Shown in pieces: positions 1 through 64,000 of a stretch of DNA of 64,000 nucleotides (positions are counted from its first letter, which is position 1; every line of letters begins with the position of its first letter). Both the position numbers and the translations under genes were made by a program. This DNA comes from Flavihumibacter fluminis (lineage in GTDB: Bacteria; Bacteroidota; Bacteroidia; Chitinophagales; Chitinophagaceae), in assembly GCF_021491375.1 (NCBI RefSeq), contig NZ_JAKEVY010000002.1, forward strand, positions 124,001-188,000. Reading direction: 5' to 3'. The notes under the pieces were generated by a model. The model was not told the origin of the DNA. It did not search any database and saw only the letters and a program-made list of their open reading frames with translations.

Positions 1-238
1 GGTGAGATTGAAACTGGTAACCATAATCTACCCGTAATACCAGGCGATTAATTTTACGGGGTGCCAGTTCTTTTTGCATGAATACCAGGAAAGAATCCAG
101 ATTTTGTTGTGTTGGAGCTGCAATGCTGAAGGCGCGCACCGGAAAGGAATCAATGATCGGTTTTTGTGCAGTTGCGTTCAAATTAGCAACAAGCATTAAT
201 AACAAACAAAACTGCCGGATATTATTTACTGGAATCAT
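1..238 (-). CDS. Probable family 20 glycosyl hydrolase, N-terminal fragment
   Basis: This is an open frame on the minus strand that starts with ATG at 238 and runs off the left edge, so only about 79 residues are visible. It begins with a signal peptide ending near LNATAQ, followed by a segment containing VRAFSIAAP, ELAPRKINRL and LRVDYGYQF. From memory this resembles the opening of Bacteroidota secreted glycoside hydrolase family 20-like proteins, where a strand of a TIM barrel carries LRVDY. The S10 peptidase stop lies only 2 bases upstream, so the two genes are probably co-transcribed. The coding call is strong. The family call is tentative because the catalytic region lies outside the window. 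Confidence 0.6.
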   Translation of the reverse strand, partial: MIPVNNIRQFCLLLMLVANLNATAQKPIIDSFPVRAFSIAAPTQQNLDSFLVFMQKELAPRKINRLVLRVDYGYQFQSH

Positions 239-240
239 GA

Positions 241-1728
241 TTAATATTTTGCCGGTTGATTGGATGCTGGCAGGCTCTGCTTAATGAATTGACGGATGTC
301 TTCATTGCTGCTCGCCAGGTCTTCTTTTCTAAGATACATCATATGTCCGCTCCGATATCCTTTAAAACTCATTCGGTTCGTAAATCTTCCGGCGGCATCG
401 AGTTGCCAAAGATTGTATTTCGCATTAAAATAATCACAGGCGCCATCATAATATCCCGATTGCACCATCACATGCAGATAAGGATTCATGGCCATTGCTT
501 TGCGCAGGTCTTCACCGGTTTGATCATTGCTGCGATCCCAGGGTGAAACATTCCCAAATACATTGTATTTGAAATCCGTTTTGTATTTCAGTGTTTCTCT
601 CAAGTACATATTGATGGGTGGAGTAAAAGAATGTAACCAGGAGTTTAATTCGGCATTGTAATCCGGGCGATCTCCTGCCTCTTTTCGGTCTATGCCCAGG
701 TAGCGGGAATCCAGCCGGCCAATTGTAAATCCTTTGTCTCGCATCAACTCCTTCCAGAAATAAGTGACAGGCAGATCCAGGTTATGCTGCAACCAAACCT
801 GTTCAGCAATGCCGGAGTAGTTCGCCATTCTCGCAGCTATCTTTTTTTTCTCCGCAGGGCTGAGTTGTCCGCCTCTGTGGATTGCGGGTAATACTTCACG
901 CATGGTAAATTCTTCCACTTCGGGAAGTACCTGCAGCAGATCTTTTTGTTGAAGTTCTACCGGCAATTTTTTATGATACCAAGCTGTGGCTGCATAATAG
1001 GGCAGCCGCAGCGCAGCATCGGTGGCAGTTCCTCTTTCAATACCCAGTTCAGTGGGAGATACCAGGATCACACCATTCAGGTAAATCCATTGTGATTCCT
1101 GCAATTCACGTGCGAGTCCGGATACCCGGGTAGTGCCATAACTTTCTCCAATCAGGTATTTGGGGGATGCCCATCTTTGGTAACGGGATAGAAAACTGTT
1201 AATCCATCCCGCCAGGTATTTGATGTCTGCCTGCACACCAAAGAAGGTCGACTTGGGAACAGTGGAATCCACGATCCTGGAGAAGCCCGTATTTACCGGG
1301 TCAATGAACACGATATCTGCCACATCCAGGATGCTGTGGGGATTGTCCTTGAATCCATAAGGCTGAAGCGGATAGCCTTCGTCGTCGATATGCAGGATCT
1401 TGGGGCCTGTAAAGGCCAGGTGCATCCATACGGAAGCAGACCCCGGGCCTCCATTAAATGAAAATATCAGTGGCCGGTTGGCTCTGTCTTTTATATCAGT
1501 TCGCTCATAATAAGTGTAAAAGAGTCCGGCTATTGCTTTTTCCTGTTCATTCCATACCGGTAAAGTGCCTGCAATTGCCTTATATGTAATTTTCTGGCCT
1601 TTTACCTGAACTTCTTGTGGAGTTACAATACTCGTATCAGGATTAAAAATTAAATTATTCCTGGATTGTGCAACGGTAGCTATACTTAGTTGTGTCAACA
1701 AGCTAACCAGAACGAATGCTTTTATCAT
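241..1728 (-). CDS. Secreted peptidase S10 (serine carboxypeptidase-like)
   Basis: A 495-residue protein with a signal peptide (cut near ATVAQ). The family S10 alpha/beta-hydrolase features are present in order: the oxyanion-hole block FNGGPGSASVW around residue 90, the nucleophile block GESYGTTR around 194, an aspartate in GYYDGACD around 426, and a histidine in GYRSGHMMY around 461. These give a complete Ser-Asp-His triad. Family S10 enzymes remove C-terminal residues from peptides at acidic pH; here the protein would act in the periplasm or outside the cell. Length is normal for bacterial members. It is the first gene of a minus-strand unit with the gene at 238. It starts 17 bases from the divergent gene at 1746, so the two promoters must overlap the neighbouring coding regions. 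Confidence 0.9.
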   Translation of the reverse strand: MIKAFVLVSLLTQLSIATVAQSRNNLIFNPDTSIVTPQEVQVKGQKITYKAIAGTLPVWNEQEKAIAGLFYTYYERTDIKDRANRPLIFSFNGGPGSASVWMHLAFTGPKILHIDDEGYPLQPYGFKDNPHSILDVADIVFIDPVNTGFSRIVDSTVPKSTFFGVQADIKYLAGWINSFLSRYQRWASPKYLIGESYGTTRVSGLARELQESQWIYLNGVILVSPTELGIERGTATDAALRLPYYAATAWYHKKLPVELQQKDLLQVLPEVEEFTMREVLPAIHRGGQLSPAEKKKIAARMANYSGIAEQVWLQHNLDLPVTYFWKELMRDKGFTIGRLDSRYLGIDRKEAGDRPDYNAELNSWLHSFTPPINMYLRETLKYKTDFKYNVFGNVSPWDRSNDQTGEDLRKAMAMNPYLHVMVQSGYYDGACDYFNAKYNLWQLDAAGRFTNRMSFKGYRSGHMMYLRKEDLASSNEDIRQFIKQSLPASNQPAKY

Positions 1729-1745
1729 ATTCCCATGTTTGCAGT

Positions 1746-2459
1746 ATGAATGTAAAACTATTTAGGGTAATCTTTTTCACCCTGATGGTTCCTCTCTGCA
1801 TGCTATTTTGCCTGCAAAGCCATGCGCAAACGAAGAATCCATTTTGGCAACATAAATATGATAGTACCCTTGGAATGAACCGTCCGCTTTTCATTGGCTT
1901 TAGTTATATGCGGATTGGATACAAAACCAACGGGCATCCTTTTTTTCTTACAGACAGCCTGCTGGCTTGCACTCTCAGTTACAATAAAACCATCTATCGC
2001 AATTTACCAGTTCAGCTGGATATTCATCAGCCTGCGCTTGTTACGAATGATGGTAGTAATAATCTGATTTCATTAATTACGGAGCAGGTGGATTCACTGC
2101 AAATTGCAGGGAGGTATTTTTTTCCGGTCATACAGGTAGTGGATGGGAGGGCGGTTAATGAATTGATGGAACTGGTAGAAAGAGGACCCATTACTTTGTA
2201 TAAAAGGCATCGTAAGGTATTACAGAAGCCATCCGGACCGGATGCAAATGTTTTACCTGCATTCAAAGATCGACCTGAATGGCTAGTCAAATCTGCCACT
2301 GGATGGAACTGGATAGAAACTGAAAAACAGCTCCTGCAACTGGCACCAGCGCAGTCAGAAGAAATCAAAAGCCTGATCAGAAAAAACCGATGGTCTTTCA
2401 GGAAGAATCCGGATCAACTCATCCGATCGGTTGTTCACTATATAAATAGTACGCTTTAA
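1746..2459 (+). CDS. Secreted protein of unknown function, first gene of a TonB-receptor operon
   Basis: I do not recognise this protein. I chose the ATG at 1746 over the longer frame from 1716 because it opens directly into a clean signal peptide (MNVKLF through LQSHAQ) and avoids overlap with the divergent peptidase gene. The mature part is about 210 residues. It has alternating beta-strand and polar stretches in the first half and a charged helical C-terminus with several tryptophans (EWLVKSATGWNWIE). There are no cysteines in the mature part and no lipobox, so a soluble periplasmic or surface protein is likely. The TonB-dependent receptor follows after 9 bases, which suggests a role tied to that uptake system, but the sequence does not show which. 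Confidence 0.75.
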   Translation: MNVKLFRVIFFTLMVPLCMLFCLQSHAQTKNPFWQHKYDSTLGMNRPLFIGFSYMRIGYKTNGHPFFLTDSLLACTLSYNKTIYRNLPVQLDIHQPALVTNDGSNNLISLITEQVDSLQIAGRYFFPVIQVVDGRAVNELMELVERGPITLYKRHRKVLQKPSGPDANVLPAFKDRPEWLVKSATGWNWIETEKQLLQLAPAQSEEIKSLIRKNRWSFRKNPDQLIRSVVHYINSTL

Positions 2460-2468
2460 AGCAGCAGT

Positions 2469-5195
2469 ATGAAACAGTTCCTCTTGTTTATTGGATGTTT
2501 TTTACTGCTGCAACTACCAGGTACTGGTCAGGAAAAGAACCGCTATTCTGGTACCTATTCGCTTTCCTTTCCTCAACTGATACAGCTGATAGAAACTAAG
2601 GAAAAGATCCGGATATTTTATCCGCCTGGTGAACTGGATACACTGCAGGTACTGCTCACCGTTAGTGATCTCACCAAAATTCAATTATTGGATCAATTGC
2701 TGGGCAAGCGGGGTTGGTTTGTAGCTGAGGATACTGACGGATCTGTATACCTTTCAAAGGGCAAACCGGTACTGACTCAGTTTCCGGGAACAGGTCAAGC
2801 AGCCATAATCCCCAAACAGCCAGAACTTCCTGAAAAGGAAGTATTGCCTGTAGAAAACAGGTTGATTACCATTGGAGATGTTGATAAGAATCCCGCCGGA
2901 TCAACTGTAGTATTATCTGGCTATATAAAAGCAGCTTCCTCTGGCGAAGGACTGGCAACTGCTGAAGTTCTTGCAGCCGGTAAATCCAAAACTGTTTATA
3001 CGGATGTGTATGGTTACTATTCCATCGTACTTCCAAGAGGCAGATACCTGTTGAAGATTAACAGTGCGGGTATGCAATCAACCCAGCGACAGGTGCAGCT
3101 CAACCAGAATGGAAGGCTGGATATTGAACTGCAGGAGGCAATTAAAAGTTTACAGGCTGTAGTTGTAACAGCAGAAAAAAGTTCTGTTACCCGTAGCCTG
3201 CAGGTAGGAGCAAGCCGGCTCAATATTCAAACCATTAAACAGGTCCCGGTTATTTTTGGGGAAACGGATGTATTAAGAGTGGTATTGTCACTACCCGGTG
3301 TTACTTCAGTAGGTGAAGCTTCCAATGGCTTTAATGTTCGGGGTGGAACAGCCGATCAGAACCTGATCCTGCTGGGTGATGCTACCGTATTTAATCCTAC
3401 GCATCTCTTTGGTTTCTTTTCTGCATTTCATCCAGACCTGGTTAAACAGGTAGAATTATACAAAGCCAGTATTCCTGAAAAATTTGGTGGCAGATTATCC
3501 TCTGTTCTTGATATAACCTTGCAGGATGGTAATGCAAAAAAATGGACAGGCAATGCAGGAATTGGTCCGCTTACCAGTTCATTGAGCATAGGCGGACCTA
3601 TTAAAAAAGAGAAAGCAACCCTTTCTTTGGGAGCCCGAACCAGTTACTCCAACTGGATCATGAACCAATTGCCTGATAAGGCATTCAGACAAAGCAGGGC
3701 TTCTTTTTATGATATCAACCTGCGTACTGCTTTTAACCTTAATAAAAAAAACACACTCTATCTGACCGGGTACCTGAGCGAGGATGCTTTCCGGTTTAAC
3801 CGTGATACCAGTTTTCAATATGGAAACAGAAACCTGAATATTAAATGGAAACATCAGTTCAACGCCCTGCTTTCCGGAACATTTACAATTGGTACGGATC
3901 ATTACCAATACCAGGTTGAAAGTGCAACCAACCAGGTGAATGCCTTCCGGTTAAGGTATGCTATCAATCAGCAATTTTTCCGGTCTGATTTCAATTGGCT
4001 CCTGAATGATAAACACCAGCTCAACGCAGGTTTGCAATCCACCTACTACAGTTTGCAGCCAGGCAATTATGACCCTCTTGGAACTTCTTCCCTGGTGCAA
4101 CCCAAAAAATTGAACCGGGAGCAGGCATTGGAAACTGCTATCTACCTGGGGGATCAGTATCGTATCAATTCCAATTTATCTATAAGTGCTGGAGTCAGGT
4201 GGAATCTGTTTCAGCATTTTGGTCCGGGTACAGAGTTTAAATACCTGCCGGGGCAACCCAAAGATACCACTACCATCATCGATACACTGCAATACCGAAA
4301 AGGTGAAACCATACAGCGCTGGACTGCACCCGAATGGCGACTGAGCATGCGCTATCTGCTCACAGAAAACAGTTCGATAAAAGCAAGCTTTACCACAACA
4401 AGGCAATTCCTGCACATGTTATCGAATACAGTTACTATTTCACCTACTGATATCTGGAAGTTGAGTGATCAGCATATTCGTCCGCAGGAAGGCTGGCAGT
4501 TATCAGCAGGTTATTATCGAAGTTTTGCTTCCAATAAATGGGAAGCTTCTATTGAAGTTTATTTTAAAAGAATTGCAAACTATCTCGATTTTAAAAGTGG
4601 TGCCCGCCTGCTTCTCAATGAACATCTTGAAACTGATTTGATCAATACAAGGGGTAAGGCCTATGGCGCGGAATTTTTACTGAAAAAACCGGACGGCAGA
4701 TTGAATGGCTGGTTCAGTTATACCTACTCACGGATTTTGCTCAAACAGGATGATCCATTGGCGGGAGAGTTGATTAATAGGGGCAACTATTATCCGGGCA
4801 ATGCTGATCGCCCGCACAATATGAACCTGATTGCGAACTATCGGTTTTCACACCGGTTGAGTTTGTCCTGGAATCTGATTTTTACTTCAGGCAGACCGAT
4901 AACCTTACCGATAGCAGTTTTCAACCAGGGTGGTGTAACCGGATTGATCTATTCTGACAGAAATGAATACAGGATCCCGAATTATTTTCGGTCCGATATT
5001 TCTTTTACCATTGAGGGCAATCACAAAGTGAATCAACGATTCCATAATGCCTGGTCAGTAGGAGCCTATAATATCACCGCCAGGGAGAATCCTTATTCTG
5101 TTTATTATGTTCAGGAACAGGGTACTATCAATGGCTATCAGCTGTCCATTTTTGGTACGATCATTCCCTTTGTATCCTATAAAATAAAATTTTAA
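2469..5195 (+). CDS. TonB-dependent outer-membrane receptor with STN-like and CarboxypepD_reg domains
   Basis: A 908-residue protein. After a signal peptide (to about residue 20) comes a secretin/TonB short N-terminal-like region (about 28-100), then a linker. Next is a carboxypeptidase-regulatory-like beta-sandwich (about 148-225, VVLSGYIKAASSGEGL) and a plug domain (about 235-345) with the typical FNVRGGTADQNLILLGD stretch. The rest is a long beta-barrel rich in aromatic strands that ends in a terminal aromatic residue (SYKIKF). Such receptors import ligands across the outer membrane using TonB energy. The STN-like region can mean coupling to an anti-sigma factor in other systems, but no sigma/anti-sigma pair is next to this gene. 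A DUF4249 lipoprotein follows after 2 bases, a pairing typical of this receptor class. Confidence 0.92.
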   Translation: MKQFLLFIGCFLLLQLPGTGQEKNRYSGTYSLSFPQLIQLIETKEKIRIFYPPGELDTLQVLLTVSDLTKIQLLDQLLGKRGWFVAEDTDGSVYLSKGKPVLTQFPGTGQAAIIPKQPELPEKEVLPVENRLITIGDVDKNPAGSTVVLSGYIKAASSGEGLATAEVLAAGKSKTVYTDVYGYYSIVLPRGRYLLKINSAGMQSTQRQVQLNQNGRLDIELQEAIKSLQAVVVTAEKSSVTRSLQVGASRLNIQTIKQVPVIFGETDVLRVVLSLPGVTSVGEASNGFNVRGGTADQNLILLGDATVFNPTHLFGFFSAFHPDLVKQVELYKASIPEKFGGRLSSVLDITLQDGNAKKWTGNAGIGPLTSSLSIGGPIKKEKATLSLGARTSYSNWIMNQLPDKAFRQSRASFYDINLRTAFNLNKKNTLYLTGYLSEDAFRFNRDTSFQYGNRNLNIKWKHQFNALLSGTFTIGTDHYQYQVESATNQVNAFRLRYAINQQFFRSDFNWLLNDKHQLNAGLQSTYYSLQPGNYDPLGTSSLVQPKKLNREQALETAIYLGDQYRINSNLSISAGVRWNLFQHFGPGTEFKYLPGQPKDTTTIIDTLQYRKGETIQRWTAPEWRLSMRYLLTENSSIKASFTTTRQFLHMLSNTVTISPTDIWKLSDQHIRPQEGWQLSAGYYRSFASNKWEASIEVYFKRIANYLDFKSGARLLLNEHLETDLINTRGKAYGAEFLLKKPDGRLNGWFSYTYSRILLKQDDPLAGELINRGNYYPGNADRPHNMNLIANYRFSHRLSLSWNLIFTSGRPITLPIAVFNQGGVTGLIYSDRNEYRIPNYFRSDISFTIEGNHKVNQRFHNAWSVGAYNITARENPYSVYYVQEQGTINGYQLSIFGTIIPFVSYKIKF

Positions 5196-5197
5196 AG

Positions 5198-6343
5198 ATG
5201 CGGTCCTCCTTGCTATATAACTATTTGCTGGTGTTCCTGCTGAGTGCGATGGCCTGCAGGAAACCCTATATAGCCCCCGTGCAGCAGCAACCCAACCAAT
5301 TCCTGGTGGTAGATGGACTGATCAATGCTTCTCCAGGTGGTGTGTCACGGTTTACCTTGTCCTTTTCAAAGAGTCTGGGAGATACCACGCTTCAATACCC
5401 GGTGAACAATGCAGAACTCAGGATTGAAGGCACGGATGGATCAATATATAGGCTGGAGGCATTAAATGATTCAGGTGTTTATATAAGTGCTCCCCTGCAA
5501 CTTTCTGCTGCGAACAACTATCGGTTGCTTATTCGCACTGCAGATAACCGTTCCTATCGGTCTGCATTTGAAAGGGTGTTGATTGCACCGGAAATTGATA
5601 GTATCGCCTGGGAAGCAAACCCTGATCTGAACTTTTTTCTCTATACAAAGGATCCCTCCAATCAACAGCAATATTACCGGTGGGAATTTGAAGAAACCTA
5701 TCAGACAACGGCACAAAATCCTTCCTTCTGGGCAGTAGTAAATGGGAGAATTGTGGAAGCAGATGCCACCAATCAGACGGCTTCCTGCTGGATCACGGAT
5801 CCTTCAAAAGAACTGCTGATAGGAACAACAACCGGACTTTCATCTGCTGTTGTATTCAAGGCTCCTTTGCATACGATCTCTAAACCCGATAAGCGGTTGT
5901 CCATCCGCTACAGCATGTTGGTAAGGCAGTATGCCATCACGCCGGAAGCGTATCGTTATTACAGATTAATGAAACAGAATTCCGAAGAGCTGGGTGGTAT
6001 TTTTGATCCGCTTCCTTCACAATTAAATGGGAATATACAATCTGACTCAGATCCAGAGGAGCCGGTGATTGGCTACATTGCTGTAGGGCAAACTACCGAG
6101 AAGAGAATATTTGTTAATAACCAGGAGTTGGATAACTGGCCACTTATTACAACCGGATATGATTGCAGTGTGCGGAATGTTCCCTCTAACCCGACTGATT
6201 TTACCATTTTTAATTACTCGGATCCGGAATATGGATTCTGGTATTTTTCAAGTGGGCAACCACCCGGACTAGTACTAAGTAAAAAGCTTTGCCTGGATTG
6301 TCGCTTATCAGGAGGCACCAATCAAAAACCTTCATTTTGGTAA
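5198..6343 (+). CDS. DUF4249-family surface lipoprotein, partner of the TonB receptor
   Basis: A 381-residue protein with a lipoprotein signal peptide and a lipobox ending LSAMAC, so the mature protein begins at Cys20. The body is beta-rich. It opens with FLVVDGLINASPGG and has repeated short strands as in DUF4249 proteins, which are routinely encoded next to carboxypeptidase-regulatory-domain TonB receptors in Bacteroidota. The C-terminus carries CLDCR followed by a short polar tail. By analogy with SusD-like partners it probably caps the receptor or binds its ligand on the cell surface; that is inference. It is translationally close to both neighbours (2 bases and 3 bases), so the unit is one operon. 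Confidence 0.85.
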   Translation: MRSSLLYNYLLVFLLSAMACRKPYIAPVQQQPNQFLVVDGLINASPGGVSRFTLSFSKSLGDTTLQYPVNNAELRIEGTDGSIYRLEALNDSGVYISAPLQLSAANNYRLLIRTADNRSYRSAFERVLIAPEIDSIAWEANPDLNFFLYTKDPSNQQQYYRWEFEETYQTTAQNPSFWAVVNGRIVEADATNQTASCWITDPSKELLIGTTTGLSSAVVFKAPLHTISKPDKRLSIRYSMLVRQYAITPEAYRYYRLMKQNSEELGGIFDPLPSQLNGNIQSDSDPEEPVIGYIAVGQTTEKRIFVNNQELDNWPLITTGYDCSVRNVPSNPTDFTIFNYSDPEYGFWYFSSGQPPGLVLSKKLCLDCRLSGGTNQKPSFW

Positions 6344-6346
6344 ACC

Positions 6347-8008
6347 ATGTGTATCCGCTTTCTATACTTGTTTCTGTTGACGGTATTATATAACAACGCC
6401 GATGCACAGCGCGCACATCCTGAAAGGATTTTTGCACAAACCGACAGGTCGCTTTATTTGTCGGGGGAATCTCTTTTTTTCAGTATTCTGGTACTGGAAG
6501 GAGAAACCAATACTGCCGCACAAAAAAGCAGGGTGGTGCAGGTTGAACTGATTAATGATCAAAAAAAATCCCTTCTACAAAAACTTGTACTGTTAGATGA
6601 GGGTAGAGGCGCAGGCAGTTTCTCTATTCCTGATTCCATGGCATCAGGTGCCTGTGAATTAAGAATCTATTCTTCATGGATGAAGAATTGGGGTGAACAA
6701 AGTTTTTACCGTCAATCCATTTGGGTACTCAATCCCTATGATACCAGTTATTTTGGTCAGCATGCTGGCAGGTGGACAGAGAATCCTTCTTCAATACCGG
6801 TTGCAGACATTCAGCTTGATAAGGCACACTATTCCAAAAGATCATTGGTGGCTGGCTCATTACCGGTGGATGAAGAAAATCCTTTTATTGCACTCACCGT
6901 TTCCGTGCTTCCTTTGGAGGAAGTTATTGTTCCTGTCAATTCAATAAGTGCCCAACAAGAACCGATTCAATCGGAGCAGGTTGTTTACCTGCCAGAGTGG
7001 GAGGGACCTTTGTTCCAGGCACGTATCATGGATGCTGTAACCGGGCAGCCAATTGAAAATCAGCTGGTGACCCTGGTGCAACCTGGAACCTCCTTTGTGC
7101 TCAATGTTGGCAAAACCAACCGGCAGGGGATAAGTTGGTTCAATCCCGGACCTGCACTCCAAAAAGGGGATCTCATTATTCAGCAAGTGGGTGCTGCAAC
7201 TAACAGACGAACCGCCACTATAGAAATGCTTCCGGTTTTTGTGCCTGCTGAAAAATTTGAGGCAGGCCCCTTTCCGGAATTAACGAAAGCCCATCATGAA
7301 TTATTCCGGCAACGATTTGTACAGTTGCAATTACAAGAACTACTTTTTCCTAAAGAATCGGATTCAGCACTGGAGAAAGATTCATTTCAGCTGGGTAAAC
7401 CGGATACCAGGTATCAGCTTGATCAGTATATCCGCTTTAAGACCATGCAGGAGATCTTTAGGGAGTATATCAGTGAAGTACGGGTAAGGGTTCAGGATAG
7501 CAGTTATCAGATACGCATACGTAATAAGTGGATCCCGGGATTTTTTGAAACAGATCCATTGATTTTAATTGATGGGATCCCGGTTTGGGATCCTGCCATC
7601 CTGATGGAAATGGATCCACAGGAAGTAAAATCCATTGATGTATATACGCAGCGAATACGAATAGGAAATTTAGTAAAAGAAGGGGTGCTGGTGTGCAGGA
7701 CCTATGCAGGTACCGGCGGGCGATCAGCCATCAGCAAAGATGCCATCATCCTGTCTTTCCCTGGCATCCAACAGGAGCGATTGTTTATTGATCCTGATTA
7801 TTCAACTCAGCAAACGGGAATGCAGCAGCTTCCGGATCGACGCTCGCTGCTGTATTGGAATCCAGCTCTGGAAAAGAGTAAAACAGGTTCATTCATTCCC
7901 TTTCAGTTTTATACATCCGATCAGGCAGGATCTTATAAAGTACTTATCAGGGGTATTGATAAAAGGCACAGGTCCTTTGAGCAAGTGGCCGTTTTTGAGG
8001 TGAAATAG
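6347..8008 (+). CDS. Secreted protein with alpha-2-macroglobulin MG2-like N-terminus and plug-like C-terminus
   Basis: A 553-residue protein with a signal peptide (cleavage near NNADAQ). Residues about 25-125 resemble the MG2 beta-sandwich seen in Bacteroidota proteins next to TonB receptors, with key pieces FAQTDRSLYLSGE and LRIYSSWMKN. A second strand-rich region follows around 215-300. The last third contains ILIDGIPVWDPAILMEMDP then SIDVYTQRIRIGNLVKEG, which looks like a TonB plug-domain core without a barrel. It is the fourth and last gene of the operon (3 bases after the DUF4249 gene). Function is unknown; a periplasmic or surface accessory to the receptor is the simplest idea. No transmembrane segment apart from the signal is visible. 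Confidence 0.78.
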   Translation: MCIRFLYLFLLTVLYNNADAQRAHPERIFAQTDRSLYLSGESLFFSILVLEGETNTAAQKSRVVQVELINDQKKSLLQKLVLLDEGRGAGSFSIPDSMASGACELRIYSSWMKNWGEQSFYRQSIWVLNPYDTSYFGQHAGRWTENPSSIPVADIQLDKAHYSKRSLVAGSLPVDEENPFIALTVSVLPLEEVIVPVNSISAQQEPIQSEQVVYLPEWEGPLFQARIMDAVTGQPIENQLVTLVQPGTSFVLNVGKTNRQGISWFNPGPALQKGDLIIQQVGAATNRRTATIEMLPVFVPAEKFEAGPFPELTKAHHELFRQRFVQLQLQELLFPKESDSALEKDSFQLGKPDTRYQLDQYIRFKTMQEIFREYISEVRVRVQDSSYQIRIRNKWIPGFFETDPLILIDGIPVWDPAILMEMDPQEVKSIDVYTQRIRIGNLVKEGVLVCRTYAGTGGRSAISKDAIILSFPGIQQERLFIDPDYSTQQTGMQQLPDRRSLLYWNPALEKSKTGSFIPFQFYTSDQAGSYKVLIRGIDKRHRSFEQVAVFEVK

Positions 8009-8109
8009 TCGTTGGATATCATCCCGAAAATTCGCTGAAATCCTTTCCTGTAGCTGGTTTTAGTATTTCTTTAAGAGGTTTAAAGTAAGTAAAATCAATA
8101 AAACTTGGC

Positions 8110-8140
8110 TTGCAGTAAAGGGAATGCCGTTCTATTTTTG
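8110..8140 (+). promoter_or_regulatory. Predicted Bacteroidota-type promoter for the gene at 8244
   Basis: The -7 box TATTTTTG at 8133-8140 matches the TAnnTTTG consensus exactly. A TTG at 8110-8112 lies 20 bases upstream, inside the spacing range known for Bacteroidota sigma-ABfrA promoters. It would give a 5' leader of roughly 95 bases before the ATG at 8244. Confidence 0.55.
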
Positions 8141-8243
8141 CTGTATCCCTTCCGATTGCTACTTCCATAGTCAACTATTGCTACCATCTCCGATTGCCGC
8201 CGCAAAGAGTTTTTTAAATTATCTAACCGCAAAAAGAATTACA

Positions 8244-8663
8244 ATGAAAAACACAAGTATGAATCTGAAGTCAGTGTTGGCAAGTTTGGCAATCGCTGCG
8301 CTGGTGGCTGTATCAACCAATCCTGTTTTGGCTAACACCGAAAAAAGAGTAAACAAAAACCGTGTTCCTGTTGAAGTAAAATACGTTGGTAGCAATAACC
8401 AGTCTCCTGTTGTTGAAATCAGTCTCGACAACGAAGAAGGAAAAGAAATAACTGTTCAACTCAGAGACCTCGACGGATATGTTCTGTACACCGCAACTAC
8501 CTCTGAAAAGAAAATTACCCGCAAATTCCAGATTGATAACTCCAGCCTGGAGCCAATTCAACTGAAAGTTGCTATAACCATTAATGGTAAAGTTCAAACC
8601 GAGGTTTTCCAGATTAATCGGAACCGTACAGTAGTTGAAGATGTTGTAGTTTCTAAATTATAA
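8244..8663 (+). CDS. Small secreted beta-rich protein of unknown function
   Basis: A 139-residue protein. The ATG at 8244 was chosen because it begins the signal peptide (MKNTSMNLKSVLASLAIAAL, cut near PVLANT); the frame extends to 8124 but without signal-like sequence. The mature protein is about 105 residues, highly charged and made of alternating strands (VEVKYVG, VVEISLD, ITVQLRDLDGYVLYT, LKVAITING, TEVFQINRN). It has no cysteine. The pattern is that of one immunoglobulin-like or T9SS-C-terminal-domain-like beta-sandwich, but I cannot assign a family. It is a single gene with its own predicted promoter (8110-8140) and a strong terminator (8696-8718), which suggests substantial expression. 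Confidence 0.75.
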   Translation: MKNTSMNLKSVLASLAIAALVAVSTNPVLANTEKRVNKNRVPVEVKYVGSNNQSPVVEISLDNEEGKEITVQLRDLDGYVLYTATTSEKKITRKFQIDNSSLEPIQLKVAITINGKVQTEVFQINRNRTVVEDVVVSKL

Positions 8664-8695
8664 TATCAAGTGTAGGGTTAACCTTTAATTTTTTT

Positions 8696-8718
8696 GGGGC
8701 TTCCGGGCCCCTTTTTGT
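8696..8718 (+). terminator. Rho-independent terminator after the small secreted protein gene
   Basis: GGGGC (8696-8700) pairs with GCCCC (8707-8711) around a short loop and is followed by a run of five T. It lies between the stop at 8663 and the ATG at 8730. Confidence 0.75.
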
Positions 8719-8729
8719 ATTTTAGGAAA

Positions 8730-10148
8730 ATGAAAAATTTCCTTCAACGATGCCTGCCAGCGCTGCTGATCCTGATCTGCAGTGCCGGTTTTTCACAATT
8801 GCGACTCCCCGCTATTCTTCAATCCGGTATGGTTCTTCAGCAAAAAGACTCTGTCAATCTTTGGGGTTGGGCTGGTCCGGGTGAAAAAGTAACAGTAACT
8901 ACCGGTTGGGATAAAAAGCAATATGAAACAACCGCGTCCGACCTGGCAAGATGGATACTCAAAGTAAAAACTCCTGCCGCAGGAGGTCCTTATTCCATCA
9001 CCATCACCAGCAGAAATACGATCGTACTGGAAGATGTGTTGATTGGAGAAGTCTGGGTGTGCTCAGGGCAGTCCAATATGGAGTGGAGTTTTTACAACGG
9101 CGTGAAGGATATCGCGCCGGAATTTCCAACAGCAGCCAATGCTTCCATTCGCCTCTTTCACGTAAATAAAACCGGCGCTGATTTTCCACAGGATGACCTG
9201 AAAGCTTCATGGGCAAAAGCCGATTCCAACCAGTTGAAATCCTTCAGTGCCGTGGGGTATTTCTTTGGAAAAAATCTCCATGAAAAACTGAATGTTCCTA
9301 TAGGTTTGATCAATGTCAGCTGGGGTGGAACACCTGCTGAGGCCTGGACACCGGAGGCAGTGGTTACTGCTGATCCCCAACTCAAAGCAGCAGCAGCAAA
9401 ACTGAAAAAAGTGGCCTGGTGGCCAACTGCCCCTGCGCAAGCTTATAATGGAATGATTGCACCTATTACCCTTCATGGAATCGCAGGTGTGATCTGGTAC
9501 CAGGGAGAAAGTAATACCGGCACCTATTCCACCTACCGGCAATTGTTTACCAGCATGATCGACAGCTGGCGGGCTGCATGGAAAAAAGACCTGCCTTTTT
9601 ATTATGTTCAGATAGCACCGTTTAAATATGGAACTACCGGTATCGGCGCACTTTTGCGCGAGGCCCAGGCTGCAGCAGCCTCTCATCCCAATACAGGCAT
9701 GGTTGTTATAACAGACCTGGTAGATACAGTTACTGATATTCACCCTTCCAGGAAAAAGCCCGTGGGCACCCGGCTTGCCAATTATGCACTTGCATCTACG
9801 TATAACTTGCCAATTGCAGACTACAGGAGTCCGGAGTACAGTTCATCTGCTATTGAAAAAGGCAAAATCCTCGTGAAGTTCAACTATGCAGAAAAAGGAA
9901 TCCGTATGAAGGGTGCCAATCCGGAGGGCTGGTTAATCTCTGATATCAATGGTACCAACTGGCTCGTACCCAAAGTGAAAATTGAAAAAAATAATGTAAT
10001 TCTCTGGCATCCGGATCTTAAAAATCCCATGTTCGTACGATATGGTTTTGGAAATACCAGCATCGGAAATATGGAGTCAGCTGCAGGGCTACCACTTGCA
10101 CCATTCCGGACGGATCATTTCCCCATTGAACAGATTCCTGAAAATTAA
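8730..10148 (+). CDS. Sialate O-acetylesterase-like secreted esterase (SASA domain)
   Basis: The chosen start (ATG 8730) begins MKNFLQRCLPALLILI, a signal peptide cut near SAGFSQ; the frame upstream overlaps the terminator. The mature protein is about 450 residues. It carries the SGNH/SASA blocks: VWVCSGQSNMEW with the serine nucleophile in GQSN (about residue 113), the GVIWYQGESN block (about 260), and TDIHPSRKKPVGTRLA with the Asp/His pair (about 340). An N-terminal beta-sandwich with LPAILQSGMVLQQ is standard for the family. These esterases remove O-acetyl groups from sialic acids or plant-polysaccharide sugars, so the substrate cannot be fixed from sequence. It is followed after 11 bases by the NIPSNAP gene. 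Confidence 0.88.
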   Translation: MKNFLQRCLPALLILICSAGFSQLRLPAILQSGMVLQQKDSVNLWGWAGPGEKVTVTTGWDKKQYETTASDLARWILKVKTPAAGGPYSITITSRNTIVLEDVLIGEVWVCSGQSNMEWSFYNGVKDIAPEFPTAANASIRLFHVNKTGADFPQDDLKASWAKADSNQLKSFSAVGYFFGKNLHEKLNVPIGLINVSWGGTPAEAWTPEAVVTADPQLKAAAAKLKKVAWWPTAPAQAYNGMIAPITLHGIAGVIWYQGESNTGTYSTYRQLFTSMIDSWRAAWKKDLPFYYVQIAPFKYGTTGIGALLREAQAAAASHPNTGMVVITDLVDTVTDIHPSRKKPVGTRLANYALASTYNLPIADYRSPEYSSSAIEKGKILVKFNYAEKGIRMKGANPEGWLISDINGTNWLVPKVKIEKNNVILWHPDLKNPMFVRYGFGNTSIGNMESAAGLPLAPFRTDHFPIEQIPEN

Positions 10149-10159
10149 AAGTAGCAACC

Positions 10160-10930
10160 ATGTTACGTCTGCTCTTCTTTGCTCTTGCCTCCCTGCTGTT
10201 TATCAACAGTCACGCTCAAACGAAAAAGGAATTCTATGAGCTGAGAATATACCGTTATGAAACCCAGGAACAGAAAGCTGCCATTCTCCGATATGCGGAA
10301 GAAGCCCTGTTACCTGCCTTACATAGGTCGAAAATCAAGAATATCGGGGTGCTTGAACCTAGTCCGGCTGATACCATCAGCCCCCCCGCCATCTATATTA
10401 TTCTGCCTGTCAGTTCTGTTCAGTCGGCTGCTGATTTGAGTGCGCGACTTGAAAAAGATGCAGTTTACCAAAACTCAGCTGCATTTTTTATCAATGCACC
10501 TTTTGATAAGCCACCTTTTACCCGGCTTGAAACGGTCTGGATGAAGTCCTTCATGCTGGCTCCTCCTCTTCAGACGCCGGTTTTTTCTACCGAACGCCAA
10601 AACCGGATTTATGAATTACGAAACTATGAATCGGCTACAGTAGACCGTTATAAAAGCAAGGTGCATATGTTCAATGAAGGAGGCGAAATTGAGCTGTTTA
10701 AAGAACTAAATTTCAATGCTGCTTTTTATGGTGAAGTAATTACTGGTAGCCGGATGCCGAATTTTTATTACCTGACCTGTTTCGAAAATTTTGCTTCCCG
10801 CGAAGCGCATTGGAAAGCGTTTTTCAGTCATCCCAAGTGGAAGGAAATGCTTGCAAAAGACATGTATAAAAATAATGTGTCGAAAGCAGGAATACATTTA
10901 TTACGACCGGCTGCCTGTAGCGACTGGTAA
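10160..10930 (+). CDS. Secreted NIPSNAP-family protein (two-repeat)
   Basis: A 256-residue protein with a signal peptide (cut near INSHAQ). It has two ferredoxin-like NIPSNAP modules. The first begins FYELRIYRYETQEQ (about residue 25) and the second begins RIYELRNYESATVDRYKSK (about 150), with the typical tail HWKAFFSHPKWKEM. NIPSNAP proteins have an alpha/beta dimeric-barrel fold and no settled enzymatic activity. Secreted two-module versions are common in Bacteroidota near sugar-processing genes. It is the second gene of the unit with the esterase. Its end is only 3 bases from the convergent methyltransferase gene. Confidence 0.85.
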   Translation: MLRLLFFALASLLFINSHAQTKKEFYELRIYRYETQEQKAAILRYAEEALLPALHRSKIKNIGVLEPSPADTISPPAIYIILPVSSVQSAADLSARLEKDAVYQNSAAFFINAPFDKPPFTRLETVWMKSFMLAPPLQTPVFSTERQNRIYELRNYESATVDRYKSKVHMFNEGGEIELFKELNFNAAFYGEVITGSRMPNFYYLTCFENFASREAHWKAFFSHPKWKEMLAKDMYKNNVSKAGIHLLRPAACSDW

Positions 10931-10933
10931 GAA

Positions 10934-11566
10934 TCACAGCGAATATTTATAAACAGATATATCGGTTCCTTTTACTGTCCGTATTTCTGTATGCCTGCAA
11001 AATTCATGGAGCGACTCTAACAATTCCCTTGCGGCCAAACGGTGTGGGGTAGTCAGTAATACAGTGGATCCCTGGTTCAAATAATGTCGTATGAGTCTTT
11101 CAACAGCAGCCTGGTCTTCTGTGTTGTAATTCGTATCGCTTAGCAAAACCAGGTCAGCATCCCAATCAGGTAATCCATCCCTCCAATTGTAAAGGGCAGC
11201 CTTCATATTGGTAAACCTGTTGGCAAGTATGGATTTGTTGATGTTATTAACTGGCTCTTCCAGGTAATCGGATGCAATTACAGATTCAGCTCCGTTAGCA
11301 GCCAGGAGAGAAGGTAGTCCAAGTCCGGCTGCAAATTCAATTACCTTTTTTTGATTGAATAATTCAGGGTGTTCATCCAGGTATTCAGTCATCGCCCAAG
11401 CCGATGGCCAGATTCGTGCCCAATATGGAAATTCATTTTTTTTGCCTTCGGCTACTGATTGCTGATAGTTCAGCCGGATACCTTCCTCATCCGGTATTGC
11501 TATCAGGATACTTCCGGATGTATATGCCAGTTGCTGAAGGGTTGGAGATAACTTGTTTTCAGGCAT
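10934..11566 (-). CDS. Class I SAM-dependent methyltransferase (METTL21/NNMT-like)
   Basis: A 210-residue cytoplasmic protein with no signal or membrane segment. It has PYWARIWPSAWAMTEYL before motif I, a pattern shared by lysine- and small-molecule methyltransferases of the METTL21/nicotinamide-methyltransferase-like group. The SAM-binding glycine motif is VIEFAAGLGLPSL, followed by an acidic residue in VIASDYLE and a motif IV-like LVLLSDTNYN. The acceptor is unknown. It lies 8 bases downstream of the LacI-type regulator on the same strand, so they may share a transcript. Confidence 0.8.
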   Translation of the reverse strand: MPENKLSPTLQQLAYTSGSILIAIPDEEGIRLNYQQSVAEGKKNEFPYWARIWPSAWAMTEYLDEHPELFNQKKVIEFAAGLGLPSLLAANGAESVIASDYLEEPVNNINKSILANRFTNMKAALYNWRDGLPDWDADLVLLSDTNYNTEDQAAVERLIRHYLNQGSTVLLTTPHRLAARELLESLHEFCRHTEIRTVKGTDISVYKYSL

Positions 11567-11574
11567 ACCGGAAA

Positions 11575-12615
11575 TTATTGAGTGATATTCTGTTGAGTGG
11601 AAGCCCTCACATGCAATTGAACTGGTAAGACAATTTTTTCAGGTGTGAAGGATTTATGCTTGTTCTCAATTCGTTCAATCAGCAATATGGCTGCTCTTTT
11701 TCCCATTTCAAATGCATCCTGTACCATTGTAGTCAGGGCGGGAGAAAAAAGCTCAGGGGCATTAAAATTGCTGAAACCTGCCAATACAATGTCCTCCGGA
11801 ATTTTTTTACCCGTTCTTCGTAAATATTGAAAACTGGATTGTGTCATCCGATCGCTGGCAGCCAGTATGGCATCTGGCGGTTGCGGTAATGTAAATAATG
11901 CATCCAGCGCCTGTTCCACTTCTGCAACAATAGCACCGCCATGTGCACACTGTTTCAGTAAGGTTTCGTCAATAGCTAAACCTGCTTCCTTATAGGCTCG
12001 TCGGTAGCCTGTCAGTCGCTCTTGCGTCATTGCGAGATGAGTCGGACTTGTAATATGAGCAATGCGCCGGTAACCCTGGTCAAGCAGGTGTTTGGTCAGT
12101 TCAAATGCACCTCCCTCATTATCAGATTGTACAATATGAGTAGGAAGTCCCTCACAAATCCTGTCAAAAAATACGATGGGCAATCCGCGTTCATGATAGG
12201 GTTCCAGGTGTTTGACATCCCTGGTTTCGGTTGACACAGAAATCAGCAGGCCATCAATCGCGCGCATGGTAAGATGGTCCAGGGCTTTTTTTTCATTTTC
12301 CAATGATTCATTGGTTTGCGTGATGATCACCAGGTATCCTTTGGAAGAAGCAACGGACTCGATTCCATTGATGACTTCACCCAAAAAACTATTGGGGATG
12401 GTGCATAATACCAGGCCAATACATCTGCTGTTTTTATTCTTCAGGCTCTGGGCCAGCAGGTTGGGGCGATATTTATGCTCCCTGGCATAAGCCAGCACTT
12501 TTTCCCTAACGGGTTCAGATATCTGGTAACTCCCTTTAAGTGCCCTTGAAACAGTAGAGTACGAAAGATTCAGCGCTTTCGCAATATCTTTTATAGTAAT
12601 CGATTGAATATTCAC
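11575..12615 (-). CDS. LacI-family transcriptional regulator of the sugar-acid gene block
   Basis: The reading frame continues to an ATG at 12681, but that would overlap the divergent transporter gene and add residues unlike the family. The GTG at 12615 gives VNIQSITIKDIAKALNL, the normal LacI start, and 346 residues, the normal length. The helix-turn-helix is TIKDIAKALNLSYSTVSRAL and the hinge region follows (YRPNLLAQSLK). The periplasmic-binding-like effector domain starts RCIGLVLCTIPN and includes GLPIVFFDR and DAILAASDRMT. It sits divergent to a sugar transporter and next to kdgK/eda. A matching operator (14018-14031) lies before kdgK, so the effector is probably a sugar acid or its breakdown product. 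Confidence 0.88.
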   Translation of the reverse strand: MNIQSITIKDIAKALNLSYSTVSRALKGSYQISEPVREKVLAYAREHKYRPNLLAQSLKNKNSRCIGLVLCTIPNSFLGEVINGIESVASSKGYLVIITQTNESLENEKKALDHLTMRAIDGLLISVSTETRDVKHLEPYHERGLPIVFFDRICEGLPTHIVQSDNEGGAFELTKHLLDQGYRRIAHITSPTHLAMTQERLTGYRRAYKEAGLAIDETLLKQCAHGGAIVAEVEQALDALFTLPQPPDAILAASDRMTQSSFQYLRRTGKKIPEDIVLAGFSNFNAPELFSPALTTMVQDAFEMGKRAAILLIERIENKHKSFTPEKIVLPVQLHVRASTQQNITQ

Positions 12616-12667
12616 TAGTTTTTCTATAGTATATTTAAAGAATATTGCTCGCCTAAAATTACAATCA

Positions 12668-14005
12668 ATGGGGAATAGCACCGGAACTAATTTTGCCGTA
12701 CGTGTTTCTCTTATCGCTGCACTGGGTGGTTTTCTTTTTGGCTTTGAAACTGCCGTTATCTCTGGTGCAGAAAAAACAATTCAGTCGTTGTGGAACCTGA
12801 GTTCAGGATGGCAGGGATTTACAGTTGCCTCCAGCCTGATCGGAACCGTAATCGGCTCACTGATTGCAGGCATGCCTGCACAGCGTTATGGAAGAAAAAA
12901 AGTACTGCTTGTTATCGCATTTTTATACCTGTTATCTGCGATTGGATGTTCCCTTACTTCCATTTGGGAATTATTCATTTTGTTTCGCTTTATAGGCGGA
13001 TTGGCAGTAGGTGCTTCTTCTGTGGTAGGCCCCATGTATATTTCTGAAATCGCGCCTGCCGAAATCCGGGGAAGACTGGCAGGTTCTTTTCAACTGAATA
13101 TCGTTGCAGGTATTTTCGTAGCCTACCTCACAAATTTTTTGTTTGTTGGTATGGGTGAAGATTCCTGGAGATGGATGCTTGGGGTGATGGTGGTTCCTTC
13201 TCTGCTTTTTGCTATTTTGTTGCGAAGCATACCTGAAAGTCCGCGCTGGTTATGGATCAACGGAAAGCCGGAAGAAGCAAAAAAAATCTTTGAGCGAACC
13301 GGTGATCTGCAGGCTGTTGCAGAGATACAGGAAGAAACCAGCAGTGATATCAGCCCGGTTCCGGAAAAACTGTTTACATCGAAATTCAGAAAGCCCATTT
13401 TGTTTGCTGTACTGCTTGCGATGTTCAATCAACTGGCTGGCATCAATGCAATTTTATATTACGCTCCACGCATTTTTGAAATGGCAGGATTTTCCCAGGC
13501 CGATGCCTACTTACAACCTGTTTATATTGGAGCTGCCAACCTGCTGTTTACCTTGCTGGCCATGACCATGATTGATCGGTTTGGCAGAAAAAAACTTCTC
13601 ATTATCGGTTCATTGGGAATGATCCTGTTTTTAGGACTGACAGCAATGGCTTTCAAAGGTGATATGGCAGGAAATCAACTGGTGTTGATTTACCTGATCG
13701 GCTTTATTGCATTCTTTGCTTTTTCACAGGGGGCTGTGATCTGGGTTTTCATTGCTGAGATTTTCCCGAACTCGGTGCGTTCCCAGGGAGGATCATTGGG
13801 CAGTTTCACACATTGGATCATGGCAGCTATTATATCCTGGACCTTCCCGATTATTGTGGAAGGGAGTCCGCAAGGTGGTTATTACTCCTTTCTGTTTTAC
13901 ACCGTGATGATGGTATTGCACCTGATTTTTGTCGTTCGGTTTCTTCCGGAAACAAAAGGGAAAAGCCTGGAACAGATCCAGCAGGAGCTTGGGATTGAAA
14001 AGTAA
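12668..14005 (+). CDS. Sugar porter family MFS transporter
   Basis: A 445-residue protein with about 12 hydrophobic segments. Sugar-porter signatures are present: GRKKVLL between the second and third helices, the block RFIGGLAVGASSVVGPMYIS with EIAPAEIRGRL, PESPRWL before the central loop, NQLAGINAILYYAPRIFE in helix 7, DRFGRKKLL, and PETKGKSLE at the C-terminus. This group imports hexoses, pentoses or related sugars by proton symport. Specificity is not visible, but kdgK and eda lie immediately downstream (106 bases) and a divergent LacI-type regulator upstream, so an aldose, uronate or aldonate is likely. The start ATG at 12668 leaves 52 bases to the regulator GTG start. Confidence 0.9.
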   Translation: MGNSTGTNFAVRVSLIAALGGFLFGFETAVISGAEKTIQSLWNLSSGWQGFTVASSLIGTVIGSLIAGMPAQRYGRKKVLLVIAFLYLLSAIGCSLTSIWELFILFRFIGGLAVGASSVVGPMYISEIAPAEIRGRLAGSFQLNIVAGIFVAYLTNFLFVGMGEDSWRWMLGVMVVPSLLFAILLRSIPESPRWLWINGKPEEAKKIFERTGDLQAVAEIQEETSSDISPVPEKLFTSKFRKPILFAVLLAMFNQLAGINAILYYAPRIFEMAGFSQADAYLQPVYIGAANLLFTLLAMTMIDRFGRKKLLIIGSLGMILFLGLTAMAFKGDMAGNQLVLIYLIGFIAFFAFSQGAVIWVFIAEIFPNSVRSQGGSLGSFTHWIMAAIISWTFPIIVEGSPQGGYYSFLFYTVMMVLHLIFVVRFLPETKGKSLEQIQQELGIEK

Positions 14006-14017
14006 AAACTTGCTCCG

Positions 14018-14031
14018 TGAAAACGTTTGCA
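14018..14031. promoter_or_regulatory. LacI-type operator before kdgK
   Basis: TGAAAACGTTTGCA is a near-perfect inverted repeat centred on CG, the arrangement bound by LacI-family dimers. It lies 81 bases before the kdgK start, in the only sizeable gap of this cluster. The regulator gene is at 12615-11575. Confidence 0.6.
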
Positions 14032-14111
14032 CAATTAAATAGTAAGCGCTATCGGTGTTTTGCTTGCTGAATCCTTAGTTTAGCCAGTAATGCAAAACAG
14101 TAAGTGAACGA

Positions 14112-15128
14112 ATGAAAAAGATTGCTTGTCTGGGAGAATTTCTTTTACGGATGTCGCCGGAATTACCTGCTGCCTGGATGCAGCAGGCTTCCATGCCGGT
14201 TTACCTCGGTGGAGCCGAGTTCAATGTGGCAGCCGCACTCAGTCATTGGCAGCATCCGGTTAAATATATTTCTGCCCTGCCTGAGAATAGCATGGCGGAT
14301 GATGTGCTGCTGGAAATGCAGCGCATGGGATTAGATACTTCAGCAATGCAGCGTAGTGGAAATCGTATCGGAATTTATTTTCTTCCCCAGGGTGCTGATC
14401 TGAAAAACGCCGGCGTAATTTATGATCGAGCGGGGTCTTCTTTTTCCACACTGCAACCAGGAACCATCGATTGGAAAAACCTGCTTAGCGGTTGTGATCT
14501 CTTTCATTTCAGCGCGATTAGTCCCGCCCTGAATGCAAGCGCCGCTACTGTCTGTAAAGAAGCTGTTGAAGCTGCTGCTGCATTAGGAATCACCATCTCC
14601 GTTGATCTCAATTACCGGAATAAACTGTGGAAATATGGTACAGCTCCGGCTGAAGTGATGCCGGAATTAATAAAGCATTGCAGTATTGTAATGGGAAATA
14701 TCTGGTCGGCAGCAGAATTACTCGGAGCGCCACTCGATAAAACATTGATAGCATCACAAACAAAAGCAGCTTATCTACAACAAGCCACAACTACGGCTGC
14801 GTATATCCGTGAGTTGGCGCCTTCCTGTACTTGGGTTGCCAATACGTTTCGGTTTGATCAACAGGAAGGGATTCAGTATTACGCAACACTGGACACAAGG
14901 CAAAGCCAGCTTGTTTCAAAAGAATGGAAAGTTCAGCATATTATTGACCGGGTTGGCAGTGGCGACTGTTTCATGGCCGGATTACTACACAGTTGGGTAC
15001 AGCAATCGGATATTGCTGCTGCGGTAAACCTGGCGGCAGCTGCTGCGGTTGGCAAACTGCAGGAAAAAGGCGATTTTACCCGGCAAACCCTTGACTCGAT
15101 TCATCAAAAAATTGCACAACATGGCTGA
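14112..15128 (+). CDS. kdgK: 2-keto-3-deoxygluconate kinase (PfkB family)
   Basis: A 338-residue PfkB/ribokinase-fold kinase. It begins KKIACLGEFLLRMSP, has the substrate-side GGAEFNVAAALSHW motif (about residue 35), and the C-terminal PfkB signature DRVGSGDCFMAGLLH with the catalytic aspartate near residue 281. The N-terminal sequence and length fit KDG kinases, which phosphorylate 2-keto-3-deoxygluconate to KDPG with ATP. The KDPG aldolase gene overlaps its 3' end by 8 bases, which strongly supports this assignment over fructokinase. It is probably repressed by the LacI-type protein through the operator at 14018-14031. Confidence 0.88.
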   Translation: MKKIACLGEFLLRMSPELPAAWMQQASMPVYLGGAEFNVAAALSHWQHPVKYISALPENSMADDVLLEMQRMGLDTSAMQRSGNRIGIYFLPQGADLKNAGVIYDRAGSSFSTLQPGTIDWKNLLSGCDLFHFSAISPALNASAATVCKEAVEAAAALGITISVDLNYRNKLWKYGTAPAEVMPELIKHCSIVMGNIWSAAELLGAPLDKTLIASQTKAAYLQQATTTAAYIRELAPSCTWVANTFRFDQQEGIQYYATLDTRQSQLVSKEWKVQHIIDRVGSGDCFMAGLLHSWVQQSDIAAAVNLAAAAAVGKLQEKGDFTRQTLDSIHQKIAQHG

Positions 15129-15780
15129 TCATTCAACTATCTACACCAAACTCAGGGAGCAGGCTGTATTGCCCTTGTTTTATCATCCTGATTATGCTGT
15201 TTGTGAGCAAACCATGCAGGCATTGTATGATGGGGGTATCCGGATGGTGGAGTTTACCAACCGGGGAGAGCAGGCCCTGGACCATTTTACGGAACTGATC
15301 AAAAAAAGAAATACCAGCTGGCCGGATCTGACCCTGGCAATTGGTACCATCAAAACACCCGCGCAGGCTACTGCTTTTCTAAATGCAGGGGCAGACCTGG
15401 TGATTTGTCCGGGTACAGTACAGGCAGTTGGAGAAACCGTACATGCGGCAGGTAAACCCTGGATTCCGGGTGCTATGACCGTTTCAGAAATTTTACTGGC
15501 GCAGTCTACCGGTGCGGAGTTCATTAAACTATTCCCTGGAAATCTGCTCGGGCCTTCTTTTATGGCAGGGATCCGGGATATATTTCCTGAGCTCAGTTTT
15601 ATGCCAACTGGTGGAGTGGAGCTAACGATTGATAATTTGCAGGCCTGGTTCCGGGCGGGAGTAAGCGCAGTTGGATTGGGCAGTAAATTTCTGTCGAAGG
15701 AATTGCTGGCCAGTGGTGATTATACGCAGATAACAAAAGATGCCAAACGAGCGCTTGAACTGGTGAAGCAGGTAAAATAA
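15121..15780 (+). CDS. eda: KDPG/KHG aldolase (bifunctional 2-keto-3-deoxy-6-phosphogluconate aldolase)
   Basis: I chose ATG 15121, which overlaps the kdgK stop by 8 bases and gives 219 residues, the usual length. A longer frame from 15049 only adds out-of-frame kdgK sequence. Class I aldolase features are present: the catalytic glutamate in GIRMVEFTNR (about residue 45), the Schiff-base lysine in EFIKLFPGN (about 133), the phosphate-binding MPTGGVEL, and GVSAVGLGSKF. It splits KDPG to pyruvate and glyceraldehyde-3-phosphate, the final step of uronate and Entner-Doudoroff breakdown. Confidence 0.92.
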   Translation: MADHSTIYTKLREQAVLPLFYHPDYAVCEQTMQALYDGGIRMVEFTNRGEQALDHFTELIKKRNTSWPDLTLAIGTIKTPAQATAFLNAGADLVICPGTVQAVGETVHAAGKPWIPGAMTVSEILLAQSTGAEFIKLFPGNLLGPSFMAGIRDIFPELSFMPTGGVELTIDNLQAWFRAGVSAVGLGSKFLSKELLASGDYTQITKDAKRALELVKQVK

Positions 15781-15794
15781 ATGTACTTGACCAT

Positions 15795-17087
15795 ATGAAA
15801 AATGAAAAAACGAAGTATCGGTGGACTATATGCGGACTGGTATTTTTTGCCACTACGATTAACTATCTGGACCGGGCTGTAATAAGTCTATTAAAAGGTC
15901 CGCTTGAACTTGAATTCGGTTGGTCTGAATCAGACTATGCAGATATTGTAATTGCCTTTCAGTTATCCTACGCCATCGGTTTATTGTTGATGGGGCCCCT
16001 GGTTGATAAGATAGGAACCAAAATGGGCTATGCACTAGCCATCATCGGCTGGAGTTTCGCAGCAGGTGGTCATGCACTGGTGAGTTCCACACTTGGATTT
16101 ATTGTAGCAAGAGCTGCCCTGGGCATAACAGAGGCAGGTAACTTCCCGGCGGCTATCAAAACCGTAGCGGAATGGTTTCCCAAAAAAGAAAGAGCACTGG
16201 CAACCGGACTCTTTAATTCAGGCGCCAATGTAGGCGCCATCCTGGCACCGCTGACTGTTCCCTATATAGCAGCCACCTGGGGATGGGAGTGGGCATTCAT
16301 CCTGACTGCTGCAACTGGTTTTATCTGGCTGATTTTCTGGTTTAAATCCTACAGCGCCCCTGCTGTACATCCAAAAGTAAACAGTGAAGAACTGGCCCAT
16401 ATTAATAGTGATACTGCTACGGAACCAACGACAGATGATAGTCCTAAACTCCCTTGGTTCAGCCTGCTTGGATTCCGGCAAACCTGGGCCTTTGTGCTTG
16501 GTAAGTTTCTTACCGATCCCGTTTGGTGGTTTTACCTTTTCTGGCTGCCTTCTTTTCTGAAAGCGGAATACCAGATGGACAATACTGCAATTGCTATACC
16601 GGTTGCCCTGGTTTATATGATGTCAACGGTAGGAAGCGTGGTAGGAGGCTGGTTGCCTTTACGCTTTATCAAATCTGGTTGGCCTGTATTCAGAAGCAGG
16701 AAAACAGCCATGTTTATTTATGCATTGGGAGCTTTGCCGGTGATGCTGGCACAATGGCTAGGTAGTATCAATATGTGGCTGGCTGTGGTGATAATCGGAC
16801 TGGCGGCAGCTGCCCACCAGGCCTGGAGTGCTAATATATTTACTACTGTATCCGATATGTTTCCTAAATCTTCTGTAGGATCTGTAACCGGCTTGGGCGG
16901 GATGGCCGGCGCATTGGGGGGCATCTTAATTGCCAAGATGGCCGGACTGCTCTTCGATCATTATAAGGCGCTGGGCAAGATTGAAGCCGGTTATTTTATC
17001 ATGTTTCTTGTTTGTTCTATGGCCTACCTGGTTGCCTGGGGAATCATGCACCTGCTGGTTCCTAAAATGAAAGAGATCAAAGTTTGA
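15795..17087 (+). CDS. MFS transporter of the anion:cation symporter type, hexuronate-transporter-like
   Basis: A 430-residue protein with 12 predicted membrane helices. It opens KYRWTICGLVFFATTINYLDR, the hallmark opening of ExuT-like hexuronate and related acid-sugar symporters. It also has GPLVDKIGTKMGYA between helices 2 and 3, ITEAGNFPAAIKTVAEWFP in helix 4, and ATGLFNSGANVGAI. These carriers move galacturonate, glucuronate or similar acids with protons. Following kdgK and eda by 14 bases, it probably supplies the uronate whose catabolism ends in KDG. The isomerase and dehydratase steps are not in this window. Confidence 0.88.
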   Translation: MKNEKTKYRWTICGLVFFATTINYLDRAVISLLKGPLELEFGWSESDYADIVIAFQLSYAIGLLLMGPLVDKIGTKMGYALAIIGWSFAAGGHALVSSTLGFIVARAALGITEAGNFPAAIKTVAEWFPKKERALATGLFNSGANVGAILAPLTVPYIAATWGWEWAFILTAATGFIWLIFWFKSYSAPAVHPKVNSEELAHINSDTATEPTTDDSPKLPWFSLLGFRQTWAFVLGKFLTDPVWWFYLFWLPSFLKAEYQMDNTAIAIPVALVYMMSTVGSVVGGWLPLRFIKSGWPVFRSRKTAMFIYALGALPVMLAQWLGSINMWLAVVIIGLAAAAHQAWSANIFTTVSDMFPKSSVGSVTGLGGMAGALGGILIAKMAGLLFDHYKALGKIEAGYFIMFLVCSMAYLVAWGIMHLLVPKMKEIKV

Positions 17088-17112
17088 TTATTTTAGACAT
17101 CAAAAAACAACC

Positions 17113-18030
17113 ATGCCAACTGCCATTTGGGGAATCGATCTTGGGGGAACAAAAATTGAAGGGGTAATCCTGCCTGCTACCGGTGATCCGCAACCGATCC
17201 TTCGAACCCGCATTCCAACAGAAGCCGATAAAGGCTATCAGCATATTGTTTCCCAAATAGGAGTGCTGGTAAAGCGCATGATGGAGGAATCCGGATTGAA
17301 GCCTGAAAGTATAGGCATTGGAACTCCGGGTGTACTGGATCCCATTCTGCAAACCATGAAAAACTGCAATAGTACGGCACTCAATGGTAACCCCTTAAAA
17401 GCGGACCTGGAAAAAGAGCTGGGAATACCGGTGGTGCTGGCAAACGATGCCAACTGCTTTGCACTGGCTGAAACACATTGGGGTGCAGTTAAGCAGGAGG
17501 CTCCTGACGCCAGGATGGTTTTTGGTATCATCATGGGAACCGGCGTAGGTGGAGGTATCGTTTATAACGGAGTAATCTGGGAAGGCAAAAATGGAATCGC
17601 CGGAGAATGGGGACATATCTTTCTCGATGAATCTGGTGGACCCTGTTATTGCGGTCGCGCCGGTTGTGTGGAAACCATATTAAGCGGGCCAGCATTGCAG
17701 CGATATTATACTAAGGAGACCGGACTAAAAAAGACCCTGAAGGAAATTGTGGAAGCAGCCAGCCAGGGAGAAGACGCAGCTATCCAGACCCTGCACCGAT
17801 TGCATCATTATTTCGGGAAAGCAGTATCAATTATCACCAATCTGCTGGATCCGGATGTGATCATTGTTGGTGGAGGGGTTGGAAATATTACCAGCATTTA
17901 TACCGACGGAAAAGCCAGCCTCGAAAAACATATCTTCAATAACCGGCTGGATACACCTGTTCTGGCACCGAAATTGGGCGACAGTGCAGGTGTTTTTGGT
18001 GCAGCTGCATTGGTAGCTGGTCCTCGCTAA
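17113..18030 (+). CDS. ROK-family sugar kinase
   Basis: A 305-residue protein. The ATP-binding motif is GIDLGGTKIEG near residue 5. The substrate-side signature is IGTPGVLDP, followed by VLANDANCFALAE with the catalytic aspartate, and GIIMGTGVGGGIVYNG. The ROK zinc site is complete: a histidine in GEWGHIF and cysteines in GPCYCGRAGCVE (about residues 165-185). Members phosphorylate glucose, fructose, N-acetylglucosamine or N-acetylmannosamine. Lack of a helix-turn-helix domain makes it a kinase, not a repressor. It follows the uronate-type transporter by 25 bases and is likely in the same transcript. The exact sugar is not visible. Confidence 0.88.
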   Translation: MPTAIWGIDLGGTKIEGVILPATGDPQPILRTRIPTEADKGYQHIVSQIGVLVKRMMEESGLKPESIGIGTPGVLDPILQTMKNCNSTALNGNPLKADLEKELGIPVVLANDANCFALAETHWGAVKQEAPDARMVFGIIMGTGVGGGIVYNGVIWEGKNGIAGEWGHIFLDESGGPCYCGRAGCVETILSGPALQRYYTKETGLKKTLKEIVEAASQGEDAAIQTLHRLHHYFGKAVSIITNLLDPDVIIVGGGVGNITSIYTDGKASLEKHIFNNRLDTPVLAPKLGDSAGVFGAAALVAGPR

Positions 18031-18044
18031 GAGCCGGAGCCAAC

Positions 18045-19259
18045 ATGGAAATTTTTTTTCAAATACTGTTTTGGGTAAGCCTGCTGTTGCTTATCTATAT
18101 CTATATAGGATATGGACTACTGGTCTATGTCCTGGCACAAAGAAAACCAGGGTACGCGCCCGGCAAGCTGACTGACGCCGAGCTGCCTTCGGTTACAGTC
18201 CTGATCCCGGCCTTCAATGAGGCAACCGTAATAGGAGGGAAGATCCGTAATTCCCTTTCCCTGCGATATCCAAGGGAGAAATTCAGGGTGCTGGTAATAA
18301 CCGATGGTTCCACTGATGGTACAGAACAGATCGTGCGGGCATTTCCACAGGTGGACCTGCTGCATGAAACTGAGCGACTCGGAAAAGCGGCTGCCATCAA
18401 CCGGGCCATGCAGGATATAACCAGTGATCTGGTAGTTCTGACAGATGCCAATACTGTATTGAATGAAGAGGCCTTGTTGCAATTGGTACAACCCTTTGAC
18501 TATCCTGCGGTTGGTGCAGTATCAGGAGAGAAACTGGTAGTGAGTTCAGCATCCGAAGAACTTTCATCGGAAGGAGAGGGTCTTTACTGGAAATATGAAT
18601 CCTTTCTGAAGCAGAATGACGCCCGGCTTCATAGCATTGTGGGAGCCGCCGGAGAATTACTGGCATTGAGAACCAGTCTGTTTACTCCGCTGGAGCCGGA
18701 TACCGTACTGGATGATTTTATACTTTCCATGCGGATCTGTGAAGCAGGCTACAGGGTAGCGTATCAACCGGATGCAAGAGCTGTTGAGACAGGTTCTTTT
18801 AATCTGGAAGAGGAACAAAAAAGAAAGATCCGGATTGCAGCAGGAGGGTTCCAGGCGCTGGGCAGATTATCCAAAAGCTGGCAGTACGGGAACAATCCCC
18901 TTTTGTTTTTTCAATTCTTTTCCCACCGGGTTTTACGCTGGGTGGCAGCAGCACCGGCATTGATAATGCTGGCGCTAAGCACGGTTTACCTGGTAGTAAA
19001 AGGAGCTGGTGGAATATACGAACTGGCCGGATTGCTTCAGCTGCTCTTTTATAGCCTGGCTGTGATCGGCTGGCTGGGGGCTCGTACAAATACGAAATGG
19101 CCCATCGTATATATACCCTATTATTTTGTTTTCATGCATTGGGCTATCCTGGCGGGGTTGATAAAATATCTAACAGGTGGAACAGACGCCAAATGGGAAA
19201 AAGCAAACCGCATAAGGGTTCCCGTTAATCCGGATCAGGAGGAAGCATCCGGTGAATAA
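18045..19259 (+). CDS. Membrane glycosyltransferase family 2
   Basis: A 404-residue protein. One membrane helix at the N-terminus (about residues 5-30) is followed by a GT-A domain with SVTVLIPAFNEATVI, VITDGSTDGT and the metal-binding region VVLTDANTV (about 131). The acceptor-side LDDFILSMRICEAGYRV lies around 222, and three or four hydrophobic helices close the C-terminal 110 residues. This layout matches processive or chain-extending GT2 enzymes of surface polysaccharide synthesis. The usual QxxRW motif is replaced by EEQKRKIRIAAGG, so the enzyme may be non-processive. It starts 14 bases after the ROK gene, but function links it to the glycosyltransferase genes downstream. Confidence 0.85.
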   Translation: MEIFFQILFWVSLLLLIYIYIGYGLLVYVLAQRKPGYAPGKLTDAELPSVTVLIPAFNEATVIGGKIRNSLSLRYPREKFRVLVITDGSTDGTEQIVRAFPQVDLLHETERLGKAAAINRAMQDITSDLVVLTDANTVLNEEALLQLVQPFDYPAVGAVSGEKLVVSSASEELSSEGEGLYWKYESFLKQNDARLHSIVGAAGELLALRTSLFTPLEPDTVLDDFILSMRICEAGYRVAYQPDARAVETGSFNLEEEQKRKIRIAAGGFQALGRLSKSWQYGNNPLLFFQFFSHRVLRWVAAAPALIMLALSTVYLVVKGAGGIYELAGLLQLLFYSLAVIGWLGARTNTKWPIVYIPYYFVFMHWAILAGLIKYLTGGTDAKWEKANRIRVPVNPDQEEASGE

Positions 19260-19533
19260 GTATTTTTACGCTGAAATAGAAAAAAGTCCTCCGTAGATTT
19301 CTTAAAATCGAAATATATATTACTTTTACCCCACGATAGCCTAAGTAAATGCACTTAGGAAGCTTGCTTACCGTTCCACAATCCTAAGAACTCACCTCCA
19401 TTAGTAGTATTTTTCTGATTACCCATCAGGTAGCGCTGATGTTGATTGTTCCAAGTACCCATTGAAAGCCTAACCGTTCCAATTGAACTCCTATTGAAAA
19501 ATTGAGTTTCTAACAAAACTTAATTATTCAAGG

Positions 19534-19938
19534 ATGAAAAGAAAAATACTCGTAATCACAGCTAGTAAATCGATTCGATTTTTACTGCACACTGTTTTGA
19601 GTGAACAATTTACCGCCATCACTGCTTCTGAAGCAGGAGATGCTATGTATTGGTTAACCAGGTCGGAGCTGCCTTCTGCTATTGTAGTAGATCCTGAACT
19701 GCCTGATACCGCTAACTGGGAAATTGTTGAATACTTTAAAACAAGTGAGCTGTATAAGAACATACCTATGGTAGTCATTTCTTCTTTGGAAGAAGAAGAA
19801 ATCGCCACTGTGTGTTCCCGTTATGAAGTGGAAGCAGCTTTTCATAAGCCATTTAATCCCGTTGACCTTATAAAAACATTGGAAGCTTTGATCAAATCAC
19901 CTGTGGCAGGTTCAAAAAAACTGTTGAAAGTAGTTTGA
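19534..19938 (+). CDS. Stand-alone degenerate receiver (CheY-like) protein
   Basis: A 134-residue single-domain protein with the receiver fold. It has a first strand ILVIT, the phospho-acceptor-position aspartate in AIVVDPELPD (about residue 52), a serine in MVVISSLEEEE, and the invariant lysine in AFHKPFNPVDL. The acidic pair that normally binds magnesium after strand 1 is missing: ITASKS stands where VDD is usual. It is therefore probably an atypical receiver that either does not take phosphate in the normal way or works by protein contact. It is 27 bases before a sugar transferase that carries a similar domain. A 274-base gap precedes it in which I saw no clear promoter. Confidence 0.8.
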   Translation: MKRKILVITASKSIRFLLHTVLSEQFTAITASEAGDAMYWLTRSELPSAIVVDPELPDTANWEIVEYFKTSELYKNIPMVVISSLEEEEIATVCSRYEVEAAFHKPFNPVDLIKTLEALIKSPVAGSKKLLKVV

Positions 19939-19965
19939 TAAAACTTTCGTATAAACCTTACCTGA

Positions 19966-21129
19966 ATGGAACAAACTTTACAATTAACCCCAATAGCTTC
20001 CCAGCAGCCTACGTATCGCAGGTATTCTATTACCCGCGAGCATCAGGCCGCACCGGTGGCTGTTTTGCATAACAGGGAATTTTTCTTTATAGGAAAAAAT
20101 TCCCGCAATATTGATTATCTCGTTCACCTGTTTGAAGGTGGATATGCCGCTGAATCCGTTCCGAAGGCGATAGCAATTCTTCAGCGCATCGATTCTCAAT
20201 CAAAAACTATACCACAAGTTATTATCGTAGAAGGAAATTTGGAATTAGCTGAAGCAGCTAATCTGAATGCCTACCTGAAGTCAATTGAAAAGTTCCGTGC
20301 TATTCCGGTTATCATGGATTCTGCCGGCAAAATGGTGGAAGCAAAAGACAAAGCTTTGCTGATGCGTTTATTCGATGACGTTATCGATACCCGCAAAGCA
20401 GATGACAAGCTGATCCAGCGCGTTGATTTTCTTTCAAAAGTGAAAAAGAGGAACTGTTCCCGGTCTGAATATAAAATGGAACAAGTGGCTGAGCAGGCGA
20501 AACTGACGCCGCTCGGATTTGGAAGAAGACTATTTGATATCCTGGTATCTTCAACTGCACTGATACTGTTGAGTCCGCTGATGTTGCTGATCGCTCTGAT
20601 CATCAAACTGGAGAGCAGGGGGCCTGTTTTTTATATCTCGAAAAGAGCTGGTCGCGGTTACCGGATATTCAACTTTTATAAGTTTCGTACCATGAAGCTC
20701 GACGCCGAATCTCAGAAAGATGAGGTGAAGCATCGAAATGAGTACAATGAAGACAATGGATGTGTTTTCTTCAAGATTACCAATGACCCGCGTGCAACCC
20801 GCTTCGGTCGTTTCCTGAGAAATACCAGCCTGGATGAACTTCCCCAATTTTTTAATGTATTGATGGGTGATATGTCAATAGTTGGTAACCGTCCTTTGCC
20901 CTTATACGAAGCTGCCATGCTTACCACAGATGAATGGTCAAAGCGGTTCATGGCCCCAGCTGGCATAACGGGTTTATGGCAGATCCGTAAAAAAGATCGC
21001 CATTGCATGTCTGTGGAAGAGCGCATCAAACTGGACATCACCTATGCGCAAAAACAGAATTTCCTATTTGATTTATGGATCATAGCTCATACACCGCCAG
21101 CCCTGATTCAAAAATCAAATATTTCCTGA
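19966..21129 (+). CDS. Undecaprenyl-phosphate sugar-1-phosphate transferase with receiver-like N-terminal domain
   Basis: A 387-residue protein in two parts. Residues about 25-155 look like a degenerate response-regulator receiver: strand FFFIGKNS, helix, PQVIIVEGNLELAEA with glutamate where the phospho-acceptor would be, then FRAIPVIMDSAGKM. Residues about 180-387 are the bacterial sugar transferase domain. This begins RRLFDILVSSTALILLSPLM with one membrane re-entrant helix, then FYKFRTMKLDAE, LRNTSLDELPQFFNVLMG, SIVGNRPLPLYEA and PGITGLWQI-like PAGITGLWQIR. Such enzymes start exopolysaccharide or O-antigen units on a lipid carrier. The usual N-terminal membrane helices of WbaP/WcaJ are absent and replaced by the receiver-like domain. 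Confidence 0.85.
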   Translation: MEQTLQLTPIASQQPTYRRYSITREHQAAPVAVLHNREFFFIGKNSRNIDYLVHLFEGGYAAESVPKAIAILQRIDSQSKTIPQVIIVEGNLELAEAANLNAYLKSIEKFRAIPVIMDSAGKMVEAKDKALLMRLFDDVIDTRKADDKLIQRVDFLSKVKKRNCSRSEYKMEQVAEQAKLTPLGFGRRLFDILVSSTALILLSPLMLLIALIIKLESRGPVFYISKRAGRGYRIFNFYKFRTMKLDAESQKDEVKHRNEYNEDNGCVFFKITNDPRATRFGRFLRNTSLDELPQFFNVLMGDMSIVGNRPLPLYEAAMLTTDEWSKRFMAPAGITGLWQIRKKDRHCMSVEERIKLDITYAQKQNFLFDLWIIAHTPPALIQKSNIS

Positions 21130-21146
21130 TCAACTTAATTCCCAAC

Positions 21147-21174
21147 CAAAAGCCGGCCTGATGCCGGCTTTTTA
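21147..21174 (+). terminator. Rho-independent terminator after the sugar transferase
   Basis: AGCCGGC (21151-21157) pairs perfectly with GCCGGCT (21163-21169) around a 5-base loop, extended by A/T pairs and followed by a T run. Confidence 0.85.
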
Positions 21175-21220
21175 GGTTGTATTTAGAATACCGTTCTTTT
21201 TTTATACTTTTCCGATTAAT

Positions 21221-22426
21221 GTGGTAACATTTTTATACATAGCCGGATTATTGATTTTTATCTACCTTTTTTGCAGCATAACCTATTTACTGGTAGTTGC
21301 AATAGCCGGACTTATGTACCGCGAAGACCCAATCCCTGAGGCCAGTGAACTGGCAAACATCCTGGTATTAATTCCAAGTTTCCGCGACGATCACATTATC
21401 TGCCATACGGTTCAGGAAGCAATTTTGCACAATTATCCCAGAGATAAATTTGACGTGATGGTAGTCGCGGACTCCCTCAAGCCGATGACAGTACAACAAC
21501 TTCGGCATCTTGGTGCAAGTGTGCTGGAGGTAAATACCAGGATGAAATCGCGCTCCATCCATTCCGCAATGGAAACATTGCTGCCCGGTCAATATGATCT
21601 GGTAATGCTGCTGGATGCAGACAATATCATGAAACCGGATTGCCTGCGACTTGTAAACAATGCGTATAAAGCAGGTCACCAGGCCATTCAATGTCATCGC
21701 ACCGCAAAAAATGAACAAACCAGTGTAGCCCTACTCGATGCAATCAGCGAAGAAATCAATAACCACCTCTTTCGGCAGGGGCAACAGGCTCTTGGTTTTT
21801 CTGCAGCTCCTTCCGGCTCCGGGATGGCATTCGAATTTAACCTGCTTAAATCCATCTTCAACTGGAAACCGATTTTGGAGAACCCCGGTGAAGACAGGGA
21901 AATTGATATGCAATTGTTGAAAAGGGGTATCCAGATGCATTACCTACCGGAAGCATGGGTGCTGGACGAAAAAGTGGCCAGTCATGATGTGTTCGAAAAG
22001 CAACGCCTGCGCTGGCTGGAAGCCCAGTGGTACCATCTTCGGATGTTCTGGGAACCGGATATGATTGGCATCTATAAAGACCGCCATTATTACAATAAAC
22101 TGGTGCAAAACTTATTATTACCAAGGTCGCTATACCTGGTTGTTTTTTCGGCCATCCTTGTATTGGTCATCATTCGATATGCCACCGGATGGGCTTTTTT
22201 CTTTCCGGTGCCCGGTTGGTGGCTGAGCCTGCTCCTGTTTTTCCTGCTTACCCTTGCCATCGCCATGCCTTCCAGGTACTATTCTTCTCCCACCATCAAA
22301 GCATTACTCAGTTTACCTGCCCTGATGGTAGCCATGTTAAGAGCATTGCTGAAAGTAAAAACCGGCAGAAAAGAGTTTATTCCAACTCCGAAATCCTATA
22401 CCGGGCTGAAAGAATCTCAGAAATAA
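21221..22426 (+). CDS. Membrane glycosyltransferase family 2
   Basis: A 401-residue protein starting at GTG 21221; the ATG two bases upstream is in another frame and hits a stop at once. It has an N-terminal membrane helix (FLYIAGLLIFIYLFC), then a GT-A core with ANILVLIPSFRDD, VMVVADSLKPM, and the DxD-type LLDADNIMKP near residue 131. GEDREIDMQLL follows, then the QxxRW-type motif KQRLRWLEAQW near 266, and two to three C-terminal helices. The QxxRW motif suggests a processive polymerase-like enzyme. The donor and the polymer are not visible. It is separated from the sugar transferase by a terminator but belongs to the same functional neighbourhood. Confidence 0.86.
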   Translation: MVTFLYIAGLLIFIYLFCSITYLLVVAIAGLMYREDPIPEASELANILVLIPSFRDDHIICHTVQEAILHNYPRDKFDVMVVADSLKPMTVQQLRHLGASVLEVNTRMKSRSIHSAMETLLPGQYDLVMLLDADNIMKPDCLRLVNNAYKAGHQAIQCHRTAKNEQTSVALLDAISEEINNHLFRQGQQALGFSAAPSGSGMAFEFNLLKSIFNWKPILENPGEDREIDMQLLKRGIQMHYLPEAWVLDEKVASHDVFEKQRLRWLEAQWYHLRMFWEPDMIGIYKDRHYYNKLVQNLLLPRSLYLVVFSAILVLVIIRYATGWAFFFPVPGWWLSLLLFFLLTLAIAMPSRYYSSPTIKALLSLPALMVAMLRALLKVKTGRKEFIPTPKSYTGLKESQK

Positions 22427-22437
22427 TCCCGGTATGC

Positions 22438-22445
22438 TAATTTTG
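22438..22445 (+). promoter_or_regulatory. Predicted -7 promoter box before recG
   Basis: TAATTTTG matches TAnnTTTG exactly and ends 8 bases before the TTG start of recG. No convincing -33 TTTG is seen, so support is limited to the -7 box and its position. Confidence 0.4.
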
Positions 22446-22453
22446 AGCCCAAA

Positions 22454-24574
22454 TTGTTTTCCATCAACTTTGATGCACCCATATTATCCAGTCCGATTGA
22501 ATACCTGAAAGGGGTAGGCCCACTGCGGGCAGATATCCTGAAAAAAGAACTTCAGATTTTCACCTTCCGTGATCTGCTGGATCATTTTCCACTCCGGCAT
22601 ATTGATCGAACAAAAATTACTCAACTCGCTTCGGTTAGTCCCTCCATGGAATACATCCAGGTAGCAGGTACTATTCAATCCATGCAGGTCCTGGGAGAAA
22701 ACCGGGGCCGTAGATTGGTGGCGCAACTCAAAGATGGAACCGGCATATTGGAACTCGTCTGGTTCCAGGGAATTAACTGGATACAGAAAAACATTCAGAT
22801 CGGACAGGCTTATCTCGTTTATGGTAAAACCGGCTATTTCAATGGGATGCTCCAGCTAACGCATCCGGAAATGGAAGTCTATACGCCTGCCAAAGCTGGC
22901 GGAAAAGCATTTCTTGAACCCATCTATCCGAGTACTGAAAAACTCAAGGCCAAATCCCTGGGCGGGCGGCAATTAGGCAAACTAATGTTTACCCTGCTGG
23001 AAGCTTTGCAGGAAAGAGATCTTCCCGAAAATCTGCCTGCTCGTTTGTTGCAGGAATACCAGTTTCCTTCGAGATATGAAGCCTACCAGCAGATTCATTT
23101 TCCCATATCCGAACTGGCCTACCAGCGCGCACTCGCCAGGCTGAAATTTGAAGAGTTGTTCATTGCACAACTCCGGCTTGGATTGATAAAACTAGAACGG
23201 CACCGCTATTCAAGAGGTGTCATCTTTTCACAGGTGGGAGAACATTTCAACAACTTTTATCATAATCACCTGCCCTTTGCGCTTACCAATGCACAAAAAC
23301 GTGTGCTAAAGGAAATAAGGCAGGATATGGCCCATGGAAGACAGATGAACCGCCTCTTGCAGGGGGATGTTGGAAGCGGCAAAACCATTGTGGCATTGCT
23401 TTCCATGTTACTGGCTGTAGATAATGGATTCCAGGCCAGCCTGATGGCACCCACTGAAATTTTAGCCACTCAGCACTACCAGGGACTCTCTGCGCTTCTA
23501 AAAGAGATGCCTGTTAAAATTGCATTACTAACAGGATCCACAAAAGCTGCAGCAAGAAAAAAAATACTGAAAGAACTGGCAGCTGGTGATTTGCATTTAT
23601 TGGTAGGTACACATGCTTTATTAGAGGATCCGGTTCAATTCCGGCAACTGGGATTGGCCATTATTGATGAACAGCATCGCTTTGGTGTTGCACAACGGGC
23701 GCGACTCTGGAAAAAAGCAAATATTCCTCCCCATGTACTGGTTATGACAGCCACGCCTATCCCAAGAACACTGGCCATGACTGCCTACGGGGATCTTGAT
23801 TATAGTATTATTGATGAGTTGCCTCCTGGCAGACAACCCATCACAACTGTTCATCGTTTTGATTATTCAAGAGGCCAGGTTATGGATTTCATAAAAGAAG
23901 AAATTCAAAAAGGCCGACAGGCATATTGCATCTTTCCGCTCATTGAAGAATCTGAAAAACTGGACCTGGAAAACCTGATGCGGGGATACGAAAACATCAA
24001 AGCATTTTTCCCCGAACCCAAATACTGGATCAGCATGGTGCATGGCAGAATGGCGCCGGATATCAAGGAAACCAATATGCAACGATTCGTACAAAACGAT
24101 ACTCAGATCATGGTGGCAACAACAGTGATAGAAGTAGGTGTTAACGTACCCAATGCGAGTGTAATGGTAATTGAAAGTGCAGAAAAATTCGGTTTATCAC
24201 AGCTCCATCAGTTAAGAGGGAGAGTCGGAAGAGGAAGTGAAAAGAGTTTTTGCATATTATTAACAGGCACCCAGCTAACCAATGAGGCACGCGAACGGTT
24301 GAAAATTATGTGTGCTACAAATGATGGTTTCCGGATTGCAGAAAAGGACCTGGAATTAAGAGGCCCGGGTGATATTGAAGGCACCCGTCAGAGTGGAATG
24401 TTGAACTTCAAGCTGGCAGATCTCATAAAAGATAAACAATGGCTGGATGCCGCAAAATACCAGGCAGCACAGGTGCTGGAAACAGATCCGGAATTGAAGC
24501 GGGAAGAAAACAGCGCATTAAAATTATACCTTCAGGCGCAGAAAGGAAAACTGGCCTGGAGCAGGATATCGTAA
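22454..24574 (+). CDS. recG: ATP-dependent DNA helicase RecG
   Basis: A 706-residue protein, the normal RecG length. The frame is open from 22427 but offers no ATG; the TTG at 22454 gives the expected N-terminus with PIEYLKGVGPLRADIL. The wedge/OB domain (about 60-160) is followed by helicase motifs: Walker A GDVGSGKTIV (about 304), LMAPTEILATQH, the DEQH box IIDEQHRFG (about 404), TATPIPRTL, and in the second lobe ATTVIEVGVNVPNA and QLRGRVGRG. The TRG-like C-terminal GPGDIEGTRQSG is intact. RecG remodels stalled forks and branched recombination intermediates. Confidence 0.96.
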   Translation: MFSINFDAPILSSPIEYLKGVGPLRADILKKELQIFTFRDLLDHFPLRHIDRTKITQLASVSPSMEYIQVAGTIQSMQVLGENRGRRLVAQLKDGTGILELVWFQGINWIQKNIQIGQAYLVYGKTGYFNGMLQLTHPEMEVYTPAKAGGKAFLEPIYPSTEKLKAKSLGGRQLGKLMFTLLEALQERDLPENLPARLLQEYQFPSRYEAYQQIHFPISELAYQRALARLKFEELFIAQLRLGLIKLERHRYSRGVIFSQVGEHFNNFYHNHLPFALTNAQKRVLKEIRQDMAHGRQMNRLLQGDVGSGKTIVALLSMLLAVDNGFQASLMAPTEILATQHYQGLSALLKEMPVKIALLTGSTKAAARKKILKELAAGDLHLLVGTHALLEDPVQFRQLGLAIIDEQHRFGVAQRARLWKKANIPPHVLVMTATPIPRTLAMTAYGDLDYSIIDELPPGRQPITTVHRFDYSRGQVMDFIKEEIQKGRQAYCIFPLIEESEKLDLENLMRGYENIKAFFPEPKYWISMVHGRMAPDIKETNMQRFVQNDTQIMVATTVIEVGVNVPNASVMVIESAEKFGLSQLHQLRGRVGRGSEKSFCILLTGTQLTNEARERLKIMCATNDGFRIAEKDLELRGPGDIEGTRQSGMLNFKLADLIKDKQWLDAAKYQAAQVLETDPELKREENSALKLYLQAQKGKLAWSRIS

Positions 24575-24621
24575 ATCTACTGACTGGAATAATCGATTAT
24601 TTGATGTAAATTCAATAGACC

Positions 24622-27600
24622 TTGAGACGCACAATCCAAATACTCATCTTGACCCTATGTTCTTTTGCAGGATTTTCTCAAAAGAATACACTTGGCCTTG
24701 AGTTTGTTGAAAACAAAGGGCAATGGGATCCCTCTGTAACTTTTAAAGGGGATCTCGGAAACGGTGCTTTTTTCCTTCAGCATAAAGGCTTCACGGTACT
24801 GCAACACAATCCCGATGATCTAAAAAAACTGGCCTCTCTCGGGCATGGACATATGCACGATGAACCATCCGGTGGGGGAAAGGGAAATAAGAATAAAGCA
24901 ACCGCTTCTAAAGCAAGTGTTGCCATACCAACAGAAGGTGGAGCAGAAGATGAAACATTTGTACTTCGTTCACATGCTTACAAAATGGAATTGGTTGGAA
25001 TGACTGCCAACCCGCAACTCATTCCCGAAAAACCATTGCCGGGAGTGGTATCTTATTTTTTAGGAAATGATCCTTCCAAATTCGGATCGAATTGTCGTGT
25101 ATACAGCACCGTTACTTACAAGAATGTATACCCGAATATTGATATCCGATACTATTCCGATGAAGGATTCCTCAAATATGAATTCATAGTGCAGCCTGGT
25201 GGTAATCCATCTCAGATTGTTATGAAATACGATGGGGTTGATAAACTATCCCTGAGCAAAGGAGAACTGGTTATAAAAACAAGTGTAGGAGAAGTTCGGG
25301 AATTGCCGCCTTACACGTTCCAGGTTGGTCCAAAAGGCAGAACTGAAATCCCTTCGCGATATGCAGTGCGTGGCAACCAGGTGTTCTTTCAACTGGAAGC
25401 CTACGATAAATCTGTTCCACTGATAATTGATCCCACGCTGATCTTCGCAACGTTCACTGGCAGCCGGTCTGATAACTGGGGATATACAGCTACTTATGGT
25501 CCGGATGGTAGTTTATATAGTGGAGGAATTGTTTTCGGAGATGGATTTCCAACATCACCGGGAGCATTTCAGACAAGTTTTCAGGCAAGCCGTGGACAAA
25601 GTAAATTCAACATGGGGATCATGAAATTTGATCCTTCCGGAACCCAGCGATTGTATGCTACCTATATTGGCGGCGACAATGCAGACCAACCACATAGTTT
25701 AATTGTGGATCCGCAGGGCGATCTCGTAATTGCAGGCAGAACCAATTCCTCCAATTTTCCGGCACTCCGCACTTTTGGTCCGCAAGGCGGCTATGATATT
25801 GTACTGGCAAAACTGAATCCAAGTGGTACTGGCCTCATTGGATCCATCCGGATCGGTGGTGCCGAAAACGATGGAGAGAACTCCGGCGACAGTCATACCG
25901 GTACAACAAGACAGCTGATTAATTTCTATGGAGACGACGCCAGAAGTGAAGTGAATATTGACAGAGCCGGAAATATCTACCTGGCTTCCTGTACGCGTTC
26001 CAATAATTTTTTCACTACTGCTAATGCCCCTTACCGGACGTTTGGCGGCGGACAGGATGCCGTACTGATTAAAACTGACCCTTCCCTGTCAAACGTGTTG
26101 ATGTCCACCTACCTGGGAGGTTCTGCCTTTGATGCAGGTTTTGTACTTGGTATTCATCCCTTCAATGGCGATATCTGGATTTGTGGTGCAACCCTGAGTG
26201 ACAATTTTCCGGGTGATAAGTCGGGCACTTTAGGTCAGACTTTTGGAGGAGATCAACCGGATGGTTTTATTGCCATCTTCTCCGGCGATGGAACCGTACA
26301 TAAAAAATCAACTTATATCGGTACACCACAACGTGATGCAGTGCTGGGTTTTGAATTCGACCGGCAGGGTGATCCTTACATTATGGGAATCACCTTTGGA
26401 AACTGGCCACGTATCAATGCAGTGTATGGTACCGATGGTGCTAAACAATTTATCGGCAAACTAAGACCTGATCTTTCAGGCTGGGTTTATACAACTACTT
26501 ATGGAACCAATTCCAGCTTACCTAATATTTCCCCTGTTGCTTTCCTGGTAGATCGTTGTGAAAATGTGTATGTTTCCGGTTGGGGTGGAACCAATCTGGC
26601 TAATTTTAATATGGCTGGTACCACCGGTATGCCGGTTACAGATGATGCGATTAAGCGTACCACAGATAACAACGACTTTTATTTCATCGTAATCAAACGC
26701 GATGCAACAGAGTTGCTCTATGGAAGTTTCTTTGGCCAGAATGGAAATTTCTCTGAGCATGTGGATGGCGGTACTAGCAGGTTCGACCAGGAAGGAGTGA
26801 TTTACCAGGCCATGTGTGCAAACTGTTACAGTTCTTCCCTGACTCCAACGCGGCCTGTATTTCCAGTTACTCCTGGTGCATGGTGTTGCTCGAATCGTTT
26901 CTCCGGCTCGCACAATACAGGAAATGGAGCGGAATGTAATCTCGCTGCCCTTAAAATCGCTTTCAATTTTGCAGGTGTGGGGGCTGGCGTTACTGCCGCC
27001 ATCGGTGGAGTATTTGATACCTCCGGTTGTGTTCCACTTACTGTTACCTTGCGGGATACCATCCGGAATGCGCAAAGTTATGAATGGAATTTCGGGGACG
27101 GTTCACCGGATCAGATTACCACCAATTTTGAAGTGCAGCATACTTATACGCAGGTCGGCAATTTCCGGGTGCGATTGATAGCTGTGGATTCCAATAGTTG
27201 TAATATCAGGGATACTGCCTACATCAATATGCGTGTACGGGCAGACGAAGCGTTGATTGATTTCAATGCCGTCAAACTGGATCCCTGTGAATCACTGTCT
27301 TTCCGGTTTGATAATTTATCTACTCCCCCTGCCGGCAAACCTTTTACCGATACTAGTTTTGTATGGGATTTCGGTGATGGTACCAGGATCATATCCGGAC
27401 CACAATCGGTTACTCACAGTTACCAGGCTGCCGGTACATACAGAATCAGATTAATTATCCGGGATACAATCTATTGTAATTCGGGTGATTCGGTATTGAA
27501 GGAATTTAACCTGGCTCCCCTTGTAGAAGCACGCTTTGAACTTCCAAACGGATGTGCTCCTTATACGGCAGAAATTGAAAACACAAGTATAGCCGGACAA

Positions 27601-28287
27601 ACCTATTTATGGGATTTCGGAGATGGTACTACTTCTACAGAAAAAACACCTGTCAAGCTATTCCAGAATCCAGGAACCTATCGGGTAACCCTCACCGTTA
27701 CTGATCCTAATACCTGTAACATTACCGATCAAACGTTCAGGGATGTATTAGTTCAGAGTGCCCCTACGGCGGCCTTTACTTATAGTCCGGTTACTCCCAT
27801 AGAAAATACGCCCACTATCTTCCGGAATAATTCTTCTGCAGATGCCATTGCTTTTGCATGGGATTTTGGAGATGGCGAAACCCTGAATACCTCAAACAGG
27901 TTACCAATTGAACATCAATACAATCGCACCGGTCAGTACGATGCCTGCCTGGTTGCTGTTAATCAGTCTGGTTGTGCGGATACCCTCTGCCTGCCGGTGG
28001 AAGCACTGATTGTTCCTAAAGTGGATCTGCCTAATGCCTTCACGCCACTGGGATCAGCTCCCAATAATGTGATCTATGTTCGGGGATTTGGAATTGGCAG
28101 AATGCGATTCATGATCTTCAATCGCTTTGGTCAGAAAGTATTTGAATCCAACAGCACCAAACTTGGATGGGATGGTCGGTTTAACGGCGTGGTACAGCCG
28201 ATGGATGCCTATGCTTATATCCTGGAAGTTGAATTTACCGATGGAACCAGGACTACCAAAAAAGGTGATATAACCCTGATCCGTTAA
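24622..28287 (+). CDS. Secreted PKD-repeat protein with T9SS type B (gliding-motility-associated) C-terminal domain
   Basis: A 1221-residue protein starting at TTG 24622, which opens a clean signal peptide (RRTIQILILTLCSFAGFSQ). The N-terminal region has EFVENKGQWDP, typical of a conserved domain found before beta-propeller-like repeats. Residues about 270-720 contain repeated YLGG/YIGG-type blades (for example ATYIGGDNADQP, STYLGGSAFDAG). Four PKD modules follow, recognised by NFGDGSPDQ, WDFGDGTRI, WDFGDGTTST and WDFGDGETLN. The last 90 residues begin LPNAFTPLGSAPNN and end DITLIR, the T9SS type B sorting domain. It is probably exported by T9SS and tethered at the surface. A PorP/SprF gene follows after 16 bases, the standard partner arrangement. 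Confidence 0.92.
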   Translation: MRRTIQILILTLCSFAGFSQKNTLGLEFVENKGQWDPSVTFKGDLGNGAFFLQHKGFTVLQHNPDDLKKLASLGHGHMHDEPSGGGKGNKNKATASKASVAIPTEGGAEDETFVLRSHAYKMELVGMTANPQLIPEKPLPGVVSYFLGNDPSKFGSNCRVYSTVTYKNVYPNIDIRYYSDEGFLKYEFIVQPGGNPSQIVMKYDGVDKLSLSKGELVIKTSVGEVRELPPYTFQVGPKGRTEIPSRYAVRGNQVFFQLEAYDKSVPLIIDPTLIFATFTGSRSDNWGYTATYGPDGSLYSGGIVFGDGFPTSPGAFQTSFQASRGQSKFNMGIMKFDPSGTQRLYATYIGGDNADQPHSLIVDPQGDLVIAGRTNSSNFPALRTFGPQGGYDIVLAKLNPSGTGLIGSIRIGGAENDGENSGDSHTGTTRQLINFYGDDARSEVNIDRAGNIYLASCTRSNNFFTTANAPYRTFGGGQDAVLIKTDPSLSNVLMSTYLGGSAFDAGFVLGIHPFNGDIWICGATLSDNFPGDKSGTLGQTFGGDQPDGFIAIFSGDGTVHKKSTYIGTPQRDAVLGFEFDRQGDPYIMGITFGNWPRINAVYGTDGAKQFIGKLRPDLSGWVYTTTYGTNSSLPNISPVAFLVDRCENVYVSGWGGTNLANFNMAGTTGMPVTDDAIKRTTDNNDFYFIVIKRDATELLYGSFFGQNGNFSEHVDGGTSRFDQEGVIYQAMCANCYSSSLTPTRPVFPVTPGAWCCSNRFSGSHNTGNGAECNLAALKIAFNFAGVGAGVTAAIGGVFDTSGCVPLTVTLRDTIRNAQSYEWNFGDGSPDQITTNFEVQHTYTQVGNFRVRLIAVDSNSCNIRDTAYINMRVRADEALIDFNAVKLDPCESLSFRFDNLSTPPAGKPFTDTSFVWDFGDGTRIISGPQSVTHSYQAAGTYRIRLIIRDTIYCNSGDSVLKEFNLAPLVEARFELPNGCAPYTAEIENTSIAGQTYLWDFGDGTTSTEKTPVKLFQNPGTYRVTLTVTDPNTCNITDQTFRDVLVQSAPTAAFTYSPVTPIENTPTIFRNNSSADAIAFAWDFGDGETLNTSNRLPIEHQYNRTGQYDACLVAVNQSGCADTLCLPVEALIVPKVDLPNAFTPLGSAPNNVIYVRGFGIGRMRFMIFNRFGQKVFESNSTKLGWDGRFNGVVQPMDAYAYILEVEFTDGTRTTKKGDITLIR

Positions 28288-28303
28288 CACAAAAAGAAGT
28301 AGC

Positions 28304-29350
28304 ATGATGAAACGTGGAATGTACTTGTGGCGCTTCGGATTTTGCTGCCTGCTGGCGCTTTTAACAATGAACCTGAGTTATGCACAGGATCTCCGGTTTT
28401 CGCAGTGGTTTAATTCTCCTCTTACCACCAACCCTGCCAATACCGGATTTATTCCTGATGCGGATTTTCGGATTGGGGCCAACTACCGGAGTCAGTTTAT
28501 CAACGTGATGGATGTGCCTTATAAAACCATCAGCATTTTTGGTGATGCGCAGATCATGCGCGATCGCATTGAAAATGGCTGGCTGGGTGTAGGTGGAGTT
28601 ATACTGAGAGATGTTGCCGGAAGCGGAAACCTGACTTCTACCAAAGTATATGGATCACTCGCCTATCACCAAATGCTTGGATTATCCAGTTTACTTTCAG
28701 CCGGTTTTAACCTTGGATGGGCGAATAAACGCATTGATCCGACCCGTTTGAAATTTCCGGATCAATTCAACCAGGCTACCGGTTTCTTTGATGCAGGTGT
28801 GCCAACCAATGTGGCTTTCAATTCTACCAGTATCGGTTATATGGATATGCAGGTGGGACTGAACTATGCTTATTTCCCGACAGAAGATCTATATGTGAAT
28901 GGTGGTTTTTCTGTACATCATATCAATCGTCCCAGGGAAACATTCTTTACTGAAACGGGTTTTGACAACCGCCTGGCTCCACGTTATATCGGTTTTGTGA
29001 ATGCCAGCATTAAGGTGAATCAACAGGTAATTGTTAATCCAATGGCTTATTATACCAACCAGGCGAGTGCCTCTGAACTGGTTGGTGGTTTAAGTGCCAA
29101 CTACAATCTGAGCGGCGATGGTGAAACCCAGGTGATAGGCGGTATGTACTACAGGATAGGGGAGTCGCTGATTCCACTGATCGGATTTCAATGGAAAAAT
29201 TTCAGAATGAGTTTCACCTATGATGTTACCACTTCCTCTCTTGCACAATACAACAATGCCCGCGGTGCAATTGAATTTTCTCTGTTGAAACATGGATTTT
29301 ACAGTGAAGGCCAGGGTAATCTACGGCAATCCCTCTGTCCGACTTTTTAG
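28304..29350 (+). CDS. PorP/SprF family type IX secretion outer-membrane protein
   Basis: A 348-residue protein with a signal peptide (cut near LSYAQD) followed by the family opening DLRFSQWFNSPLTTNPANTG. A barrel of amphipathic strands follows with the family landmarks YHQMLGLSSLLSAGF, GLNYAYFPTEDLYVNGG and HHINRPRETFF, ending SLCPTF. PorP/SprF proteins help T9SS export or surface attachment of a dedicated partner with a type B sorting domain, and the PKD protein directly upstream is the obvious partner. A second methionine codon at 28307 is an equally possible start. Confidence 0.92.
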   Translation: MMKRGMYLWRFGFCCLLALLTMNLSYAQDLRFSQWFNSPLTTNPANTGFIPDADFRIGANYRSQFINVMDVPYKTISIFGDAQIMRDRIENGWLGVGGVILRDVAGSGNLTSTKVYGSLAYHQMLGLSSLLSAGFNLGWANKRIDPTRLKFPDQFNQATGFFDAGVPTNVAFNSTSIGYMDMQVGLNYAYFPTEDLYVNGGFSVHHINRPRETFFTETGFDNRLAPRYIGFVNASIKVNQQVIVNPMAYYTNQASASELVGGLSANYNLSGDGETQVIGGMYYRIGESLIPLIGFQWKNFRMSFTYDVTTSSLAQYNNARGAIEFSLLKHGFYSEGQGNLRQSLCPTF

Positions 29351-29352
29351 AG

Positions 29353-29360
29353 TAAATTTG
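29353..29360 (+). promoter_or_regulatory. Predicted -7 promoter box before the beta-barrel gene
   Basis: TAAATTTG matches TAnnTTTG exactly and ends 4 bases before the ATG at 29365. No TTTG -33 element is seen, so it may be chance or a weak internal promoter. Confidence 0.3.
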
Positions 29361-29364
29361 AACC

Positions 29365-29967
29365 ATGAAGAAAAGAAGCTTACTTGCGCTAACCTGTCTT
29401 TGCCTTATCACAGGCAGCCTGTTTGCACAGGATGATACTGCAGAAGAAACACCCAAGGGATTCGACAGAAGCCGCCTCTTTGTAGGAGGAAACTTCGCCA
29501 TGAGTTTTGGCAACTTTACCTTCATCAATATTTCTCCGCAACTGGGCTACCGGTTCAATGATTTTCTCGCAGCCGGTATTGGAATAAATGGCCAGTTTTC
29601 CCAGCGGAAATATCGTTCCGGCAGCACTGTGGTTCAAAAAGACCGGTACGGTGTTGCAGGTATGAATCTGTTCGGACGCCTTTACCCTATTAAGCAGGGT
29701 TTTATTCAATTACAACCGGAAATGAATTATATCTGGGGAAGTAATATTGATTACACTTCACAGCAGGAAGTGAAAAGATCAATTAATGGAAAAATTCTGC
29801 CTTCCCTCCTTGCTGGAGTGGGAGCCTATCTGCCTGCAGGCAGAGCTGGCGGACTCATCATCATGGCCCAATATGATCTCTTAAATAAGCGGGGAAACTG
29901 GCCCAATCCCAGTACTCCTTATGGAAATAATATCTTCATGACCGTGGGCTTCAATGCAGGATTTTGA
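29365..29967 (+). CDS. Small outer-membrane beta-barrel protein
   Basis: A 200-residue protein with a signal peptide (cut near GSLFAQ). The mature part is a short acidic stretch followed by about eight amphipathic strands with glycine and aromatic residues (RLFVGGNFAMSFGNF, PQLGYRFNDFLAAGIGING, GMNLFGRLYPI, IIMAQYDLLN), ending VGFNAGF with a terminal phenylalanine. This fits an eight-stranded OmpA-like or OprF-like barrel without a peptidoglycan-binding domain. No ligand or partner is visible. It follows the PorP/SprF gene by 14 bases and may be co-transcribed. Confidence 0.82.
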   Translation: MKKRSLLALTCLCLITGSLFAQDDTAEETPKGFDRSRLFVGGNFAMSFGNFTFINISPQLGYRFNDFLAAGIGINGQFSQRKYRSGSTVVQKDRYGVAGMNLFGRLYPIKQGFIQLQPEMNYIWGSNIDYTSQQEVKRSINGKILPSLLAGVGAYLPAGRAGGLIIMAQYDLLNKRGNWPNPSTPYGNNIFMTVGFNAGF

Positions 29968-29969
29968 TC

Positions 29970-30509
29970 CTATTGAATCTTATTAAACAACTCAACCGGG
30001 TTATCACATACGATAATCCGGTCTTCAATGGGTTCATATAAAAATTGTTCTGTGGCAGCCTGGCGCATAAACAGGATGAGATGCTGGTAATAAGCTCCTG
30101 AATTGAGCAGGTATATTTTCTTGTCGTGAATCTTGAGCTGGTTCCAGGTGAGCATTTCAAAAAACTCATCCATGGTGCCGAATCCCCCCGGTAAAATAAT
30201 TGCGGCATCACTCATTTCATACATCATTCGCTTGCGGGTATGCATGTCAGGTACTACTGCCAGCTCTGTTATTCCAGTATGTTGTTGTTCCCATTCGGTT
30301 AATACCTTGGGAATCACTCCCATTACTTCTCCACCATGTTCCAGCACTGAGTCTGCAATGATGCCCATCAATCCTTTTTTGCCTCCGCCATACACGAGTT
30401 TGATCTGCAGCATGGCCAACAATTTGCCCAGTTCTGCTGTGTGTTTCGCGAATATTGGGTTATTGCCGGCCTGCGATCCGCAAAAAACAGCAATTGCTTT
30501 TATATTCAT
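29970..30509 (-). CDS. LOG-family nucleotide phosphoribohydrolase (TIGR00730 type)
   Basis: I chose ATG 30509, which starts MNIKAIAVFCGSQ as in the family; a methionine five codons upstream is less likely. The 179 residues contain the Rossmann-like KLVYGGGKKGLMG, the arginine in MHTRKRMM, and the signature LPGGFGTMDEFFE with the catalytic glutamate. LOG proteins cleave nucleoside 5'-monophosphates to the free base and ribose 5-phosphate; plant and some bacterial members release active cytokinin. Its 3' end is 2 bases from the convergent barrel gene. A second, longer LOG-family gene lies at 32134. Confidence 0.88.
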   Translation of the reverse strand: MNIKAIAVFCGSQAGNNPIFAKHTAELGKLLAMLQIKLVYGGGKKGLMGIIADSVLEHGGEVMGVIPKVLTEWEQQHTGITELAVVPDMHTRKRMMYEMSDAAIILPGGFGTMDEFFEMLTWNQLKIHDKKIYLLNSGAYYQHLILFMRQAATEQFLYEPIEDRIIVCDNPVELFNKIQ

Positions 30510-30576
30510 AGATAATTGTGTCAAAGTAAGCGTATTCCTATTTACATTGTGTCAATTTTTATAAAATCTTTGTCGC

Positions 30577-32031
30577 ATGTCCTCTACTTTGCTCTTCACA
30601 TTTGTGATCGCATATTTTGCTGTTTTACTGGTTGTTGCCTACATCACTTCCCGAAACTCCAACAACGAAAGTTTCTTTATCGGAAACAAAAATTCGAATT
30701 GGATGCTGGTAGCTTTTGGTATGATCGGTACCTCATTGAGTGGAGTGACCTTCGTATCGGTTCCCGGCACCGTAGCCACCTCCGCTTTCAGCTATATGCA
30801 GGTGGTAATCGGTTACCTGCTGGGTTATATTGTGATCGCCTATGTGTTGTTGCCGATCTATTATAAAATGAACCTGACTTCCATTTACAATTACCTGCAA
30901 CAACGATTTGGGTTCACTGCCTATAAAACCGGCGCCCTGTTTTTTATTATTTCACGTACGATCGGCGCAACTGCCAGGCTTTACCTGGTGATCAATGTTC
31001 TTCAACTTTTCATACTCGATGATTTGGGTATTCCTTTTGTTGTTACCTCCCTGATCATCCTGCTCATGATTCTGCTTTATACCTTTGAAGGGGGCGTAAA
31101 AACAATTGTTTATACCGATACCCTTCAAACCAGTTTCATGTTACTCGGGTTGGTAGTTTGCGTTATCTACATCATGAACAACCTGGGTCTCAATTTCAGT
31201 GAAACCATGTCTGCCCTCTCCGCCAAAGGGTATACCAATATTTTCAATTTTGATGTCAACAGCAAGGGCTTCTTCCTTAAGCAGATTCTGGGTGGTGCTT
31301 TTATTACCATCGCCATGACAGGCCTCGACCAGGAAATGATGCAGAAGAATATCTCCGTAAAAACCTTGAAGGACTCTCAGAAAAATATCATGACCTTCAG
31401 TGTGATCATCGTTTTCGTGAATTTTCTTTTCCTGCTGCTGGGCGGATTGCTCTATATCTTCGCTGCACAAAAAGGAATGAATGTATCCGGTGATGATCTC
31501 TTCCCAACAGTGGCACTGAGTTATCTTCCGCCTATTACAGCTGTGATTTTTATCATTGCCCTCATCTCAGCACTTTTCCCCAGTGCAGATGGAGCGCTTA
31601 CGGCCCTCACTTCTTCTTTCTGTATCGATATGCTTGGCATTAAGAGAAATCCATCCCTTACGGAAAAATCTCAAAAGCGCATACGCATGACCGTTCACCT
31701 GACTTTCACGGTGATTTTCATGGTCTGCATCCTGATCTTCAAACTGATTGATAACAAATCAATTATCGGGGTGATTCTGGATCTGGCAGGATATACCTAT
31801 GGACCATTACTCGGACTCTTCTCCTTCGGCATCCTGACCAACAGGAAGTTTGCCGACAGTATAGCGGTTACTATTATCTGTTTGCTTTCACCGGTGCTTA
31901 GTTACCTGATCAGTGAAAATGCAGATAAGTTGTTCGGCGGATACCAGATCGGTATTGAGCTGCTGCTTATCAACGGATTAATCACTTTCCTGGGCTTGTT
32001 AATGATCTCCAAAAAACCTGCCCTGGCATAA
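30577..32031 (+). CDS. Sodium:solute symporter family protein
   Basis: A 484-residue protein with about 13 hydrophobic helices. It has the family opening FFIGNKNSNWMLVAFGMIGTSLSG in helices 1-2, with the unwound serine/threonine-rich site, and the internal sequence GLDQEMMQKNISVKTLKDSQ after helix 6. ISALFPSADGALTALTSSF in helix 8 is where sodium-site residues usually lie. Transported solute cannot be told from the sequence; members carry sugars, proline, iodide, acetate and others. It is divergent from the LOG gene at 30509. A near-consensus -7 box (AATCTTTG, 30565-30572) ends 4 bases before its ATG. Confidence 0.87.
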   Translation: MSSTLLFTFVIAYFAVLLVVAYITSRNSNNESFFIGNKNSNWMLVAFGMIGTSLSGVTFVSVPGTVATSAFSYMQVVIGYLLGYIVIAYVLLPIYYKMNLTSIYNYLQQRFGFTAYKTGALFFIISRTIGATARLYLVINVLQLFILDDLGIPFVVTSLIILLMILLYTFEGGVKTIVYTDTLQTSFMLLGLVVCVIYIMNNLGLNFSETMSALSAKGYTNIFNFDVNSKGFFLKQILGGAFITIAMTGLDQEMMQKNISVKTLKDSQKNIMTFSVIIVFVNFLFLLLGGLLYIFAAQKGMNVSGDDLFPTVALSYLPPITAVIFIIALISALFPSADGALTALTSSFCIDMLGIKRNPSLTEKSQKRIRMTVHLTFTVIFMVCILIFKLIDNKSIIGVILDLAGYTYGPLLGLFSFGILTNRKFADSIAVTIICLLSPVLSYLISENADKLFGGYQIGIELLLINGLITFLGLLMISKKPALA

Positions 32032-32133
32032 ACTAAAGCAGGAAAATCTACGTTTTAAGGATGTAAACCTACGATGCCATCCATCGATTTAAATGGGTGG
32101 CATTGTTGTCTCCTAACCTTAAAATGGAAGACT

Positions 32134-32829
32134 ATGAACGATACGATCCGTATGACGAAGCAAAGGCGCTGGAGTGAATCAAAAGCGCAGTCGAGCTGGC
32201 AGATCTTTAAAATCATGGCAGAGTTTGTGGATGGATTTGAAGCACTGGCCAAACTGGGGCCCTGTATCTCCATTTTTGGATCAGCACGTACTGAACCAGG
32301 TCACCCTGCATATGAACTGACGGTAGATGTTGCCAAACGTTTGGCAGATGAAGGTTTCGGTATCATTTCAGGTGGTGGTCCGGGTATTATGGAAGCTGCC
32401 AACAAAGGTGCACAGTTGGGTGGCGGAAAATCGGTGGGACTGAATATCGAACTGCCTTTTGAACAGCATGCAAACCCTTATATCGACAGAGATGCCAACC
32501 TGAATTTCGAATACTTCTTTGTTCGCAAAACCATGTTTACCAAATATTCTCAGGGTTTCGTTATGATGCCCGGTGGCTTTGGTACCATGGATGAATTCTT
32601 CGAAGTTGGTACCCTGATCCAGACCGGAAAAATGTTGCAGGTTCCGCTGATCCTGGTGGATAGCTCTTATTGGGGCGGACTCATGAACTGGCTCGAATCT
32701 ACCATGCTGAAGGAAGGTTATATCTCTCCTGAGGATCTGGACCTGCTGAAAATGGTGGATACTGCTGATGAAGTAGCTGAACAGGTATTGCATTTCTACA
32801 GTAAACATCCGCTGCAGCCGAACTTCTAA
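32134..32829 (+). CDS. LOG-family protein (long form)
   Basis: A 231-residue protein. The ATG at 32134 (MNDTIRMTKQ) is preferred over the upstream one at 32074, whose extra residues look non-native. After a charged helical N-terminus of about 45 residues comes GPCISIFGSARTEPGHPAYE, the phosphate-binding GFGIISGGGPGIMEAANKG, the arginine in FFVRKTMFTKYS and the signature MMPGGFGTMDEFFE. The long N-terminus marks the TIGR00730 subgroup related to PpnN-like nucleosidases. Activity is probably cleavage of a nucleoside monophosphate. It shares the signature with the shorter paralogue at 29970-30509. Confidence 0.87.
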   Translation: MNDTIRMTKQRRWSESKAQSSWQIFKIMAEFVDGFEALAKLGPCISIFGSARTEPGHPAYELTVDVAKRLADEGFGIISGGGPGIMEAANKGAQLGGGKSVGLNIELPFEQHANPYIDRDANLNFEYFFVRKTMFTKYSQGFVMMPGGFGTMDEFFEVGTLIQTGKMLQVPLILVDSSYWGGLMNWLESTMLKEGYISPEDLDLLKMVDTADEVAEQVLHFYSKHPLQPNF

Positions 32830-32861
32830 AATTTTGGGCTATTTTTACACAAATTGTCCAC

Positions 32862-33503
32862 TTGGAAGAATTGATTCATCAGCCGATAAATGAATATGCA
32901 GAGCGGTTTAGTTCTGCAGAATCACCCCTGTTGGAGGAGATTAACAAGTATACGCAGGCAAATCATCCGCATGCGCATATGCTGAGTGGTCGCTTGCAGG
33001 GGCGATTTCTTTCTATGCTCAGTCGGCTCCTTCAACCTCAATACATCCTGGAGGTCGGAACCTTTACTGGATACAGTGCACTTTGCCTGGCTGAAGGACT
33101 GACTCCAACCGGCAGCTTACATACCATTGAAATAAGGCAGGAAGATGCAGAAACAGCAAAAGCTTATTTTGATCGTTCTGCCTATGCCAATCAGATTCAT
33201 CTGATGGTTGGTCCGGCTGCCACCATCATTCCACAATTGCCTTTTACCTGGGACTTGGTTTTTATCGATGCAGATAAAACCGGGTACATTGAATATTATG
33301 AACTGGTGGTTCCCAGGCTCAGAAAAGGTGGGTTGATTATTGCAGACAATGTGTTGTTCCATGGTCAGGTGCTTGAAACCGTGATCAGTGGAAAAAATGC
33401 GAAAGCCATACATGCATTTAATGAACATGTAAAGTCTGATCCAAGGGTGGAGACCAGCCTGGTTACCCTTCGCGACGGACTTTTATTAATCCGGAAAAAC
33501 TAA
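32862..33503 (+). CDS. O-methyltransferase (COMT-like, SAM-dependent)
   Basis: A 213-residue protein; the TTG at 32862 is the likely start because it gives EELIHQPINEYAE, close to the family opening, and no ATG lies upstream. The catechol O-methyltransferase-like core is clear: LEVGTFTGYSALCLAEGL (motif I), HTIEIRQED, FIDADKTGYIEYYE with the metal-ligand aspartate, and GGLIIADNVLFHGQV with the Asp-Asn pair. These enzymes methylate catechol-type or other small hydroxylated acceptors using magnesium. The acceptor is unknown. It is followed after 4 bases by the LysM/glucosaminidase gene. Confidence 0.88.
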   Translation: MEELIHQPINEYAERFSSAESPLLEEINKYTQANHPHAHMLSGRLQGRFLSMLSRLLQPQYILEVGTFTGYSALCLAEGLTPTGSLHTIEIRQEDAETAKAYFDRSAYANQIHLMVGPAATIIPQLPFTWDLVFIDADKTGYIEYYELVVPRLRKGGLIIADNVLFHGQVLETVISGKNAKAIHAFNEHVKSDPRVETSLVTLRDGLLLIRKN

Positions 33504-33507
33504 GATC

Positions 33508-34716
33508 ATGAAGCGTCCAATCCTATTGATTCTGTTTATCGCTTTTATCAGCCGGACCAATGCCCAGCAAAATCCGACTGTACTTGCGTATATACAGGAA
33601 TACCGGCAACTGGCTGTAGATGAAATGCTCCGCACCGGTGTACCGGCTGCCATCAAACTGGCCCAGGGAATTCATGAAACCATGGCCGGCCAGAGTGACC
33701 TGGTAATGCGTTCGAACAATCATTTCGGAATTAAGTGTAAGTCTACCTGGACAGGTGATAAAGTCTATCACGATGATGATGCTGCTGGTGAATGTTTCCG
33801 TAGTTATGGATCAGCGTCCGATTCATACCGCGATCATTCAGATTTTCTAAAGTCCAACCAGCGCTATGGCTTTCTTTTCAAGCTTGATCCAACCGATTAC
33901 GAAGCCTGGGCTTATGGACTTAAAAAAGCAGGTTATGCAACCAATATCAAGTATTCCCAGATTCTGATCAAACTGATTGAAACCTATAACCTGCAGGACT
34001 ATACGCTGATTGCACTCGGTAAGAAAGCTCCATCCAATGAGCTGTTGGTAGGTATTCGTCCGCCAAAGGAAGATGTGATAGAGATTCCTGTTCCACCTGT
34101 TGTTACAAATTATCCTTCCGGAGTTTTTGAAATCAATTATACCAAAGTTTTATATGCGAAGGCGGGAACCAGCTTGCTTGCACTGGCAGATGAACATCGG
34201 GTTTCTCTGGCGCGCTTACTAGACTATAATGATATTACCCCGGGAGAAGGTGACCTCCTGGCAACCGATCAACTTATTTTCCTGCAGCGGAAAAAGAAAA
34301 CAGGAGCCGGACTCTTTCATATTGTAGGTTCAAATGAAACTTTGTATGATATCGCGCAGGCAGAAGGTATTCGTTATGGCACCCTGCTGGAATTGAATCA
34401 CCTGCACCCTGATATGGAGCCGGCACCAGGAGAACGTTTGTACCTGAAAGAAAAATCGCCCAAACAGCCACTGCTGGCTGGTGATAAACGTCCGAAACAA
34501 AGATCCGAGCTGGCTTATACCAGTTCCAGGCCAACTGATTTGGTACAGCAGGCATCCTTCAAACAAAAACCGGTACAGCACATCGTGCGGGAAAAGGAAA
34601 CCCTCTACGGTATCAGTAAAAAATACGGAGTTAGTATTGAGCAGGTTAAAGAATGGAACCAGTTGAATACTAATGGACTGAAAACCGGCCAACAATTACT
34701 TATTTACACCAACTGA
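33508..34716 (+). CDS. Secreted N-acetylglucosaminidase with LysM domains
   Basis: A 402-residue protein with a signal peptide (cut near RTNAQQ). The glucosaminidase (GH73/FlgJ-like) domain spans about 25-165, with the catalytic glutamate in KLAQGIHETMAGQS, then NNHFGIKCKSTW, RSYGSASDSYRDHSDFL and YGLKKAGYATN. Three LysM-like repeats follow: a divergent one near residues 210-255, one starting FHIVGSNETLYDIAQAEGI, and a clear one at the end starting HIVREKETLYGISKKYGV. The protein should bind and cut peptidoglycan glycan strands during cell-wall growth or division. hpt follows after 1 base, so the three genes from 32862 are probably one operon. Confidence 0.9.
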   Translation: MKRPILLILFIAFISRTNAQQNPTVLAYIQEYRQLAVDEMLRTGVPAAIKLAQGIHETMAGQSDLVMRSNNHFGIKCKSTWTGDKVYHDDDAAGECFRSYGSASDSYRDHSDFLKSNQRYGFLFKLDPTDYEAWAYGLKKAGYATNIKYSQILIKLIETYNLQDYTLIALGKKAPSNELLVGIRPPKEDVIEIPVPPVVTNYPSGVFEINYTKVLYAKAGTSLLALADEHRVSLARLLDYNDITPGEGDLLATDQLIFLQRKKKTGAGLFHIVGSNETLYDIAQAEGIRYGTLLELNHLHPDMEPAPGERLYLKEKSPKQPLLAGDKRPKQRSELAYTSSRPTDLVQQASFKQKPVQHIVREKETLYGISKKYGVSIEQVKEWNQLNTNGLKTGQQLLIYTN

Positions 34717-34717
34717 T

Positions 34718-35260
34718 ATGTCTGTTTTACAGGTTAAGGATAAACTGTTCGAGCCCTATCTGACGGCTGAAGAAATCAATGGGCAGGTACAGCGACTGGC
34801 AGCAGAAATCAACCGCGATTACGAGGGAAAGAAGCCCCTGTTTATAGCCATCCTGAATGGTTCCTTCATGTTTGCCTCAGATCTCTTTAAAGCCATCCAC
34901 ATAGACGCAGAAATCTGCTTTATTAAACTGGCTTCTTATAAAGGGACCAAGTCTACCGGCCAGGTGATAACTGCTATAGGGCTGGACACAGATATCCACG
35001 ACCGGCATGTTATTATTGTAGAGGATATTGTAGACACCGGTAAAACCTTGCACGAGTTTCTCCCCCAGTTACACCACCAGCAACCGGCCTCCCTGGAACT
35101 GGCTGTATTGTTGCACAAACCGGATGCCACGCGCTTCCCGGTTCCACTCAAATACCTGGGATTCAGTATCCCGGATAAGTTCGTACTGGGTTATGGATTA
35201 GATTATGATGGGCTTGGACGCAATATTCCGGAGATTTACCAGTTAAAGGAGAACCATTAA
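34718..35260 (+). CDS. hpt: Hypoxanthine phosphoribosyltransferase
   Basis: A 180-residue type I phosphoribosyltransferase. It has FIAILNGSFMFASDLFKAI near residue 45, the flexible-loop region KLASYKGTKSTGQV, the PRPP-binding signature VIIVEDIVDTGKTL near residue 106, and FVLGYGLDYDGLGRNIPEIY at the C-terminus, which contacts the purine. It salvages hypoxanthine and guanine to IMP and GMP. Length and order of motifs are normal. Confidence 0.93.
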   Translation: MSVLQVKDKLFEPYLTAEEINGQVQRLAAEINRDYEGKKPLFIAILNGSFMFASDLFKAIHIDAEICFIKLASYKGTKSTGQVITAIGLDTDIHDRHVIIVEDIVDTGKTLHEFLPQLHHQQPASLELAVLLHKPDATRFPVPLKYLGFSIPDKFVLGYGLDYDGLGRNIPEIYQLKENH

Positions 35261-35330
35261 AGCTCAACCGGCTTTTTTGGTACCCCTAAAACCTAATATG
35301 ACCTAATTTCGAGTTGTAATTCCCGCCGTC

Positions 35331-37094
35331 CTGAAAACTGTAGTTGCCATATTATTCCTTGTACTGGCAGGATCGTACGCAGATGCACAGTATTATTTTC
35401 GAGGTGAGATAAGGGATGAAACCCAGAAGCCGCTTTCGAATGTAAAAATGACCATGCATTCTACGGGCTACCTCTTTTATTCCGGTGCTTCGGGAGGTTT
35501 TGGTATCACCTCTGCCAAAGCGGAGGACTCGGTTACACTAAGTCTCGACGGTTATAAAGTTTCCACCTTTCTTCTCAAAGGCAATAAGGAAAATAGCCTC
35601 GTTTTACCCCTACTGGTAAAGAAGGCATCCCAGCCTGAAAAAAGACTGATGTCGCTGGCCCGGGATATCAAGCCTGCCGAGCTGGCAAAATTCTCGGTAG
35701 GTGGTGAAACCTATAGCAGCCTGCGGGAGAACGATTATATGGAGGCGGCCAAATTCCCGACCATTGATTTCGCAGTGAATACGGATAAAGCTTCCTATAG
35801 TAATATTCGGCGTTTTATTAATATGGGTAGCACAGTGCCGCCGGATGCCGTGCGTATTGAAGAAATGCTGAATTATTTTGCCCTTGAGTATGAACAGCCA
35901 GAAGCTGGCCAGGATTTTTCTATCCGTACCAGTTTATCTGAGTGCCCCTGGCGGCCTGCCAATCAGCTCTTCTATGTGAAGCTTAGTGCCCGTAAACTGG
36001 ACATGGCCCAGGTTCCGCCCAGCAACCTGGTATTTCTGATTGATGTATCCGGTTCGATGGATATGCCCAATCGCCTGCCCCTTCTCAAAACAGCCTTTAA
36101 ACTGATGGTGAATAACCTTCGCCCGATTGATACCATTTCCATTGTGGTATATGGAGGCACAGTGGGAGTTTGGCTGCAGCCTACTTCGGGTGTTGAAAAA
36201 GAAAAGATTAATAAATCCATTGAAGAATTGTCTCCTGGCGGAAGCACGGCCGGCGAATCAGGTATACTGGCTGCTTACCGGCTGGCTGAAAGTACCTTTA
36301 TCCCCAATGGCAACAACAGGGTTGTTCTGGCAACCGATGGCGATTTCAATGTTGGGCAAACCTCAGAAGAAGCGCTGGAAAGGATGATTGTGCAACAACG
36401 ACAAAAAGGAATTTATCTCACCTGCCTCGGAGTAGGAATGGGCAACTATAAAGATTCCAAACTGGAAGTGCTGGCCAAAAAAGGCAATGGAAACTTTGCC
36501 TACCTGGATAATGAAAAGGAAGCTGAGAAAGTCCTTGTGAAAGAGCTTACCCAAACCATGTATTCTGTGGCGGATGATGCCTTGTTGCATGTGAGTTTTT
36601 ATCCCGCCAACGTGAAGAACTATCGACTGATCGGGTTTGATAATAAATTCAGTGCCTTATCAGCTGAAGGCGATGGCCTGCTCGAAGGGGGAGAAGTTGG
36701 TTCAGGACATACGCTGATGGCCATCTTTGAATTAACACCTGCAGAAAAGTATGATTCCAGTGCAGCACTGGCAAAAATAGAATTGAGTTATAAACACCCG
36801 AACGACAGTCTCCAACAAAAGCTGATCCGTGAAGTGACGGATAGCCGGATCCAGTCTTTTCAAACCCTTCCATACACGTATCGCATGGCTGCAGGTATTA
36901 CCCTCTTTGGATCAGTATTGAAAGAATCCAGGTTTGTAAAACCGGCTAATTTGCAGGATGTACTTACTATTATTAATCCCATCTCCAACCAGGACGACCT
37001 GGTGCAACAGGAACTGATTGCCCTGGTAGAGAAAGCGAAAAAGATCTATTATAAAGGGAAGGCTTCCAAGCTCAAGCCCAATTTGTTTTGGTGA
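35331..37094 (+). CDS. Secreted VWA-domain protein, YfbK-like, with probable non-ATG start
   Basis: The first ATG (35448) lies inside a domain. Reading the frame upstream to its stop at 35304-35306 reveals a signal peptide, KTVVAILFLVLAGSYADAQ, then YYFRGEIRDETQKPLSNV, a carboxypeptidase-regulatory-like opening. The only plausible initiators are CTG 35331 or ATT 35319; I chose CTG. The protein is then about 587 residues. YfbK-like region NDYMEAAKFPTIDFAVNTD precedes a von Willebrand A domain with the MIDAS motif FLIDVSGSMDMPNRL, then TDGDFNVGQ, and a C-terminal DUF3520-like region ending NLFW. Function is unknown. The 3' end overlaps the convergent cyclase gene by 46 bases. Confidence 0.85.
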   Translation: MKTVVAILFLVLAGSYADAQYYFRGEIRDETQKPLSNVKMTMHSTGYLFYSGASGGFGITSAKAEDSVTLSLDGYKVSTFLLKGNKENSLVLPLLVKKASQPEKRLMSLARDIKPAELAKFSVGGETYSSLRENDYMEAAKFPTIDFAVNTDKASYSNIRRFINMGSTVPPDAVRIEEMLNYFALEYEQPEAGQDFSIRTSLSECPWRPANQLFYVKLSARKLDMAQVPPSNLVFLIDVSGSMDMPNRLPLLKTAFKLMVNNLRPIDTISIVVYGGTVGVWLQPTSGVEKEKINKSIEELSPGGSTAGESGILAAYRLAESTFIPNGNNRVVLATDGDFNVGQTSEEALERMIVQQRQKGIYLTCLGVGMGNYKDSKLEVLAKKGNGNFAYLDNEKEAEKVLVKELTQTMYSVADDALLHVSFYPANVKNYRLIGFDNKFSALSAEGDGLLEGGEVGSGHTLMAIFELTPAEKYDSSAALAKIELSYKHPNDSLQQKLIREVTDSRIQSFQTLPYTYRMAAGITLFGSVLKESRFVKPANLQDVLTIINPISNQDDLVQQELIALVEKAKKIYYKGKASKLKPNLFW

Positions 37095-39031
37095 GTTGTT
37101 GGCTGAACAAAGTACATATCAATTTCTCCAATATTTTTTGCAGTAATTTTTCCTCTGTAGGTACATGGATAATCGCTTTTGATTAGCTCATATATATTTT
37201 CGGATACATTGACCTGTCCGGGTTCACCATTGCTTTCCATTCTGCTGGCAATATTTACCGTACTACCCCATATATCATAGGCGTATTTTGTTTTACCCAC
37301 AACACCTGCCACAACCGGACCCACATGGATGCCTACCCGAAGTTCCCAGGGTGCCAGATTCTTCTTTGCTCTTTGCTTGTTCCAGCTTTCCATATATTGA
37401 ATGATCTCAAAGGCAGCTGCTACAATTTTTTTGACATGATTGGGATCCGGACTAGGAATTCCTCCGGCACACATGTAAGAATCACCAATGGTTTTTATTT
37501 TCTCCAGCCGATATTTAGTAATGATATCATCAAAGGCTATAAAACATTCATTGAGTTCAGCAAGTAACTCCTGCGGAGAAAGTACATCCGCCATTTTGGT
37601 AAAGCTTTTGAAATCGGTAAAAAGAACTGAAACCTGCTCAAAATATTTAGGCGTTGCTACACCCTCTGTTTTTAATTCATTTGCTACTTCGGCAGGCAGG
37701 ATATTCAGGAGTAATTTTTCAATTTCTTCATTCTTTTTATCGAGAATGGCGTTCGTGCGGGCTTTCATCCTGTAGTTTCGGTAGAGCATTACAGCAAAAG
37801 CCACAATTACTAATAACCCAATTAAGGAGGCATTTTTAGCCAGCTTCTGCCGGTTAATTTCAAGTTCCTTTAATTGCTTGTCTCTGGTTAACAGATCAAT
37901 TTCGTTTTCCTTTTTTTCGATTTCAAAATTGAAGATCAGTCTTGATAGTCGCTGGTCTGCAGAAGCATTATAGATAGAGTCTTTGACACTGGAATACAGG
38001 TTTTGGTATTTTAAGGCATTTGTGAAATCTTTTTTCAGTTCATAGGATTTGGCAAGTCCCCCATAAATATTTTCCAGTTGATTAAATGAATTGGTTTCCC
38101 TCGCAAAAATTTCTGCCTGCTGGTAAGATGAAATGGCCGTTTGAAAAAAGCCCTGCTCCCGATAGGCATCAGCAAGTCCGATTAAAGACTCTGCCATCTC
38201 CAGTTTTGCATCGAGCTTTAATGTCATGTTATAGGCCTGCAAATGATACTCTATGGCTTTGTCCAGCTGGTTTTTTTTGAAATACAGGTTCCCCATTTTA
38301 TTCAGCGTATAGGACATGCTGATGCTGTCTGTAAAAGCTTTGAGTGCTTTGTCAAAATACACCATCGCTGTTTTCTCATCATTTCGGGTTGAATATATTT
38401 CTCCCAGGTTCGTAGCTGTAGTACCATAGGCATCCATATCGCCTAATTCTTCCAGCATAGGAAGTGCTTTTAGAAAATAATCCAGGGCTTTATCATGTGT
38501 TTCCGGATTATCATGGTAAACAGTTCCCAGGTTATTCAGGGCAATAGCCTCCCGTAACTTCAGTTTATTTTCTTCTGCAACTTTTAGCGAGCGTAAATAA
38601 TAATCCAGTGCCTTGATTTTATCACCCTGGTTATAATAAATAACACCGATATTACTCAGTACAGTTGACACGCCTGTCTTATCTCCAATACTGTCGTATG
38701 TAAGGTGGGCTTCTTCCCAATACTGAATGGCTTCCACATAGTTCCCCTGTACATAGCGAATATTGCCAAGGGTTTTAACTGCCATTGCAGCTCCTGCCAT
38801 ATAACCGGATTGCCGCGCGAGTTGGGCAGCCTCACTGGCATACTTAAAAGAGGAGTCGGCTGAGTTGCTCATGAACTCTCTGCTGATATTCAGTAAAGAC
38901 TCTACTCTTGCTGAATCGGTTTTTTGTAGCGAAAGGGATTTTTTAATGCTGTCAATAGTAGGCTGCTGCCCTTCTGTTTGTAAATAAAAAAACAGAATCG
39001 GCAGCAGCAGAAAACTATAGTGTACTCTCAT
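37049..39031 (-). CDS. Membrane-bound class III adenylate cyclase with periplasmic TPR sensor
   Basis: A 660-residue protein. A signal peptide (to about residue 21) is followed by about seven tetratricopeptide repeats (residues 40-340, for example YVEAIQYWEEAHLTYDSIGD) and a coiled linker. One membrane helix near 400-418 (ASLIGLLVIVAFAVMLY) leads to a class III cyclase domain (about 455-645). Catalytic residues are present: metal aspartates in VLFTDFKSF and TIGDSYMCAG, the adenine-specifying lysine in LEKIKTIGD with the paired aspartate in AYDIWGSTV, and Asn/Arg in NIASRME. It should make cAMP, not cGMP. It lies 24 bases after the giant T9SS gene and is likely co-transcribed with it. Confidence 0.88.
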   Translation of the reverse strand: MRVHYSFLLLPILFFYLQTEGQQPTIDSIKKSLSLQKTDSARVESLLNISREFMSNSADSSFKYASEAAQLARQSGYMAGAAMAVKTLGNIRYVQGNYVEAIQYWEEAHLTYDSIGDKTGVSTVLSNIGVIYYNQGDKIKALDYYLRSLKVAEENKLKLREAIALNNLGTVYHDNPETHDKALDYFLKALPMLEELGDMDAYGTTATNLGEIYSTRNDEKTAMVYFDKALKAFTDSISMSYTLNKMGNLYFKKNQLDKAIEYHLQAYNMTLKLDAKLEMAESLIGLADAYREQGFFQTAISSYQQAEIFARETNSFNQLENIYGGLAKSYELKKDFTNALKYQNLYSSVKDSIYNASADQRLSRLIFNFEIEKKENEIDLLTRDKQLKELEINRQKLAKNASLIGLLVIVAFAVMLYRNYRMKARTNAILDKKNEEIEKLLLNILPAEVANELKTEGVATPKYFEQVSVLFTDFKSFTKMADVLSPQELLAELNECFIAFDDIITKYRLEKIKTIGDSYMCAGGIPSPDPNHVKKIVAAAFEIIQYMESWNKQRAKKNLAPWELRVGIHVGPVVAGVVGKTKYAYDIWGSTVNIASRMESNGEPGQVNVSENIYELIKSDYPCTYRGKITAKNIGEIDMYFVQPTTHQNKLGLSLEAFPL

Positions 39032-39055
39032 GCAATTGGATTTCTTTCTATGATT

Positions 39056-42000
39056 TTATAGTTTGGTAAAGCGGAAAATTTTTCTGGTATTTTTCAGCTG
39101 GACATTCAATATGTACTGACCTGCCGGTAATTGCTGAATATTTAGTTGCCATTTATTTCCATACTGCCTCTGAGGCGCTGGAAGCACTTGTTGCTGACCT
39201 GACAGATGGAAAATCCTGAACTGACCCGGACCAATTGTTTCTGTCGTATTCAATTCAACTGTCAAATACTGACTGGATGGATTTGGATACACCCTGTCTG
39301 AAAGAATGATTGATTCATCCTGTGGTGATAGCCCTGATTCCGTATTAATACCAGATTTGCCCTTGCCAGTGCATTTTGATGAAGTTGAACTGGCTTCACT
39401 GGTCGCTGAAGCTTTTTGATTCACTTCAAAACTATAAACAATCCAGGTGAGCTTGTTGCCATCGAACAGTATTTCAAAAGTTCCGCCTCCAGGCAGGAAG
39501 AGTTCAGGTTGCTGACCTGAATAAGCCCCGCTCGCAGCGATTAGATTATCTGCTCCTATCGGAATGTAAATGGCAGCAGCATTGGCATTTTCATAAGCGA
39601 AATTTGCTTTGTAGCTAAAGCCATTGACAGGCGTTCTCAATTGTTCAACACATTTTAAGATGGGTTTTATCTTTTTAGTGGAATTGCTGAACGGATTTAC
39701 ATAAAGAGAATCTTTCTCATAGATGACAACAAAACTGGACGGAGCAGACAATACCATGGGGGATTGAACTTCAATCTTATATATACCCGGAGCTCCCCCG
39801 GAAGTATAAGCACTTCCAAATACAGGTTCCTGCACCACCAGGTTTTGCAGATTTTGCAGATCCGTTGCACTGAGTCCGCGGAACTGGTACGTGTATGTTG
39901 GTACCGGTGCGCCCTGATTCAGGATGATGCTGTCCGGATCCACACGCACTGTCAATGCCGTTACTGTCAGTTTACCAGGCGCATATTGGAGTTCGTAATT
40001 GCTGGGTTCTGTTAACGTAATGCCGGATGGAATCACTGAGTAAGTACCTCCTGGTACAAGTCCCGTTACCGGTTGCTGATTTTGATCCAATATGGCAAAA
40101 CCAAGTTCTCCCGACAGCACTTCAGACAATTGATCGTCGAATTGCAACCATTGTACAGTTGTATCGTAATTATTGTCCACTGTACCATATGGATAGGTTT
40201 TGTCAGAAACTCCAATTGTTAGTTTCGATTTGTTGATGGTTAGGTTAGCCGGTTCATACACCACTTCATAATTTTCCGACAACAGGGCTGCTGGAATAAT
40301 CTTATGCGTTCCTGCTGTTAAACCGGTTATGAGCGCGATGGATCTGTATTCTTCCAATACACCTTCTGCTTCTTCAATATCATTTTCATCAATAATCACT
40401 GCGATATTGTTTTTATTTCCCTCTCCGGAACCTTCATTGGAAACAATCGCAGAAGCATTGGTTAAGGTGCTTACAATACCTCTTAAACTAACGATTCCTC
40501 TAAGGCTTACAATTCCCCTTAAACTTACAATACCACGCAGGTTGGCTATACCTTCTGCAGCTTCCATGGTGATGATCGGATCTCCTCCAAGATATTGGGT
40601 TAGAGAGCCAGGAGCAAGATCCAATACGTTGGTTGTTTCGTATTGAGGCACCCCGCTAACAATACCCCGCAAACTCACAATGCCGCGCAGACTTACAATG
40701 CCACGCAAACTTACCAGGAAGCCCAAATCTTCCAGTCCGGCTAATTCATCCGTTGTCAACTGACTGCCATCCAGCAACGCACTGGCATCATTTACCAGGT
40801 ATTGCTCGTGAGTCGTTTTCAACGCATTTAGTACTGCCTGTTGCTGATCTGCAGGAATTACATGTGTTCCTTCAATCAACGAATACGTATAACCGAAATC
40901 TGCAATTTTCTGTCCATACTCAAGGGTTTTATCCTGTACTTCGATTTTGACTGGCAGCTTCGTTACACGCAATGTTCCATCCGGAGTACCTGGTGCAATA
41001 AAGGTTCCATCTTCACTTGTAGGCGGATACGTATATAGCTCTGTCAATGCCAGGTCTCCAGGATCTTCCAGATTGAGTACTTCCATTTTCGCCCTTATAA
41101 AATAAGGTGAATTGATAGGCGAAAACTGGGTCGCATTGGTCGTGAATTGCAGGTTGTCCAATCCGATAGATGCGGCAGTTATACCTAATTGTTCAATCGG
41201 TGTTCCATCAATGGATATAATGGCACGGAATTTATCAATGGGTATCGGCTCGCCGAATTTTTTAGTTGTATCTACTATTTCTATTGTGATCGTTTTCTTT
41301 TCAATTGATAACAAGGAGACAACTTCAGAACTTCCGCCATCCGTACCGGTTGCTGATATCGGTGGTGTATATACCTGCACTGTCGGATTTCCCAGGATGG
41401 CGCCTGGTTTAACTACAATAGTAGAGCTGTTCACGATGCTATATTGAGTAGCATCAATTGCCTCTGAACGGATGAGTACCTGGCTGGTTGGTCTGAAATA
41501 CGAACCGGTAATTGTGAATTCAAAATCAGGATCTGTTGGAACTGGTGCACCTGCTTCCTGGCTGAATTCAATCTTTTCCAACAATGGTACTGGCGCCGCA
41601 AAACTGCCTATGGCTGCAAGGGGCTGTACCAATCCGGCACCCGATTTTGCATCTGCTCCGGCTGTCTCAATATCCAATGCAGACGAGCGCATTAATTGTT
41701 TTAATGCAGCAGGAGATAGGGGAGTCGGACTAACAAATTTCTTACTGGCTTCCAATATCAAAGCAGCAGCTGCAGCGGCGTGTGGTGCAGCGGCAGATGT
41801 TCCAAAAAAGTTTATAAAACCATCACTGTCAAAATCATTTGATCCCAGAGGAACAGTAGTATTTACACCATTAGGAGCGCTAAAATCAGGCTTTGCACGA
41901 ATGACTCCATTTACCGGTGTACCTCCCAGTGAAGAGAAAACTTCTGTGCTTATTTGTCCGGCTATTGCTCCATTCGTTGGTTTGGTGTATCGAACCGCAG

Positions 42001-44650
42001 CTACTGTCATAGCCCCTGCTGCATTGGCCTGCCCAACAATGGTGCTGCTTCCTTCCTGGAACTCTTCTATGGTTGCTTCTCCTCTGAATATGATATATTT
42101 CAAATTGACAGGCGTATTACTTGCATTAGGAGCACTGCCAGCTTTGACAATCAAAATATTGGTAAAGGTGTTCGCCTCTGTATAAAATGGCATTACTTCA
42201 ATAGGATCTCCACCTATGTTATTGCGGTTGAAACCAAACAGCGTAGAGCCATTGTCATTTGTTAGGTAAATATCGAAATCATGCTGTGTTCCTGTTGCTT
42301 CCGGCCCGATGGAATACACATCATCCTGCCACTGGAGTACAATTGTATAAGTTCCCGGAACCAGCTTGATTCGCTGGAATATATCACCTGTTCCACTGAA
42401 ATCATGTGCCTCACCAATTATGCCGGCAGGAGCTGCAGTTGGTCTGAATGCCCGTTGGTAGGACTTATTCCCATAGTTCCCTGCAGCAGAAAAATAACTT
42501 ACACCTACTGCTGTTACCTGGTCAACCGCCTGTGCTACTTTTCCATCTTTGAAGAAGGGTTCTGTAATGAAGGTGATATCATCTACCATAATATCACACT
42601 GCGCAATGGATTGTAGTTCGAGAATGCCTTGCGCAAAATCACCCGGACTAATAAATCCGGTTCTGAAAGCCAGGCTGGCTGCAGGTGCCAGATCGTGAAT
42701 TATCTGCAGCATGGCTCTTCCTTCATCGGATCTTCTTCCGTAAGGAAATTCTTTTACTATTTCCACAGGTGTCTGAAAATTGGTGTTTTCAGGTCCTGGT
42801 AAATCACCATTCTGAACATCTGTTCGCGCCGGTCCTCCGTCTGGTGGATTCAGTGGCGTTGCTCCTGTTGTATTATAGCTGTCTGACAACACCCCGATTT
42901 TTACACCTGCTCCTGCCAACTGATAGGCAGCTCTTACCTGGTTGGTTGCTATAGAGGAATCACCCTGGCTGGAGGTCTGCCCAAAATCAGTAACTGGCGG
43001 ATAAACCGGTCGGCAGAAGTTGATTAGTTTTTCATCCAGACTTCTTCTGTTATCCTCATTGAAGCTGTTTAGTTTCTGAAGATTGCTGATAGGCATCCGG
43101 CCAGTTATGATATATTCATTACTGCCATTGGATATCAGGTTGTCAAGTCCATATGGAGAGCCGGCCTGCGTCAGCAAATCGAGCACGTACGCGCGTTTGC
43201 CTGCATACACAATGATCTCAACAAAAACGCCCTCATTTTGAATCAGGAATAAATCCTGGGTATTGGCACCCCCGCCAGGGTTTTTAGACAAAAAGTCCAA
43301 TTCCGATCCTATCAGATCCTCCACTTTTCCGGTAACCGGAGGCTGATACAAAGGACATACATCTGAATTGTCTTCCACCAACACATCATCTGTACTGCTG
43401 CATCCTGTTACAGGATCTGTAACCGTAAGCAAATAAACTCCGGTTGCTGCAACTGTGAGGCTGGAACTTGTTCCCAAAATGGTTCCCCCTGCATTCTTCC
43501 ATGTAAACAGGGCATTAGGAGTTTGCGTTCTTGCTGTAAGCGTAGCAGTTGGACTGCCTGCGCAGGACAGGGTAGTATTGGAACCTGCATCCGCAACGGG
43601 TGGTTCGGTGCAGGATTCCAGTGCAACATGATTTAATTCAACACTGCTGCCAATGGTTATTTTCTTTCCTGACCAGATGGCTCCCGTAATTTTTGAGATA
43701 CTGGATCCTGATCCGATCACTACATTACCATTAGGAACATAGATAGTACCAAACCATTGCGATACAGTACTGCCAGTACTCCCGTTACTCTGAATCCAGG
43801 CAGTTTGTTTGTCTTTGGAACTGGAGCCATTTCCCTGTGCTTCCGCATAGATACGGGCTGCAGATCCGGTTCCTTTTAAATCAACTGCCAGTTTTCCAAG
43901 ATCAACATCTCCCTCTATCAGTAATTTAAAAATGCCCGTGGTATTGGTTCCGAAATCAAAAATGAATTTGTTGAAATTGCCGGCGTTTCGGATTAGTTTA
44001 AAGGTATAGGTACCCGGACCGTTAAACGTGATGGTTTTATTACCGGTTAATTCAATTGCACCATATACACCCGGACTAATACTTCTGGTGTTGGTTATGG
44101 ATGTACCTGCAACATTTTGAATAGCTGCGGGGCTGGGCAACATAGGTAACACCGGTAGATCAGGTGTCTGCTGGCGCACCACACCATTGATCGGTTGCGG
44201 TCCTGTATAGTTGGTTCCAACCGGATGCGTAATAGTTCCAAGGATGGTTCCACCTCCCACAAAAATATTACCGGCTGCATCCAGGTTTCCAGTTACCTGT
44301 GAATTGGAACCCAGACTAATAGCCTGTGAATTATTGCCAATATTAGCAGCTGTTAAGTTGCCAATAACCGTATTGCTATTGGTTAACTGAATAATTGAAT
44401 TGGTGTGAATTGAGGAATTAATGGTAGCCGATCCGGTGGATCGTACCATACCATATCCACCAATCCTGCCAGATTTTAACTGATTGGCAGATCCGATTTC
44501 AATTCCGCAGGAGGTACAATTGGGCGCGCCACTAAATAAAAGGTACTCGTTTAGTTTTGTCTGTGCGTTTGTATAAGGTTGTATACATACGAAAATCACA
44601 GCGATCAGCAGCTGCCACCGCCGGAACAGTCGAGTGTCCATTTTTCTCAT
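39056..44650 (-). CDS. Giant T9SS-secreted subtilase-like multidomain protein with SLRGIV repeats and MBG domains
   Basis: About 1864 residues from ATG 44650 (an ATG at 44671 is also open); residue numbers here count from 44671. Order: signal peptide to near TNAQ; a beta-helix-like region of NSNTVIGNL-type repeats (40-350, perhaps DUF3494 or choice-of-anchor); a SprB/Ig-like module (355-440); a subtilase-like domain (about 580-980) with VLSDSYNTTG, DEGRAMLQIIHD, YFSAAGNYG and the serine motif GTSAAAPHAAA (about 957). Then comes an IPT-like module (about 1010-1100) and MBG-type modules (TIEIVDTTKKFG, IEVQDKTLEYGQ, IGVSDKTYPYG), with two hexapeptide arrays between them. The C-terminus is a T9SS type A sorting domain starting RVYPNPSSQYL. 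It is probably a surface or secreted peptidase or adhesin. Confidence 0.88.
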   Translation of the reverse strand: MRKMDTRLFRRWQLLIAVIFVCIQPYTNAQTKLNEYLLFSGAPNCTSCGIEIGSANQLKSGRIGGYGMVRSTGSATINSSIHTNSIIQLTNSNTVIGNLTAANIGNNSQAISLGSNSQVTGNLDAAGNIFVGGGTILGTITHPVGTNYTGPQPINGVVRQQTPDLPVLPMLPSPAAIQNVAGTSITNTRSISPGVYGAIELTGNKTITFNGPGTYTFKLIRNAGNFNKFIFDFGTNTTGIFKLLIEGDVDLGKLAVDLKGTGSAARIYAEAQGNGSSSKDKQTAWIQSNGSTGSTVSQWFGTIYVPNGNVVIGSGSSISKITGAIWSGKKITIGSSVELNHVALESCTEPPVADAGSNTTLSCAGSPTATLTARTQTPNALFTWKNAGGTILGTSSSLTVAATGVYLLTVTDPVTGCSSTDDVLVEDNSDVCPLYQPPVTGKVEDLIGSELDFLSKNPGGGANTQDLFLIQNEGVFVEIIVYAGKRAYVLDLLTQAGSPYGLDNLISNGSNEYIITGRMPISNLQKLNSFNEDNRRSLDEKLINFCRPVYPPVTDFGQTSSQGDSSIATNQVRAAYQLAGAGVKIGVLSDSYNTTGATPLNPPDGGPARTDVQNGDLPGPENTNFQTPVEIVKEFPYGRRSDEGRAMLQIIHDLAPAASLAFRTGFISPGDFAQGILELQSIAQCDIMVDDITFITEPFFKDGKVAQAVDQVTAVGVSYFSAAGNYGNKSYQRAFRPTAAPAGIIGEAHDFSGTGDIFQRIKLVPGTYTIVLQWQDDVYSIGPEATGTQHDFDIYLTNDNGSTLFGFNRNNIGGDPIEVMPFYTEANTFTNILIVKAGSAPNASNTPVNLKYIIFRGEATIEEFQEGSSTIVGQANAAGAMTVAAVRYTKPTNGAIAGQISTEVFSSLGGTPVNGVIRAKPDFSAPNGVNTTVPLGSNDFDSDGFINFFGTSAAAPHAAAAAALILEASKKFVSPTPLSPAALKQLMRSSALDIETAGADAKSGAGLVQPLAAIGSFAAPVPLLEKIEFSQEAGAPVPTDPDFEFTITGSYFRPTSQVLIRSEAIDATQYSIVNSSTIVVKPGAILGNPTVQVYTPPISATGTDGGSSEVVSLLSIEKKTITIEIVDTTKKFGEPIPIDKFRAIISIDGTPIEQLGITAASIGLDNLQFTTNATQFSPINSPYFIRAKMEVLNLEDPGDLALTELYTYPPTSEDGTFIAPGTPDGTLRVTKLPVKIEVQDKTLEYGQKIADFGYTYSLIEGTHVIPADQQQAVLNALKTTHEQYLVNDASALLDGSQLTTDELAGLEDLGFLVSLRGIVSLRGIVSLRGIVSGVPQYETTNVLDLAPGSLTQYLGGDPIITMEAAEGIANLRGIVSLRGIVSLRGIVSLRGIVSTLTNASAIVSNEGSGEGNKNNIAVIIDENDIEEAEGVLEEYRSIALITGLTAGTHKIIPAALLSENYEVVYEPANLTINKSKLTIGVSDKTYPYGTVDNNYDTTVQWLQFDDQLSEVLSGELGFAILDQNQQPVTGLVPGGTYSVIPSGITLTEPSNYELQYAPGKLTVTALTVRVDPDSIILNQGAPVPTYTYQFRGLSATDLQNLQNLVVQEPVFGSAYTSGGAPGIYKIEVQSPMVLSAPSSFVVIYEKDSLYVNPFSNSTKKIKPILKCVEQLRTPVNGFSYKANFAYENANAAAIYIPIGADNLIAASGAYSGQQPELFLPGGGTFEILFDGNKLTWIVYSFEVNQKASATSEASSTSSKCTGKGKSGINTESGLSPQDESIILSDRVYPNPSSQYLTVELNTTETIGPGQFRIFHLSGQQQVLPAPQRQYGNKWQLNIQQLPAGQYILNVQLKNTRKIFRFTKL
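40470..40541 (-). repeat. 18-bp tandem repeat encoding SLRGIV, array with four units
   Basis: Four consecutive 18-base units, each with a variant of CTTACAATACCWCKYARR on the plus strand, encode NLRGIV then three SLRGIV on the minus strand. Synonymous changes between units keep the hexapeptide constant, which points to selection on the protein. Confidence 0.9.
40655..40711 (-). repeat. 18-bp tandem repeat encoding SLRGIV, array with three units
   Basis: Three consecutive 18-base units encode SLRGIV SLRGIV SLRGIV, ending before SGVPQYE. Units differ mainly at third codon positions. This array is separated from the four-unit array by about 37 residues. Confidence 0.9.
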
Positions 44651-44652
44651 AG

Positions 44653-44664
44653 TCAAACGTTTGA
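44653..44664. promoter_or_regulatory. Perfect 12-bp palindrome resembling a LacI-type operator
   Basis: TCAAACGTTTGA is a perfect inverted repeat centred on CG and lies just upstream of the chosen start of the giant T9SS gene. Its core AAACGTTT equals that of the site at 14018-14031. It may be a real operator or chance, since it overlaps an alternative coding start. Confidence 0.3.
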
Positions 44665-44856
44665 GAACCAATCCAGGCAGCTTTGGGCTAAACCAGATCG
44701 ATTCTGTGTGATGGGGTTGAGATACTGTTAGGGGTACGTTTGATCAATGACAGGAAAAAGGATTTGTAGCAGTTTTTCTTAGTCGTTTAGCAGATTATTG
44801 GAAAGGTACATTTTTTACAAACGTTCTGCAAGGGGAAAAATACCCATTATCCCGGA

Positions 44857-45312
44857 TTATTTTACAATTTGGACCGAGCGTTCATTTTGAGCTCTTAATC
44901 TCTTGCATAGAATCTTAATAAATCCCCTGGCAATCTCAGGCCTTGAGTCAATCAGTTCATAAAATGGCTCCTGGTTAATTCGGAACAGGGTGCAATCTGT
45001 TTTGCAGGTAGCACTAGCCGACCTGGTTTCGGCGTCGAGCAGGGATAATTCTCCGAATACCTCCTTTTCTCCCAATTCTGCCAGCCCTACGGAACCCTTA
45101 TGGATATTTATAACTCCCCTGTTTATTATAAACATGCAATCTCCAATTTCCCCTTCCCGGAATATGGTGGTGCCCTGCTCAAATTCTTCTTCTTCCATCA
45201 GAGGTGCCAGGTCTGCCAGAATATTTTCCGGAGTATCTCTGAATATTGGAAGGGATTTGAGTAATAATACCTTTTCAATCAACAATAACCGATCTCCTGT
45301 ATTCTGACTCAT
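44857..45312 (-). CDS. Cyclic-nucleotide-binding domain protein
   Basis: A 151-residue single-domain protein with no helix-turn-helix, membrane helix or kinase domain. The cNMP-binding beta-barrel is clear: FEQGTTIFREGEIGDCMFII, then the phosphate-binding cassette FGELSLLDAETRSASATC with the conserved glutamate and arginine, then the C-helix EIARGFIKILCKRLRAQNE. The intact cassette suggests it binds cAMP. It follows the translocase/HEAT gene by 9 bases. In related bacteria a cNMP domain can be fused to the end of such transporters, so this may be the separated regulatory subunit. The adenylate cyclase lies downstream on the same strand at 39031. Confidence 0.88.
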   Translation of the reverse strand: MSQNTGDRLLLIEKVLLLKSLPIFRDTPENILADLAPLMEEEEFEQGTTIFREGEIGDCMFIINRGVINIHKGSVGLAELGEKEVFGELSLLDAETRSASATCKTDCTLFRINQEPFYELIDSRPEIARGFIKILCKRLRAQNERSVQIVK

Positions 45313-45321
45313 ACTATTGAT

Positions 45322-48075
45322 TTATGCTAAAGCAAACGCTGCTGTTTCTTTAAGCAGACTGTTTTTTGAATGTAGAAATTTATCATAATTGCTGCTCTCT
45401 ACCGGAATTTCATATTTTCTGGATATATATAAAGTACAAGCAGTTGTCCAGTCGTGATAGCGGATTGGCTTTTCAGCTAATATGCGTTGCATTACTGTGT
45501 CAATTTTGCTAAAGTCACTATCCTTGTAAATAGCCCGAAGGGCATTACAGCGTTCTTCAATGCTGGAGTTTTCAAATAAAATACAGAAATATTTACTCAG
45601 TTCTTTCTTTACTGTCACTTCAATTATTTCCATTGCATTGGCAATGGTTTCTTTTTTATTTGCCAGTAAAGCATTTCTTGATTTTTGAATATTTTCCCGG
45701 TTGTATAATAAGCCAAACAAACACAACAAAAGCTCCCGAATTTCATTTAACTCAATTTGTATGGCCCCATATAATAAACTGCTCGGTTGGTTTTTGTCCT
45801 GCAACCCACGTTGCATAAATAATAATTCGGTTGCGTAAAATATATAGGCTTTGGTTAATTCTTCCAATTCAGAACGATTTGCAGGTGACGCTTTGAACTT
45901 ACTTCTGTATAGCGCTTTTATTAATGTCGGGTGATTGGAGGAAGGTTTTGTGATCAATGTTCCAAGAAAATTTCTTGCATCCTCGCCGCCAATTTGCCCC
46001 AGGACCTGCAGCAGCGGCACTTGCTGCGTTTCATCAAGCTGTTCTTTTAAAAAATAGGTTGAGATGGGTTTGACGGCTTGTTTCCCTGCTCTGAATAAGG
46101 CCGCTTTAACCTGTTTCTCGTAATGAGGAAATAGTTGTAAGCAAGTCTGAATGGTTTCGAAGGAAGCAGCTTTTCCAATAGCGTAAATGGCCATTTCAAC
46201 CAGGTTTGCTGATTTTTCTGTTTGAAGAAAAAGAGCCAGCAGGGGGTGATCATAATCGTCAGCTGCTGCTTTCAATATGCTCAATCCATACTGGCGGTTT
46301 GTTTCATCAGGTGATCGTAACAAGGAGGCAACCTGTTCTTCTGCAGTAAATCGTACTGCCCTGTTTTTATTCGATAACATACCACATAGCGCAGCTGCAT
46401 TTGCCGGATTGTTGGACTCCTGTAGAAAATCCGACAAGTCAGTATGTTTATGTGATAGTTTACTGATGGCATAAATCGCTTCCTCCCGTAGCTGGCTGGT
46501 TGCAGATTCATTCAGTAGTTGTTGGATCGCTGGTTTCAGCTGGTGAATTTCCTTTTGGCTGATTAACTGGATCGCATCCTTTTTTACCTGCACGGAGGGG
46601 TGCTCTAAAAACAGGGATAATAATTCAATGGATACCGGATTCTGTTTGCTTGCCACCATGGAGAGCACACTTAGGACTTCCTCTTCAGCTCCTGATTTGA
46701 TTTTGTCTTTTATCTTATTGATTGTTTCGGTATCGTTTAACGTAAATTCTTCCTGGCTGAAATACCGGCTGGATATGGTATTTACCAGCATATTCAAATA
46801 CTCCCTGTTCACATATACAATCCCTATGAGCCAGATGCCAGCAAGTGCCAGTAATGCAAAAGAGAGGGTCAGCAGGTCAATTGTTTGCTGAATATTAAAT
46901 AATAATAAGAGCAGGAGTCCACAGAAAAGCGTCGCAAATGGATCCATGATGCCTTTAATGATATTATGCGCCCTCATTCGTTCGTGAATGGGCAACGGCT
47001 GCATGATAGTGAGTAATACAGGAGAATTAATCGCTGTTCTTAATACATCTACAGCAATAGAGGATGCTCCAAATATGTAAAAGATAAATCGTTCGTCTGA
47101 ATTGAAAAAGGACAATCCTATTATAATAGATATTAATCCCACTAATAAAAAAGGCGTAATAAACAGCGACTTTTGAACACCCAGATTGGTAGTGAGCCTG
47201 CTTGTAATTACTGTCTTCGTGATCAGTGCTATAATTCGTAAGCCCGCCATGAACATGGCAATAAACCGGGCCAACTCAACATCATTTTTATAGGACTCCT
47301 TGATTTTTGCATAAAATCCGTAATTGATTAATATGATACAGGCAGATGCCAGTAGCGATATAATGGCAATTCTCCGAATGATCTTACTACTGATAAATGT
47401 CTGGTATAAATTTCTGATGGGATGGTGGCTATGATGGATGGTGTTATCTGAAGAATGATGCTCCTGTGATTGATCCAGCATTCCCATGATACGCCTGTAA
47501 AACGGAATGGATAACAACATGCTGATCACACCCAGAAATAAGAGGTTTAATGTTCCGGTATAGGGAACAAACAATAGCGCCAATGTATAACCGATAAACT
47601 TGGCTGGTATATCTCCTGAACTGACTACACCAAACAGGCGTTTGCTTTGCCGGATATTAAACAGCCTTGCAGCAATACCCCAGAACTCCAGGTTATTTAA
47701 GAGATAAAGTACATAAAACCAGGCCAGGCTGAAATAGTATAACCAGTTGTCAGTTATGGCAGTACTTCCAATTCGAACCAGCAACATGGTGCCCGCCATA
47801 AATAGTATGATGCCCTCATTAAACTTCCTGAATGGAATATGATGCTCCAGTACCGTATATGCAAATCCTGTAAACCATAATAAACCAGCAGACAAAACCA
47901 TTACCCATGGCAACTCATGTACCGGAAACTTTTCGAGGAATCGGGCAAATTCGGCAGTAAAGAAAAAAGAGATGCCCGCGCCCTGAAAAAATTGTAACCA
48001 GAACAATTGCTTTACTATTGGCCACTCCTGCTTTTGAATGTTGAGCAGATTCAGCCAAAATCGGTTGCTTTTCAT
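45322..48075 (-). CDS. ATP/ADP-translocase-like membrane protein with C-terminal HEAT repeats
   Basis: A 917-residue protein. The first half (about 15-440) has 11-12 hydrophobic helices with nucleotide-transporter (NTT)-like sequence: EWPIVKQLFWLQFFQGAG, RLFGVVSSGDIPAKFIGYTLA, and INSPVLLTIMQPLPIHERMRA. The second half (about 465-917) is soluble and made of HEAT-like helical pairs (for example EVLSVLSMVASKQNP, VQVKKDAIQLISQKEIHQ, REEAIYAISKLSH). Classical NTT proteins exchange ATP and ADP, but free-living bacteria carry divergent relatives of unknown substrate. It overlaps the upstream HD gene by 4 bases (ATGA) and is 9 bases from the cNMP-binding gene, so the three form one operon. Confidence 0.82.
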   Translation of the reverse strand: MKSNRFWLNLLNIQKQEWPIVKQLFWLQFFQGAGISFFFTAEFARFLEKFPVHELPWVMVLSAGLLWFTGFAYTVLEHHIPFRKFNEGIILFMAGTMLLVRIGSTAITDNWLYYFSLAWFYVLYLLNNLEFWGIAARLFNIRQSKRLFGVVSSGDIPAKFIGYTLALLFVPYTGTLNLLFLGVISMLLSIPFYRRIMGMLDQSQEHHSSDNTIHHSHHPIRNLYQTFISSKIIRRIAIISLLASACIILINYGFYAKIKESYKNDVELARFIAMFMAGLRIIALITKTVITSRLTTNLGVQKSLFITPFLLVGLISIIIGLSFFNSDERFIFYIFGASSIAVDVLRTAINSPVLLTIMQPLPIHERMRAHNIIKGIMDPFATLFCGLLLLLLFNIQQTIDLLTLSFALLALAGIWLIGIVYVNREYLNMLVNTISSRYFSQEEFTLNDTETINKIKDKIKSGAEEEVLSVLSMVASKQNPVSIELLSLFLEHPSVQVKKDAIQLISQKEIHQLKPAIQQLLNESATSQLREEAIYAISKLSHKHTDLSDFLQESNNPANAAALCGMLSNKNRAVRFTAEEQVASLLRSPDETNRQYGLSILKAAADDYDHPLLALFLQTEKSANLVEMAIYAIGKAASFETIQTCLQLFPHYEKQVKAALFRAGKQAVKPISTYFLKEQLDETQQVPLLQVLGQIGGEDARNFLGTLITKPSSNHPTLIKALYRSKFKASPANRSELEELTKAYIFYATELLFMQRGLQDKNQPSSLLYGAIQIELNEIRELLLCLFGLLYNRENIQKSRNALLANKKETIANAMEIIEVTVKKELSKYFCILFENSSIEERCNALRAIYKDSDFSKIDTVMQRILAEKPIRYHDWTTACTLYISRKYEIPVESSNYDKFLHSKNSLLKETAAFALA

Positions 48076-48689
48076 TTCCCGTCCCTGTTTTGTGATGCTT
48101 TTTCCTGGCTGTCTTTCAGGATTTGCAGATGCCTTAGTTTTCCGGGTTGTCGATTAGTTTGAGAACTTCTCGTGAAGTATTGATGCTTTTCAAAAAATGC
48201 AATCTGGATGGGATCCCATTCCTGTTCTGTTTTAATGATGCCGTATTCCAGGAACTCTTTCATCAGATGCTGGCTTATAGGAGGGAAATCTTCTCTTCCC
48301 AGGTAATCGAGGTCGGCATCACAAATAATTTCTTCCAATAAATTGGCCGGCGATTGCGGAATCCGGGTTGCCATGATCATGCCTTTTATGGATTCCAAGT
48401 CGTTAGTGCCAAGTGTTCCGTTACTAAAGTCATCCATTAATATTTCACAAGACCTCAGTTCATGTCCTCTGTAGGTATCCAGGAAACCGATATCATGGTA
48501 TAAGGCTGCAATCCGGAGTAACAATAACTGTTTTTCATTATTAATGCCCTCTTCTCCTGCAATTCGAACAGCTTGTTTTAATACATCTTTTGTGTGCTGC
48601 AGGTTGTGATAGGTTAATCGCTTATCCAGCCCTTTTTCAAGGCGTTGAATAATTGATTGTTCCAGGTCTCGAAAGCCAGACTCGGTCAT
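48072..48689 (-). CDS. HD-domain phosphohydrolase
   Basis: A 205-residue soluble protein. The metal-binding HD superfamily residues are present in order: histidine in YHNLQHTKDVL (about residue 26), the HD pair in ALYHDIGFLDTYRGHELRS (about 66), and an aspartate in CDADLDYLGR (about 108). HD proteins hydrolyse phosphate esters, including nucleotides and cyclic nucleotides. The substrate here is unknown, but the operon with a nucleotide-transporter-like protein and a cNMP-binding protein suggests a nucleotide. It ends overlapping the ATG of the transporter gene by 4 bases. Confidence 0.85.
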   Translation of the reverse strand: MTESGFRDLEQSIIQRLEKGLDKRLTYHNLQHTKDVLKQAVRIAGEEGINNEKQLLLLRIAALYHDIGFLDTYRGHELRSCEILMDDFSNGTLGTNDLESIKGMIMATRIPQSPANLLEEIICDADLDYLGREDFPPISQHLMKEFLEYGIIKTEQEWDPIQIAFFEKHQYFTRSSQTNRQPGKLRHLQILKDSQEKASQNRDGK

Positions 48690-48743
48690 GGGTTACCCGT
48701 TTAAAAGTGGGAAGGCTAGGAAAATTCAATAGAAATATAACAA

Positions 48744-48773
48744 AAAAGCCGCAGATGGTTGTCTGCGGCTTTT
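48744..48773 (-). terminator. Rho-independent terminator after dnaJ
   Basis: A perfect 12-base stem (AAAAGCCGCAGA, 48744-48755, with TCTGCGGCTTTT, 48762-48773) around a 6-base loop, with a T run when read on the minus strand. The stem is symmetrical, so it could also stop plus-strand transcripts. Confidence 0.88.
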
Positions 48774-48777
48774 ATTA

Positions 48778-49947
48778 TCAGGAGAAAATTTCTCTCACTT
48801 TGTCAAAGAAACTTCGTTCGTTCTTGTCTGGCTTGGGCTGGAAATTGTCTGACTGCTGCAGCTTCTCTATCATCGCCTTTTCTTCACTGGTCAGGTTCTG
48901 CGGGGTCCATACATTTACATGAATGAGCTGATCACCCTTTTCATAACTGTTTACCGCCGGGAATCCTTTTCCTTTTAATCTGAATATCTTTCCGCTCTGC
49001 GTTCCTGCCGGGATTTTGATTTTAGCCCTACCGTCTATCGTTGGTACTTCCACGTTAGCCCCAAATATGGCGTCCGGAATGGAGATGTATAAATCATACG
49101 CCACATTCAGTCCGTCGCGATGCAACTGGCTATGTGTTTCTTCTTCTATCAGTACAATCAGATCTCCTGGTGATCCACCACGTTCACCTGCATTTCCTTT
49201 TCCGGAAACATTGAGTTGCATTCCTTCCTGCACACCTGCCGGGATATCTATGGTTACAGTTTCTTCGCCATAAACCCTTCCTTCTCCTTTACAGCTTCCG
49301 CATTTCGCAGTGATGGCAGAACCTTCACCGTTACAGGTCGGACAGGTAGTTACGGTTTGCATTTGACCCAGGAAGGTGCTGGTCACTTTGCGAACCTGGC
49401 CAGATCCTCCACAGGTTCCGCAGGATTGAATACTGCTTTTATCCTTGGCGCCACTGCCTGAACAGGTAGAGCAGGATACGTATTTTTTTACCTTGATGCT
49501 CTTGGTTACACCTTTGGCAATTTCTTCGTAATTCAGCTTCAGCTTAACACGGAGATTACTTCCCCTGACACCCCTTGCTCTTTGTCCGCCACGTGCGCGA
49601 CCGCCAGCCTGACCGCCAAAGAAAGAACCGAAGATATCATCCCCAAAGATGTCGCCAAACTGGCTGAAGATATCATCCATGTTCATGTTGCCACCACCCC
49701 CGTAACCACGGGCGCCATTCCCTACACCGGCATGTCCATACCGATCATACTGCGCCCTTTTATCTGCATCGCTGAGCACTTCATAGGCTTCCGCGGCTTC
49801 CTTAAATTTTTCTTCCGCAGCTTTATCTCCGGGGTTACGGTCGGGGTGATACTGCATAGCCACTTTCCGGTAGGCTTTCTTGATCTCATCTGCGGAGGCT
49901 GTTTTAGCCACCCCCAATATTTCGTAATAATCTCTTTTTGCTGACAT
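48778..49947 (-). CDS. dnaJ: Chaperone protein DnaJ
   Basis: A 389-residue type I DnaJ. The J domain (1-70) has the HPD triad in [11 protein letters not shown], followed by a glycine/phenylalanine-rich region with [18 protein letters not shown]. The zinc region has four CxxCxGxG repeats ([32 protein letters not shown]), followed by the substrate-binding C-terminal domains with [13 protein letters not shown] and [10 protein letters not shown]. It delivers unfolded proteins to DnaK and stimulates its ATPase. It follows grpE by 8 bases; dnaK is not in the window. Confidence 0.97.
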
Positions 49948-49955
49948 GTGCTTTT

Positions 49956-50507
49956 TTATTTACCGACTACCACTTTGGCAAACCGGATAATCTTATCGTT
50001 CAGGTAATATCCTTTTTCCACTTCATCAATCACTTTTCCAACCCATTCCGGACTGGGTGCAGGTATCTCCGTAATGGCTTCATGCAGGTCGGGATTAAAT
50101 TCTGTTCCCTTCGCATTCATTGCTTTCAGCCCGCGACCCTGCAATACATTTCTGAGTTTGTTGAATATCAGGTTGGCTCCCTCCTTCAGGGCAGGCAGGT
50201 CTTCACTGCTCTCCATCTGTTTTTCAGCCCTTTCCATGTCATCCAGTACTTCCAGCAGCTGTCCGATTACCTCTTTCCCTGCCGTCTGGATCATTTCCAA
50301 ACGCTCCTTGGCCGTACGCTTTCTGAAATTGTCAAATTCAGCAGCCTGCCGAAGGTATTTGTCCTTCAAATCGGCCAGTTCAACTTCCAGTTTTTCAAAT
50401 TCACTGACTTCCTTTACCGGTTCGTTCAGATGCGTTGTTCCCGGAACATCGCTGTCGGAATTGATGTCCATTTCATTCTCGGTTGACTTGAATTCTTTTT
50501 CTTCCAT
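49956..50507 (-). CDS. grpE: Nucleotide exchange factor GrpE
   Basis: A 183-residue protein from ATG 50507, which opens [15 protein letters not shown], an acidic leader typical of GrpE; an upstream ATG at 50546 lies within the promoter region. A long coiled coil (about 45-100, [20 protein letters not shown]) is followed by [12 protein letters not shown], the signature region [11 protein letters not shown], and the C-terminal beta domain ending [18 protein letters not shown]. It releases ADP from DnaK. It is co-transcribed with dnaJ. No CIRCE (HrcA) element is seen upstream. Confidence 0.95.
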
Positions 50508-50524
50508 ATCGTACAAATTGGCAG

Positions 50525-50532
50525 CAAACCTA
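50525..50532 (-). promoter_or_regulatory. Predicted -7 promoter box for grpE-dnaJ
   Basis: On the minus strand TAGGTTTG matches TAnnTTTG exactly and lies 17 bases before the chosen grpE start. A TTTG -33 element was not found at the usual distance. Confidence 0.45.
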
Positions 50533-50644
50533 GCATTTTCTGCCATTATTGGCGGGATAGCCCCCTGGCAGTTCAGCTGATTTGCCTTGTTTTTTGATCA
50601 TCCTAATGGGGCAATTTTTTTGCCATTGATGGAAATCGGGACAA

Positions 50645-50679
50645 TTTGTCCTATTCCTTCCTGTTCCATGCTACCTTTG
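50645..50679 (+). promoter_or_regulatory. Predicted promoter of the rRNA methyltransferase gene
   Basis: TTTG (50645-50648) and TACCTTTG (50672-50679) match both halves of the Bacteroidota promoter with a 23-base spacer, at the long end of the accepted range. The start codon at 50687 is 7 bases beyond the -7 box, so the transcript would have almost no leader. Confidence 0.5.
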
Positions 50680-50686
50680 CGCATCT

Positions 50687-51859
50687 ATGACGAATGTATA
50701 CCTCAAAAAGAAAGTCAGCAGGCGGATCGAAAATGGTCATCCCTGGGTATTTGCGAATGAAGTGGGCACAGTAGATGGCCCCCTGGATGGTGGAGATATT
50801 GTCAGTCTGTTTACCCACGATAAAAAATTCATCGGGAAAGGTTATGCCAATCCCAAATCCCAAATCCTGGTTCGGTTGCTGACCCGCAAAAAAGAGGAGG
50901 AGATCAATGATCAGTTTTTCTATAACCGGATTCAATCAGCCTGGGAATACCGCCAGAAAATAGGGTACACGGAGAACTGCCGCCTGATTTTTGGTGAGGC
51001 CGACTGGATGCCAGCCCTGATCATTGATAAGTTCAATGATTATTTTGTGCTGCAAACCCTGGCGCTCGGGATGGATAAATGGAAGCCGGCAATCGTAGCC
51101 GCCCTCCAGGCTATTTTTAAGCCCAAAGGCATTTATGAACGAAACGATGTTCCGGTGCGGGAACTGGAAGGACTACCACAAATCAAGGGCTTTTTATCCG
51201 ACCCCTTCGATACCAGGATCATCATTAATGAGAATGGGCTTAAGTTTTATGTGGATATTGAAAATGGACAAAAGACAGGTTATTTCCTCGACCAGCAGGA
51301 CAATCGCCGCGCCATCCAGCATATCGTAAAAGGGGCAGATGTGCTCGGAGCATTCACTTATACCGGTACGTTTGAGATTCATGCCGCCCATTATGGAGCT
51401 AAATCTGTATTGGGACTCGATATTTCCCCCTCCGCCGTAGAGCAGGCCAACCAGAATGCAGCATTGAATGGGTATGCAGACCGCTGCCGGTTTGAAGCAG
51501 TGAATGCATTTGATGTATTAAAAGCATGGGCAAAAGAAGGCCGCCAATACGATGTGGTGATGCTTGACCCGCCTGCCTTTACCAAAAGCAGGGAAACCAT
51601 CCAGAAAGCTATTACCGGGTACAAAGAGATCAATCTCAGGGGGATGAAACTGATCAAACCAGGAGGATTTCTCGTTACTACTTCCTGTACCAACCTGGTA
51701 CAGCCGGATCTCTTTCTGGAAATTATCCAGATGGCTGCCAAAGATGCCAAACGCACCCTCAGGCAGGTAGTTTACCAAACCCAGGCAAGTGACCATCCCA
51801 TTGTATGGGGACAGGAGAATACACATTATCTGAAGTTCCTGATTGTGCAGGTGGTGTAA
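50687..51859 (+). CDS. rlmI: Class I rRNA methyltransferase, RlmI-like (23S rRNA cytosine-5)
   Basis: A 390-residue protein. An N-terminal PUA domain (about 1-75, VSRRIENGHPWVFANEVG and GKGYANPKSQILVRL) is followed by a Rossmann methyltransferase domain (about 185-385). It has DVLGAFTYTGTFEIHAAHYGA (motif I region), VLGLDISPSAVEQA, the motif IV block DVVMLDPPAFTKSR, and the motif VI cysteine in LVTTSCTN. This combination is that of RlmI, which methylates a cytosine in 23S rRNA. The specific nucleotide is inferred from the family. It is a single gene with its own predicted promoter. Confidence 0.88.
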   Translation: MTNVYLKKKVSRRIENGHPWVFANEVGTVDGPLDGGDIVSLFTHDKKFIGKGYANPKSQILVRLLTRKKEEEINDQFFYNRIQSAWEYRQKIGYTENCRLIFGEADWMPALIIDKFNDYFVLQTLALGMDKWKPAIVAALQAIFKPKGIYERNDVPVRELEGLPQIKGFLSDPFDTRIIINENGLKFYVDIENGQKTGYFLDQQDNRRAIQHIVKGADVLGAFTYTGTFEIHAAHYGAKSVLGLDISPSAVEQANQNAALNGYADRCRFEAVNAFDVLKAWAKEGRQYDVVMLDPPAFTKSRETIQKAITGYKEINLRGMKLIKPGGFLVTTSCTNLVQPDLFLEIIQMAAKDAKRTLRQVVYQTQASDHPIVWGQENTHYLKFLIVQVV

Positions 51860-51910
51860 GCAGGGAGGAGGGAGGAAAGGAGGAATGGAAGAGGGAGGAA
51901 GGGAAGACCT

Positions 51911-51940
51911 TCTCACGTCTCACATCTGACGTCTCACTTT
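51911..51940 (-). repeat. Dispersed 30-bp repeat, minus-strand copy
   Basis: Read on the minus strand this segment differs at only two positions from the plus-strand stretch at 63035-63064. It lies in the convergent gap between the rRNA methyltransferase and the mini T9SS protein, beside a purine-rich GGAGG-type tract (51861-51905). Confidence 0.85.
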
Positions 51941-51943
51941 GTA

Positions 51944-52273
51944 TTATTTCGATACCTGAAAACGGCCGGTTTCAACAACCCGCCCGGTCTTATCTCTCAG
52001 CTGGAAGATATAAATCCCACGGTAATAATCACTGAGATCGATGGTTGTCTTGGGTTGAACCTCTTTCTGTTCAAATACTTTTTTTCCAAGGAAATTAAAG
52101 ACCTGAAAAGTAAAGGAGCGTTCTACTGACTTGCTGAAATCGAAAGTGATCTGAGTAACAGCGGGGTTGGGGTAAAAGCGAATTACCGGACGCTCAGCAG
52201 CAGGTTTGCCGGATTGGCAAAATCCAGTGCAGGCAATTAACAGACTTATGGATAGTGTAAAAAATATCCTCAT
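51944..52273 (-). CDS. Miniature secreted protein: signal peptide plus T9SS type A sorting domain only
   Basis: A 109-residue protein with a signal peptide (to near TGFCQ) and a spacer of about 10 residues. A complete type A T9SS sorting domain follows: IRFYPNPAVTQITFDF, FQVFNFLGKKVFEQ, TTIDLSDYYRGIYIFQLRD and the closing GRFQVSK. There is no cargo domain at all. Such domains normally sit at the end of large exported proteins and are removed or attached on export. A promoter was not clearly seen. It may be a surface peptide in its own right or a relic of a larger gene, although the frame and signal are intact. Confidence 0.85.
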   Translation of the reverse strand: MRIFFTLSISLLIACTGFCQSGKPAAERPVIRFYPNPAVTQITFDFSKSVERSFTFQVFNFLGKKVFEQKEVQPKTTIDLSDYYRGIYIFQLRDKTGRVVETGRFQVSK

Positions 52274-52346
52274 TCTCGATTCCGGGTTTCAGCGTTTTGC
52301 ACAAATTAAACCTAATTTTTCAAAGATACAATCCATGCCTGTTAAA

Positions 52347-52382
52347 ATAAAACAGGGGCAGAAACGTTGTCCTGCCCCTGGG
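52347..52382 (-). terminator. Rho-independent terminator after the peroxiredoxin gene
   Basis: CAGGGGCAG (52353-52361) pairs perfectly with CTGCCCCTG (52372-52380). On the minus strand the stem is followed by a T-rich run. The peroxiredoxin stop is at 52405. Confidence 0.8.
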
Positions 52383-52404
52383 GATATTTTTCCATAAAAC
52401 CTGC

Positions 52405-52872
52405 TTAGTTCAGGCGAGCCAGGGTAGCCTGGATGGCGTTGAAATCAGGCAGATCGGTTACTTTGTCCAGAATCTCGGCATATTGAATAATTCCTTCTTT
52501 ATCAATCACAAAGGCTGCTCTTTTGGAAACTCCTTTCATATCGAACACAAAATCCTGGATCAGGGAGTCATAACTGGCTGATGCTTCTTTGTTGAAATCG
52601 CTCAGCAAAGGAAAATTCAGCTGCTGCTCTTCCTTAAACTTTGCCAGGGTGAATACGGAATCCACGCTAATGCCATAAACCTGTGCATTGGTATTGTTAT
52701 ACTGGCTGATAGAGTCTCTTACTGTACACAATTCTGTGGTACATACACCGGTGAAGGCTTGCGGGAAGAACAGCAATACAATATTCTTGCCTTTCTGATC
52801 GGCAAGATTCACTTTGTTCTTTTCAGTGTCAAATAAACTAAAGAGAGGGGCAGGTTGTCCAACTTTGCTCAT
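52405..52872 (-). CDS. Peroxiredoxin (AhpC/TSA family, AhpE/BCP-like)
   Basis: A 155-residue cytoplasmic thioredoxin-fold protein. It opens KVGQPAPLFSLFDTEKN and has LLFFPQAFTGVCTTELCTVRD with the peroxidatic cysteine in the TxxC position (about residue 46) and a second cysteine five residues later. The catalytic arginine is in the GVSKRAAFVID block. The second cysteine is too close for a classical two-cysteine mechanism with a distant partner, so an AhpE- or BCP-like reduction route is likely. It detoxifies hydrogen peroxide and organic peroxides. It is a single gene with its own terminator. Confidence 0.92.
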   Translation of the reverse strand: MSKVGQPAPLFSLFDTEKNKVNLADQKGKNIVLLFFPQAFTGVCTTELCTVRDSISQYNNTNAQVYGISVDSVFTLAKFKEEQQLNFPLLSDFNKEASASYDSLIQDFVFDMKGVSKRAAFVIDKEGIIQYAEILDKVTDLPDFNAIQATLARLN

Positions 52873-52915
52873 AATTTTTTTTGGTTATAACAGTTTTATT
52901 GGAAAATTGTTAAAC

Positions 52916-52945
52916 AAAATCCCAGCCAATGGCCGGGATTTTTTT
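52916..52945 (-). terminator. Terminator of the M32-lipoprotein-PKD-PorP operon
   Basis: AAAATCCC (52916-52923) pairs with GGGATTTT (52935-52942), with an inner GCC/GGC pairing and one mismatch. It has A/T runs on both sides, so it can work in either direction. It follows the PorP/SprF stop at 52987 on the minus strand. Confidence 0.75.
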
Positions 52946-52986
52946 CTTCAGTCAATAACCAAAAATAGGTCTTACTGAGGGACAGA

Positions 52987-54027
52987 TTAAAAACGGGGAC
53001 AGAAAACTTTCTCCCTTGTAGAGTTGTCTCTGTTCAGGAAGCCAATATAAGTAATTGATAGTTCAAAACCTCCTCTTCCCTGGCTGGCAGTTTTTAATTG
53101 CGAAACATTCACATCATAACTAAGACCAATAGAGAAAGGATTATAATCAATTTTAACAGCAGGAATCAGGGCATCACGCAAACGCATAAACGCTCCCACG
53201 TGAACCACATAATCAGGCATTTCCGGGTCTCCGATTTTGTATCCATACATCGCTCCGCCAACAATTTCGTCTGCAGGTCCCTGTTTGGAATAATCTGCCT
53301 GCAGGTTGAAGAACGCCTGGTCTCCAACTTCAAACTTTACGCCGCCTGAAGCTACCCATTTCGGATGCAGTGCCGCATTCACATTCCGGTAAAAGGAATT
53401 CCTGGGTCGGTTGATATGATGGTAGGCAAGCCCAAAAAACAGATTGTTTTGCTGCTCGGATCCGAAGCTGCTATTGAAACTGGCACCCAGGCTGGCATCC
53501 AGGTTGCTGTAATTCGCATTAATAAAAGTTTCCCCATCTGCAAGCGCAGGATTAAAGGCGCCTCCCACATACTGATTATCTGTAGTAATTTTTGAACGAT
53601 CAATACGACGTTGAACCAGTCCGCCCATAAACCCAACCGATAAATACATATTGCGCTCGCTGCTCAATGATTTATGATAGTTGATAGCAGGTAGCAAATG
53701 TGTGGTCGTTAGTGAAACAGTTCCTGCTCTATCAAACAGCATCTGTAAACCGGCAGTAATAAAATCATCTCCGCCGCCAACCGGCATTTTATATTCGGCA
53801 TTTACGGATCCGCTTTTAAATGCATTGGTCACACTGTTCCATTGATCACGATAAACAATTTGCGCACGCACATCTCCGGTAAATATTCCTGCCAGTGAGG
53901 GGTTCCGAAGCAGGGGCGCTTCGTAGAACTGGGAGAAATGTATATCCTGCGCGGATGAACAGAGTCCGCAGAAAATCAGCAATGCTGAAAGCAGGAGGTG
54001 AGTAATATGGTTATTGGTCTTTTTCAT
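52987..54027 (-). CDS. PorP/SprF family type IX secretion outer-membrane protein (second copy)
   Basis: A 346-residue protein with a signal peptide (cut near LCSSAQD) and the family opening DIHFSQFYEAPLLRNPSLAG. Barrel landmarks follow: YRDQWNSVTNAF, GGDDFITAGLQMLFDRAG, YHHINRPRNSFYRNV and the ending VFCPRF. It is the standard partner of the PKD/type B sorting-domain protein encoded 3 bases upstream, and it ends the operon before the terminator at 52916-52945. It is a clear paralogue of the protein at 28304-29350, sharing the HHINRPR motif and the C-terminal CP(R/T)F end. Confidence 0.93.
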   Translation of the reverse strand: MKKTNNHITHLLLSALLIFCGLCSSAQDIHFSQFYEAPLLRNPSLAGIFTGDVRAQIVYRDQWNSVTNAFKSGSVNAEYKMPVGGGDDFITAGLQMLFDRAGTVSLTTTHLLPAINYHKSLSSERNMYLSVGFMGGLVQRRIDRSKITTDNQYVGGAFNPALADGETFINANYSNLDASLGASFNSSFGSEQQNNLFFGLAYHHINRPRNSFYRNVNAALHPKWVASGGVKFEVGDQAFFNLQADYSKQGPADEIVGGAMYGYKIGDPEMPDYVVHVGAFMRLRDALIPAVKIDYNPFSIGLSYDVNVSQLKTASQGRGGFELSITYIGFLNRDNSTREKVFCPRF

Positions 54028-54030
54028 AGG

Positions 54031-57000
54031 TTATCTGATAAGCGTAACGTTTCCTTTTAACGCTACTACCTGTCCATTATCGCAAATCACTTCAATGATA
54101 TATACATAAGCGTCTGAAGCTGCCTGCTGTCCGCGAATCATTCCATTCCATCCTTCAGAAGCTGCATTTGGAGCAAAGTTTTTACGTTCAAATACCATTT
54201 CTCCCCAACGGTTAAAGATGCGCATGGATTGTATCCGGTCTAAACTTCTTCCTCTTGGATAGAACACATCATTCTGGCCATCATTATTCGGACTGAAAGT
54301 ATTCGGAATGAAATAGTTTCTGTTTTCACAAATTACTCTTACCACAATATTGCTGGAAGCGCGACAACCATTAGCATCAACAACAGTCACCTTGTAATTA
54401 GTCGTGAATTTGGGGTTTGCAACAGGTGTCGGACAGTTGGTACAACTCAGTGCATCCGATGGAGTCCAGATATATTGGGTTATGTTATCACTGTAAGTAA
54501 TTGGAAGCGTAGTTTCAAATCCAAGCGGCATCACGATTTCCGGAACATTCTGAATCGCTGGCAACGGCCAGATGGTAACATCTTTGCTTACCGATGCAGA
54601 GCAGCCAAATGCAACAGATGCGGTTAAATTCAAGGTTGCCTGCCCACTGTTGGTATATCGTACGGTAATATCCTGTGTATTGGCATTCTGACCATTCCCG
54701 AGTGTCCATCTGTAAATGGTTGCACTATCCGGAATCACAGTAGATCCTGACTGTCCCAACAGTTCAAACAAACAAATATCATCCGGACCACTGATCACCG
54801 GCTCCGGAGTTCTGTACACACGAACCGTATCTGTATAGCTGTTTTCACAACCGGTTTCTGTAGTTACGTATTGTGTTATTACATAGCGGCCAGGTTCAGA
54901 AAACCGGTGACTCGGATTTAATTCATTAAATACATTGGGTGAACCATCACCAAAATCCCAGCGGCGAAGGGTTACACTATCGTTCCCGATACTGAAATCA
55001 CTCAGGTTCACTGAACCGGTATCACAGAATTCACGGGTATCTGTATTGAACGCCGGGATTACACCTTTAACCATGATGGTCGGCCTGCTTCCTACCGGAA
55101 CTTCACAGTTCAGGCTATCTATCAGCCGAACAAACGGACGATAGAAATTGGGGAAGCGGTAAGTATGTGTTACCAGGTTGGCTTGAGATGAATCGGAGTT
55201 GCCATCACCAAAAACAAGGTAATACTTGGTATTGGGTGGAGGAACCACATTGAAGTTTACAGTGATCTGGTTACACTCCTCTATCGGATTATAATTAAAT
55301 ACCAGGTCCGTAAATGGATTGTAAATATTCACCGTTCCGATAGCAGTATCTCTGCATCCTCCATTACCAATCGCAATCTGGCGCACAGTGTACCTGCCAT
55401 ACGTATTGAAGAAGTTGTTGGTGTTGATCAGATTACTTGTATTGCCATCTCCAAAATCCCAGTAAAGTGAATCATAATCCGCAGCATGAGAAGTGAATTT
55501 GGTTTCCAAAGGCGGACAAATAGCTGAAGTATCAATCATGGTGAAGTCAGCCTTGGGAGAAAGAATCTGAATATAATTCGGACGAATCAGGGAGTCTTCA
55601 CAACCCTGTGCATCACGGATAAATAATTTAACGGTGTATACGGCATCCGGACCCGCATATTGATGCAGCGGATTCTGATCTGTTGATGTACCACCATCTC
55701 CAAATTCCCAGCGATAGGTCAGGTTGTTTCCTGAAGATGAATCGCGGAAGGGAAGATCAACACCCGGACAGAAGGTCGTATTCGCAGCAGCAAATCTTGC
55801 GAAAGGTTTGGTTATGTTAGCTGCCGCCAGTCGGGTGATGGTATCAACGCAACCAATATTATCAGTTGCTGTAAGCTTGATCGAGTAGGAGCCGGGGTTA
55901 CGGTACACATGATTGATAGGAGTGGAAGTGAAATTCGCGGTTTCGCCGTCGCCAAAATCAAATTGCCAGTTCACAATGGATCCAGCTGGAGTAGACTGGT
56001 CTGAAATGGTGACTTCACTGTTTACACATCCGCCGTTATTGACAACAGAAAAATTCGGAATGGCACCTACTACAGTTACCATATCGGTAATGGTTCTGGT
56101 AACTATACAACCATTGATATCTTCCATGGTCAGCGTAATATCAAACACACCATTTACCGGAACCCTGGTCTGTAAGGTTCTTCCTCCTACAATAGGTGGT
56201 TGTCCTTCTATTTGCCAGGTATAAGAAGCAATATTGGCCGCAGCTGTACCACTTGCCGTAAGGGTGAATAATTCATTCCGGCACACAGATGGTTTGCTGA
56301 TAGAGAAATCATTGATCAGCTCAAACAAATTCAGAGTTGCAGTTCGCGTATAGGTACAAACCGGATCTGTAATCGTTAGGGTTACTGTATAAGTTCCATA
56401 ACTGGCATAGGTTACTGAAGGGTTAACCTGTGTGGAAGTCTGTCCGTTTCCGAAATCCCATGAATACGTAGCTGCACCATGTGTTGGATCCAGAATCGAA
56501 TCGTCTTCAAAGGTTACATTCAATTTGTTGGCACAATTTATTCTCGGAGTAAAGCGAGCCACAGGCGCCATCACATACAATAAATTGTTCCTGGTTATGG
56601 TATCCGGACAACCATTATTAATGGCAATTAATCGCACATTGAAAAAACCTGTGTCCTGATATCGGTAGGAAGGATTTTCAGAACTTGAACTTCCTCCATC
56701 GCCAAAATCCCATCTCCACTCATCTGCACCTGTGGAGGTAGAAGTGAACTGGAAAGGCAAACCGGCACATGAATTATCTCTGTCTACAGTGAAATTGGCG
56801 GTTGGCTTGGTGCCAACTTTGATAGCATTAGGAATAGTAATTGTTTCAACACATCCGCCGAGTGAGGTCACTCTTAACTGCAGGGTATAAGTACCAACAG
56901 CAGTATAGGTTACACTTGGTGTTGGTGAAGTACTAGTTACGCCATTTCCAAAATCCCACTCGTAGCTTGCGATATCTCCAATACTTGCAGGGTCTAATTG

Positions 57001-58443
57001 CGGAGTATAGGTGAATGGCACACAACCACCCGCTGTTCCATTCAATAATTGTGGTGGAGTAGGTGGAGTAATTTTTACAAATGCCGGTTTGGTAATGGTA
57101 GAAGTACAGCTGTCTGCTGTTGTGATGGTTAACCGAACATCGTACTCACCAAAACTGGTGTAGGTATGAGTCGGGTTCTGCTCAGTAGAGGTATTCCCAT
57201 CACCGAAATCCCATAACCAATTGTTGGCACCAGGTCCTGAACTTTGAAAACGAACCTGGTGAGGTACCTGGCAACCGCTGGTATCTGTTGAAGTAAAATC
57301 AACGCCTGGAGGATTGGTGATGGTTATAGTTCGGGTTGTGGTGCCATCGCAATCCGCATACCGGTTGGTCAGTCGCACTGTATACGTTCCTGGGGTTGTA
57401 TATAACTTAACCGGATTGGTTTCAAATGAGAATGTGCCGTCACCAAAATCCCATTCCGAACTATTGGGCAAGGGGTTACTGGTGTTTGTAAAATTCAATG
57501 GTTTATTGGGACAGGAACTGGCCGGCGCACTGAAACTGGTTTGATTACCAGTAATGGCAATGGACCTTGTAATACTGTCGGCGCAGCCATAACTGCTGTT
57601 CACAACCAGTTTTACATTATAATTTCCGGTTGAATTGTAACTGGTAGAAGGATTTCTGTCTGTTGATGAACCACCATTGCCAAATGTCCAACGATGCGTC
57701 AGGGTACCAGGGCCGGTCGACTGATTATTGAAATTTACACCAATGGGCGTGTTACAGGCATCCAGGCGAGTGAAATCAAAATTAGGAGTAACACCTCCAA
57801 TGATCCGGATAAAGCGGGGTCTGTCTGATACAACCACACAACCATTATCTGTGGTAACTGTGAGTCGCACCCTGAAAAAGCCAAGCGATGTATAAGTTTT
57901 AACTGGATTGGGGTCAGTTGATGTGGTGCCATCACCAAAATCCCAGGCATATGAAGTGATCTGCCCCGGACCCTGAACAGTTACGCCATTTTGAAATCGT
58001 ATAACCGCCGGAATACAGGATACTGTTGTATTCGCCCGGAAATCAATTCTGGCAGAAGGAAATACGGTGATATAATTTGTTTTGACAATACCATCAACCC
58101 CGCGCGCATTGGTAACAGTAAGACGAACCGTGTACACTCCAGGCTGGGTATAGGTTACTGTAGGATTCTGTTGATCAGATAAAGTTCCATTCCCAAAATC
58201 CCATGCCCAGGAAGTTGGCGAATTGGTCGATTGGTCTGTGAATCTAACTGATAGATTCGCACAGCCTTCTGTTACGTTAGAGGTAAAATTAGCAACAGGC
58301 GTCTGGGCAGACAGAGGACCACCTGCAGCCAGCATCAACAAGCAGAATAAAAGGTTACGTATCAACAAGCTGTTTTTTGTTTTTTCAGAAAGCAACTTGT
58401 TTCCAAAGGGATTCGGAATGACTAAGGATAATGGATTTTTCAT
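54031..58443 (-). CDS. Giant PKD-repeat surface protein with T9SS type B sorting domain
   Basis: A 1470-residue protein. The signal-like hydrophobic segment is unusually far in (about 25-45, LLIRNLLFCLLMLAAGGPLS), so an internal start could be the true one. About 14 PKD-type modules follow in tandem, recognised by WAWDFGNGTLSDQ, YAWDFGDGTTSTD, WLWDFGDGNTSTE, YEWDFGNGVTSTS and similar. The C-terminus has VICENRNYFIPNTFSPNNDG, then MRIFNRWGEMVFERKNF and the ending VTLIR, the gliding-motility-associated type B sorting domain. It should be exported by T9SS with help from the PorP/SprF protein next to it and lie on the cell surface as an adhesin or filament-like fibre. Confidence 0.93.
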   Translation of the reverse strand: MKNPLSLVIPNPFGNKLLSEKTKNSLLIRNLLFCLLMLAAGGPLSAQTPVANFTSNVTEGCANLSVRFTDQSTNSPTSWAWDFGNGTLSDQQNPTVTYTQPGVYTVRLTVTNARGVDGIVKTNYITVFPSARIDFRANTTVSCIPAVIRFQNGVTVQGPGQITSYAWDFGDGTTSTDPNPVKTYTSLGFFRVRLTVTTDNGCVVVSDRPRFIRIIGGVTPNFDFTRLDACNTPIGVNFNNQSTGPGTLTHRWTFGNGGSSTDRNPSTSYNSTGNYNVKLVVNSSYGCADSITRSIAITGNQTSFSAPASSCPNKPLNFTNTSNPLPNSSEWDFGDGTFSFETNPVKLYTTPGTYTVRLTNRYADCDGTTTRTITITNPPGVDFTSTDTSGCQVPHQVRFQSSGPGANNWLWDFGDGNTSTEQNPTHTYTSFGEYDVRLTITTADSCTSTITKPAFVKITPPTPPQLLNGTAGGCVPFTYTPQLDPASIGDIASYEWDFGNGVTSTSPTPSVTYTAVGTYTLQLRVTSLGGCVETITIPNAIKVGTKPTANFTVDRDNSCAGLPFQFTSTSTGADEWRWDFGDGGSSSSENPSYRYQDTGFFNVRLIAINNGCPDTITRNNLLYVMAPVARFTPRINCANKLNVTFEDDSILDPTHGAATYSWDFGNGQTSTQVNPSVTYASYGTYTVTLTITDPVCTYTRTATLNLFELINDFSISKPSVCRNELFTLTASGTAAANIASYTWQIEGQPPIVGGRTLQTRVPVNGVFDITLTMEDINGCIVTRTITDMVTVVGAIPNFSVVNNGGCVNSEVTISDQSTPAGSIVNWQFDFGDGETANFTSTPINHVYRNPGSYSIKLTATDNIGCVDTITRLAAANITKPFARFAAANTTFCPGVDLPFRDSSSGNNLTYRWEFGDGGTSTDQNPLHQYAGPDAVYTVKLFIRDAQGCEDSLIRPNYIQILSPKADFTMIDTSAICPPLETKFTSHAADYDSLYWDFGDGNTSNLINTNNFFNTYGRYTVRQIAIGNGGCRDTAIGTVNIYNPFTDLVFNYNPIEECNQITVNFNVVPPPNTKYYLVFGDGNSDSSQANLVTHTYRFPNFYRPFVRLIDSLNCEVPVGSRPTIMVKGVIPAFNTDTREFCDTGSVNLSDFSIGNDSVTLRRWDFGDGSPNVFNELNPSHRFSEPGRYVITQYVTTETGCENSYTDTVRVYRTPEPVISGPDDICLFELLGQSGSTVIPDSATIYRWTLGNGQNANTQDITVRYTNSGQATLNLTASVAFGCSASVSKDVTIWPLPAIQNVPEIVMPLGFETTLPITYSDNITQYIWTPSDALSCTNCPTPVANPKFTTNYKVTVVDANGCRASSNIVVRVICENRNYFIPNTFSPNNDGQNDVFYPRGRSLDRIQSMRIFNRWGEMVFERKNFAPNAASEGWNGMIRGQQAASDAYVYIIEVICDNGQVVALKGNVTLIR

Positions 58444-58447
58444 GGTT

Positions 58448-58855
58448 CTACTTCTTCTTCAGATGCAACAGATTTTTAACTCCCTGGACCGTTGTCTCTG
58501 CTTTTACATAGTCCCATGTATTATTGGTAATTTTCCAGGTCGCATTCAGTTTGGATACCGGTTCTGATGCTGCCGGAAAATTGGTGATAATCGATAACGT
58601 ATTTACATCTCCCACCCAGGTTCCCTTATCCTCTGTTTCTGTCGTGAAACCGCTGACCTTGCCATCGCGGTAAAATTGAAAGGTGTAAGGTGAAAATGAA
58701 CTGGAAATGTCGGCACTTCCTTCTTTGAACGAATATATATACCACTGGCCATTTGTCATAGCATCGAGTATGATATCTTCCTTCTTTTCCTCGATGGCTT
58801 TTGCACATGCCCCTAACAGGCATACCATGATGCTTATCCAGACCAGTTTTTTCAT
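58448..58855 (-). CDS. Small lipocalin-like lipoprotein
   Basis: A 135-residue protein with a lipoprotein signal (KKLVWISIMVCLLGAC, lipobox LGAC, Cys17). The mature part is one beta-barrel-like domain with NGQWYIYSFKEGSADISSSF, FQFYRDGKVSGFTTETEDKG and LNATWKITNNTWDYV, the pattern of lipocalin-like Bacteroidota lipoproteins in which a conserved tryptophan opens the first strand. The ligand is unknown. It overlaps the M32 peptidase stop by 4 bases and is 4 bases from the PKD gene, so it is in the middle of a four-gene operon. Confidence 0.82.
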   Translation of the reverse strand: MKKLVWISIMVCLLGACAKAIEEKKEDIILDAMTNGQWYIYSFKEGSADISSSFSPYTFQFYRDGKVSGFTTETEDKGTWVGDVNTLSIITNFPAASEPVSKLNATWKITNNTWDYVKAETTVQGVKNLLHLKKK

Positions 58856-60384
58856 AGTACTATACCCTCTTGTTTATATGCATAGATGAAACGGTATTTA
58901 TCCCTGGCATATTGCATAAATTCTGCGGGATCTAACCCTTTTCCTGTGACCCTTTTACATAATTCTTCACTTGTATATTTTCTTCCGTGAATGTATATAT
59001 TAATTGACAACCAATCTTTTACGGCATCGAACTGCCCCTCTTGTAGAAGTTTTTCGAATTCTGGCAGTGCCTTTTCCAGACTTCGGGAAAGTTGAGCCGC
59101 ATACAGGCTGCCCAGGCTGTAGGTTGGGAAGTACCCAAAACTGCCATGACTCCAATGCACATCCTGCAGGCAACCCCTCGCATCATCCGGTACCTCAATG
59201 CCCAAATACTGCGCATATTTTGTATTCCAGGCGGATGGCAGATCCGTCACCTCAAGGCTTCCTTCAATCAGGGCCTTTTCAATTTCATACCGGATAATAA
59301 TATGGAAGTGATAGGTAAGCTCATCCGCCTCAGTTCTGATCAGCGATGGCTGCACCTTGTTGATGGCCCGATACAATTCTTCCGGCGTACGATCTTTTAA
59401 TTGCGCTGGAAAATAGGTCTGCAGTACCGGTAAAAAATACCGGCACCAGGACAGGCTTCTGCCTACATTGTTTTCCCATAACCGGCTCTGGGATTCATGG
59501 ATTCCAAGGCTGGCAGCTTCTCCTAATGGTAGCCCATATTGTTCTTTCGGCAATCCCTGCTCATACAGCGCATGTCCCAGCTCATGAATGGTACTCCAGG
59601 TCATATAACTGATATCTTCCTCCCGTATCCTGGTGGTGATACGTACATCTTCCGCACTGAAATTGACGGTGAATGGATGGGCTGCCTTATCCTGCCTGCC
59701 ATGCTGCAGATCATACCCCATTCGTTGAAGCATATCCATACTGAATGCCCACTGCTGATCTTCCGGATAGGGCTGGAACAGGATGCTGTCATCCACCTGC
59801 TGCTGCCCTTTGATGGTACTTAATAGTGCCGCCAGTTCAGGTTTTAATCCGCTGAACAACTGGTCCAGCTGTGCACTCGTGCAACCACGTTCATATTGAT
59901 TTAACAACGCATCATAAGGATGAGCGCTGGCCCCTAAATAGTCCGCTTCTTTTCTCTTCAGCGCGGTGAGTTTTTTTAACCAGGGACTGAAAATCGAAAA
60001 CCGGTTCTGATGCCTTGCATCCGCCCAGTGATTGAAGGCCTGTGATACGGTTTCACTGAGTTCGCGTACAAATGCGGCCGGCAGTCTTACCTGCTGGTTA
60101 TAATCATAGTTACTTAACTCCAGGTTGGATCGTTGTTCCTCAGTTAAATCTGTCCGCTCCAATAAGGCCTTGAGTAACTCACCTACTGATGCATCTGTAA
60201 ATTTTGTGTGTGCTAATTCGGATAATGTTGCAATCTGCCTGGATCGTGTAGCCAGACTTCCAGCCGGCATGTAGGTTTCCTGGTCCCACTGGAGCAATGC
60301 AGTAGCATACCGGATGTCGGCAATTTCCTGTAAGCAGTTTTTGTACTTCTCGTACAAGGTTGAGGTAGTCAACAATTGGTCCAT
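58852..60384 (-). CDS. Metallocarboxypeptidase M32
   Basis: A 510-residue cytoplasmic protein with no signal peptide. The zinc motif HELGH is seen in TIHELGHALYEQGL (about residue 266), followed about 29 residues later by the third ligand glutamate in GIHESQSRLWEN. DVRITTRIREEDISYM and WSHGSFGYFPTYSLGSLYAAQ are typical of the M32 family (thermostable carboxypeptidase 1). It removes C-terminal residues from peptides. It opens the operon that continues through the lipoprotein, PKD and PorP genes. Confidence 0.95.
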   Translation of the reverse strand: MDQLLTTSTLYEKYKNCLQEIADIRYATALLQWDQETYMPAGSLATRSRQIATLSELAHTKFTDASVGELLKALLERTDLTEEQRSNLELSNYDYNQQVRLPAAFVRELSETVSQAFNHWADARHQNRFSIFSPWLKKLTALKRKEADYLGASAHPYDALLNQYERGCTSAQLDQLFSGLKPELAALLSTIKGQQQVDDSILFQPYPEDQQWAFSMDMLQRMGYDLQHGRQDKAAHPFTVNFSAEDVRITTRIREEDISYMTWSTIHELGHALYEQGLPKEQYGLPLGEAASLGIHESQSRLWENNVGRSLSWCRYFLPVLQTYFPAQLKDRTPEELYRAINKVQPSLIRTEADELTYHFHIIIRYEIEKALIEGSLEVTDLPSAWNTKYAQYLGIEVPDDARGCLQDVHWSHGSFGYFPTYSLGSLYAAQLSRSLEKALPEFEKLLQEGQFDAVKDWLSINIYIHGRKYTSEELCKRVTGKGLDPAEFMQYARDKYRFIYAYKQEGIVL

Positions 60385-60410
60385 AGGTAGGAATTCTGCT
60401 GCAATCTAAG

Positions 60411-60446
60411 GAAAAACCGCCACCCGGTTGGTCAGGCAGCGGTTTG
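60411..60446 (-). terminator. Terminator after the DinB-like gene
   Basis: AAACCGC (60414-60420) pairs perfectly with GCGGTTT (60439-60445), with a further ACC/GGT pairing inside the loop. On the minus strand the stem is followed by a T run. It sits 27 bases beyond the stop at 60473. Confidence 0.65.
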
Positions 60447-60472
60447 AATCTAAAGCAGGACAAAAAACGAGC

Positions 60473-61081
60473 TTATTTGGGGAAGTTTGCATTCGCTTTT
60501 ACTTCCTGCATCTGAAGGGTGTGTCTCTTTGAATGGGCAGACAACATCAGCAAGCCCTGGTACGTATCAATGGTTCCGAATGCAGGATGTTGGATAAAAT
60601 GATTTCGCAGATCATCCTTTGTGGTTTTCGCATATTCCAGTGTTTTTACTCTTGCTTCCTGGTAGGTTTTCAACAAAGCAGCCGCATTTTGCTGGCTTCC
60701 TTTTGGTTGCAACATTTCCGGTGCATTGAATTTTTGACTGCGATCAGGTGTTTTCTCCAGCAGATCCGCATCGCTTACTTTTACTTCAGAACGTTTGGAT
60801 GGATCCGCCGGCGTTTGTAAGGACTGCTGTACCCAGCCCATGAGTGCAGATTCGGATAGTGTTATATGCTCCAGGCATTCGAGTACAGTCCATTTCCCTT
60901 CAGCAGCTCTATAATTAAATTGTTCTTCACTGAGTCCTTCTACCGTTTTAAGCAGCAAGTCGCGGGTGCTTTCCAGTTGAGCAACCAATTGTGCACGATC
61001 CGCATCGGATATGGGGTCTGGGGCAATTGATGTAAAACTAAATAAGGTTACAAGTGCCAACAGGCAGCTAATCTTTTTCAT
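60473..61081 (-). CDS. Secreted DinB-like protein
   Basis: A 202-residue protein. A hydrophobic N-terminus (KKISCLLALVTLFSFTSIAP) acts as a signal peptide. The DinB/YfiT-like four-helix domain follows, with LVAQLESTRDLLLKTVEGLSEEQ, the tryptophan/histidine block GKWTVLECLEHITLSE, and SAHSKRHTLQMQEVK at the end. The histidines in LEHI and SKRHTLQ are in positions used for metal binding in the family. Most DinB proteins are cytoplasmic and associated with thiol chemistry; an exported version is common in Bacteroidota. It is a single gene divergent from the Nif3-like gene (84 bases). Confidence 0.83.
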   Translation of the reverse strand: MKKISCLLALVTLFSFTSIAPDPISDADRAQLVAQLESTRDLLLKTVEGLSEEQFNYRAAEGKWTVLECLEHITLSESALMGWVQQSLQTPADPSKRSEVKVSDADLLEKTPDRSQKFNAPEMLQPKGSQQNAAALLKTYQEARVKTLEYAKTTKDDLRNHFIQHPAFGTIDTYQGLLMLSAHSKRHTLQMQEVKANANFPK

Positions 61082-61152
61082 GTTGCAATAAGTTTAATGG
61101 TTATAAAGAGGGACGGGATAAATATGCAACAAATATTGAGCCATAGGCTGTA

Positions 61153-61160
61153 TATCTTTG
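61153..61160 (+). promoter_or_regulatory. Predicted -7 promoter box before the Nif3-like gene
   Basis: TATCTTTG matches TAnnTTTG exactly and ends 4 bases before the ATG at 61165. The nearest upstream TTG (61136-61138) gives a spacer of only 14 bases, so the -33 is uncertain. Confidence 0.4.
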
Positions 61161-61164
61161 AAAT

Positions 61165-62262
61165 ATGAAAATTGCCACTATTCTGGAGGTGCTGGAAAAG
61201 ATAGCCCCCCTGCAATTACAGGAGTCCTATGACAATGCCGGACTTATTACCGGAAACCGCGACTGGGATTGTACCGGCATAACTATTTCCCTGGATGCTA
61301 CTGAAGAAGTAGTGCTGGAAGCTGCGGCAAAAGGTCATAACCTGGTGGTTGCGCATCACCCTATTGTATTTTCCGGCTTGAAGAAAATCACCGGAAATGG
61401 CTATGTGGAAAAAACCATCATCACTGCCATCAAGAAGGATATCGCGATTTATGCCATCCACACCAACCTGGATAATGTGATGGACGGCGTGAATGGGAAA
61501 ATTGCAGATCTCCTGAAATTGAACAACCGGAAGCCCTTGCAGCCCAAGCGCGATTTGCTGAAAAAGCTGGTTACGTTTGTACCGGTAGCACAGGCCGACC
61601 AGGTGGCGACTGCACTTTTTGAGGCAGGTGCCGGAACCATTGGCCAATACAGTGAATGTGGATTCCAGGTGGAGGGTTTGGGCAGTTTCAAGGCAGGGGA
61701 AGGCGCCAATCCCTATGTGGGTCAACGGGGATCACGGCACTATGAAAAAGAGTCGCGGGTGGAGGTGATTTACCCGGTACTGCAGGAATCCCGGGTGCTG
61801 GAAGCCTTGCTGGCAAATCACCCTTACGAGGAAGTGGCCTATGATCTGTACAATCTTAGCAATAGTCACCCGGGTATTGGATCAGGACTGGTTGGGGAAT
61901 TGGAGGAAAGCATGCCTGTCCGGTCCTTTTTGGAGCAGTTAAAGCAGGTTTTCCAGGTTCCGGTGATTCGGCACAGCCCGCTCTTGAAGGATTCAATCAG
62001 GCGGGTGGCGATCTGTGGTGGAGCAGGTAGCTTCCTGATTAACAGTGCTTTACGAAATAAGGCTGACATCTATATCACAGGAGATATGAAATATCATGAG
62101 TTTTTTGAGGCGAATGGCCGGCTGGTGATTGCGGATATCGGGCATTTCGAGAGTGAGCAATACACGGTTGATCTGCTCTATGATATTTTGGCCAAAAAAT
62201 TTCCTACCTTTGCCGTCTTCAAAACGGGGGTGAAAACCAACCCGGTGAATTATTATAGTTAA
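61165..62262 (+). CDS. Nif3-like dinuclear-metal-centre protein (long form)
   Basis: A 365-residue protein. The Nif3/GTP cyclohydrolase I type 2-like halves carry the metal-ligand histidines in NLVVAHHPIVFSG (about residue 65) and AIYAIHTNLDNVMDGVN (about 100) in the first half. In the second half GDMKYHEFFEANGRLVIADIGHFESEQY carries the other ligands. Between them (about 130-235) is the PII-like insert of the long form (LVTFVPVAQADQVATAL, NHPYEEVAYDLY). The family is widespread and its biochemical role is still unsettled. The zinc-ribbon gene follows after 14 bases. Confidence 0.92.
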   Translation: MKIATILEVLEKIAPLQLQESYDNAGLITGNRDWDCTGITISLDATEEVVLEAAAKGHNLVVAHHPIVFSGLKKITGNGYVEKTIITAIKKDIAIYAIHTNLDNVMDGVNGKIADLLKLNNRKPLQPKRDLLKKLVTFVPVAQADQVATALFEAGAGTIGQYSECGFQVEGLGSFKAGEGANPYVGQRGSRHYEKESRVEVIYPVLQESRVLEALLANHPYEEVAYDLYNLSNSHPGIGSGLVGELEESMPVRSFLEQLKQVFQVPVIRHSPLLKDSIRRVAICGGAGSFLINSALRNKADIYITGDMKYHEFFEANGRLVIADIGHFESEQYTVDLLYDILAKKFPTFAVFKTGVKTNPVNYYS

Positions 62263-62276
62263 TTCTAAACACTAAT

Positions 62277-63032
62277 ATGGCAACTGTCAAAGACTTTTCG
62301 GTTGAAGAAAAACTGGTTTCTCTCATAAGCTTGCAGAAGATCGAATCCAAGATCGATGAATTTCAGATCCTGAAAGGAGAATTGCCGATTGAGGTGAGTG
62401 ATCTGGAAGATGAGATCCAGGGATTACACGCCCGTCAGACTCGTATCGAGGAAGAGATCAATGGCATCAATGAGTTCATCAACCAGAAAAAAGAAGCCAT
62501 TAAGGAAGCGGAAGCGCTGATCAAGAAGTACGAAAAGCAAAGTACCAACGTAAAGAACAGTCGCGAGTTCGAAGCCATCACCAAAGAGATCGAGATGCAG
62601 CAGCTGGAAGTTAAACTGGCTGAAAAGCATATCAAAGATGCGAATGAAGAGATCTCTGATAAAGTAGTGGGTCTGGACAAAGCGAAGAAAGCGATCGCAA
62701 CCAAGGAAGGTGTATTGAAGCACAAGAAAGATGAGCTGGAAAAGATCATCGCTACAACTGAAGAAGAAGAAAAGCATTTCAATAAAATGGCATCTGAAGC
62801 CCGCGATAAAGTAGAGCCCCGCCTGCTGTTATCGTATGACCGTATCCGTGGTAATTACCGCAACGGACTGGCTGTTGTGCCTGTTCTGCGTGATGCCTGT
62901 GGTGGTTGCTTTAATGCGATTCCTCCTCAGCGCCAGAGTGAGATCAAGCAGCGCAAAAAAATCATCGTGTGTGAGAACTGTGGTCGTATCCTCGTAGACA
63001 ATGACCTGAATGATGGAGTGGAGGTGAAGTGA
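62277..63032 (+). CDS. Coiled-coil protein with C4-type zinc ribbon
   Basis: A 251-residue protein. Residues about 10-180 form a long helical coiled coil rich in Glu and Lys, with heptad-like spacing (for example EIQGLHARQTRIEEEINGI). Residues about 200-245 form a zinc ribbon with cysteine pairs in RDACGGCFNAIPPQ and VCENCGRILVDN. This is the architecture of the bacterial C4-type zinc-ribbon family that is often encoded directly after a Nif3-like gene. A nucleic-acid or nucleotide-loading role has been proposed for relatives; the sequence alone does not show it. A terminator lies at 63153-63176. Confidence 0.9.
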   Translation: MATVKDFSVEEKLVSLISLQKIESKIDEFQILKGELPIEVSDLEDEIQGLHARQTRIEEEINGINEFINQKKEAIKEAEALIKKYEKQSTNVKNSREFEAITKEIEMQQLEVKLAEKHIKDANEEISDKVVGLDKAKKAIATKEGVLKHKKDELEKIIATTEEEEKHFNKMASEARDKVEPRLLLSYDRIRGNYRNGLAVVPVLRDACGGCFNAIPPQRQSEIKQRKKIIVCENCGRILVDNDLNDGVEVK

Positions 63033-63034
63033 GG

Positions 63035-63143
63035 AAAGTGAGACGTCAGACGTGAGAAGTGAGAAGTGAAAAGTGAAAGACGGTGAAAGGTGAAAAGTGA
63101 AAGGTGAAATGTCAGACGTGAGAAGTGAGAAGTGAAACGTCAA
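63035..63143 (+). repeat. Imperfect GTGAGAAGTGAAA-type tandem repeat, with the dispersed 30-bp element at its start
   Basis: About 100 bases of short repeats of the form GTGAGAAGTGAAA, GTGAAAGGTGAAA and CAGACGTGAGAAGTGAG. The opening 30 bases are the same element found inverted at 51911-51940. It lies right after the zinc-ribbon stop and before the terminator. Confidence 0.88.
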
Positions 63144-63152
63144 AATAGATTG

Positions 63153-63176
63153 GGCCCGCAGGTTGCGGGCCTTTTT
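63153..63176 (+). terminator. Rho-independent terminator after the Nif3-zinc-ribbon genes
   Basis: GGCCCGCA (63153-63160) pairs perfectly with TGCGGGCC (63164-63171) around a 3-base loop and is followed by five T. Confidence 0.9.
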
Positions 63177-63180
63177 GTTT

Positions 63181-63403
63181 TAAAAAGCAGCAACTCCATT
63201 TCTGCAGAGCCACTTCTTCGACGAAATATCACGTCCTTGAAGAAATGCCACTCCATTTCAGTAAAGCCAATCCACCGCGCCTATGCCACTCCATCCCAAA
63301 AATTCAACCTCATTGAGGAGGGAGAGACGTTTTTTGACGGAATTTTTTGGAGGCAATTGAAGCGGCGGCAACTATTCCCTAAATTGCCGGCATATTTGAG
63401 TGT
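63181..63403. other. Non-coding gap before recN with short direct repeats
   Basis: No credible gene is seen here; a 95-codon open frame crossing from 63132 has no family features. The 12-mer ATGCCACTCCAT occurs at 63245-63256 and 63283-63294, with a variant CAACTCCATTTC near 63191. The recN promoter is probably here; CATATTTG at 63391-63398 is one mismatch from the -7 consensus. Confidence 0.6.
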
Positions 63404-64000
63404 ATGTTGCAGGAACTGAGAATCCGGAATTATGCTATCATAGATGAACTGGACATCCGCTTTGATGGAGGTCTTACGATTATTACAGGTGAAACAGGTG
63501 CCGGTAAATCCATTTTAATGGGAGCACTCTCCCTTATTTTAGGTCAGCGTGCAGACAGCAGTGTGATCCTGAACCGCGAGAAAAAAACTGTGGTGGAAGG
63601 AGTGTTCGCTGTGCCGGATAAACAGGAAGTCAGAAAGTTTCTCGAAGATGAAGAACTGGATCTCCAGGAAGAACTCATCATCCGGCGCGAACTCAGTCCC
63701 AATGGGAAATCCCGCGCTTTTATAAACGATACTCCAGCCTCTCTTACGCAACTGCAGGATTTATCATCCCTGCTGGTGGATTTGCACCGCCAGTTCGATA
63801 CACTTTCACTAGGTTCAGCTGATTTTCAGATGATGGTAGTGGATGCAATGGCCAATAACCAAGAGCTGATCCATCAATACCAACAGAAATACCAGCACTG
63901 GCAATCCTGCAAAAAGCAGTTGGCTGCCATAGAGGAACAAAAGCTGAACAGCACCAAAGAGCAGGATTATCTGCAGTTCTTATTCAATGAACTGGAGGAA
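63404..64000 (+). CDS. recN: DNA repair protein RecN, N-terminal part
   Basis: The frame starts at ATG 63404 and runs off the right edge, so about 199 residues are visible. It opens LQELRIRNYAIIDELDIRF, has the Walker A motif GETGAGKSILMGALSLILG (about residue 29), then IIRRELSPNGKSRAFIND and SLLVDLHRQFDTLSL. The start of the long coiled coil follows. This is the standard RecN head domain, an SMC-like ATPase acting in double-strand-break repair. The recG gene is in the same window but not adjacent. Confidence 0.95.
   Translation, partial: MLQELRIRNYAIIDELDIRFDGGLTIITGETGAGKSILMGALSLILGQRADSSVILNREKKTVVEGVFAVPDKQEVRKFLEDEELDLQEELIIRRELSPNGKSRAFINDTPASLTQLQDLSSLLVDLHRQFDTLSLGSADFQMMVVDAMANNQELIHQYQQKYQHWQSCKKQLAAIEEQKLNSTKEQDYLQFLFNELEE

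Follow-up and report, generated by a model that had tools for sequence, protein, structure and literature searches.

We identified a two-gene module in Flavihumibacter fluminis that probably regulates the start of surface glycan synthesis. The module consists of a stand-alone single-domain receiver (RR) followed by a monotopic phosphoglycosyl transferase (PGT) whose N-terminal domain is a pseudo-receiver. The genes lie in a 64,000-nucleotide stretch of contig NZ_JAKEVY010000002.1 (hereafter the window), and 27 nt separate the stop codon of the RR from the start of the PGT. The pair is a conserved module that is widespread in Bacteroidota. We favor a reading in which the RR binds the PGT, most likely via the pseudo-receiver, and switches its catalysis. 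The coordinates of the two genes, their domains and the adjacent glycosyltransferase genes are given in the table.

Table. Positions of the RR-PGT module and its neighbors within the window.
Feature	Coordinates	Strand	Basis
Family 2 glycosyltransferase upstream of RR	18045..19259	+	Pfam
Stand-alone single-domain receiver (RR), 134 aa	19534..19938	+	PF00072 match, alignment to 4ja2
Monotopic phosphoglycosyl transferase (PGT) with receiver-like N-terminus, 387 aa	19966..21129	+	
Pseudo-receiver domain of PGT, residues 38-180	20077..20505	+	AlphaFold2 model, profile matches, VIA-align
Bac_transf catalytic domain of PGT, residues 187-381	20524..21108	+	PF02397, 202.6 bits
Family 2 glycosyltransferase, first gene after PGT	21221..22426	+	EpsU model 89.5 bits, cut-off 700

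The window RR passes the Pfam threshold for Response_reg (PF00072) with 35.2 bits against a cut-off of 30.2. Its residues were read from an alignment with the response regulator 4ja2; the PhoB chain, an engineered D10A/D53E mutant, was not used for this reading. At the end of strand 1, the Mg2+-binding acidic pair is missing, with T9 and A10 facing D9 and D10 of 4ja2. The acceptor D53, residue S83 (which faces a threonine in 4ja2) and K105 are all retained. The first-pass annotation had described this gene as encoding a one-domain receiver that keeps its Asp and Lys and has lost the acidic pair, and these residues confirm that description.

The catalytic domain of the PGT contains both D191-X12-P204 and the D290-E291 dyad. 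These four residues are invariant in all 62 relatives, as are all seven positions of catalytic or structural importance that were examined in the domain. A Foldseek search matched the protein to PglC (8g1n, E 1.8e-11). Four other Bac_transf proteins are encoded in the same genome, three of them bearing transmembrane (TM) segments (461-472 aa) and one short (212 aa). The N-terminus of the window PGT has no TM segment. Its highest 19-residue hydropathy value is 0.83, in agreement with the earlier claim that this sugar transferase does not have the usual N-terminal membrane helices, and the maxima of 28 TM-bearing PGTs from outside the family range from 1.98 upward.

Large monoPGTs of the WbaP type have an N-terminal cytoplasmic domain for dimerization and regulation, as described in a study of WbaP (Dodge et al., eLife 2024, PMC10942596). 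The catalytic domain of the window PGT belongs to the same family as that of WbaP. However, the two features that mark large monoPGTs of the WbaP/EpsZ type, an N-terminal membrane bundle and PF13727, are both missing from the window PGT; PF13727 was matched neither by this protein at E<=1 nor by any of 52 family N-domains at E<=0.1. In profile comparisons the N-domain matches canonical PGT N-domains at 1-11%, compared with 97.9-99.4% for receivers, and its assignment as a canonical PGT N-domain was rejected. Assignment as a soluble PGT N-domain of the acidobacterial type was also rejected (under 1% by profile comparison). WbaP (8t53) is listed by both Foldseek and VIA-align, yet the match extends across both domains at an rmsd above 20 and is uninformative on the N-domain.

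An AlphaFold2 model of the PGT shows five beta-alpha units at residues 38-180, with a long last helix (147-180) leading into the catalytic domain. The mean pLDDT is 76, and ten-residue blocks within residues 41-170 reach 80-93 with the exception of 121-130 (62). The pTM of 0.48 makes the relative placement of the two domains uninformative. Structure prediction of this region had been proposed in the first-pass annotation, and both the predicted receiver fold and the profile matches agree with the receiver-like domain described there. The N-terminus of the window PGT by itself has no receiver match in Pfam, and just four of the 52 family N-domains reach PF00072 singly. A profile built from all 52 matches the RR family at 97.6% (hhalign, E 4e-12) and 93 PDB sequences at E<=1, the best being 3n53 (E 1.1e-9); the 60 listed matches are receiver proteins by name, except for one de novo protein. 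A profile of the 30 nearer members matches receivers at 99.4%, and the 20 diverged N-domains missed by the family profile still do so at 99.1% over 124 columns. The same comparison gave 21.5% for the N-domains of canonical PGTs (n=28) and 0.2% for those of acidobacterial PGTs (n=4). In VIA-align the domain aligns with receiver 3crn (Z 12.4, rmsd 2.6, 120 residues) and with the PhoB D10A/D53E double mutant (Z 12.1). However, arginine decarboxylases score equally high (Z 12.3), so the fold by itself is not specific for receivers.

None of the residues used for phosphorylation (acidic pair, Asp, Lys) is found in the N-domain of the window PGT. G43 and K44 occupy the positions of the acidic pair, E89 aligns with the acceptor D53 of the RR, and T142 stands at the position of the lysine. 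Given the receiver fold and profile matches together with these substitutions, we assign the domain as a pseudo-receiver, a receiver homologue without phosphorylation residues. G43 is kept in 61 of the 62 relatives, and the residue aligned with the lysine is variable. The glutamate noted earlier at the acceptor position is present, though it is not fixed among relatives (Glu in 30, Asp in 23, Asn in five and other residues in four). Both Glu and Asp occur at this position inside Flavihumibacter, and E89 as a fixed phosphomimic was rejected on account of this alternation.

The first-pass annotation had suggested looking for the two genes together in other genomes, and they co-occur widely. Of 129 distinct PGTs of the family whose N-terminus is soluble, 123 have an RR directly upstream; the receiver identity of the N-terminal part is taken here from alignments and profiles rather than from tests of each protein. 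By sample, these are 57 of 62 in the earlier loci (80 of 131 confirmed genome-collection loci were kept), 34 of 35 in a phylum survey and 32 of 32 in a class survey. An RR was scored as directly upstream if it was on the same strand, at a gap of -120 to 300, no longer than 200 aa and matched by the RR profile. Identical PGT proteins were counted once, and none of the class-set proteins (32 PGTs and 32 RRs) duplicates one from the earlier samples. Across 392 genomes, the phylum survey yielded 50 strong places in 47 genomes, three of them already among the earlier-locus proteins. The spacing between RR and PGT has a median of 32 nt, and the genes overlap in 14 of 91 cases.

Family PGTs without the N-domain are preceded by an RR in only four of 12 cases in the phylum survey. 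These are three from a single genus (L143, L148 and L151) and L129. PGTs from outside the family have none (0/20 in the phylum survey and 0/27 among the earlier loci, where one of the 27, L084, has fewer than 300 bases upstream). The 20 controls are the 20 best-ranked of 50 lower-scoring places, and several come from one family. Fisher tests for the soluble-N PGTs give p values of 1.3e-5 against the short family PGTs and 4e-14 against the other PGTs. A PGT was classed as short with an N-terminal part under 90 aa and as TM-bearing with a hydropathy over 1.9. With the first cut-offs used (60 aa and 1.7), L131 (RR present, hydropathy 1.83) drops out and L154 (no RR, N-terminal part of 62 aa) comes in, giving 33/35 rather than 34/35. 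The earlier loci contain three short family PGTs, L080 and L082 without an RR, and L011, in which the frame is interrupted and the scored 'RR' is its own N-terminal part. L073 is a long fusion without an RR. In two of the control loci, L165 and L173, the RR profile does match the upstream protein, but at 570 and 566 aa these proteins exceed the 200-aa limit and were not counted.

The N-domain is present in all 14 other genomes of the genus and in three of 44 further relatives. Named hosts are, among others, Chitinophaga, Puia, Pinibacter, Fulvivirga, Flexithrix, Paradesertivirga and a Saprospiraceae bacterium, along with a Flammeovirgaceae plasmid and a Bacteroides finegoldii plasmid record. 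Records from other phyla among the 80 loci fall outside the family by catalytic-domain score, with the exception of L070, a metagenome-assembled genome (MAG) labelled Thalassovita, a label that may be wrong. The six soluble-N PGTs without an adjacent RR are L046, L047, L051, L057, L061 and L134. One MAG carries two pseudo-receiver PGTs, one with an RR upstream and the other without (L050/L061). In a Flavihumibacter MAG (L011/L031) a stop lies between the pseudo-receiver and the catalytic domain in the PGT frame, reflecting either an assembly error or a real split. The Flexithrix fusion (L073, 3955-6828) is a 958-aa protein with a long, different N-terminal extension that ends in a pseudo-receiver-like region and a Bac_transf domain. 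A natural protein joining an RR to a pseudo-receiver PGT would be direct evidence of contact; none was found among the matches listed, and the longest frame in the 63 class-survey places is 465 aa.

Single-domain RRs can have targets that are encoded elsewhere. The two genes could be merely co-transcribed: the RR would then act on something other than the PGT, for example on gene expression, and the pseudo-receiver would structurally replace the canonical dimerization domain. The surrounding gene order is consistent with this explanation, as it reflects a wider cluster: a GT2-cluster gene directly follows the PGT in 30 of 40 relatives examined and is the upstream neighbor in 15 of the 40, 11 of them on the same strand. 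However, the single-domain RR adjoins most PGTs with the N-domain and none of the 20 survey PGTs from outside the family. In addition, RR and N-domain alike are receivers, and this fold commonly pairs with itself. We consider mere co-transcription unlikely.

Outside Flavihumibacter, 98 of 112 RRs (67/80 and 31/32) have every residue expected of a phospho-receiver, namely the acidic pair, the Asp, the Ser/Thr and the Lys. The 80 include the four RRs that precede short PGTs, and L011 was excluded from the residue counts. Gln replaces the Lys in four RRs (L021, L036, L037 and L058), and the stand-alone RRs of L150, L156 and L208, all from one family, have Glu in place of the acceptor Asp. None of the 14 Flavihumibacter RRs has the complete set. 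T9 is found in all 14, and position 10 is Glu in seven, Ala in six (including the window species) and Gly in one; D53, S83 and K105 are retained throughout. Among the lineages sampled, the acidic pair is lost specifically in Flavihumibacter, and the loss is incomplete in the seven species that keep one acid (E10). The earlier generalization to paired degenerate receivers does not hold, since the RR is usually intact outside this genus. It is very improbable that the Flavihumibacter RR continues to be phosphorylated, at a modified site, and does not differ from the RRs of other lineages: the retained residues, with E10 in half of the species, fit such a site, but the combination of T9 with Ala or Gly in the others leaves no acid at either position.

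Given the complete site in most RRs outside the genus, the window RR is most simply interpreted, from these sequences, as a derived form of a normal phospho-receiver. The dN/dS values of the RR are 0.03-0.08 in four of five Flavihumibacter pairs (the fifth is saturated), which indicates purifying selection and a gene that is not decaying. The corresponding values for the pseudo-receiver are 0.05-0.12.

We found no kinase gene beside the window pair among the seven window proteins read by Pfam. At other loci a kinase-receiver-Hpt protein is encoded upstream of the module (L143, L079 and L081 by Pfam, with the Hpt match of L079 slightly below the cut-off; L148 and L151 alike by phmmer). The L151 kinase query overlaps a receiver, and we relied on L148 and L151 themselves, on Pfam-checked proteins and on matches to the L143 query. 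In the window's own family, a receiver-Hpt end is present in L132; in the extended form of this locus (L209), the gene just before the RR encodes, by phmmer, a kinase-like protein of 1547 aa. Receiver-kinase proteins are found beside the module in L140 and L144 (Pfam). Neighboring kinases were flagged by phmmer in nine of 113 family rows and in four of 20 extended loci, and most loci have none in the DNA examined. In L134 (3865-4194 and 2831-3862, minus strand; extended as L228) the genes immediately before a pseudo-receiver PGT encode a FIST_C protein and a histidine kinase, and an RR is absent from that position. In L143, L148 and L151 the genes for a hybrid kinase-receiver-Hpt protein, an RR and a short PGT stand in a row, forming a compact phosphorelay without a pseudo-receiver (the Pfam check covers L143).

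These kinase-RR-short PGT loci suggest that the RR may also work without a pseudo-receiver. They are one argument for a second alternative, in which the RR acts directly on the catalytic domain or the membrane face of the PGT, and the pseudo-receiver serves only for dimerization or stability of the enzyme. A modelled complex of the myxobacterial proteins EpsW and EpsZ (described below) points in the same direction. However, the presence of an RR follows that of the N-domain among family PGTs (34/35 with it against 4/12 without), and RR distances agree more closely with those of the N-domain than with those of the catalytic domain. For 80 pairs, thinned from 91 by removing near-identical ones, the partial correlation of RR with pseudo-receiver distances is 0.43 beyond the catalytic domain, and that of RR with catalytic-domain distances given the pseudo-receiver is 0.21. 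In a permutation test, which ignores phylogeny, none of 500 permutations reached the partial correlation. This modest correlation is compatible with control of the PGT through its pseudo-receiver, although the signal is weak. Action of the RR on the catalytic domain without the pseudo-receiver appears distinctly unlikely.

The published case that we found of an RR acting directly on an initiating PGT comes from myxobacteria. According to that report, phosphorylated EpsW, a single-domain RR of Myxococcus xanthus, is near the PGT EpsZ in vivo, co-expression of EpsW raises EpsZ PGT activity in a heterologous host, and in a model of the complex EpsW touches the DUF and the catalytic domain alike (Schwabe et al., mBio 2025, PMC12802240). 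In both systems a single-domain RR of the same pathway would act with the initiating PGT, and the window RR is encoded next to its PGT, as in 123 of 129 relatives. However, the large PGT EpsZ contains a DUF along with a membrane bundle of four helices; the window PGT has neither and carries the pseudo-receiver instead. Phosphorylated EpsW is required in M. xanthus, whereas the Flavihumibacter RR has no acidic pair. The window RR scores 28.5 bits with the EpsW model NF041866 (cut-off 200), and the window PGT scores 163.2 bits with the EpsZ model NF041877 (cut-off 800). As these cut-offs are far from reached, the likeness is one of mechanism and not of membership. The main text of that paper nowhere uses the word stem 'bacteroid'. 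The same source mentions small monoPGTs that carry extra regulatory domains, receivers among them (O'Toole et al., PNAS 2021). As cited there, these proteins have a receiver fused to the catalytic domain of a small monoPGT, like the window PGT, and that study may cover receiver-PGT fusions. We found no paper on the pair of RR and pseudo-receiver PGT in Bacteroidota in the open-access literature searched.

By analogy with EpsW and EpsZ, we infer that the RR controls the PGT by direct contact and probably docks on its pseudo-receiver. The PGT, judging from its family, would move a sugar-1-phosphate to a membrane polyprenyl phosphate. The pseudo-receiver, with its long helix leading to the catalytic domain, stands where large PGTs have their membrane bundle and regulatory domain. 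The RR from the upstream gene would dock on the PGT, most likely at the pseudo-receiver, and catalysis could then be switched, presumably on, by an altered orientation or pairing of the catalytic domains. In the ancestral state binding would depend on phosphorylation of the RR, carried out in some lineages by hybrid kinase-Hpt proteins. As the Flavihumibacter RR has lost the normal metal site, the interaction there is probably weakly dependent on phosphorylation or independent of it. The RR would act more as a subunit, its phosphorylation step eroded while selection keeps both proteins.

The first-pass annotation had read the two degenerate receivers as control by protein contact instead of phosphorelay. 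Contact is plausible and has a published precedent in another phylum, in the myxobacterial proteins (PMC12802240). However, 'instead of' fails for the module as a whole, given the complete RRs outside the genus and the kinases at some loci. More tentatively, a degenerate receiver may have replaced the dimerization domain and may pair with the RR as a receiver-receiver heterodimer, so that in Flavihumibacter a former phospho-switch has become a phosphorylation-independent structural activator or subunit. We regard this specific scheme as possible rather than likely.

The module bears on how bacteria gate the first step of glycan assembly, which consumes the lipid carrier. If the heterodimer scheme is correct, a receiver in Flavihumibacter has come to serve an enzyme of glycan initiation as its structural activator. 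The Bacteroidota module has a simpler architecture than the myxobacterial system, and its natural variants, with or without the pseudo-receiver, with intact or damaged RRs and with linked kinases, allow separate tests of whether the two proteins touch, whether phosphorylation is needed and what the pseudo-receiver does.

Several other PGT loci differ in their surroundings. Four acidobacterial PGTs of 381-384 aa (L086, L089, L092 and L094) have a soluble N-terminal part of about 180 aa that has no receiver match by profile. This part is GGDEF-like by eye only, and a Pfam scan of it in L086 gave no match. The short family PGTs without an adjacent RR in L133, L141, L152 and L153 lie near DUF4842 and DUF4114 proteins (Pfam). 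A receiver-PAS-SpoIIE protein is encoded upstream of the short PGT in L173. At L165 (features at 1176-2885 and 3637-3987), a glycosyltransferase of the WecG type, whose Bac_transf match is sub-threshold, is encoded beside a short PGT, and a STAS-domain gene lies just after the PGT.
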